Positions 1-32,427 of a DNA stretch of 32,427 nucleotides are shown here, in pieces. The notes beneath the pieces were generated by a model that did not search any database, was not told the origin of the DNA, and saw only the letters and a program-made list of their open reading frames with translations. Where the stretch lies: positions 1 through 32,427 of the forward strand of contig NZ_QEIO01000056.1 in the NCBI RefSeq assembly GCF_003336425.1. Reading direction: 5' to 3'. Each line of letters opens with the position of its first letter. Position 1 is the first letter of the stretch. The stretch is from Marinitenerispora sediminis (GTDB lineage Bacteria > Actinomycetota > Actinomycetes > Streptosporangiales > Streptosporangiaceae). Made by a program: the position numbers and the translations under genes.

Positions 1-326
1 CCCCCCCGCCCGAAGCACCCGGCCACGACCGGCACCAGCGCGCCCCAACCCCGGGCCCGCACACCCGCCCGGCGCCATGGCGAGCGCGGACCGGCGGTGA
101 AGGGGGTCCCCCGCGTGGCCGCGCCGGTGCGTCGAGGCGGCCATCCGGCCGCCGAAGAACCAGCTCAGGCAGCGCCATGCCGCGCGGAGCACCGAGGGCG
201 AGCACCCGCCACCGGGGCCGCGCGCCCCGTGCCGTGACTGGACGCGACCGGCTGGCCGGTGCCCCGGTCACGCGGTCACTGGTCGCTCGTCACCACTGAA
301 CAGGTCACCCGGGTCCCGGCAACGGT
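1..326. other. Left-edge non-coding stretch
   Basis: No reading frame here looks like a gene. A 7-bp hairpin lies at 136-153 (GGCGGCC, loop ATCC, GGCCGCC). A cluster of GGTCAC-like hexamers lies at 266-308, just beyond the end of the minus-strand reductase. The stretch probably holds the 3' end of that transcript. Whatever lies left of the window is not visible. Confidence 0.5.
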
Positions 327-1286
327 CTAGCGCACCGTCGGCGACGAGGCGTCGGTCAGCGCCTCGCGGATCTCCCGGGGCAGCACGACCCCCTCGGCCG
401 CGAGGACGTCGCCGAGCTGGGCGGCGGTGCGGGGGCCGACCGTGGTCGAGGCGACGTGCGGCTGGTCGCGCACCCAGCTGAGTGCCACCGCCAGCGGGGA
501 CACCCCCAGCCCCTCCGCGGCGGTGCACACCGACTCCACCACCCGGCGGCTGCGCTCGTCGAAGTACGGCTCGACGTAGGACGCCATGTGCGGCAGCGCC
601 CCGCGGGAGTCGCCGGGGACGCCGGTGCGGTACTTGCCGGTGAGCACGCCCCGGCCCAGCGGCGACCAGGCGAGCAGGCCGGCCCCGCAGTCGGCCACGG
701 CGGGCAGCAGCTCCCGCTCGGCGTGCCGGTTCAGCAGCGAGTACTCGCGGCCCACCGACACGATCGGCACCCGGCCGATCGACTGCCCGGCCCGCTGCCA
801 GGTGGCGTACTTCGCCAGCTGCCACCCCGCGAAGTCGCCCACCCCGACGTAGCGCACCCGCCCGGAGGACACCGCCGTGTCGAGCGCGGCCAGCGTCTCC
901 TCGGCCGGGGTGTCGGGGTCGTGGACGTGCAGCTGCCACAGGTCGACGTGGTCGACCTGCATGCGGCGCAGCGACGCGTCCAGCGAGGCCAGGAGGTGCC
1001 GCCGCGAGGTGTCGCCGCGCCGGTGCCCCTCCGGCGTGTGCCCCACCTTGGTGGCGATGATCACATCGTCGCGGCGGACGACGGTCCGCAGCAGCCGCCC
1101 CACGATGCGCTCGCTGTGGCCCCCGGTGTAGATGTCGGCGGTGTCGACGAGCGTGCCGCCGGCGTCCACGAAGGCCGCGAGCTGGTCCGCGGCCTCCTCT
1201 TCCTCGATGTCCTTGCCCCAGGTCATGGTGCCCAGGGCCGTGCGGGACACCCACAGGCCCGACCCACCCAGCTGTCGCTGTTCCAT
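327..1286 (-). CDS. Aldo/keto reductase
   Basis: This is a 319-residue NADPH-dependent aldo/keto reductase with the usual (beta/alpha)8 length; such enzymes reduce aldehydes or ketones in the cytosol. The catalytic tetrad is visible: Asp48 in VDTADIY, Tyr53, Lys80 in IIATK and His120 in WQLH. The YSLLNR segment (normally YNLLNR) and WSPLGRGVLTGKY, near residues 182-217, are typical of the YhdN/Tas-like branch. The ATG at 1286 is supported by the conserved N-terminus (QLGGSGLWVSRTALGTMTWG). A TACTCT box ends 7 nt upstream of it, suggesting a leaderless message. The gene is divergent from uppP. The substrate cannot be predicted. Confidence 0.93.
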   Translation of the reverse strand: MEQRQLGGSGLWVSRTALGTMTWGKDIEEEEAADQLAAFVDAGGTLVDTADIYTGGHSERIVGRLLRTVVRRDDVIIATKVGHTPEGHRRGDTSRRHLLASLDASLRRMQVDHVDLWQLHVHDPDTPAEETLAALDTAVSSGRVRYVGVGDFAGWQLAKYATWQRAGQSIGRVPIVSVGREYSLLNRHAERELLPAVADCGAGLLAWSPLGRGVLTGKYRTGVPGDSRGALPHMASYVEPYFDERSRRVVESVCTAAEGLGVSPLAVALSWVRDQPHVASTTVGPRTAAQLGDVLAAEGVVLPREIREALTDASSPTVR

Positions 1287-1675
1287 GGCGCGGAGAGTAC
1301 CGTCTCAGGGCGTCGGCGCGGCGGGGACGGAACGGGAATCGCCGGTGACGCCCGGGCGGCGGGCCGGTGAACACGGCCGCAACGTGCGGCGGACGGCCGC
1401 CCGGCCGCACCGCTCGCCGGCGGCGGGAACACGGGTGCGGCTGCCGGTCCGCGCGGGCGCCCAGTAGGCTGCGGGCACCTGCGGCCGCGGGGGAGACCGT
1501 CCGGGGCGCGATCCAGCCCCGGCGTCGCGCCCCCCGAGGCGGGACCCCGACGGATGTCCCCCGGCCGCGGCCCCTTTCGTGCCGCCCCCTCCGGTCACGG
1601 AGCGTGCGGCGCCACCGCCCGCACGCGCTCGCCCGCGTACGCCGATACGGAACCCGACCAGGAGCCGATTCCGCC
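1287..1675. other. Divergent intergenic region upstream of uppP
   Basis: This 389-nt stretch separates the reductase from uppP. It is GC-rich, and open frames crossing it give only Arg/Pro/Ala-rich translations, so I see no gene. A TAGGCT at 1465-1470 is a possible -10 box for uppP, which would give a leader of about 200 nt. The likely uppP ribosome-binding site, AGGAG, is at 1660-1664. Confidence 0.4.
1294..1299 (-). promoter_or_regulatory. Candidate -10 box of the aldo/keto reductase (leaderless)
   Basis: The minus strand reads TACTCT, then 7 nt, then the ATG at 1286. This matches TANNNT at the distance that places transcription start on the start codon. No clear -35 box was seen. Confidence 0.5.
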
Positions 1676-2845
1676 GTGTCCATCTTCGAGGCCATCATCC
1701 TTGGACTTGTCCAGGGACTGACCGAGTTTCTGCCGATCTCCTCCAGCGGCCATCTCCGGATCGTCGCCGCGTTCTCCGGCTGGCCGGACCCCGGCGCCGC
1801 GTTCACCGCGGTCAGCCAGATCGGCACCGAGCTGGCCGTCCTCATCTACTTCCGCAAGGACGTCTGGAACATCATCAGCACGTGGTGCCGCTCCCTGGTG
1901 AAGAAGGAGCTGCGCCGGCAGACCGACGCCCGGCTCGGCTGGTACATCATCGTGGGAAGCATCCCCATCGGGGTGGCCGGCCTGCTGTTCGAGGAGCAGA
2001 TCGCCGAGCCGTTCCGGGACCTGCGGCTGATCGCGCTCACCCTGATCGGCTTCGGCGTGCTGCTGGGCATCGTGGACCGCCTCACCCGCAAGCACCGCGA
2101 GCTGACCGACCTCAACGCCCAGCGCGGCCTCGTCTACGGCCTCTTCCAGATGCTGGCGCTGATCCCGGGCGTGTCGCGTTCGGGCGCCACCGTCACCGGC
2201 GGCATGCTGCTCGGCTTCAAGCGCGAGGCGGCGGCCCGCTACGCCTTCCTGCTCGCGATGCCCGCCGTGTTCGCCTCCGGCGTGTACAAGCTCAAGGACA
2301 TCGGCGGCGACGAGTACGCGGGCTGGGTGGCCACGCTGGTCGGCACGGTGGTGGCCTTCGCCGTGGGCTACGCCGTCATCGCCTGGTTCATGCGCTTCAT
2401 CTCCACCAACAGCTTCATGCCGTTCGTCTACTACCGCGTCGCGCTGGGCATCGTCATCCTCGCCCTGGTGAGCTTCGGCGTGCTGCGGCCGGAGTCCGGC
2501 GCGCAGGTCGAGCACACCTCCGAGGTGTCGAGCACGCAGCAGGAGGACCCCGAGCCCAGCCCGTCGGCCGAGCCCGCGCCCAGCCCGGAACCCTCGCCCA
2601 GCCCGTCGCCGGCCCTCGCCGTGGATCCGGCCACCGGCCAGCCGGTCGACCCGGCGACCGGCCTGCCGTTGCAGCAGGATCCGAACACCGGGCAGTACCT
2701 CGACCCGGCCACCGGGCTGGCCCTGGAGCAGGACCCCGTCACCGGGCAGTACCTCGACCCGGGCACCGGGCTGCCGCTGGAGCCGGCTCCGGCCCAGCAG
2801 GACCCCGCCCAGCCGGACACCGGACAGGCCGTGCCCGGCCAGTAG
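1676..2845 (+). CDS. uppP: Undecaprenyl-diphosphatase UppP/BacA with C-terminal repeat tail
   Basis: This 389-residue integral membrane enzyme removes a phosphate from undecaprenyl diphosphate, recycling the lipid carrier of peptidoglycan synthesis and giving basal bacitracin tolerance. Both BacA signatures are visible: LVQGLTEFLPISSSGHL near residues 10-27, and LIPGVSRSGATVTGG near 160-175. The first ends in the family's re-entrant SSSGH loop. The GTG at 1676 is chosen because the conserved SIFEAIILGLVQG begins there and AGGAG lies 11 nt upstream; a longer upstream frame is low-complexity. Residues after about 278 are not part of the normal enzyme (about 270-280 residues). They form a Pro/Ser/Glu stretch, then three 18-residue DPxTG repeats. 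The tail's function is unknown. Confidence 0.95.
   Translation: MSIFEAIILGLVQGLTEFLPISSSGHLRIVAAFSGWPDPGAAFTAVSQIGTELAVLIYFRKDVWNIISTWCRSLVKKELRRQTDARLGWYIIVGSIPIGVAGLLFEEQIAEPFRDLRLIALTLIGFGVLLGIVDRLTRKHRELTDLNAQRGLVYGLFQMLALIPGVSRSGATVTGGMLLGFKREAAARYAFLLAMPAVFASGVYKLKDIGGDEYAGWVATLVGTVVAFAVGYAVIAWFMRFISTNSFMPFVYYRVALGIVILALVSFGVLRPESGAQVEHTSEVSSTQQEDPEPSPSAEPAPSPEPSPSPSPALAVDPATGQPVDPATGLPLQQDPNTGQYLDPATGLALEQDPVTGQYLDPGTGLPLEPAPAQQDPAQPDTGQAVPGQ
2624..2785 (+). repeat. Three 54-nt coding repeats in the uppP tail
   Basis: UppP residues 317-370 are three consecutive 18-residue units of the form DPxTGQxxDPxTGLxL plus two residues, starting at residues 317, 335 and 353. Each contains two DPxTG half-units. 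The DNA is repetitive as well, so copy number could vary between strains. Confidence 0.85.
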
Positions 2846-2885
2846 CCGCGACCGCGAACGCTGGAGGGCGGCCGCCGCGCGCTTG

Positions 2886-2891
2886 TAGGGT
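2886..2891 (+). promoter_or_regulatory. Candidate -10 box upstream of the small membrane protein
   Basis: TAGGGT is followed by 9 nt and the ATG at 2901. The spacing implies a leader of only a few bases. The gene may also be read through from uppP, 55 nt upstream. Confidence 0.4.
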
Positions 2892-2900
2892 TGAGCCACC

Positions 2901-3467
2901 ATGGACACCCCCGCGGCGCAGTCGCCCTTCAGCTACCCCGCCGGGCCCGAGGCCGACCCGGGCTACCTCCGCAGCATCCGCACGACCCCCGTGATCGGGA
3001 CAGTGCGCCTGACCGCCCTCGCGATGCTCGGCGCGGTCCCCCTCCTCTCCGTGCTCGTCGTCGTCATCCTCGGCACCGGGACGGACTGGAGCCCGCTCGG
3101 CCTGGCGATCCCGGCCGCCGGGCTCCTCACGGCCGGACTCGCGCTCGCGCTCCCGCGCGTCCCGCCGATCGATCCCGGCCGCTCACCGCACCGCACCGCC
3201 CGCGAGGCCGTGGGACGCCTCCAGGCGGCGACGATGACGCGGCTGGCGCTGTGCGAGAGCGCGGCCATGTTCGGGCTCGTCTCCTCCTTCGCCATCGACC
3301 GCACCGCGGTCCCCATGCTGCTCGGCGCGGCCATCAGCATGGTCGCGATGCCGCTGCTCGCCCTGCCGACCCGCGCGGCCGTGGAGCGGTTCCGCGCCGC
3401 GCTGGAGCGGGACGGCACCCCGTCCTACCTGTGGAACGAGCTCGTCCACCGCGGCGGTGCGGAATGA
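2901..3467 (+). CDS. Small four-helix membrane protein, unknown function
   Basis: This 188-residue protein has four likely membrane helices at about residues 37-58, 66-86, 113-132 and 137-156, with a charged loop (about 90-110) between the second and third. The N-terminus is Pro-rich and the C-terminus ends in an amphipathic, charged stretch. I do not recognise a family. It overlaps the next gene by 4 nt (ATGA), so the two are probably translationally coupled. It sits between uppP and the phosphomutase-like gene. A membrane anchor or partner for the downstream soluble proteins is possible, but this is inference from position only. Confidence 0.8.
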   Translation: MDTPAAQSPFSYPAGPEADPGYLRSIRTTPVIGTVRLTALAMLGAVPLLSVLVVVILGTGTDWSPLGLAIPAAGLLTAGLALALPRVPPIDPGRSPHRTAREAVGRLQAATMTRLALCESAAMFGLVSSFAIDRTAVPMLLGAAISMVAMPLLALPTRAAVERFRAALERDGTPSYLWNELVHRGGAE

Positions 3468-4186
3468 GGGGGACCGCCACCCTCCTGCTGGTCCGGCACG
3501 GGCTCACCCCGCTCACCGGCGGCTCGCTGGCCGGCTGGACGCCCGGCGTGCACCTGGACGAGCGCGGCCGCGCGCAGGCACGCGACCTCGCCAGGCGGCT
3601 CGCGCCGCTGGACCTCGCGGCCGTCGTCACCAGCCCGCTCGAACGCTGCCGCGAGACCGCCGAGGCCGTCGTCGGCGCGAACCCGGAGGCGCCCGCTCCG
3701 GTCATCGACGACCGGTTCGGCGAGTGCGACTACGGCGAGTGGACCGGCCGGACGCTCAGGGAGCTGGCCGAGGAGCCGCTGTGGCGCGTCGTGCAGGCCC
3801 ACCCCAGCGCCGCGCGGTTCCCGGGCGGGGAGAGCCTGGCCGAGACCGCGCACCGGGCCGTCGCCGCGGTCCGCGACTGGAACGCCCGGCTGCTCGCCGA
3901 GCACGAGCACCCGGTCTACCTGGTGTGCAGCCACGGCGACGTGATCAAGGCGGTCGTCGCCGACGCCCTCGGCCTGCACCTCGACCAGTTCCAGCGGGTC
4001 ACCGCGGACCCGTGCTCCCTGACCGCCATCCGCTACACCGAGACCCGGCCGTTCCTGCTGCGCGCCAACGACGTCGGCGGCTCGGTCGCGGGCCTGGCGC
4101 CGACCCCGGCCGACACCTCCGCCGACGCCGCGGTGGGGGGCGGTGCGGGAGCCGTTCCCGCCGGTGAATCGCACGTCCGCCCCTGA
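3464..4186 (+). CDS. Histidine phosphatase superfamily protein, MSMEG_4193-type phosphomutase-like
   Basis: This 240-residue soluble protein has the phosphoglycerate-mutase/histidine-phosphatase fold. The phospho-accepting His12 is in LLLVRHG. Arg61 (SPLERCRETA), Glu87 (RFGECDYGEW) and His157 (VCSHGDVIK) complete the usual active-site set. The canonical Asn three residues after the Thr of RHGxT is replaced here (RHGLTPLTGG). The C-terminal 35 residues are low-complexity. The start is the ATG overlapping the upstream stop. Family knowledge: MSMEG_4193-type proteins form a conserved actinobacterial trio with a DUF3090 protein and a PI-kinase-like protein, both present directly downstream. Whether it acts as a phosphatase or a mutase, and on what substrate, cannot be read from sequence. 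Confidence 0.9.
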   Translation: MRGTATLLLVRHGLTPLTGGSLAGWTPGVHLDERGRAQARDLARRLAPLDLAAVVTSPLERCRETAEAVVGANPEAPAPVIDDRFGECDYGEWTGRTLRELAEEPLWRVVQAHPSAARFPGGESLAETAHRAVAAVRDWNARLLAEHEHPVYLVCSHGDVIKAVVADALGLHLDQFQRVTADPCSLTAIRYTETRPFLLRANDVGGSVAGLAPTPADTSADAAVGGGAGAVPAGESHVRP

Positions 4187-4191
4187 TCCTC

Positions 4192-4197
4192 TAGGGT
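4192..4197 (+). promoter_or_regulatory. Candidate -10 box of the DUF3090 gene (leaderless)
   Basis: TAGGGT lies just after the stop of the phosphatase gene and 7 nt before the ATG at 4205. The overlapping AGGG could alternatively serve as a ribosome-binding site. If it is a promoter, the last two trio genes could be made separately from the first. Confidence 0.45.
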
Positions 4198-4204
4198 GCT
4201 AGCC

Positions 4205-4783
4205 ATGCCCGTGTTCCAATACGATCCTCCCGAACGATTCGTGGCCGGCACCGTCGGCCAGCCGGGGGAGCGCACCTTCTTCCTGCAGGCCGCCGGCGGC
4301 GGCCGGATCACCAGCGTCGTCCTGGAGAAGGCCCAGGTGGCCGCGCTCGCCGAACGGATCGAGGAACTGCTCGACGAGGTCCGCCAGCGCTTCGGGGAGC
4401 AGGCGGGCGACGTGGTCACCCCTGACGCCGTCGACGACGCGCCGCTGGAGCAGCCGATCGAGGAGGACTTCCGGGTCGGGACCCTCGCGCTCGCCTGGGA
4501 CGCCGAGGCGGCCCGGGTCATCATCGAGGCCCAGCAGGTCGAGGAGCCGGGGGCCGACGAGGAGCTGGCGGGCGAGGAGATCGAGGTCTTCGCGGAGGAA
4601 GCGCCCCCCACCCGCGACGTGCTGCGCGTGCACCTCACGCCGGGCGCCGCCCGCGCGTTCGCCGACCGCGCCATGCGGGTGGTCGCGGCCGGCCGCCCGA
4701 ACTGCCCGCTGTGCGGCCAGCCCCTGGACCCCGGCGGGCACGTCTGCCCGCGCCAGAACGGCTACAAGCCCCACGTCTTCTAG
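4205..4783 (+). CDS. DUF3090 family protein with C-terminal Cys/His knuckle
   Basis: This 192-residue cytosolic protein belongs to the uncharacterised DUF3090 (TIGR03847-type) family and is the middle member of the actinobacterial trio. The N-terminal half is beta-rich (FVAGTVGQPGERTFFLQA), followed by a helix (about residues 40-65) and an acidic segment. The C-terminus carries a probable metal-binding knuckle: Cys167, Cys170, His179 and Cys181. The protein ends in the sequence NGYKPHVF. An in-frame GTG at 4196 is possible, but the ATG at 4205 fits the family start and both upstream signals. No enzymatic motif was seen. A role as adaptor or substrate-binding partner of the flanking phosphatase-like and kinase-like proteins is inference. 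Confidence 0.9.
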   Translation: MPVFQYDPPERFVAGTVGQPGERTFFLQAAGGGRITSVVLEKAQVAALAERIEELLDEVRQRFGEQAGDVVTPDAVDDAPLEQPIEEDFRVGTLALAWDAEAARVIIEAQQVEEPGADEELAGEEIEVFAEEAPPTRDVLRVHLTPGAARAFADRAMRVVAAGRPNCPLCGQPLDPGGHVCPRQNGYKPHVF

Positions 4784-4929
4784 CCGGACGGCCGCCGCGG
4801 GCGGGTCCGGCACGTCCGCTGTCCCGGGTCGGCCACCTCCACCGGGTGGCGGCCCGGGCCGGATGGGCGACCATGGACAGGGGGCCGCGGCGCCGGGCGC
4901 CCGGCGGCCGCCCTACGCGAGGGGGTGTG

Positions 4930-5673
4930 ATGACCGCGCCGTTCGACGGTCGCACCGTGACCGACGCACTGGAGCTGCTGCGCACCGGCGAGCTCACGGT
5001 CGTCGGGCGGTTGGCGGACGCCTCGAACGCCACGCTGTACTGCACGGTCGAGACCGGGACCGACAGCGCCGCGTGCGTGTACAAGCCCGTCGCGGGCGAG
5101 CGCCCGCTGTGGGACTTCCCGGAGGGCACGCTGGCCGGCCGCGAGGTCGCGGCCTTCGCGGTCTCCGACGCCCTCGGCTGGGACGTGGTCCCGCCCACCG
5201 TCCACCGCGACGGCCCGTTCGGGGAGGGCATGTGCCAGCTGTGGATCGACGGCGACCCCGCCGTCGACCTGGTGGCGCTGTCCCGGGAGCGCGAGCACGC
5301 CGGCCTGCGGCGCATGGCGGTCTTCGACGCGATCATCAACAACTCCGACCGCAAGATCGGCCACCTGCTCCCCGTCACGGGCGGGCACGTCTACGGCTGC
5401 GACCACGGCGTCTCCTTCGCCGAGGAGTACAAGCTGCGCACCGTGCTGTGGCAGTGGCAGGGCGAACCGCTGCCGCCCGAGACCCTGGCGCGCCTGGAGC
5501 AGCTGCTCGACGAGCTGGCCCGCCCCGGCACCGCGGTCGCGCAGGCCCTGGCCCGCCACCTCACCGGCCCCGAGCGCTACGCGACCCGCCGCCGGGTGGA
5601 ACTGCTGTGCGAGCACGGCGTGCACCCGTTCCCCTCGCCGGACTGGCCCGCGCTGCCCTGGCCGCCCATCTAG
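4930..5673 (+). CDS. SCO1521-family protein, PI3/4-kinase-like
   Basis: This 247-residue protein matches the SCO1521 (TIGR03843-type) family, which is distantly related to phosphatidylinositol 3-/4-kinases. An ATP-lysine candidate lies in ACVYKPVAGERPLWDFP (about residues 54-70), followed by REVAAFAVSDALGW. The catalytic-like segment VFDAIINNSDRKIGHL is near 133-148, and a DHG metal-binding-like motif (YGCDHGVSF) is near 157-165. The ATG at 4930 has GAGGGGG just upstream; an adjacent GTG at 4927 would add one residue. It lies 146 nt after the DUF3090 gene. It is probably a small-molecule or protein kinase acting with the upstream phosphatase-like protein, but the substrate is unknown. Confidence 0.9.
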   Translation: MTAPFDGRTVTDALELLRTGELTVVGRLADASNATLYCTVETGTDSAACVYKPVAGERPLWDFPEGTLAGREVAAFAVSDALGWDVVPPTVHRDGPFGEGMCQLWIDGDPAVDLVALSREREHAGLRRMAVFDAIINNSDRKIGHLLPVTGGHVYGCDHGVSFAEEYKLRTVLWQWQGEPLPPETLARLEQLLDELARPGTAVAQALARHLTGPERYATRRRVELLCEHGVHPFPSPDWPALPWPPI

Positions 5674-5849
5674 GCCGTTGCCGGACGGCGGAGAGCAGCG
5701 GGCGGCGGGTGCCCTCCCACGTCATCGCGGCGCGCTTCTTCGTCCGTCCGGGCGGCGGTGTCCCGGCTTCTCGGCTCGGCGACGGCGCGCCCGCGTCCGC
5801 TCCGCCCCTCCGGTAGCCGCGGCGGGGGCGCGGGCGTGCCGCGGCCGAC

Positions 5850-8348
5850 TCAGCGGCCGCCGGCGCGGGCCGGCTCCCGGTGCGCCGCCGAGCGCGCCGG
5901 AGCCCGTTCGGCCCGGCGGGACAGCCGGTCGTCCACCACCCGCACCACGGTGATCAGCGCGGCGGCGCACGCGGCGACGACCAGGGCGGTGGCCACCGCG
6001 GCGGGGTCGCTGATGTCGAGGGCGAAGAAGGACCGGCCCGCCGGAGTGAGCAGGACGGTCAGCAGCGCACCCGCCATGCCGGCGACCAGCAGGGCCTTCC
6101 ACCAGACGTAGGGGCGGGCGACCAGCAGCAGCACCCACAGCGTGGTCGCGCACAGCGTGATGACCGGGGCGGTGCGGTCGGCCAGGTCCGGCGCGGCCGC
6201 GCCGTCCAGCGCCAGCAGGTAGCTGGCCACGGCGGCCAGGCCGCTGACGATCCCGGCCGGGACCGCCAGGCGCAGGGTCCGGCGGACGAAGCCCGGGCGG
6301 GCGCGCTCGCCGTTGGACGCCAGGGCGAGGAAGAAGGACGGGATGCCGAACGTCAGCGCGTTGATGAGCGTGGCGTGGCGGGGGAAGAAGGGGTAGGCGA
6401 CGCCCAGCAGGCCGACGACGGTCACCATGGTCATCGAGTAGACCGTCTTGGTGAGGAACAGGTTGGCGACCCGCTCGATGTTGCCGATGACCCGGCGGCC
6501 CTCCGCCACCACGTGCGGCAGCGTGGCGAACCTGTCGTCCAGCAGTACGATCTGGGCCACCGCGCGCGCCGCCGGGCTGCCCGAGCCCATGGCGACCCCG
6601 ATGTCGGCCTCCTTCAGCGCGAGGACGTCGTTGACGCCGTCCCCGGTCATCGCCACCGTGCGCCCGCGCGAGCGCAGCCCGCGCACCATGGCGCGCTTGC
6701 GCTCGGGGGAGACCCGGCCGAACACGGCGGCCGGGCGCACCCGGTCGGCGAGCTCCTCCGGGTCGTCCGGCAGGTCGCGGGCGTCGACGGGGGCGCCCGC
6801 TCCGGGCAGGCCCAGGCCCCGGGCCACCGCGCCCACGGCGGCGGCGTTGTCGCCGGAGACGACCTTCACCTCGACGTCCTGCTCGGCGAAGTAGCGCAGC
6901 GTGTCCGCCGCGTCGGCGCGCACCCGCTGCTCCAGTACCACCAGCGCCACCGGCTCGACGGCGCCCGGGGCCCCGGGGTCGTCGGGCGCGGCCACCGCGC
7001 CGCTGCCGCGCCCGAGCAGCAGCACCCGCAGCCCCCGTGCGCCGAGCCGCTCGGCCTCGGCGGTGACGCGCTCCCCGGGGCGCCCGAGCACGTCGGGGGC
7101 GCCGAGCACCCAGTGCGCCGTGCCCTCGGGGGTGCTGAAGGCGGCCCCGCTCCACCCGCGGGCGGAGGAGAACGGCACGACGGCCGCCACCGGCCAGTCC
7201 GGCGGCTCCGGGAACATCTCGCCGATGGCGGCCATGCTCGGGTTCGGCCGCGGGTCGGCGGCGGCCAGCGCTGCCAGGACGTCGGCCACCGGGGGCGTGC
7301 GGCCGGCGCGGCCCGCGCGCCCCACCTCCCGCACCTCGGCGACCCGCATGCCGTTCTCCGTGAGGGTGCCGGTCTTGTCGGTGCACACCACGTCGACCCG
7401 GGCGAGCCCCTCGATCGCCGGGAGCTCCTGGACGAGGCACCCGCGCCGCCCCAGCCGCACCACGCCGACGGCGTAGGCGATGCTGATGAGCAGCACCAGC
7501 CCCTCGGGGACCATCGACACCAGCGCGGCCACCGTGCCGCGCAGCGCGTCGGCGAGCGGTCCCGAGACGGTGCCGCCCAGCGACGCGCCGTCCGAGACGT
7601 GCCCGCCGAGGTAGAGCTGGCTGTAGACGAGCAGCGCGCCGGTGGGGAACAGCAGCCACGTGATGAACCGCAGGAGGCGGTCCATTCCGGAGCGCAGCTC
7701 GGAGTCGACCAGGGTGAAGCGGCTCGCCTCCTCCGCCAGCCGCGCCGCGTAGGCCGCCCGCCCGACCTTCGTGGCGCGGAACCTGCCGGACCCGGCCACC
7801 GCGAAGCTGCCGGACATGACGGGGTCGCCCGGACGCTTGACCACCGGATCGGCCTCACCGGTGAGCAGCGACTCGTCGACCTCCAGTCCGGCGGAGTCGA
7901 GCACGACGCCGTCCACCACGGCCTGGTCGCCCTGGGCGAACTCCAGGACGTCGTCCAGGACGACCTCCTGGGCCGAGACCCGGGCCACCGCGCCGTCGCG
8001 GACCACCCGCGGCCGGACGGCGTTGACGATCGCGAGCCGGTCCAGCGTGCGCTTGGCGCGCAGCTCCTGCACGATGCCGATCAGCGTGTTGAACACGATG
8101 ACCAGCGCGAAGAGGCCGTCCTGGACGGGGCCGATGACCGCGATGATCCCGAACAGTACGGCGATCATCGCGTTGATGCGGGTGAACAGGTTGGCGCGGA
8201 CGATCTGGCCGACCGTGCGCGCGGCGCGCACCGGCACGTCGTTCGTACGGCCGGCCGCGACGCGTTCGGCCACCTGCCCGGCGGTGAGGCCGCGCGCCGC
8301 GTCCGGCGCGGGCGGACCGGCCGGCACCGCTCCGCTGTCCTGGGCCAT
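5850..8348 (-). CDS. P-type ATPase, CtpE-like cation pump
   Basis: This 832-residue P-type ATPase pumps cations across the membrane using a phospho-aspartate intermediate. The actuator loop LLTGEAD is at about 161-167, PEGL in helix M4 at 281-284, phosphorylated Asp324 in DKTGTLT, and the hinge TGDGVND at 568-574. Six C-terminal helices follow ([14 protein letters not shown] near 635). PEGL and the NALTFGIP-type M6 resemble mycobacterial CtpE, a calcium importer. Ca2+ is therefore the best guess, but the ion is not proven by sequence. The ATG at 8348 has GGAG 5 nt upstream. A TAGGCT at 8474-8479 (minus) could instead drive a GTG at 8468, adding 40 Arg/Pro-rich residues. It is convergent with the trio and lies where mycobacteria carry cysQ. 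Confidence 0.93.
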
Positions 8349-8719
8349 CCGGTCTCCATCTCTGCTCGTGGGGCGGTCGGACGGCCGCCGCGGCGGCCCC
8401 GGTCCGCACCGCCGTTTCGGCGGGGCGGGCGAGACGGTCCGGAACATCGGTGAACAGGCGGCGCGCACGCACGAGCCTACGAGAACCGCGCGCGGCGCGC
8501 GGTGGGGGTGGCCCCCGCTCCGCCGGGGGTGTGCGCCACACCCGGGGCGGGCCGGCCCCGCGCGCACGCGGGGCGGCCGCCAGGCCGTCCGGCGACCGGG
8601 TAAACCCCGTGAGCACGGAAAACGTCTGATTCAGGCGGGGCCGGAACAGGGACGGCCGATACGGCTGAGCGGACCGTCCACCGGTGTGCCGCGAGAGGCG
8701 GAAGAGGGGCGAGTTCGAC
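8349..8719. other. Divergent intergenic region, ATPase / small membrane protein
   Basis: This 371-nt stretch holds a perfect 8-bp hairpin at 8485-8503 (ACCGCGCG, loop CGG, CGCGCGGT) and a minus-strand TAGGCT at 8474-8479, which is a candidate ATPase promoter. A less GC-rich patch at 8600-8635 may contain the plus-strand promoter. I see no gene. Confidence 0.4.
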
Positions 8720-8974
8720 GTGCCGCTGCGACGACGACCGCGACGAGGACGCTCAGGCCGCGACGGCGGGGCCGCCGGGGCCGCGCCCGGCGGCCCCGCC
8801 CGCGGGACCGGATACTGGGAGCCGGCCGCGTACTGGCTGCTGTACGTGGTGGCGCTCGCGGCGGTGCCGCTGCACTGGCGCTCGGAGAACCACGCGCTGG
8901 CGGTGCTGTGCGGAGCGGCCGTGCTGTTCAGCGTGCGCATGATCACCCGGACCTACGGCCGCGGCGGTTCCTGA
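8720..8974 (+). CDS. Small two-helix membrane protein, unknown function
   Basis: This is an 84-residue protein if translated from the GTG at 8720. An in-frame GTG at 8684 would give 96 residues. The 8720 start is preferred because AGGGG lies 11 nt upstream. The N-terminus is Arg/Gly-rich, followed by two likely membrane helices (about residues 40-56 and 62-77) and a short basic tail. I do not recognise a family. It ends about 100 nt before mshC, which has its own probable promoter. The hydrophobic pattern and G/C at third positions support coding, but the short length limits confidence. Confidence 0.6.
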   Translation: MPLRRRPRRGRSGRDGGAAGAAPGGPARGTGYWEPAAYWLLYVVALAAVPLHWRSENHALAVLCGAAVLFSVRMITRTYGRGGS

Positions 8975-9066
8975 GCGCGCCGCGGCGGCGCCTCCGCCGG
9001 CCCCCCGACGCGCGCCCTGCCTGCCGCGTTGCCCCGGGGCGCGGGGAATCGCCGAGGGCCGCCGGA

Positions 9067-9072
9067 TAGTCT
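9067..9072 (+). promoter_or_regulatory. Candidate -10 box of mshC (leaderless)
   Basis: TAGTCT ends 7 nt before the mshC ATG. The only Shine-Dalgarno-like GAGG ends 1 nt from the ATG, too close for normal use, which favours a leaderless message. Confidence 0.55.
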
Positions 9073-9079
9073 CTGAGGT

Positions 9080-10318
9080 ATGCGTTCTTGGCCTGCGCCC
9101 GACATCGTCCGCCTGCCCGGCAACGGGCAGGCGCTCCGCGTCCACGACACCGTCTCCGGCACCCTGCGCACCACCTCTCCCGGGCCGACCGCGCGGATGT
9201 ACGTCTGCGGCATCACGCCCTACGACGCCGCCCACCTCGGACACGCCTTCACCTACCTGGCCTTCGACCTGGTCAACCGGGTCTGGCGGGACGCCGGGCA
9301 CCAGGTCGACTACGTGCAGAACACCACCGACATCGACGATCCGCTGCTGGAGCGCGCCGCCCGGGACGGCGTGGACTGGCGGGCGCTGGCCGAACGCGAG
9401 ATCCAGGTGTTCCGCGACGACATGGCCGCGCTGCGGGTGCTCCCCCCGCGCGCCTACGTCGGCGTCGTGGAGTCCATGGACCTGATCGTGGAGTTCATCG
9501 AGCGCATCCGCTCCCGGGGCGCCTGCTACGACCTCGACGGCGACGTCTACTTCTCCGCCGCCGCCGCGCCCGGCTTCGGCTCGGTCAGCGGCCTCGGCCG
9601 GGAGGAGATGCTGCGGCTCTTCGCCGAGCGCGGCGGCGACCCGCAGCGCCCGGGCAAGAAGGACCCCCTCGACTGGCTGCTCTGGCGGGCCGAGCGCCCC
9701 GGGGAGCCCGCCTGGGACAGCCCGTTCGGCCGCGGGCGCCCCGGCTGGCACGTCGAGTGCAGCGCCATCTCCCTGCACGAGCTCGGGATGGGGTTCGACC
9801 TCAACGGCGGCGGCGACGACCTGGTGTTCCCGCACCACGAGATGGGCGCGTGCGAGGCGCGGTGCGCCAGCGCCACCGACGGTCCGCAGGCCCTCGCCTA
9901 CGCGCACGTCGGCATGGTCGGGCTCGACGGCGAGAAGATGTCGAAGTCCCTCGGCAACCTCGTCTTCGTCTCCGGGCTGCGCGCCGAGGGCGCCGACCCC
10001 ATGGCGGTCCGGCTCGCCCTGCTGGACCACCACTACCGCAGCGCCTGGGAGTGGACCGCCGACGCGCTGCCCGCCGCCGGCGAGCGGCTGGCCCGCTGGC
10101 GGGCCGCGGCGGCGCTGCCCGCCGGCCCCGACGCCACGCCGCTGCTCGCCCGCGTGCGCGCGGCGCTCGCCGACGACCTGGACAGCCCCGCCGCGCTGGC
10201 CGCCGTGGACGCCTGGGCGGCCGCGGCACTGGCCGCGCCCGAGGGCGGCGCCGCCGCGCCCGCGCTCGTGCGCGACCTCGTCGACACGCTGCTGGGCGTC
10301 GACCTCGGACGGTCGTGA
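9080..10318 (+). CDS. mshC: Cysteine:glucosaminyl-inositol ligase MshC (mycothiol synthesis)
   Basis: This 412-residue cysteinyl-tRNA-synthetase-like enzyme joins cysteine to GlcN-inositol using ATP, the penultimate step of mycothiol synthesis. The expected landmarks are present: zinc-site Cys43 in [17 protein letters not shown], the HIGH-like motif HLGH at 52-55, NTTDIDDP near 81-88, Cys227 in WHVECS, His252-His253 in FPHHEMG, and KMSKS at 286-290. The length and the N-terminus MRSWPAP match MshC rather than CysS, which is longer and carries a tRNA anticodon-binding domain. A strong hairpin follows 8 nt after the stop, so it is probably monocistronic or ends its unit. The enzyme is diagnostic of Actinobacteria. 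Confidence 0.97.
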
Positions 10319-10325
10319 CGGCGGT

Positions 10326-10363
10326 CGGCCCGGGCCCGCGGCGAGGGCCGCGGGCCCGGGCCG
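10326..10363 (+). terminator. Hairpin terminator after mshC
   Basis: A perfect 17-bp GC stem (10326-10342 with 10347-10363) closes a GAGG loop, beginning 8 nt after the mshC stop. There is no T-run, as is common for terminators in GC-rich actinomycetes. Confidence 0.75.
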
Positions 10364-10412
10364 GCCACCACGAAGTGTCATGGGCCGCCGCGGACCGTGG
10401 TGAGATAGGGGC

Positions 10413-10829
10413 ATGACAACCCCCACGACGCAGAGCAGCGCGGCCACGTTGATCAACGCCTTCGCCCGCACGGGCGAGGCGCTCGGCGACCGCGCCGACC
10501 TGGCCCGTTTCCTCCGCGAGCACCGGCTCGTCACCGAAGGGGCCATCCCGATCACGCTGGCTGACTTCGACGAGGCGGTCGCGCTGCGCGACGCGGTCCG
10601 CGCCCAGCTCGCCTCGGTCGCCGGCGCACCGGCCGATCCCGACGTCCTGGCCCGCGGTCAGCGGGTGCTCGACGGGCTGCGCATGACCGTCCGGCTGGTG
10701 CCCGGCGACGCTGCGCCCTCGCCGCTGCAGCCCGCTGTCGTCGACGAGGTCCGCCGCGGCCTGGCCCGCATCGCCGCCGCCTGGGCGGTGGTCCTGGCCA
10801 CGGGGGAGTGGCGCGAGATCACGGTGTGA
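10413..10829 (+). CDS. ABATE-domain-like protein lacking the CGNR zinc finger
   Basis: This 138-residue protein resembles the N-terminal ABATE part of putative stress-induced transcription regulators. The pattern TLINAF, then DLARFLREHRLV, then FDEAVALRDAVRAQL spans about residues 12-65. Family members normally continue into a CGNR zinc finger that binds DNA. Here the protein stops after GEWREITV with no cysteines, so DNA binding is not expected. The ATG at 10413 is the first plausible start, but its upstream signals are weak (AGGGG 1 nt away, TGAGAT 6 nt away). It sits between mshC and the convergent PAC2 gene. The family call is moderate and the function unknown. Confidence 0.75.
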   Translation: MTTPTTQSSAATLINAFARTGEALGDRADLARFLREHRLVTEGAIPITLADFDEAVALRDAVRAQLASVAGAPADPDVLARGQRVLDGLRMTVRLVPGDAAPSPLQPAVVDEVRRGLARIAAAWAVVLATGEWREITV

Positions 10830-10842
10830 GCCCGTGCGCGGA

Positions 10843-10863
10843 CGGGCCGGGGCTTCCGGCCCG
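10843..10863. terminator. Hairpin between convergent ABATE-like and PAC2 genes
   Basis: An 8-bp perfect stem (CGGGCCGG/CCGGCCCG) with loop GGCTT lies between two genes transcribed toward each other, so it may end both transcripts. Confidence 0.5.
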
Positions 10864-10893
10864 CACCGCGCCGCCGGACCGGCCGCCGCGGTA

Positions 10894-11739
10894 CTAGCCT
10901 CGGCCGCGCCGCTTCAGGTAGCGCTCGAACTCGCGGGCGATCGCCTCGCCGCTCGCCTCCGGGAGCTCGGCCGCGTCCTTGGCCTCCTCCAGGCTGCGCA
11001 CATAGCTCGCGATGTCGGAGTCCTCCGAGGCGAGCTCGTCGACCCCGCGCTCCCAGGCGCGGGCGTCCTCGGGGAGGTCGCCGAACGGGATGGTGAGGTC
11101 GAGGATGTCCTCGACGCGGCGCAGCAGCGACAGGGTGCCCTTCGGGCACGGCGGCTGCGCGACGTAGTGCGGCACGGCCGCCCACAGCGAGATGGTCTCC
11201 AGGCCGGCCGCGCCGAACACGTCCTGGAGCACCCCGACGATGCCGGTCGGCCCCTCGTAGTTGGTCGGCTCCAGGCCGAGCGTGCGGCGCAGCTCGGGCG
11301 GCGACACCACGCTGGCCACCGGTACCGGCCGGGTGTGCGGGGAGTCGGCGAGCAGCGCGCCCAGCAGGATCACCCGGCGCACGCCGAGTTCCCGGGCCAC
11401 GGCCAGCAGGTCGGCGCAGAAGCCGCGCCAGCGCATGTTGGGCTCGGTGCCGCGCACCAGGACGACGTCCCCGCGGCCGCCCGGCGGCCGCGCCACCGAG
11501 ACCCGCGTGGTGGGCCAGGTGACGCCCCGGTTCTCGCCGTCCACCATCTCCACGCGCGGACGCGAGACCTGGAAGTCGTAGTAGTCGTCGGGTTCGAGCG
11601 CCAGCAGTTCGTCGGTGTCCCAGACCGTGGCCAGGTGTTCGATGACCGAGCTGGCGGCCTCGCCAGCGTCATTCCAGCCCTCGAACGCGGCCACCATGAC
11701 GGGCTCGACCAGCTCCGGAACGCTGTCGAGCTCTCGCAC
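10894..11739 (-). CDS. PAC2 family (proteasome-assembly-chaperone-like) protein
   Basis: This 281-residue cytosolic PAC2-family protein is related to eukaryotic proteasome assembly chaperone 2. PAC2 proteins are common in Actinobacteria, but their biochemical role is not settled. Typical features are PVMVAAFEGWNDAGEAAS (about 13-30), VLVRGTEPNMRW, a core VRRVILLGALLADSPHTRP, and YEGPTGIVGVL followed by SLWAAVPHYVAQPPCPKGTLSLLRRVE. The C-terminus is acidic and helical. An upstream GTG at 11754 would place a strong AGGAGG inside the gene. The GTG at 11739 sits 6 nt downstream of that AGGAGG and is the better start. The gene is divergent from metH. No proteasome gene lies in the window. Confidence 0.92.
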   Translation of the reverse strand: MRELDSVPELVEPVMVAAFEGWNDAGEAASSVIEHLATVWDTDELLALEPDDYYDFQVSRPRVEMVDGENRGVTWPTTRVSVARPPGGRGDVVLVRGTEPNMRWRGFCADLLAVARELGVRRVILLGALLADSPHTRPVPVASVVSPPELRRTLGLEPTNYEGPTGIVGVLQDVFGAAGLETISLWAAVPHYVAQPPCPKGTLSLLRRVEDILDLTIPFGDLPEDARAWERGVDELASEDSDIASYVRSLEEAKDAAELPEASGEAIAREFERYLKRRGRG

Positions 11740-12242
11740 AGGCCGCCTCCTCACATTCCGGACTCCGGCGCCGCGGCTATCCGGTCGACATCACCAACAA
11801 CTGACGCGAACTCCAGCCCTACCACGTTCCGGGTCCGGGGCGACAGCCACTTTCGGGATCCGCAGCGGTCTGCCGTCGTCGGGACCGAACCGGGCTCGGC
11901 CGAACTCGGGACCACCCTATGCCGTCCGCACTGCGCGGCGCAGGGGGCGAAGCCCAAGTGTCGGGCACTCCACTGCCATGGTCGGTGGGGCGGGGGCCGG
12001 CACACGTCACCCACCTTGCAACACCCCGCACCGCCCGGTTGTTCCGCCCCGGTCCCCGGGCCGGCCGGTGCCGGCCGCGTGCGCTAGGGTCGGGGGCGCG
12101 ACCGCTCCGAGGTCCCGCCGCTGGCGGGGCGCCAGGCGGCCCCGGCCGCGCTCCCGGCCGCCGTGCCCCTCGCGGCCGCCCCCGGCGGCCGCTACCCGTC
12201 CTCGAGCCGCGAACCGGCTCGCGCTTACTACAGTTAAGGGTC
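11740..12242. other. Divergent PAC2 / metH intergenic region
   Basis: About 500 nt contain no convincing gene. TAGGGT at 12085-12090 and TACAGT at 12229-12234 are plus-strand -10 candidates. I looked for a cobalamin riboswitch B12 box and did not find a convincing one. The PAC2 ribosome-binding site AGGAGG lies at the left end on the minus strand. Confidence 0.4.
12229..12234 (+). promoter_or_regulatory. Candidate -10 box of metH (leaderless)
   Basis: TACAGT ends 8 nt before the ATG at 12243. The intervening AAGGG ends only 2 nt from the ATG, an unusually short Shine-Dalgarno spacing. Confidence 0.45.
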
Positions 12243-15200
12243 ATGAGTTCTCGACTCTCCTTCCGGGACGCCCTCGCCCAGCGTGTCATCGTCGCCGACG
12301 GCGCCATGGGCACGATGCTCCAGGCCCACGACCTGGGGCTCGACGACTTCGAGGGCCACGAGGGCTGCAACGAGATCCTCAACGTCACCCGGCCCGACGT
12401 GGTGCGCGCGACGCACGCGGCCTTCCTCGACGTCGGCGTCGACTGCGTCGAGACCAACACCTTCGGCGCCAACTTCAGCGCGCTCGGCGAGTACGAGATC
12501 TCCGAGCGCACCTACGAGCTCGCCGAGGCCGGTGCCCGGGTCGCCCGCGAGGCCGCCGACGAGTACAGCACCCGCGACCACCCCCGCTACGTGCTCGGCT
12601 CCGTGGGCCCGGGCACCAAGCTGCCCACCCTCGGGCACGCGCCCTTCACGACGCTGCGCGACTACTACCAGCGCTGCGCGGCGGGCCTCATCGCCGGCGG
12701 CGCCGACGCCATCCTCATCGAGACCTGCCAGGACCTGCTGCAGACCAAGGCCGCTGTCATCGCCGCCCGGCGCGCCCGCGAGGCGGCCGGCGTGGACGTG
12801 CCGGTGATCGCCCAGGTCACCATCGAGACCACCGGCACCATGCTGCTCGGTTCGGAGATCGGCGCGGCGCTGACCGCGCTCGAACCGCTCGGCATCGACA
12901 TGATCGGCCTGAACTGCGCGACCGGCCCGGCGGAGATGAGCGAGCACCTGCGCTACCTCGCGCAGCACGCGCCGCTGCCCATCTCGTGCATGCCCAACGC
13001 CGGTCTCCCCGAACTGGGCGCCGACGGCGCGGTCTACCCGCTCAGCCCGGGCGAGCTCGCCGACGCCCACGACTCCTTCACCACCGAGTTCGGCATCTCC
13101 CTGGCCGGCGGCTGCTGCGGCACCACCCCGGAGCACCTGCGCCGGGTGGTGGAGCGGGTCGGCGGGCGCGGGATCCGCACCCGCCGGCCGCACGTCGAGG
13201 CCGCCGCGGCGTCGCTGTACCAGAGCGTGCCGTTCCGGCAGGACGCCAGCTACCTCGCCATCGGGGAGCGCACGAACGCCAACGGCTCGAAGGCGTTCCG
13301 CGAGGCCATGATCGCCGAGCGCTACGACGACTGCGTGGAGATCGCCCGCGACCAGATCCGCGACGGCGCGCACCTCCTCGACCTGTGCGTCGACTACGTC
13401 GGCCGCGACGGCGCGCGCGACATGACCGAGCTCGCCTCGCGGCTGGCCACCGCCTCCACGCTGCCCCTGGTCCTGGACTCCACCGAACCCGAGGTCCTGC
13501 GGGCCGGTCTGGAGGCCATCGGCGGCCGGGCCGTGATCAACTCAGTCAACTACGAGGACGGCGACGGCCCCGACTCCCGCATCAACCGCATCATGCCGCT
13601 GGTGAAGGAGCACGGGGCAGCGGTCGTCGTCATGGCCATCGACGAGGAGGGCCAGGCCCGCACGGCCGAGCGCAAGGTCGCGATCGCCGCGCGCACCATC
13701 GACGCGCTGGTCGGGCAGTGGGGCATGCGGGTCGAGGACATCATCGTCGACTGCCTGACCTTCACCATCGGCACCGGGCTGGAGGAGTCGCGGCGCGACG
13801 CGGTGGAGACCATCGAGGCCATCCGCGGCCTGAAGGAGCGCTACCCGGGGGTGCAGACCACCCTCGGCGTCTCCAACGTGTCCTTCGGGCTCAACCCGGC
13901 GGCCCGCATCGTGCTGAACTCGGTGTTCCTGCACGAGTGCGTGGAGGCCGGGCTGGACTCCGCGATCGTGCACGCCTCCAAGATCCTCCCGGTGGCCCGC
14001 ATCCCGGAGGAGCAGCGCCAGGTCGCGCTGGACATGGTCTACGACCGGCGCAGCGGCGAGTACGACCCGCTGAAGCGCTTCCTTGAGCTGTTCGAGGGCG
14101 TCGACGCCCAGCAGCTGAAGGCGAGCCGGGCCGAGGAGCTGGCCGCGCTGCCGCTGTGGGAGCGCCTGGAGCGCCGCATCATCGACGGCGAGCGGGTCGG
14201 CCTGGAGGCCGACCTCGACGAGGCGCTGACCGAGCGCCCGGCCCTGGCGATCGTCAACGACACCCTGCTGTCGGGGATGAAGGTCGTCGGGGAGCTGTTC
14301 GGCTCCGGCGAGATGCAGCTGCCGTTCGTGCTGAAGTCGGCCGAGGTCATGAAGGCCGCCGTCGCGCACCTCGAACCCCACATGGAGAAGAGCGACGACG
14401 AGGGCAAGGGCCGCATCGTGCTCGCCACCGTCAAGGGCGACGTGCACGACATCGGCAAGAACCTGGTCGACATCATCCTGTCCAACAACGGCTACGAGGT
14501 GGTCAACCTCGGGATCAAGCAGCCGGTGTCGGCGATCCTGGAGGCGGCCGAGGAGCGCCGGGCCGACGTCATCGGGATGTCCGGGCTGCTGGTGAAGTCC
14601 ACGGTGATCATGAAGGAGAACCTCCAGGAGATGAACTCCCGGGGCATCTCCGAGCGCTACCCGGTGCTGCTCGGCGGGGCCGCGCTCACCCGGTCCTACG
14701 TGGAGCAGGACCTCGCCGAGCTGTTCGACGGGCAGGTGCGCTACGCGCGCGACGCCTTCGAGGGGCTGCGGCTGATGGACGCCTTCATGGCGGTCAAGCG
14801 CGGGGTCGAGGGCGCCGAGCTGCCGCCGCTGCGGCAGCGGCGGGTGCGCACCGGGGCCAAGCTGACGGTCACCGAGCCCGAGGACATGCCGGCCCGCAGC
14901 GACGTCGCCGTCGACAACCCCGTCCCGCGGCCGCCGTTCTGGGGCGACCGGATCAGCAAGGGGATCCCGCTCGCCGAGTACGCCGCCTTCCTCGACGAAC
15001 GCGCGACGTTCATGGGGCAGTGGGGGCTCAAGGCCTCGCGCGGCGACGGGCCGAGCTACGAGGAGCTCGTCGAGACCGAGGGCCGGCCCCGGCTGCGGAT
15101 GTGGCTGGACCGCCTGCAGACCGACGGCCTGCTGGAGGCGGCCGTCGTGTACGGCTACTACCCGTGCTACAGCGAGGGCGACGACCTCGTCGTCCTCGAC

Positions 15201-15710
15201 GAGCGGGGCGGCGAGCGCACCCGGTTCACCTTCCCGCGGCAGCGCCGCGACCGGCACCTGTGCCTGGCCGACTTCTTCCGCCCGAAGGAGTCGGGCGAGC
15301 TCGACGTCGTGGCCTTCCAGGTCGTCACGGTCGGCGGCGCCATCAGCGGGGCCACCCAGGAGCTGTTCGAACGCAACGCCTACCGCGACTACCTCGAACT
15401 GCACGGCCTCTCGGTGCAGCTCACCGAGGCGCTCGCCGAGTACTGGCACACCCGGGTGCGCGCCGAGCTCGGCTACGCGGGCGAGGACCCCGCGGACCTC
15501 GACGCGTTCTTCAAGCTCGGCTACCGGGGCGCCCGCTTCTCGCTCGGCTACGGCGCCTGCCCCAACCTGGAGGACCGCGCCAAGATCGTGGGCCTGCTCG
15601 CCCCCGAGCGCGTGGGCGTGACGTTGTCCGAAGAGTTCCAACTCGTTCCCGAACAGGCCACCGACGCGATCGTCATCCATCACCCGGAGGCGAAATACTT
15701 CAACGCATGA
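12243..15710 (+). CDS. metH: Cobalamin-dependent methionine synthase MetH
   Basis: This 1155-residue enzyme transfers the methyl group of 5-methyltetrahydrofolate to homocysteine through methylcobalamin. All four modules are present in order. The homocysteine domain (about 1-310) has zinc ligands Cys225, Cys291 and Cys292. The pterin-binding domain (about 330-600) carries AIGERTNANGS and LVLDSTEPEVL. The cap and B12 domain (about 630-870) has DVHDIG at 733-738, where His735 is the cobalt ligand. The reactivation domain (about 890-1155) carries the S-adenosylmethionine motif RFSLGYGACP at 1098-1107. The ATG at 12243 fits the family start; the upstream frame extension is low-complexity. The stop overlaps the next start by 4 nt (ATGA). 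The length is close to E. coli MetH (1227). Confidence 0.98.
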   Translation: MSSRLSFRDALAQRVIVADGAMGTMLQAHDLGLDDFEGHEGCNEILNVTRPDVVRATHAAFLDVGVDCVETNTFGANFSALGEYEISERTYELAEAGARVAREAADEYSTRDHPRYVLGSVGPGTKLPTLGHAPFTTLRDYYQRCAAGLIAGGADAILIETCQDLLQTKAAVIAARRAREAAGVDVPVIAQVTIETTGTMLLGSEIGAALTALEPLGIDMIGLNCATGPAEMSEHLRYLAQHAPLPISCMPNAGLPELGADGAVYPLSPGELADAHDSFTTEFGISLAGGCCGTTPEHLRRVVERVGGRGIRTRRPHVEAAAASLYQSVPFRQDASYLAIGERTNANGSKAFREAMIAERYDDCVEIARDQIRDGAHLLDLCVDYVGRDGARDMTELASRLATASTLPLVLDSTEPEVLRAGLEAIGGRAVINSVNYEDGDGPDSRINRIMPLVKEHGAAVVVMAIDEEGQARTAERKVAIAARTIDALVGQWGMRVEDIIVDCLTFTIGTGLEESRRDAVETIEAIRGLKERYPGVQTTLGVSNVSFGLNPAARIVLNSVFLHECVEAGLDSAIVHASKILPVARIPEEQRQVALDMVYDRRSGEYDPLKRFLELFEGVDAQQLKASRAEELAALPLWERLERRIIDGERVGLEADLDEALTERPALAIVNDTLLSGMKVVGELFGSGEMQLPFVLKSAEVMKAAVAHLEPHMEKSDDEGKGRIVLATVKGDVHDIGKNLVDIILSNNGYEVVNLGIKQPVSAILEAAEERRADVIGMSGLLVKSTVIMKENLQEMNSRGISERYPVLLGGAALTRSYVEQDLAELFDGQVRYARDAFEGLRLMDAFMAVKRGVEGAELPPLRQRRVRTGAKLTVTEPEDMPARSDVAVDNPVPRPPFWGDRISKGIPLAEYAAFLDERATFMGQWGLKASRGDGPSYEELVETEGRPRLRMWLDRLQTDGLLEAAVVYGYYPCYSEGDDLVVLDERGGERTRFTFPRQRRDRHLCLADFFRPKESGELDVVAFQVVTVGGAISGATQELFERNAYRDYLELHGLSVQLTEALAEYWHTRVRAELGYAGEDPADLDAFFKLGYRGARFSLGYGACPNLEDRAKIVGLLAPERVGVTLSEEFQLVPEQATDAIVIHHPEAKYFNA

Positions 15711-16411
15711 CCGCAACCGGCGGCCGCCCGGCCGTGGACCACGTGGCCCCGTGCCCGCAGGCGGTGCTGTTCGACCTGGACGGCACGCTCATCGACACCG
15801 AGAGCCTGTGGATGGACACCGAGGCCGAGGTCGCCGAGGCACTGGGCGGCCGGTGGACGCAGGCTGACCGCGCGGCCAACGTCGGCGGCTCGGCGCGCGC
15901 GGCGGCCGAGTACATCGTGCGCGCCACCGGCACCGGCACCGCCGTCCCCGAGGTCATGCGGATGCTCGCGGCGGCGATGCGGCGGCGGCTGGCCTCCGGG
16001 GCGGCGCCGCGCCCGGGCGCGAAGGAGCTGCTGGCGGAGGTCCGCCGCGCCGGGCTGCCCACCGCCCTGGTGACCTCCACGCACCGGCCGCTCCTGGAGG
16101 TCTCCATCGGCGCCGTCGGGGCCGAGCACTTCGACGTGACCGTCGCCGGCGACGAGGTCGCGCGGAACAAGCCGCACCCGGAGCCCTACCTGACCGCCGC
16201 CCGGCTGCTCGGCGTCGACCCGGCCCGCTGCGTCGCCCTGGAGGACTCGCCCGCGGGCGTGGCATCGGCGCAGGCGGCCGGCTGCGTCACGGTGGCGGTT
16301 CCGCACCTGCTGCCGATCGAGCCGGCCGAGCGGCGCGTGGTCGTGCACTCGCTCGTCGGCCTGGACGCGGCGTGGCTGCGGGCGACCGCGGCCGCCCTCA
16401 GCCGGGTCTGA
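15707..16411 (+). CDS. HAD-superfamily phosphatase/phosphomutase (beta-PGM-like)
   Basis: This 234-residue HAD hydrolase is translationally coupled to metH by an ATGA overlap. Motif I is DLDGT, with nucleophile Asp23 and Asp25. Motif II Thr/Ser lies in ALVTSTHRP (about 121-129), motif III Lys in NKPHPEPYL (about 156-164), and motif IV acids in ALEDSPAGVASAQAAG (about 179-195). The cap domain between motifs I and II is helical (C1 type), as in beta-phosphoglucomutase and sugar-phosphate phosphatases. A HAD gene directly after metH is a familiar actinobacterial arrangement from memory, so a role linked to one-carbon or cobalamin metabolism is possible. The substrate cannot be assigned. Confidence 0.92.
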   Translation: MTATGGRPAVDHVAPCPQAVLFDLDGTLIDTESLWMDTEAEVAEALGGRWTQADRAANVGGSARAAAEYIVRATGTGTAVPEVMRMLAAAMRRRLASGAAPRPGAKELLAEVRRAGLPTALVTSTHRPLLEVSIGAVGAEHFDVTVAGDEVARNKPHPEPYLTAARLLGVDPARCVALEDSPAGVASAQAAGCVTVAVPHLLPIEPAERRVVVHSLVGLDAAWLRATAAALSRV

Positions 16412-16420
16412 GGCGGGCCG

Positions 16421-16443
16421 GCCCCGCCCGAGGCGGGCGGGGC
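16421..16443 (+). terminator. Hairpin terminator after metH-HAD
   Basis: A perfect 10-bp stem (GCCCCGCCCG/CGGGCGGGGC) with loop AGG lies 9 nt after the HAD stop. Confidence 0.7.
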
Positions 16444-16456
16444 GCCGGCCGGCGCC

Positions 16457-16486
16457 GGGACCGGCGGAGGAGGCGCCGCCGGTCCC
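16457..16486 (+). terminator. Second hairpin after metH-HAD
   Basis: An 11-bp perfect stem (16457-16467 with 16476-16486) closes an 8-nt loop. With the preceding hairpin it forms a tandem terminator. Confidence 0.6.
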
Positions 16487-16775
16487 GGTACCGCGGAGGC
16501 TGCCGCGGCGGACCGCGCCCCTCGACCTCCTCACATCGCCGCAATTTCGGGCGTATCGGTTTTTAGCCACGATTCGGTCACACCCCGAAAAGTGCCGCAT
16601 TGTGCATTAGGGTGCGACGTACGTCGGTCGCCATGCGTCACCAGCCCGTTCCCAGTCGTGTCCACGCCGTCCGGCGCGGTCGCCGCAGGTCATGGGCCGT
16701 TGGCGGTGCGCCGGCGTCGCTGCGGACTCGGGTGCCCATCCCACCCCTCGACCCCCACGAGAAAGGTGACTGCCA
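16487..16775. other. Promoter and leader region of the first binding protein
   Basis: The stretch includes an A/T-rich patch at about 16540-16615 that stands out from its surroundings. TAGGGT at 16608-16613 is the best -10 candidate. A perfect palindrome follows it, leaving a leader of about 155 nt up to the GTG at 16776. The ribosome-binding site GAAAGG is at 16761-16766. No gene is seen. Confidence 0.45.
16608..16626 (+). promoter_or_regulatory. Candidate promoter with overlapping palindromic operator
   Basis: TAGGGT (16608-16613) is followed 1 nt later by the perfect 12-bp palindrome CGACGTACGTCG (16615-16626). The predicted transcription start, about 7 nt after the -10 box, falls inside it. 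A repressor bound there would block initiation. No regulator for it is evident nearby. Confidence 0.4.
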
Positions 16776-18545
16776 GTGCGTCAACGGGTTCTGACGATGA
16801 CCGCGATCGGCGCCGCCGCCGCGCTGCTGCTGAGCGCGTGCGGCGGCGGTGGCGGCGGTGACGGCGACAGCGCCGGCGGAGCGGAGTTCAACCAGGGGCT
16901 CACGGAGGTCACCAACCCCTCCGACCAGAGCGGCGGCACGCTGCGCTTCGCCATCAGCGCCAACGTCGAGAGCACCGACCCGGGCAACACCTACTACGGC
17001 TACGTCTGGAACTTCAGCCGCTACTACGCCCGCACCCTCTACACCTACGCCGCCCAGCCGGGCGAGGCGGGCCGCGAGGTGGTCCCGGACCTCGCCGAGG
17101 ACATGCCCGAGGTGAGCGAGGACGGGCTCACCTGGACGGTGCGGCTGAAGGAGGGGCTGCGCTACGAGGACGGCTCGCCCATCGTCGCCGAGGACATCAA
17201 GTACGCCATCGCGCGCAGCAACTTCGGCGAGCAGGCGCTGCCCAACGGTCCGAAGTACTACCAGCAGCTGCTGGCCGACAGCGACGACTACGAGGGCCCC
17301 TACGCCAACGAGGACGACCCGCTGGCCGGGTTCGACGGCATCGAGACACCGGACGAGCGCACCCTGGTCTTCCACCTCAAGGAGCCGTTCTACGACTTCA
17401 CCTATGTCATGGTGCCGCCGCAGAGCGCGCCGGTCCCGGCCGAGGCGGACCGGGGCGAGCAGTACCAGGCGCGGGTGGTCTCCTCCGGCCCCTACCGGTT
17501 CGAGGACGACTGGACCCCGGGCAACGGCCTCACCCTGGTGCGCAACGAGGAGTGGGACCCCGAGACCGACCCGGTCCGCACGGCGCTGCCGGACCGGATC
17601 ACGCTGGAGGAGGGGATCGAGCAGAACGAGATCGACCAGCGGCTGGTCAACGGCCAGCTCGACGTCGACCTCGGGGGCACCGGCCTCGGTCCGGCGATGA
17701 AGGGGCAGCTCGTCACCGACGAGGAGGCGCGCGCCAACATCGACAACCCGGAGAACGGCGCGCACTACTACCTCGCCGTCAACACGCAGGTGGAGCCGTT
17801 CGACGACCAGGCGTGCCGGCAGGCCGTGCAGTACGCCCTCAACCGCGACGCGGTGCAGCGGGCCTGGGGCGGCGAGATCGGCGGGAGCATCGCCACCCAG
17901 GTACTGCCTCCGATGATCGCCGGGGCCAACCCCGATCTCGACCTGTACCCCTCCGAGGACAACACCGGCGACATCGACATGGCGCGTGAGAAGCTCGCCG
18001 AGTGCGGTGAGGACGGCGGGATCTCCGCCAACATCGGTGTGCGCGCCGACCGCCCGGCCGAGGTGGCCGCCGCCGAGGCCATCCAGGAGGCCCTGACCCG
18101 CGCCGACATCGAGGTGAACATCCGGCAGTACCCGTCGGACACCTACACCAACACCCAGGCGGGCTCGCCGTCGTTCGTGCACGAGAACGAGCTCGGGCTG
18201 ATGATCTACGGCTGGATGCCCGACTGGCCGACCGGCTACGGCTACATGAGCCAGATCCTGGACGGCGACGCGATCAAGGAGGCCGGCAACTCCAACCTCT
18301 CCGAGCTGGACGACCCGGAGATCAACGAGCTGTTCGACGAGGTCATCACCGTGGAGGACCCCGACGAGCAGGCGGAGATCTACGCCCAGATCGACGAGCT
18401 GGTGATGGAGCAGGCCGTCATCGTCCCGATGGTGTTCCACAAGGCGGTGCTGTACCGCCCGGACAACCTCACCAACGCCTACTTCAACCCGAGCTGGAAG
18501 ATGTTCGACTACGCGGCGCTGGGCACCTCGGAGACGGGGTCCTGA
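16776..18545 (+). CDS. Peptide-type ABC transporter substrate-binding lipoprotein (copy 1)
   Basis: This 589-residue lipoprotein belongs to the family 5 (DppA/OppA) binding proteins, which capture peptides or related solutes outside the cell. The signal peptide ends in the lipobox LLSAC, with Cys22 as the lipidated residue, followed by a Gly-rich linker. The mature fold starts at GGTLRFAISANVESTDPGNTY; LTWTVRLKEGLRYEDGSP, ending in DIKYAI, is typical of the family. The GTG at 16776 has GAAAGG 9 nt upstream. It is about 70% identical by eye to the second copy at 20839. A strong hairpin after the stop separates it from the permease genes, so it is probably expressed as its own unit and may supply a second specificity to the same permease. 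Confidence 0.95.
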   Translation: MRQRVLTMTAIGAAAALLLSACGGGGGGDGDSAGGAEFNQGLTEVTNPSDQSGGTLRFAISANVESTDPGNTYYGYVWNFSRYYARTLYTYAAQPGEAGREVVPDLAEDMPEVSEDGLTWTVRLKEGLRYEDGSPIVAEDIKYAIARSNFGEQALPNGPKYYQQLLADSDDYEGPYANEDDPLAGFDGIETPDERTLVFHLKEPFYDFTYVMVPPQSAPVPAEADRGEQYQARVVSSGPYRFEDDWTPGNGLTLVRNEEWDPETDPVRTALPDRITLEEGIEQNEIDQRLVNGQLDVDLGGTGLGPAMKGQLVTDEEARANIDNPENGAHYYLAVNTQVEPFDDQACRQAVQYALNRDAVQRAWGGEIGGSIATQVLPPMIAGANPDLDLYPSEDNTGDIDMAREKLAECGEDGGISANIGVRADRPAEVAAAEAIQEALTRADIEVNIRQYPSDTYTNTQAGSPSFVHENELGLMIYGWMPDWPTGYGYMSQILDGDAIKEAGNSNLSELDDPEINELFDEVITVEDPDEQAEIYAQIDELVMEQAVIVPMVFHKAVLYRPDNLTNAYFNPSWKMFDYAALGTSETGS

Positions 18546-18550
18546 CGCCC

Positions 18551-18577
18551 CGGGGCGGCCCCCGCGGGGCCGCCCCG
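18551..18577 (+). terminator. Hairpin terminator after binding protein copy 1
   Basis: A perfect 12-bp GC stem (18551-18562 with 18566-18577) with a 3-nt loop CGC begins 5 nt after the stop codon. Confidence 0.75.
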
Positions 18578-18643
18578 ACGCGGGTCCCTCCCTAGGGGAC
18601 TCACCCGATTCCGCGGCGGGCCCGTAGGTGCGAGACTGGATAT

Positions 18644-19168
18644 ATGCCGACGCAGATCCCGTTCGAAGGTCCGATGCTCGGAGCGGCCCTCACCATCGTG
18701 GGCCTGCTCGTCTCCTGGGTGGTGTGGCGCCGCCGCGGCGCGGCCGCCGGGCTGCGCGGCGTGGCGTGGTCGCTGCTGCCGCTCGCGGCCGGGCTCATGG
18801 GCCTCATGTCCATCCTGTGGCGGCTGGTCCGCGACCTCGCCGGCTTCTTCGCCGGCCTGGTGTTCAACCCGGTCGTGTGGGCCGGGGTGGCGGTGGCCGC
18901 GGTCGCCGTGGTGCTGTGGGTGGTCTCGGGCGTCATGCGGGCCCGGGGCCTGGGCGTCCGCGAGCGGCGCCCGTCCGGCGGCGGCGCGGCGAAGCCCGCC
19001 GCCGGCTCCGGCGACCGGCCGGCCGTGGGCGGCGCGGGCCCGGCCGCCGGCGCCGCACCGGGTGCGGCCGGCGCGGCGGGAAAGAAGCCGCGCACCGGCG
19101 CCGCCTCATCAGGCGACGACGACTTCAGCGACATCGAGGAGCTGCTCCGCCGCCGCGGCATCGGCTGA
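18644..19168 (+). CDS. Small membrane protein with acidic C-terminal tail, unknown function
   Basis: This 174-residue protein has three likely membrane helices (about residues 10-28, 41-62 and 76-100), a Gly/Ala/Pro-rich linker (about 108-155) and a charged end (DDDFSDIEELLRRRGIG). Short membrane proteins with this DIEELLRRRGI-type tail occur in other actinomycetes, sometimes mislabelled as cellulose synthase; I know no proven function. The ATG at 18644 lacks a clear Shine-Dalgarno. A GAGACT 6 nt upstream could be a weak -10 box for a leaderless start. It sits between copy 1 of the binding protein and the permease genes, and a terminator hairpin follows it. Confidence 0.85.
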   Translation: MPTQIPFEGPMLGAALTIVGLLVSWVVWRRRGAAAGLRGVAWSLLPLAAGLMGLMSILWRLVRDLAGFFAGLVFNPVVWAGVAVAAVAVVLWVVSGVMRARGLGVRERRPSGGGAAKPAAGSGDRPAVGGAGPAAGAAPGAAGAAGKKPRTGAASSGDDDFSDIEELLRRRGIG

Positions 19169-19223
19169 CCGGAACCGGCCTCGCCCCGCGTCCCGGACCG
19201 CCGGCGCCGCGCGCCCCCTGGTG

Positions 19224-19246
19224 ACCCGCCTGCCGCAGGCGGGTTT
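19224..19246 (+). terminator. Hairpin terminator with short T-run
   Basis: ACCCGCCTGC and its reverse complement lie 1 nt apart (19224-19233, 19235-19244) and are followed by TTT and a T-rich stretch. It closes the unit of the small membrane protein, 55 nt after its stop. Confidence 0.75.
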
Positions 19247-19474
19247 CCGTGTTGTTAGGGGGCGGCACGGGAGGGGCGCTGGCGGGCGAAGACTCCCGCG
19301 GGCCGGGGATCCGCCCAGTTGAGGCGCGCCTCTGCCGCTCCTCGGGGGTTCTCGGGCACACTCGGTGGCGCGACGCCGCCCGCGCCATGTTACGAGAAGT
19401 GACGGAACTATGAGGCTCGAATCACGATTGAGCTACAAGCAGACAAATTGGACGTTCTGCAAGCTACTGGAGCG

Positions 19475-19480
19475 TACATT
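19475..19480 (+). promoter_or_regulatory. Candidate -10 box of the permease operon
   Basis: TACATT lies in the A/T-rich patch upstream of dppC. TTGGAC at 19449-19454 is a -35-like hexamer, but the 20-nt spacing is long. The proposal is tentative. Confidence 0.35.
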
Positions 19481-19706
19481 GATCGCCGTGCACGTTGACG
19501 TGTTGGGCACGCGGCGCAGGCGTCCACCTGGGGATCCGGGTGGACCGCGGTCGCGCGCCTTTGGCAGTGGGCCGCCCGTTCACTGTCAGTGACGGCCGCT
19601 CCGGCCGGGCCGCCCGGCCCGGGACCCGCGGACCGGCCGCCGTCCGGACCATCCGCCGGACTCGACACCGCAGCCACAAGCGGAGTAGTGGGGGAGAAGT
19701 GGTGCC

Positions 19707-20732
19707 ATGACCGCGCCTTTGGACGCATCCGAGTCGGCCGACCGGGCCGAACCGGAGGCGATCACCCACGGCGTTCGCAACACGGCGAACCGCTCCCTGC
19801 GCCAGATCGCGTGGCAGCGGTTCCGCCGCGACAAGGTGGCCCTGGGCGGCGGGATCGTCGTGGCCCTGCTGGTCCTCATCGCGCTCCTCGCGCCGCTGCT
19901 CACCCGGTGGTTCGGCTACCCGCCCAACGAGTTCCATCAGAGCCTGATCGACCCGCTCACCGGCGGCGTGCTCCGCGACCCCAGCGACCCCATGGGCGGA
20001 CTGGACCCGATGGGCGGCATCAGCGCCGACCACCTGCTCGGACTGGAGCCGGTCAACGGCCGCGACCTGTTCAGCCGGATCGTCTACGGCGCGCAGATCT
20101 CCCTGCTCGTCGCCTTCGGCGCCACCGTGCTGTGCGTCGTCATCGGCACCTTCCTCGGCGTCATCGCCGGCTACTTCGGCGGCTGGGTCGACGCCGTCAT
20201 CAGCCGGGCCATGGACATCTTCCTGGCCTTCCCGCTGCTGCTGTTCGCCATCGCGCTGGCCGGCGTGATCCCCGACGGGGCGTTCGGGCTGCAGGGCAAC
20301 GGGCTGCGAGTCGGCGTCATCATCTTCATCATCGGGTTCTTCAACTGGCCCTACATCGGCCGGATCGTGCGCGGCCAGACCCTCACGCTCAAGGAGCGGG
20401 AGTTCGTCGAGGCCGCCCGCAGCCTGGGCGCGAGCAACTCCTACATCCTGTTCCGCGAGCTGCTGCCCAACCTGGTGACGCCCATCCTCGTCTACTCGAC
20501 GCTGCTGATCCCGACCAACATCATCTTCGAGGCGTCGCTCTCCTTCCTCGGCGTGGGCATCAACCCGCCGACCCCCAGCTGGGGCGGCATGCTGTCCAAC
20601 TCGCTGCAGTACTACACGACGTCTCCCCATTTCGTGATCATCCCGGGCCTGGCCATCTTCATCACCGTGCTGGCGTTCAACCTGCTCGGCGACGGCCTGC
20701 GCGACGCCTTCGATCCCCGCTCGACCGACTGA
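19707..20732 (+). CDS. Peptide-type ABC transporter permease, DppC-like
   Basis: This 341-residue inner-membrane permease belongs to the DppC/OppC family. A cytoplasmic N-terminus (1-45) contains the OppC-N pattern QIAWQRFRRDKVALGG. The first helix (about 46-66) and an extracellular segment (67-125) are followed by five helices. The ATPase-docking EAA loop is EFVEAARSLGASNSYILFRELLPNL, given here as residues 232-256. FEASLSFLGVGINPPTPSWG is a family signature. GGGGAG lies about 12 nt before the ATG at 19707. The order is unusual: dppC comes first, then a binding protein, then dppB. Confidence 0.95.
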   Translation: MTAPLDASESADRAEPEAITHGVRNTANRSLRQIAWQRFRRDKVALGGGIVVALLVLIALLAPLLTRWFGYPPNEFHQSLIDPLTGGVLRDPSDPMGGLDPMGGISADHLLGLEPVNGRDLFSRIVYGAQISLLVAFGATVLCVVIGTFLGVIAGYFGGWVDAVISRAMDIFLAFPLLLFAIALAGVIPDGAFGLQGNGLRVGVIIFIIGFFNWPYIGRIVRGQTLTLKEREFVEAARSLGASNSYILFRELLPNLVTPILVYSTLLIPTNIIFEASLSFLGVGINPPTPSWGGMLSNSLQYYTTSPHFVIIPGLAIFITVLAFNLLGDGLRDAFDPRSTD

Positions 20733-20838
20733 GCCGAAGAGCGCCGCGACCGCCCGGCCCCACCGGTGCCGGCGGTACGCGCCGGGGCGACGCACCCCCA
20801 CCAGAACCCATCCCGCAGCGCGCGAGAAAGGCAACAAC

Positions 20839-22620
20839 GTGAGGACCCAGAGGACATCCAGGAAACCCGCCCTCGGCGCCGTCGCCGTCGGCGCGGCGGC
20901 CACCCTGCTGCTGAGCGCCTGCGGCGGTGGCGGCGGTGGCGGGGGCGGCGGCGAGGCCGTCGGCAGCTACGACCAGGGCAGCACCGAGGTCGTCAACGCC
21001 TCCGACCAGGCCGGCGGGACGCTGCGCTACGCGATGTCCTCCGACATCGAGTCGCTGGACCCCGGCAACACCTACTACGGCTACGTGTGGAACTTCAGCC
21101 GCTACTACGCCCGCACCCTCTACACCTACAGCCCCGAGCCCGGCACCGGAGCGACGCAGGCGGTCCCCGACCTCGCCGAGGACATGCCCGAGGTCAGCGA
21201 CGACGGCCTGACCTGGACCGTCCGGCTGCGCGAGGGCCTGGTGTACGAGGACGGCTCGCCCATCGTCGCCGAGGACATCAAGTACGCCATCGCGCGCAGC
21301 AACTTCGGTGAGCAGGCGCTGCCCAACGGCCCGAAGTACTTCGCCGCCCTGCTCGCCGACAGCGACGACTACGAGGGGCCCTACGCCAACGAGGACGACC
21401 CGCTGGCCGGGTTCGACGGCATCGAGACACCGGACGAGCGCACCCTGGTCTTCCACCTCAAGGAGCCCTTCGCCGACCTCGCCTACGTCCTGCTGCAGCC
21501 GCAGACCGCGCCGGTCCCGGCCGACGCCGACACCGGCGAGCAGTACCAGGAGCACGTCGTCTCCTCCGGCCCGTACAAGTTCGAGGGCGACTGGAAGCCG
21601 GGCAGCGGCATCACCCTGGTGCGCAACGAGGAGTGGGACCCCGAGACCGACCCGATCCGCCCCGCGCTGCCCGACCGCATCACCGTCGAGGAGAGCATCG
21701 AGCAGAACGAGATCGACCAGCGGCTGGTCAACGGCCAGCTCGACGTCGACCTCGCCGGCACCGGTCTCGGCCCGGCGATGAAGGGCCAGGCCATCACCGA
21801 CGAGGCGCGCCGCGCCAACATCGACAACCCCGAGACCGGCGCGCTGCGCTTCGTCGCGGTGAACACCGTCGTCGAGCCGCTGGACGACGTCGCCTGCCGC
21901 CAGGCGGTCCTGTTCGCGGCCAGCCAGGAGGGCCTGCAGCGGGCCTGGGGCGGCGAGGTCGGCGGATCCATCCCGACCCAGATCATCCCGCCGGCGATCA
22001 ACGGCTCCGACCCGAGCATCGACCTGTACCCGTCCGAGGGCCGCACCGGTGACCTCGACGCCGCCCGCGAGAAGCTGGAGGAGTGCGGCGAGGGCGACGG
22101 CTTCAGCACCAACATCGGCGTGCGCGCCGACCGCCCGACCGAGGTCAACGCGGCCGAGTCACTGCAGGAGAGCCTCGCCCGGGTGGGCATCGAGGCCGAG
22201 ATCAAGCAGTACCCGTCGGACACCTTCACCAACACCCAGGCCGGCGCGCCGGACTTCGTGCACGACAACGACCTCGGGCTGATGATCTACGGCTGGATCC
22301 CCGACTGGCCGACCGGCTACGGCTTCATGAGCTCCATCGTCGACGGTGACAACATCCGCGACGCCGGCAACTCCAACCTCGCCGAGCTGGACGACCCGGA
22401 GATCAACGAGCTGTTCGACGAGGTCGTGCGCACCGAGGACCCGGAGGAGCAGGGCCGCATCTACAGCGAGATCGACCGCCTGGTCATGGAGAACGCCGCG
22501 ATCCTGCCGATCGTGTTCGAGAAGTCGGTGCTGTACCGGCCGCAGAACGTGACCAACGTGTACTTCCACGCCGGGTGGTCGATGTACGACTACATGCCGC
22601 TCGGCACCACCAACGAGTAG
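20839..22620 (+). CDS. Peptide-type ABC transporter substrate-binding lipoprotein (copy 2)
   Basis: This 593-residue family 5 binding lipoprotein is a paralogue of the product at 16776. The lipobox LLSAC ends at Cys28 and is followed by a run of ten glycines, a flexible tether. The GTG at 20839 is preceded by GAGAAAGGCAAC, nearly the same ribosome-binding region as copy 1, so the duplication included the leader end. Long segments are identical to copy 1 (for example GPYANEDDPLAGFDGIET), whereas the middle part and the C-terminal third differ more, consistent with altered substrate preference. It lies inside the permease operon, 106 nt after dppC. A stable hairpin and a short leader-like ORF follow before dppB. 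Confidence 0.95.
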   Translation: MRTQRTSRKPALGAVAVGAAATLLLSACGGGGGGGGGGEAVGSYDQGSTEVVNASDQAGGTLRYAMSSDIESLDPGNTYYGYVWNFSRYYARTLYTYSPEPGTGATQAVPDLAEDMPEVSDDGLTWTVRLREGLVYEDGSPIVAEDIKYAIARSNFGEQALPNGPKYFAALLADSDDYEGPYANEDDPLAGFDGIETPDERTLVFHLKEPFADLAYVLLQPQTAPVPADADTGEQYQEHVVSSGPYKFEGDWKPGSGITLVRNEEWDPETDPIRPALPDRITVEESIEQNEIDQRLVNGQLDVDLAGTGLGPAMKGQAITDEARRANIDNPETGALRFVAVNTVVEPLDDVACRQAVLFAASQEGLQRAWGGEVGGSIPTQIIPPAINGSDPSIDLYPSEGRTGDLDAAREKLEECGEGDGFSTNIGVRADRPTEVNAAESLQESLARVGIEAEIKQYPSDTFTNTQAGAPDFVHDNDLGLMIYGWIPDWPTGYGFMSSIVDGDNIRDAGNSNLAELDDPEINELFDEVVRTEDPEEQGRIYSEIDRLVMENAAILPIVFEKSVLYRPQNVTNVYFHAGWSMYDYMPLGTTNE

Positions 22621-22653
22621 TCGTCCCGTCCCTTCGATCCAGTCAGAAGGCAG

Positions 22654-22719
22654 GTGAAGTCCGCGGGGGCGGCCGGGCCGCGCACGGCCCGGCCGGCCCC
22701 CAGCGGCCGGCCACGTTGA
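22654..22719 (+). CDS. Possible 21-codon leader ORF coupled to dppB
   Basis: A GTG at 22654, 3 nt after AGAAGG, opens 21 codons rich in Gly, Ala, Pro and Arg. The frame ends at a TGA (22717-22719) that overlaps the probable TTG start of dppB (22716-22718). It runs straight through the hairpin at 22665-22701. This could be a translated leader that opens the hairpin and hands ribosomes to dppB. The ribosome-binding spacing is short and the composition is what GC-rich non-coding DNA would also give, so this is a hypothesis. Confidence 0.35.
   Translation: MKSAGAAGPRTARPAPSGRPR
22665..22701 (+). promoter_or_regulatory. Stable intercistronic stem-loop between binding protein 2 and dppB
   Basis: A 16-bp GC stem with one bulged C (22665-22680 with 22685-22701) closes a CGCA loop, 45 nt after the binding-protein stop. 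It has no T-run. Such hairpins often protect the upstream message or lower downstream expression, which would give an excess of binding protein over permease. Confidence 0.65.
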
Positions 22720-23729
22720 TCGCATACATCCTCCGTCGTCTCGGGGCCGGCGCCCTGCTGCTCGTCATCGTCACGCTGGTGACCTTCGGGATCTTCTACG
22801 TCGTGCCGCGCCTGGCCGGGCAGACCACCGAACAGCTCGCCACCATGTACGTCGGCCGGGCCCCCACGCCCGAGGCCATCCAGGCCACCATCGACCGCCT
22901 CGGCCTGGACCAGCCGATCGCCCTGCAGTTCTGGGAGTTCCTCAAGGGCATCTTCGTCGGCGCCGAGTACCAGTTCGGGCGCAACGTCGTCGAGTGCTCG
23001 GCGCCCTGCTTCGGCTACTCCTTCCAGAACTACCAGGAGGTCTTCCCCGAGATCGTCCGCCGGCTCCCGGTGACCTTCTCCCTGGCGATCGGGGCGGCCG
23101 TCATCTGGCTGGTCGGCGGCGTCACGGTCGGCATGGTCTCCGCCATCAAGAAGGGCAGCGTCTTCGACCGCATCGCCATGGGCATCGCCCTGGCGGGCGT
23201 CTCGCTCCCGGTGTTCTTCACCGGCCTGCTCGCCCTCGCCTTCCTCGTGCACGCCTGGGGCATCTTCCCCTCGCCCGGCTACACCCCCTTCCTGAACAAC
23301 CCGGTCGCGTGGGCGACCGGCCTCGTCCTGCCCTGGCTGACGCTGGCCTTCCTGCACGCCGCGATGTACGCGCGCCAGACCCGCGCGGGCATGCTGGAGA
23401 CCATGGGGGAGGACTACATCCGCACGGCGCGCGCCAAGGGGCTGAAGGAGCGCACCGTGGTGTTCAAGCACGGACTGCGCCCCACCCTGACCCCGATCCT
23501 CACCATCTTCGGCCTGGACCTCGGGCTGGTGCTCGGCGGCGCGGTGCTGACCGAGCAGGTGTACTCGCTCAACGGCATCGGGCGCTACGCGGTCCAGGCC
23601 ATCGTGCAGAGCGACCTCCCCGTCATCCTGGGCGTCACCCTGTTCGGGGCGTTCTTCGTGGTGGTCTGCAACCTCATCGTCGATCTGCTCTACGCCTGGG
23701 TGGACCCGCGGGTCCGCGTCGCGGGGTAG
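22716..23729 (+). CDS. Peptide-type ABC transporter permease, DppB-like
   Basis: This is a 337-residue permease of the DppB/OppB family. The first helix follows directly after IAYILRRLGAGALLL. A long extracellular segment (about 35-115) carries Cys94 and Cys98, and the remaining helices follow. The EAA loop EDYIRTARAKGLKERTVVFKHGLRPTLTP is near residues 231-259. The frame stays open upstream to 22575 inside the binding-protein gene, but no ATG or GTG suits the conserved N-terminus. The TTG at 22716 gives the family-typical start and overlaps the stop of a possible leader ORF. No ordinary ribosome-binding site lies next to it. A small sequencing error near the start cannot be excluded. Confidence 0.9.
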   Translation: MIAYILRRLGAGALLLVIVTLVTFGIFYVVPRLAGQTTEQLATMYVGRAPTPEAIQATIDRLGLDQPIALQFWEFLKGIFVGAEYQFGRNVVECSAPCFGYSFQNYQEVFPEIVRRLPVTFSLAIGAAVIWLVGGVTVGMVSAIKKGSVFDRIAMGIALAGVSLPVFFTGLLALAFLVHAWGIFPSPGYTPFLNNPVAWATGLVLPWLTLAFLHAAMYARQTRAGMLETMGEDYIRTARAKGLKERTVVFKHGLRPTLTPILTIFGLDLGLVLGGAVLTEQVYSLNGIGRYAVQAIVQSDLPVILGVTLFGAFFVVVCNLIVDLLYAWVDPRVRVAG

Positions 23730-23733
23730 CGCG

Positions 23734-23753
23734 CGGCGGCCCCGCGGCCGCCG
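23734..23753 (+). terminator. Short hairpin after dppB
   Basis: An 8-bp perfect stem (CGGCGGCC/GGCCGCCG) with loop CCGC starts 4 nt after the dppB stop. It may be a partial terminator or processing element before the ATPase gene. Confidence 0.4.
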
Positions 23754-23829
23754 TCGGCAGACCCGCCCACCACGACACCACCGCGCCTCCGTCCGTTTGG
23801 GAGGCGGCCGAGCAGAAGGAAGACCGGCA

Positions 23830-25677
<1,848 letters not shown>

Positions 25678-25682
25678 ACCGC

Positions 25683-25716
25683 GCGGGGGAGGCGGGCAGC
25701 CGCCCGCCTCCCCCGC
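25683..25716. terminator. Bidirectional hairpin terminator between importer and exporter
   Basis: A perfect 15-bp stem (25683-25697 with 25702-25716) with loop AGCC lies 5 nt after the ATPase stop, between two convergent units. It can act on either strand. Confidence 0.8.
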
Positions 25717-25779
25717 TCACGCGCCCAGCGTGGCGGCGGCCCGCCGCGCGGCTCGGCCGTCCCGCCGCGGCCGGAGGCC

Positions 25780-27213
25780 TCAGTACCCGCCGCGGGTCCG
25801 CCGGGCGGCCGGACGGCTGCGGCGCCCCGCCCCGGCCAGGCCGCCGCGCTGGAAGGCCCGCACCAGCTCGCCGCCCAGGTTGGCGCCGGCGCCGAGCGCC
25901 AGGCCCACCGCCACCGCCTCCGACACGCTCAGCAGACCCGCCACCGGGTCGCCGAGGCTGATCTGCAGCAGGCCCCGGTACAGGATGCTGCCGGGCAGCA
26001 GCGGCGCGATCGAGGGGATGATGTAGGGCAGCACCGGCCGCTGGGTGCGCCGTGCCAGCCAGTGCGAGATCACCCCGATCACCACCGCGCCCGCCGCGGT
26101 CCCCACGACCGGTGGCACGTGCAGCGTCGCCGGGCTGGCCAGGGTGGCGTAGACGACCCAGATCAGGATGCCCATCACCGCGGTGGCCGGCAGCATACGG
26201 GGAGGGACGGCCAGGGAGATCGCGAAGGCGACGGCGATCCCCGCCGCGCTCAGCAGCACCGCCGGTTCGAGAGAGGTGCCGGCCGAGGGGAGGCTGTCCA
26301 GCTTCATGTCGACGCCGAGCCGCACGGCGGTGTAGGCCACGGCGCCCACCCCGGACACGATCGCGCCCAGGGTGAAGAACACCTCCAGGAGCCGCGCCGA
26401 CGCCGACACGTAGCTGCCGCTGATCCCGTCCTGCAGGCTGGAGACCAGCGGCCGGCCGGGGAGCAGCGCCATGATGTTACCGGTGATGACCGCGCCGGCC
26501 TGCAGGCCGAGGTCGAGTTCCGAGCTCGCCCACAGCAGCGCCACCCCCATGCTGGAGGCCAGCACCGCCGCCGCCGTCATCTGGTAGAACTCCGCCACCC
26601 CGCGCTTGGCCAGGAAGACCGACGCGCGGTCGCCCAGCACCGTCGCGGCGAAGGCCGCCGCGGCGACGATGAACTGGCCGCCGACCATGAGGCTGGCGCT
26701 GAAGGCGATGAGGCCGAACGCCGTCACCAGCAGCCAGTGCGGATACGGCGGGCGGGCGCGCTTGATCATGCGCAGCCGGGCGATCGCCCCCTCCAGCTCC
26801 ACCTGGCCCAGCGCGGCGTCCTGCACCAGCGTGTGCAGCTCGTTCACCCGGAAGTAGTCCAGCGTGCGCCGCCGCACCACGCGTTCGCCGGTGACCGGCG
26901 GGTGGTCGCCCCCCGGGTGGCAGGACAGCGTGAGGGCGGTGAAGGTGACCGAGACCTCGCTGCGCGGCAGCTCGAAGGCCACGGACAGGCTGAGCATCGC
27001 CTCGCTCACGGCCTCCGTGGCCTCGCCGCTGGCCAGCAGGAGCTCGCCGACCCGCAGCACGAGGTCGATGGCGCGGGGATCGGGAAGCTCGACGGCGTCG
27101 TCGTCGAGGCCGTCGGCGCCCAGTTCGGTCTCTCGGGCGGCGCGCCAGTCCCGGAGCCGGCTCAGCAGGTTGTACTCGTTCAGCGGGGCGGGCCGCTGTG
27201 GTCGCTGCGCCAT
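25780..27213 (-). CDS. Threonine/serine exporter, ThrE family
   Basis: This 477-residue membrane protein belongs to the ThrE family, known from Corynebacterium as a threonine/serine exporter. The cytoplasmic N-terminal domain (about 1-160) carries LLLASGEATEAVSEAM and VSVTFTALTLS. About ten hydrophobic helices follow, including a loop GNIMALLPGRPLVSSLQDGISGSYV near 258-282 and LPYIIPSIAPLLPGSILYRGLLQ near 400-422, both typical of the family. The last 25 residues are Arg-rich. The ATG at 27213 is the only reasonable start; a GAGGAGG lies about 15 nt upstream, rather far. The family assignment is firm, but the exported substrate here is not proven. Confidence 0.93.
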   Translation of the reverse strand: MAQRPQRPAPLNEYNLLSRLRDWRAARETELGADGLDDDAVELPDPRAIDLVLRVGELLLASGEATEAVSEAMLSLSVAFELPRSEVSVTFTALTLSCHPGGDHPPVTGERVVRRRTLDYFRVNELHTLVQDAALGQVELEGAIARLRMIKRARPPYPHWLLVTAFGLIAFSASLMVGGQFIVAAAAFAATVLGDRASVFLAKRGVAEFYQMTAAAVLASSMGVALLWASSELDLGLQAGAVITGNIMALLPGRPLVSSLQDGISGSYVSASARLLEVFFTLGAIVSGVGAVAYTAVRLGVDMKLDSLPSAGTSLEPAVLLSAAGIAVAFAISLAVPPRMLPATAVMGILIWVVYATLASPATLHVPPVVGTAAGAVVIGVISHWLARRTQRPVLPYIIPSIAPLLPGSILYRGLLQISLGDPVAGLLSVSEAVAVGLALGAGANLGGELVRAFQRGGLAGAGRRSRPAARRTRGGY

Positions 27214-27639
27214 CGGCGGTCTTCGATACCTCCTCGCGAGAGTCTCGCGGCTCGGGCGGGCGGCGACGGCGCGCCCGGATGTGGGGTCATGGGATCAGCG
27301 GGCTCGCGCCTCGTGGAGCGGCAGCGGTGCGGCCGCCGTCGTCCGGCGGCCGCGGCCACCCCATGGGACGCGCGTACCCGTGGTGCGGTTGGCGGGAATC
27401 CGGGGCGGAGCCGGTGAACTGCGTCACCGCTTCGCGGCGGCGGCCGAGCGGTCCGGCGCCGAAGCGCCGCCCGCCGCCGGCGGACGCCGCCGCATCGTTT
27501 CCGCAGGTCATGCCGCCCCCCATGCTAGGTCGTGCCGGGCGGGCGCCCGTCCACCGGCCGCCCCCGTGTGTCACCGCTACCCGTTCTCGGCGCGGGTGCC
27601 CGCGGGCGGGGACCCGCCGCCGCGCCGTTCGTGGCGGGC
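27214..27639. other. Intergenic region between the exporter and response regulator
   Basis: This 426-nt stretch contains the exporter's GAGGAGG, the 6-bp inverted repeat CGCGAG-AGT-CTCGCG at 27235-27249, and a minus-strand TAGCAT at about 27521-27526 as a -10 candidate. A 74-codon minus-strand open frame (27287-27511) begins 10 nt after that box. It has weaker third-position bias than its neighbours and is not annotated as a gene. Confidence 0.4.
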
Positions 27640-28320
27640 TCAGTCGCCCTCGCCCGGGCGGATGACCCCGGTCTCGTAGGCGTAGACCACCGCCTGCACC
27701 CGGTCGCGCAGCCCCAGCTTGGTGAGCACGTTGCCCACGTGCGTCTTGACGGTGGTCTCGCTGACCACCAGTTCCCGGGCGATCTCGGCGTTGGACAGCC
27801 CGCGCCCGAGCAGCCGGAGCACCTCGCGCTCCCGCTCGGTGAGGCGGTGCAGCAGGGGCGGCGGCGCCTCGCGGGTGCTGGGCAGCTTGTCGGCGAAGCG
27901 GTCCAGCAGCCGCCGGGTCACCGCGGGGGCCACGATCGCCGCTCCGTCGGCCACCACGCGGATGGCCGCCACGAGTTCGTCCGGCGGGACGTCCTTGAGC
28001 AGGAAGCCGCTCGCTCCCGCGCGCAGCGCCTCCACCACGTACTCGTCCAGGTCGAAGGTGGTGAGCACCAGCACCCGGACCTCCTGGCCCGCGCCCCGCG
28101 CCCACGCCAGGATCTCGCGGGTGGCGTCGATGCCGTCCTTGACCGGCATCCGGATGTCCATCAGCACCACGTCGGGCAGCAGGCGCCGGGTCGCGGCGAG
28201 CGCGTCGTGGCCGTTGGCGGCCTCACCGACGACGGACACCTCGGACTCCGACTCCAGGATGAGCCGGAACCCGGTGCGCAGCAGCGGCTGGTCGTCGACC
28301 AGCAGGACGCGGATGGACAT
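27640..28320 (-). CDS. NarL/LuxR-family response regulator
   Basis: This 226-residue two-component regulator is activated by phosphorylation and binds DNA. The receiver domain (1-120) has acidic Asp9/Asp10, phospho-acceptor Asp55 in VLMDIRMP, Thr86/Thr87 and Lys109. The LuxR-type helix-turn-helix is at about 160-220 (LTEREREVLRLLGRGLSN, then TTVKTHVGNVLTKLGL). The ATG at 28320 gives the normal N-terminus MSIRVLLVDDQ. A GTG at 28380 would overlap the kinase stop as GTGA and add 20 residues of low-complexity sequence; neither start has a clear ribosome-binding site. It lies downstream of its probable partner kinase. Targets are unknown, and the ThrE-like exporter gene is next on the same strand. 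Confidence 0.94.
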   Translation of the reverse strand: MSIRVLLVDDQPLLRTGFRLILESESEVSVVGEAANGHDALAATRRLLPDVVLMDIRMPVKDGIDATREILAWARGAGQEVRVLVLTTFDLDEYVVEALRAGASGFLLKDVPPDELVAAIRVVADGAAIVAPAVTRRLLDRFADKLPSTREAPPPLLHRLTEREREVLRLLGRGLSNAEIARELVVSETTVKTHVGNVLTKLGLRDRVQAVVYAYETGVIRPGEGD

Positions 28321-28376
28321 GCCGTAATTGTCGCCGACCGGCGGAGCCGCGGCGAACGGTGCGCCGCCGCCGTGCG

Positions 28377-29633
28377 TCACCGCGCCGCCGCCGTCTCGGG
28401 GCGCTCGGCGCCGGAGCGGTTCTCGGGCACCCGGGCGCGCACGGAGAACCCCCCGCCGGGCCGCGGGCCGGCCTCCAGGTCGCCGCCGAACAGCGACACC
28501 CGCTCCCGCATGCCCAGCAGTCCGTGCCCGGGCTCGTCACCGCCGCGCGCGCCGCCGGGCGGCCCCGCGCCGTCGTCCTCGACACGGACCGACACCGCGC
28601 CCGGCTCGAAGCGGAGCGCGACCTCCGCCGCCGCGTCCGGCCCCGCGTGCTTGAGCACGTTGGTCAGCGATTCCTGCACCACGCGGTACAGCGTCAGCTC
28701 CAGCCCGGGCGGCAGCGCGCGGGCCACGCCTTCCGTGCGCAGCGCGACCGCCAGCCCGGTCTCCCGCACCTGGGCCAGCAGGTCGGGGATGTCGGCGAGC
28801 CCCGGCTGGGGGCCGCGGTCGGCGTCCGCCGAGGCCGACGTGCGCAGGACCCCCACGATCCTGCGCATCTCCGACAGCGCCTGCCGGCCGGTCTCCTCGA
28901 TGTCCTCCAGGGCCTGGCGCGCCCGGTCCGGCGACCGGGCGATGACCCGCCGGCCGGCCGTGGCCTGCACGGTCATCACGCTCACGTGGTGCGCGACGAC
29001 GTCGTGGAGCTCGCGGGCGATCCGGGAGCGCTCCTCCGCCAGCACCGCGCGGGCGTGCGCGTCGCGGGCGTGCTCCAGCCGGGTCGCCCGCGCCTGGAGT
29101 TCGGTGAGGTGCGCCGCCCGCAGCCGGCCGAGCCGGCCGAGCCACCACGCGCCCGCGATCCAGCTCAGGTAGAACACCACGTCCCACCAGCCGGTCCGCA
29201 TCTCGTTGAACGGCGAGGCCACGGTGGTGGCGACGTTGACGGCGGTACCGCAGCCCAGGCCGGCCAGCGAGCGGCGCAGCGGCAGGTGCCGGCCGCCGGA
29301 GTAGACGGCCACGGCCGCGCCGATCGACACCACGCCCTGGACGAACACCCCGATATGGTCGGCGGCCAGGCCGGCCAGGGGCAGCAGCACGAACACGGTC
29401 CCCGGGAAGCGGCGCCGGGCGAGCAGCAGCAGGGCGAGGCCCACCCCGGCGACCTGCCCGGCGAGGTCGTGCTCCCAGCGCCACATGGGCGTGTGCGCCT
29501 TGACCGAGACCATGGTGAAGTTGAGCCCGGACAGCAGCACGACGATCAGCGCGTCGGTGAGCACCGCGCGGTAGGGCACCCGCGCCCAGCCGTCGCGGAC
29601 AGCGGAGCGGGAATCCGGTCCAGACTCCGTCAC
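28377..29633 (-). CDS. Sensor histidine kinase, DesK/NarX-type (HisKA_3)
   Basis: This 418-residue membrane sensor kinase has four or five N-terminal helices (about residues 24-165) with very short outside loops, suggesting a signal sensed within or at the membrane. A coiled coil (about 168-200) leads to the HisKA_3 box EERSRIARELHDVVAHHVSVM, with phospho-acceptor His210. The ATP-binding domain has Asn325 (ESLTNVLKHA), DDGAG at about 353-357 and GHGLLGMRERV. The longer frame upstream runs into the neighbouring nuclease gene. The GTG at 29633 is chosen because a TAGCGT box ends exactly 7 nt before it. It pairs with the downstream response regulator. Confidence 0.93.
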   Translation of the reverse strand: MTESGPDSRSAVRDGWARVPYRAVLTDALIVVLLSGLNFTMVSVKAHTPMWRWEHDLAGQVAGVGLALLLLARRRFPGTVFVLLPLAGLAADHIGVFVQGVVSIGAAVAVYSGGRHLPLRRSLAGLGCGTAVNVATTVASPFNEMRTGWWDVVFYLSWIAGAWWLGRLGRLRAAHLTELQARATRLEHARDAHARAVLAEERSRIARELHDVVAHHVSVMTVQATAGRRVIARSPDRARQALEDIEETGRQALSEMRRIVGVLRTSASADADRGPQPGLADIPDLLAQVRETGLAVALRTEGVARALPPGLELTLYRVVQESLTNVLKHAGPDAAAEVALRFEPGAVSVRVEDDGAGPPGGARGGDEPGHGLLGMRERVSLFGGDLEAGPRPGGGFSVRARVPENRSGAERPETAAAR

Positions 29634-29640
29634 GACCACC

Positions 29641-29646
29641 ACGCTA
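29641..29646 (-). promoter_or_regulatory. Candidate -10 box of the histidine kinase operon (leaderless)
   Basis: The minus strand reads TAGCGT, 7 nt, then the GTG at 29633. Two further in-frame GTG codons lie within that spacer and would be too close to the box. Confidence 0.5.
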
Positions 29647-29739
29647 GAACCGGTTCCGGCCGCGCGTGCCCTTCTCGGGGGTGATCCCGCCTCCTTCGCC
29701 GGGATGACGCGGGCGGGGTCCGGCCGGCGGGCCCGGCGC

Positions 29740-30555
29740 CTACCCCGCCGGGACGGGCAGCGGCGGCGGAGTGCCGCCGAACTCGGGGCAGAGCTCGCGG
29801 TGGTCGCACCAGTCGCACAGTCTGCTGCGGCGCGGCGACCACTCCCCGGACCGGGACGCATCCTCGATGGCGCGCCAGATGGCGTCGATCTCGGCCTCGA
29901 CGGCCAGCAGCTCCTGCTCGGTGGGCTCGTACCAGCGCACCCCGCCGTCGCCGAGGTACATGAGCTGCAGCCGGGTGGGGACCTCCCCCATCTCCCGCCA
30001 GATCATCACGGCGTAGCAGAAGATCTGGAACCGGGCCTTGTCCTCGAAGCGGGGGGCCGGCGTCCGCCCGGTCTTGTAGTCGACGATGCGGATCTGGCCC
30101 GTGGGCGCGATGTCCAGCCGGTCGAGGTAGCCGCGCAGCCGCAGCCCCGACTCCAGCGTGACCTCCAGCCGGAGCTCCCGGTCGCGGGGCTCCAGCAGGT
30201 CCGGGCGCTCCATCTCGAAGTAGCGCCGGACGAGGTCGCGGGCGGCGTCCAGCCAGCGGGCCTCCTCGGCCTCGTCGGAGAACAGGTCCGCCACCTCGGG
30301 ACGCTTGTCGCGCAGCTGCCGCCACTGCGGTTCCAGCAGGGCCAGCGCCGACCGCGCTGTCCGGGTCTCGGCGGGGAGCTCGAACAGCCGCTCCAGTACC
30401 GCGTGCACCAGGGTGCCGCGGACGGCGGCCGCGCTCGGGCGCTCCGGCAGCCGGTCGATGACGCGGAAGCGGAACAGCAGCGGGCACTGGAGGAAGTCGG
30501 TGGCCCGCGACGGCGACAGCGCCCGGGCGAGGGGGACGAAGTGCGGGGAGTCCAT
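29740..30555 (-). CDS. RecB/Cas4-like PD-(D/E)XK nuclease with iron-sulfur cysteines
   Basis: This 271-residue single-domain nuclease belongs to the RecB family. The core motifs are His51 (GTLVHAVLERLF), Asp145 (GYLDRLD) and Asp159-x-Lys161 (VDYKTG), followed by a QIFCYAVMIW helix. Cys24 at the N-terminus and Cys247, Cys250 and Cys256 at the C-terminus form the split four-cysteine pattern that holds a 4Fe-4S cluster in Cas4 and AddB. The ATG at 30555 is supported by a TAGGCT box 8 nt upstream and by the conserved SPSRATDFLQCPLLFRF; a longer frame would overlap the divergent protease. No CRISPR genes are nearby, so a role in DNA repair is more likely. Mycobacterial Rv2119 is a probable counterpart. 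Confidence 0.92.
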   Translation of the reverse strand: MDSPHFVPLARALSPSRATDFLQCPLLFRFRVIDRLPERPSAAAVRGTLVHAVLERLFELPAETRTARSALALLEPQWRQLRDKRPEVADLFSDEAEEARWLDAARDLVRRYFEMERPDLLEPRDRELRLEVTLESGLRLRGYLDRLDIAPTGQIRIVDYKTGRTPAPRFEDKARFQIFCYAVMIWREMGEVPTRLQLMYLGDGGVRWYEPTEQELLAVEAEIDAIWRAIEDASRSGEWSPRRSRLCDWCDHRELCPEFGGTPPPLPVPAG

Positions 30556-30563
30556 GGACGCAC

Positions 30564-30569
30564 AGCCTA
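30564..30569 (-). promoter_or_regulatory. Candidate -10 box of the RecB-like nuclease (leaderless)
   Basis: The minus strand reads TAGGCT, then 8 nt, then the ATG at 30555. It faces away from the similar box of the divergent protease gene about 90 nt to the right. Confidence 0.5.
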
Positions 30570-30658
30570 CGCGCGCCCGCGCCGGGGGGTCGGCCCCGTC
30601 CACAGGCGTCCGGGCCGGCGGCGCGGCACGGCGGGTCCCGCCGCCGTCCGCGACCACG

Positions 30659-30664
30659 TAGCCT
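30659..30664 (+). promoter_or_regulatory. Candidate -10 box of the site-2 protease (leaderless)
   Basis: TAGCCT is followed by 6 nt and the GTG at 30671. No ribosome-binding site is present in the gap. Confidence 0.5.
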
Positions 30665-30670
30665 GGCGAT

Positions 30671-31816
30671 GTGAGCCAACATGACAGCGGAAACCCGTCA
30701 GCGCGGCCGCGGCGGCGGTCCGGCCTCCTGATGGGGCGGCCCTTCGGGATCCCGGTGTACGTCTCCCCGTCCTGGCTGGTCATCGCGGCGATCATCACGG
30801 TGCTGTACGAGCCCGTTGTCGAGGGGGCGCTGGCGCTGGGCCCGCTCTCCTACCTGGTGGCGTTCGTCTTCGCGGTGCTGCTGTACGCGTCGGTGCTGGT
30901 CCACGAGCTGGCGCACTCGGTCGTGGCGCGGATGTACGGGCTGCCGGTGCGCCGCATCACCCTGTACATGCTCGGCGGCGTCTCCGAGATCGAGCGGGAG
31001 GCGCCCACCCCGGGCCGGGAGTTCTGGGTCGCCTTCTCCGGTCCGCTGCTGTCGCTCGTGCTGGCGGTCGCGGGGTTCGTGGGCTACCAGTTCGTGCAGC
31101 CGGCCAGCATCCTCGGCGTGCTGGTCTGGCAGCTGTGGGTGGCCAACCTGCTCGTCGGCGTGTTCAACCTGCTGCCCGGTCTGCCGCTGGACGGCGGCCG
31201 GCTGCTGCGGGCGCTGGTGTGGGCCCTCACCCGCCGGCCGGGGATCGGGACCGCGGTGGCGGCGTGGGTCGGCCGCGCGCTCGCGGTGCTGGTCGTCCTG
31301 CTGCCGTTCGCGTCGGCGTGGCTGGGCGCCACCTCGCTCAGCCTGTTCGCCGTGCTGTGGGCGGTGCTGCTCGGGTCGTTCATCTGGATGGGGGCCGGCT
31401 CCTCGCTGCGGGCCTCCCGGTTCCGGGAGCGGCTGCCGCGGCTGCGCGGCCGGGTACTGGCCCGGCGGCCGGTGGCGGTGCCGTCCGACACGTCGCTCGC
31501 CGAGGCGCAGCGCCGCATGGCGGAGGGCGAGGCGGGCGCCATCATCGTGGTGGACTCCGCCGGGACGCCCACCTCGATCGTCAGCGACACCGCGGCCTCC
31601 GCCGTCCCGGAGCCGCGCCGGCCCTGGGTGCCGGTGTCCAGCGTCGCCCGGGCCATCACCCCCGACATCATGATCCCGGCCGACCTGTCCGGCGAGGAGC
31701 TGCTGGAGGCGCTGCGCGGCCGCCCGGTGCCGGAGTACCTGCTGGTGGAGACCGACGGCTCGGTCTACGGCGTGCTGCGCGCCGCCGACGTCAACGCCGC
31801 CTTCGCCGACGTGTGA
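30671..31816 (+). CDS. Site-2 protease family zinc metalloprotease with C-terminal CBS-like region
   Basis: This 381-residue intramembrane protease belongs to the S2P/M50 group, which cleaves membrane-bound regulators within the bilayer. The zinc motif HELAH is at 78-82, and the third ligand Asp174 lies in FNLLPGLPLDGGR. Six or so helices span about 33-245, and the soluble C-terminus (about 265-381) resembles a CBS-domain pair (VPSDTSLAEAQRRMAEGEAGAI and, later, YLLVETDGSVYGVLRAADV). This architecture matches the Rip3-like branch. The GTG at 30671 has a leaderless -10 box. In many actinomycetes this gene precedes a tRNA methyltransferase (trmI) and the proteasome ATPase gene. Neither follows here within the window. 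Confidence 0.95.
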   Translation: MSQHDSGNPSARPRRRSGLLMGRPFGIPVYVSPSWLVIAAIITVLYEPVVEGALALGPLSYLVAFVFAVLLYASVLVHELAHSVVARMYGLPVRRITLYMLGGVSEIEREAPTPGREFWVAFSGPLLSLVLAVAGFVGYQFVQPASILGVLVWQLWVANLLVGVFNLLPGLPLDGGRLLRALVWALTRRPGIGTAVAAWVGRALAVLVVLLPFASAWLGATSLSLFAVLWAVLLGSFIWMGAGSSLRASRFRERLPRLRGRVLARRPVAVPSDTSLAEAQRRMAEGEAGAIIVVDSAGTPTSIVSDTAASAVPEPRRPWVPVSSVARAITPDIMIPADLSGEELLEALRGRPVPEYLLVETDGSVYGVLRAADVNAAFADV

Positions 31817-31822
31817 GCGGCG

Positions 31823-31840
31823 CCGGGGCCCCCGCCCCGG
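31823..31840 (+). terminator. Hairpin terminator after the site-2 protease
   Basis: A 7-bp perfect stem (CCGGGGC/GCCCCGG) with loop CCCC begins 6 nt after the stop codon. Confidence 0.55.
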
Positions 31841-32427
31841 GCCGTTGACGGGGAGCGGGGCTGGGGCGTCGCCGTCGGCGGCCCCGGAGCGTTCACGGTG
31901 CGCGCGCCACGGTGGCGCAGGCCCGGCCGGTGCCGCGACGTCCGGACGGCCGCCTGCGTCCCCTGGCGCAGCGGTGGCGCCCGTCGGCGCGGACTCCGTC
32001 TCTCAGCCGAGGACCGGGAGACGACCACGCTCCCCGGGCCGGCCACGGCCTCCGGGGTAGCGGGGCGGGGCCGGGGACAGGGCCCGGCACGCTCGCTGGT
32101 GGCGAGGCGGCCGCAGGTCCGCGATCGCGTCCCGGCACCACGGGGGCCGCGGTCCCGCGGACCGGTGCGGCTCGGCGGGCAGCCGCGGCCCCGCTCGCGC
32201 CGGTGCCGCGTCGAAGCCAGGACGAGGAGGCCGTCGCCCAGCTGGACGCGGAACGCGTGCGAAGGGGCGCCGGGGCCCCGGTCCTCGGCGCGCTTCGCCG
32301 TGGAAGCCCGCGCTGCGGCCGACCCCCGCCGACGAGCCGGGTACGGCCCGGACGCGATCGCGGACCTGCGGCCGCCTCGCCACCAGCGAGCGTGCCGGGC
32401 CCTGTCCCCGGCCCCGCCCCGCTACCC
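31841..32427. other. Right-edge non-coding stretch
   Basis: Nearly 590 nt hold no recognisable gene. Open frames on both strands (such as 32003-32383 on the minus strand) translate to Arg/Pro-rich sequence and run through both arms of the inverted repeat. A short in-frame stretch at about 32217-32262 reads like a charged helix (EEAVAQLDAERVRR) and may be a decayed gene fragment. The expected trmI gene is absent. Confidence 0.5.
32055..32427. repeat. Perfect 78-bp inverted repeat reaching the window edge
   Basis: Positions 32055-32132 are the exact reverse complement of 32350-32427, with 217 nt between the arms. I checked the match base by base; it breaks at 32133/32349. The right arm ends on the last base of the window, so the true repeat may be longer. 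It could be a pair of transposon-like ends, a structural element, or an assembly effect at a contig end. Confidence 0.9.

Follow-up and report, generated by a model that had tools for sequence, protein, structure and literature searches.

An actinobacterial gene trio encoding a histidine phosphatase, a DUF3090 protein and a kinase-like enzyme: a candidate module for reversible phosphorylation

The families TIGR03848, TIGR03847 and TIGR03843 form a trio according to a remark by NCBI, and this trio is presumably represented by Rv2135c-Rv2134c-Rv2133c in M. tuberculosis and by SCO1664 in S. coelicolor. Judging from the locus description, Rv2135c, which adjoins uppP, is assumed to be the counterpart of the phosphatase analysed here. 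PI4KII enzymes carry a cysteine-rich palmitoylation motif, Fam20 kinases display secretory features, and PXYLP1 is a histidine-type phosphatase. Vertebrate Fam20B xylosylkinase and PXYLP1 phosphatase act on one glycan sugar (PMC9346353). Rv2135c shows phosphatase activity and no mutase activity; the enzyme is a weak phosphatase with a Km of about 8-14 mM on four substrates and is inactive on three (PMC3866925).

Organization of the locus

The window, a stretch of 32,427 nucleotides from Marinitenerispora sediminis, contains an ordinary, intact copy of this known but uncharacterised actinobacterial trio. As proposed from the sequence alone, the three genes lie together in the order TIGR03848, DUF3090/TIGR03847 and TIGR03843; they share one strand and each exceeds its NCBIfam cut-off. 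The presence of the trio and its motifs in the window is far beyond chance. The features of the locus are as follows.

1367..2845, + strand: uppP, undecaprenyl-diphosphate phosphatase, a neighbour outside the trio (NF001392, TIGR00753, PF02673)
2901..3467, + strand: neighbouring 188-aa ORF with hydrophobic stretches (ORF list, translation)
3464..4186, + strand: histidine phosphatase superfamily branch 1, TIGR03848 'MSMEG_4193 family putative phosphomutase' (NCBIfam, PF00300)
4205..4783, + strand: DUF3090 / TIGR03847 protein with a Cys-Cys-His-Cys knuckle and a predicted PUR/Whirly-like fold (PF11290, TIGR03847, model)
4703..4747, + strand: putative zinc knuckle CPLC...HVC of DUF3090 (translation; ligands in 117/117 sequences)
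4873, + strand: ATG, alternative start of the kinase gene
4930..5673, + strand: SCO1664-family kinase-like enzyme TIGR03843 with a predicted PI4KII/Fam20/HipA-type fold (TIGR03843, model)
5338..5355, + strand: kinase catalytic-loop motif NNSDRK (translation, conservation)
5401..5409, + strand: metal-binding D-H-G of the kinase (translation; D158 in 122/122 sequences)
5850-8567, strand opposite to the trio: P-type ATPase ORF of 905 aa, between kinase and mshC
9080-10318: mshC

The ATG of the phosphatase gene overlaps the stop codon of the 188-aa ORF (ATGA at 3464-3467), and 18 bp separate the phosphatase stop from the DUF3090 start. In families and gene order the copy is identical to the NCBIfam trio; it is unusual solely in the gap of 146 bp between DUF3090 and the kinase, counted to the ATG at 4930, the median spacing in 78 named loci with script-picked start codons being a 4-bp overlap. 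Folding of the gap in search of a hairpin or attenuator gave nothing better than shuffled sequences (z -0.78), and a scan of positions 2800-5900 limited to sigma-70-like promoters found none.

The neighbourhood first proposed for the trio holds in part. Directly upstream lie uppP (337.9 bits for NF001392, 267 bits for TIGR00753 and 293.6 bits for PF02673), whose product comprises a BacA domain (residues 109-363) and a low-complexity C-terminal tail, and the 188-aa ORF, for which no NCBIfam or Pfam family exceeded its cut-off. However, mshC is not a direct neighbour, the P-type ATPase ORF being located in between. In and near the class of the window uppP, mshC and an aldo/keto reductase gene are repeatedly found beside the trio; all three are absent among the neighbours listed for the distant-family loci L113-L129. 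In a Tsukamurella record uppP lies upstream of the trio with other genes intervening. The ORFs at 268-1845 (-), 7771-9069 (+) and 10834-12087 (+) matched no family in the profile scans; they appear to be mere shadows of genuine genes. PADLOC gave no match that would mark the trio as a defence system.

Conserved residues and predicted folds

The histidine-phosphatase active site, the Cys/His knuckle and the NxDRK and DHG segments proposed by the sequence-only reading all agree with the translations and with the conservation check. The phosphatase scores 307 bits against TIGR03848 (cut-off 203.85) and 160.4 bits against PF00300 (gathering score 21.7). Its active site is composed of R11-H12-G13, R61, E87 and H157, and R11, H12, R61, E87 and H157 are found in 119/119 phosphatase sequences. 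Against the dPGM mutase model TIGR01258 the protein reaches 24.1 bits, below the cut-off of 81.7. The acid phosphatase Rv2135c differs in having RHA in place of the RHG of the window enzyme.

DUF3090 scores 246.4 bits against TIGR03847 (cut-off 117.25) and 228.3 bits against PF11290. The four residues of its knuckle, C167, C170, H179 and C181, are invariant in 117/117 sequences. The predicted model (pLDDT 82.8, pTM 0.75) shows a moderate match to PUR-alpha (Z 9.9, rmsd 3.3, 113 aligned residues; Foldseek E 7e-3) and weaker matches to MRP1/MRP2 and Whirly, which like PUR-alpha are nucleic-acid binders; a profile search matched none of the PUR proteins in the PDB. As in PUR-alpha and Whirly, repeats of a beta-beta-beta-beta-alpha type are predicted; in contrast to both, DUF3090 is acidic and possesses an additional Cys-Cys-His-Cys tail. 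The median pI is 4.58, with 0/117 sequences above 7, and the core without loops has a pI of 5.77, with 9/117 above 7. This acidic character speaks against nucleic-acid binding. It is possible that DUF3090 itself is a simple phospho-target; its alignment contains no Ser, Thr or Tyr column at 93% identity or more, and Ser/Thr occupies position 37 in 96% and position 145 in 90% of the sequences.

The kinase scores 317.5 bits against TIGR03843 (cut-off 172.4) and displays the motifs N137-N138-S-D140-R141-K142 and D158-H159-G160. K52, E72, D140 and D158 are present in 122/122 kinase sequences, as are N138, D140, R141 and K142, and the C-terminal PWP is likewise invariant. Its predicted model (247 aa) has a pLDDT of 90.4 and a pTM of 0.90, and thus the loss of the ATP site that would have argued against a shared cycle is not seen: K52 and D158 are kept throughout. 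The closest match of the model is PI4KII (Z 17.9, 224/247 residues aligned, rmsd 3.8), followed by Fam20 (Z 16.0), CtkA (Z 13.2) and HipA (Z ~10), with the Rio and ArkI kinases among the weaker matches. Profile searches point in a similar direction: PF00454 matches 27/28 kinase sequences at E<=1 (best 1.7e-8), HipA_2 matches 13/28 at the same threshold, and PF06702 is found in 5/28 (best 0.0043). The window kinase stays below the PF00454 gathering score (15.4 vs 27.1 bits), which the type-2 kinase of locus L112, described below, exceeds with 32.9 bits.

With PI4KIIalpha/beta the enzyme shares the fold over nearly the whole protein, the ATP-site Lys and the DR and DxG-type motifs. It differs from them by an identity of only about 15-18% and a length of 247 aa, and its translation contains no Cys cluster and hence no cysteine-rich palmitoylation motif of the PI4KII type. 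A possible kinship to the protein kinase Fam20C and the xylosylkinase Fam20B is suggested by the fold and by a profile match to FAM20A (E 0.0028), whose alignments include SN and VPPTVxR segments; the window kinase, unlike these, is bacterial. HipA, HipT and CtkA share the superfamily fold with Z-scores of about 9.5-13. Unlike in HipA systems, the partners of the kinase are a phosphatase and DUF3090; no HipB-like antitoxin gene lies beside it, the flanking genes being DUF3090 and the opposite-strand P-type ATPase.

Distribution of the trio

The sequence-only reading had named an independent distribution of the families as an argument against a shared cycle. Instead, among the 149 genomes of the phylum sample the 68 that have the kinase are also the 68 that have DUF3090, and each of them has a TIGR03848 match as well; the phosphatase family was profiled in this sample only. 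The class sample (n=148) contains 138 genomes with both kinase and DUF3090, 2 with the kinase only, 1 with DUF3090 only and 7 with neither, and the order sample (n=218) contains 109, 2, 0 and 107, respectively, so that 109 of the 111 genomes with a kinase in the latter also have DUF3090. In the remaining two, G417 and G436, the kinase is of type 2 only. Further exceptions are G218, which keeps phosphatase and DUF3090 and has no kinase match, the C. glutamicum control, which has kinase and phosphatase matches and no DUF3090, and G304, in which DUF3090 is present and the sole kinase match is of type 2. Since co-distribution follows taxonomy, Fisher p-values overstate the independence of these observations. 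The co-distribution shows a functional link, which is not proof of a shared substrate.

Within the trio, phosphatase and kinase form the tighter unit, with DUF3090 as their usual companion. Type-2 phosphatase-kinase pairs without DUF3090 are found at L112 and L136-L141, and DUF-less kinases require two changes on the tree. The L112 kinase and the L112 phosphatase have identical sets of five nearest outside loci; apparently, the type-2 phosphatase and kinase were transferred jointly, without DUF3090. In five loci of family f63 (L144-L148) the pair is likewise kept together, DUF3090 being encoded elsewhere in those genomes. AAA+ ATPase and VWA genes lie near the type-2 pair in 7/7 loci; however, six of the seven are from family f2, and the common neighbours may therefore partly reflect shared descent.

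A link of the trio to inositol, thiol or lipid-carrier phosphate metabolism, as suggested earlier from its neighbours, is not supported. In the phylum sample mshC is above cut-off in 12/149 genomes, compared with 68 for the trio; 56/68 trio genomes do not reach it, and mycothiol as a requirement was rejected on these grounds. Fifteen further trio genomes outside the class encode a protein that scores 390-446 bits and so misses the cut-off (485 bits); these proteins outscore most other matches and may be an MshC-like enzyme. In the order sample, 14/111 kinase genomes have no match to PI-phosphate synthase at 1e-30, the only threshold applied and one which a divergent PI synthase could escape. 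Six of these 14 also have no Ino1 match, from which it can be concluded that inositol is not required. The trio is thus independent of inositol, phosphatidylinositol (PI) and mycothiol genes.

Reversible phosphorylation and alternative explanations

Since the families are not distributed independently and the residues of the ATP site are kept, the shared phosphorylation cycle proposed at the outset is plausible, detached from the inositol, thiol or lipid-carrier target that had been attached to it. We give roughly an even chance to the trio being a cytosolic module of reversible phosphorylation, consisting of an active kinase, an opposing phosphatase and DUF3090 as the target partner. In this module, the SCO1664-family enzyme would belong to the PI4KII/Fam20/HipA superfamily and be catalytically active as an ATP-dependent kinase. 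Its action would be reversed on the same substrate by the TIGR03848 protein, acting as a phosphatase rather than a mutase, and DUF3090 could present or recognise the target through its PUR/Whirly-like sheet and zinc knuckle. The observed or predicted basis comprises gene order, co-distribution, active-site residues, predicted folds, the phosphatase-kinase linkage and a distribution that does not depend on genes for inositol, PI or mycothiol; the cytosolic location, the opposition of both enzymes on one substrate and the partner role of DUF3090 are what we infer from it. A protein, or a group bound to one, would be the most likely substrate. A protein target is favoured mainly because the type-2 pair lies near the AAA+/VWA pair with no DUF3090 beside it.

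The enzymes could instead serve a small-molecule cycle or act as a metabolite-repair pair, in which a phosphate placed on a sugar or another metabolite by the kinase is taken off again by the phosphatase. Fam20, the second-best fold and also seen by profile, would fit this idea, and Fam20B/PXYLP1 provides the precedent for a Fam20 kinase-phosphatase pair on one sugar (PMC9346353). The weak hydrolysis of fructose-6-phosphate, phosphoenolpyruvate and glycerol-1-phosphate described for Rv2135c is in line with it as well; however, the Km values of 7.75-14 mM on the small substrates that it hydrolyses, the inactivity on glucose-6-phosphate, ADP and 3-phosphoglycerate (PMC3866925) and the finding that no metabolic gene recurs widely among the neighbours listed for the trio in distant families make such a cycle unlikely. 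Distinctly unlikely is a set of co-expressed genes which contribute to a single process, such as envelope or stress physiology in connection with the nearby uppP, and whose enzymes act on different targets. The position of uppP just upstream in the window, and further upstream in Tsukamurella, could be explained in this way, as could the retention of phosphatase and DUF3090 in G218. Yet phosphatase and kinase are adjacent even where the locus has no DUF3090, apparently having been transferred jointly, and the genes flanking the trio vary between loci.

Phosphorylation of PI or of an inositol phosphate, reversed by the phosphatase, is suggested by PI4KII as the top fold match, by the PF00454 matches, by family f79 of the class sample, in which 4/4 genomes have neither kinase, DUF3090 nor PI-phosphate synthase, and by the association of the kinase with PI-phosphate synthase (p 3e-4) and Ino1 (p 4e-6) in the order sample. 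If this were true, the kinase would be a candidate for the enzyme of mycobacterial PI3P synthesis, which was reportedly described by Morita in 2010. Both associations are, however, confounded by taxonomy, and PI-phosphate synthase is found without the kinase in 71 order-sample genomes. Conversely, two of the six kinase genomes with neither an Ino1 nor a synthase match, G387 and G492, are f79 members with kinase and DUF3090, and G267 of the class sample (86% complete) has kinase and DUF3090 with no synthase match. Together with the missing palmitoylation motif, these observations render a PI or inositol-phosphate kinase quite improbable. The assignment of the enzyme as the missing mycobacterial PI 3-kinase was dropped when the order sample contradicted the class sample. 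A role on RNA or DNA, with DUF3090 binding nucleic acid and the enzymes phosphorylating and dephosphorylating RNA or a nucleic-acid protein, would agree with the folds closest to DUF3090 and with Rio and ArkI among the weaker kinase matches. The acidity of DUF3090, core included, opposes it, and fold resemblance alone does not show function; we regard this role as very improbable.

Reversible phosphorylation of a protein target could tentatively be extended to an undescribed actinobacterial switch, a possible if rather doubtful arrangement in which a PI4KII/Fam20-type kinase and its closely bound histidine phosphatase would act on different protein targets through interchangeable partner modules. 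These modules would be either DUF3090, as a PUR-like zinc protein, or the AAA+/VWA remodelling pair. The results as a whole narrow the question to a phosphatase-kinase core with a DUF3090 companion and no need for inositol, PI or mycothiol genes.

Matches to the trio in mobile DNA are few (2 plasmid records and 1 phage record). Kinase and DUF3090 are retained in the large majority of class-sample genomes, yet no known function was found for the trio. In family f70 of this sample both are present in 10/10 genomes, nine of which are only 1.2-1.4 Mb in size.

Gene order and neighbourhood of the trio

The sequence-only reading had claimed an ordered trio of phosphomutase-like, DUF3090 and PI-kinase-like proteins. 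This trio of histidine phosphatase (TIGR03848), DUF3090 (TIGR03847) and SCO1664-family kinase (TIGR03843) is present in the window as three adjacent genes on the + strand, each scoring above its NCBIfam cut-off:

1367-2845: uppP, followed on the + strand by the 188-aa ORF and the trio
2901-3467: 188-aa ORF with hydrophobic stretches, between uppP and the phosphatase gene
3464-4186, + strand: histidine phosphatase, 307 bits (cut-off 203.85)
4205-4783, + strand: DUF3090, 246.4 bits (cut-off 117.25)
4930-5673, + strand: SCO1664-family kinase, 317.5 bits (cut-off 172.4)
5850-8567, - strand: P-type ATPase ORF of 905 aa, between the trio and mshC
9080-10318: mshC, beyond the P-type ATPase ORF and followed by an ABATE-domain ORF, PAC2 and metH

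Past the BacA domain, the uppP ORF continues for some 120 residues (2456-2845) as a C-terminal tail, which is rich in Pro, Ser and Gln and contains repeated D-P-x-T-G motifs.

The tree rows nearest to the window are Nocardiopsis and Streptomonospora, and its trio copy is ordinary. Among 80 named relatives, the order phosphatase-DUF3090-kinase was found at all 78 loci holding the three genes, one of which (L056) carries a 2-kb insert ahead of the kinase; in the other two relatives (L069 and L071) the trio is interrupted by contig ends. A neighbourhood comparison of 28 loci recovered the three trio ORF clusters in 27-28 of them, and two further clusters (24 and 20 loci) were taken as opposite-strand shadows of the trio region. 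Clusters with uppP, mshC and an aldo/keto reductase were present in 7, 10 and 11 loci, respectively. None of these was found within 6.5 kb among the rows listed for the distant-family loci L113-L129, which display other small neighbour sets repeated in up to about four loci.

The gene order of the window (uppP, trio, mshC, PAC2, metH) recurs, with other genes interspersed, on a plasmid-labelled 33.5-kb sequence of Tsukamurella tyrosinosolvens (L153, NZ_LR134462.1), which may be a misassembled piece of chromosome. A SCO1664-family kinase (46% identity) is also encoded at 2181-2924 of MT835969.1, an unannotated 14.9-kb 'Bacteriophage sp.' entry, possibly owing to bacterial contamination.

Distribution of the families and of inositol-related genes

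The families of the trio are not distributed independently. In the phylum sample, kinase and DUF3090 occur in the identical 68 of 149 genomes (lists compared by eye), all 68 with a TIGR03848 match at 1e-30. TIGR03848 exceeded its cut-off in 55 genomes of this sample, and 15 kinase-less genomes gave only weaker TIGR03848-like matches under the cut-off. Within the sample of the window's class (n=148), 140 genomes have the kinase, 139 DUF3090, 138 both and 7 neither. In one genome with kinase but without DUF3090 (G155) the kinase runs off the edge of a contig of 4.0 kb, the other (G160) is 72% complete, and G218 is the sole genome with DUF3090 but without kinase. The order sample (n=218, from the order to which G231 belongs) comprises 109 genomes with both, 2 with the kinase only, none with DUF3090 only and 107 with neither. 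Fisher p-values for the kinase-DUF3090 association are very small, though they ignore shared descent, and the control genome of C. glutamicum, with kinase and phosphatase matches and no DUF3090 match, counts against strict coupling.

An earlier suggestion was that the trio might be linked to inositol, thiol or lipid-carrier phosphate metabolism. mshC scored above its cut-off in 12 of 149 phylum genomes, all trio-bearing and all in the window's class; by that measure, 56 of the 68 trio genomes are thus without mshC. Of the 148 class genomes, 141 gave a match above cut-off to PI-phosphate synthase (PIPS, NF045883), among them G172 and G284, which are without kinase and DUF3090. No PIPS match at 1e-10 was obtained in the four class-sample genomes of family f79 (G231, G243, G254 and G275), likewise without kinase and DUF3090, nor in G267 (86% complete), which has both. 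In the order sample, kinase and PIPS (at 1e-30) occur together in 97 genomes, kinase only in 14, PIPS only in 71 and neither in 36; the corresponding numbers for kinase and Ino1 (PF01658) are 100, 11, 68 and 39. Both associations are statistically significant (p 3e-4 and 4e-6, respectively), but taxonomy can account for them. Moreover, six kinase genomes of this sample (G293, G366, G387, G394, G422 and G492) gave neither a PIPS nor an Ino1 match. The suggested link is unsupported, and we conclude that the substrate is not necessarily inositol-derived.

Two of the six, G387 and G492, are f79 members with both kinase and DUF3090. Among trio genomes from other classes, 15 (e.g. G134, G016, G129, G102 and G113) encode a protein that scores 390-446 bits with the MshC model, under its cut-off of 485 but higher than CysS-like matches usually do; judged by these scores, such proteins are possible MshC-like ligases.

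Properties of the three proteins

The trio families carry no stated function in NCBIfam, and a search of open-access literature, judged from titles, abstract openings and passages, turned up no work on what the kinase or DUF3090 does. A review remarks on the close linkage of SCO1664 to mshC (PMC4255298), DUF3090 is listed as a putative metal-binding protein (PMC9425974) and named in a list of a Streptomyces synteny paper (PMC13118837), and Rv2134c is listed by a BCG rifampicin screen in the section on altered-sensitivity mutants (PMC11329110).

An AlphaFold2 model of the kinase, based on a 47-sequence alignment (pLDDT 90.4, pTM 0.90), is closest to the beta and alpha forms of PI4KII (Z 17.9, rmsd 3.8 over 224 aligned residues), followed by Fam20 (Z 16.0), CtkA (13.2) and HipA (about 10); Foldseek gave E 3e-7. 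In a diverse alignment of 28 kinase sequences, PF00454 matches 27 at E<=1 (best 1.7e-8), HipA_2 13 and Fam20C 5. Searching with a profile of 28 rows detected FAM20A (E 0.0028) as well as PI4KA and PI4K2B (E 0.026-0.071). Residues K52, E72, D140, R141, K142, H145 and D158 and the C-terminal PWP are invariant in 122 sequences, and an LRT-W segment is nearly so. By conserved residues and predicted fold the protein is an active-looking kinase, whose fold kinship leaves its substrate unnamed.

The phosphatase residues R11, H12, R61, E87 and H157 are conserved in 119 of 119 sequences. Since mutase models score under cut-off and the purified M. tuberculosis counterpart Rv2135c is described as a weak tetrameric acid phosphatase without mutase activity (PMC3866925), the 'phosphomutase' label of TIGR03848 is probably a misnomer.

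The DUF3090 model (pLDDT 82.8, pTM 0.75) is closest to PUR-alpha (Z 9.9, 113 aligned, rmsd 3.3), with weaker matches to Whirly-type folds; Foldseek alone gave E 7e-3. A Cys-Cys-His-Cys set is invariant (117/117). Because the family is acidic (median pI 4.58, none of 117 above 7), nucleic-acid binding is not inferred.

Phosphatase-kinase pairs and a putative phosphorylation module

Phosphatase and kinase remain together where other genes change. At seven loci (L112 and L136-L141) the two genes are adjacent and form a second type of pair (type-2) without an adjoining DUF3090. The kinase-only genomes of the order sample, G417 and G436, have one kinase apiece, of type-2. In G304 (L136) the sole kinase match is likewise type-2 and DUF3090 lies elsewhere (G304:C63:36738-37259), so the correspondence between DUF3090 and the trio (type-1) kinase is imperfect. 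Kinase and phosphatase of L112 share their five nearest outside loci (L028, L121, L114, L117 and L120; the first two from one genome, all from families f27 and f42), and six type-2 kinases nest among f27/f42 loci in the tree. The pair therefore seems to have moved as one, leaving DUF3090 behind. In five f63 genomes (L144-L148) phosphatase and kinase are also together with DUF3090 elsewhere, by itself at the two sites inspected (L149 and L150).

Opposing enzymes with intact active-site residues, kept together and accompanied by a near-constant DUF3090 partner, fit a reversible-phosphorylation module. Of the cycle proposed earlier, the shared phosphorylation is thus plausible, whereas its inositol, thiol or lipid-carrier context is not borne out. 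Kinase and phosphatase would act on one common substrate, probably a protein, which DUF3090 may recognise. There is a precedent for two such enzymes: Fam20B, a Fam20 kinase, is paired in nature with the phosphatase PXYLP1 on one target (PMC9346353).

The most suggestive new clue comes from the surroundings of the type-2 pair:

L112, 3805-8766: type-2 pair with AAA+ and VWA genes; likewise L136-L141

At all seven loci these genes lie on the opposite strand, about 1.5 kb or less upstream of the phosphatase. The ATPase is ChlI/MoxR-like (PF07728 1.2e-8, PF01078 4e-7), and the VWA protein matches PF13519 (5e-7). Tblastn with the L112 proteins found neither gene in the other loci, many of which extend just 1.5 kb past the kinase. 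Part of the recurrence is explained by shared descent, since family f2 contributes six of the type-2 loci and f91 the seventh. Internal stops break the frame of the type-2 kinase in L141 (G431), where the matches to the phosphatase, the AAA+ protein and the VWA protein are still almost full-length.
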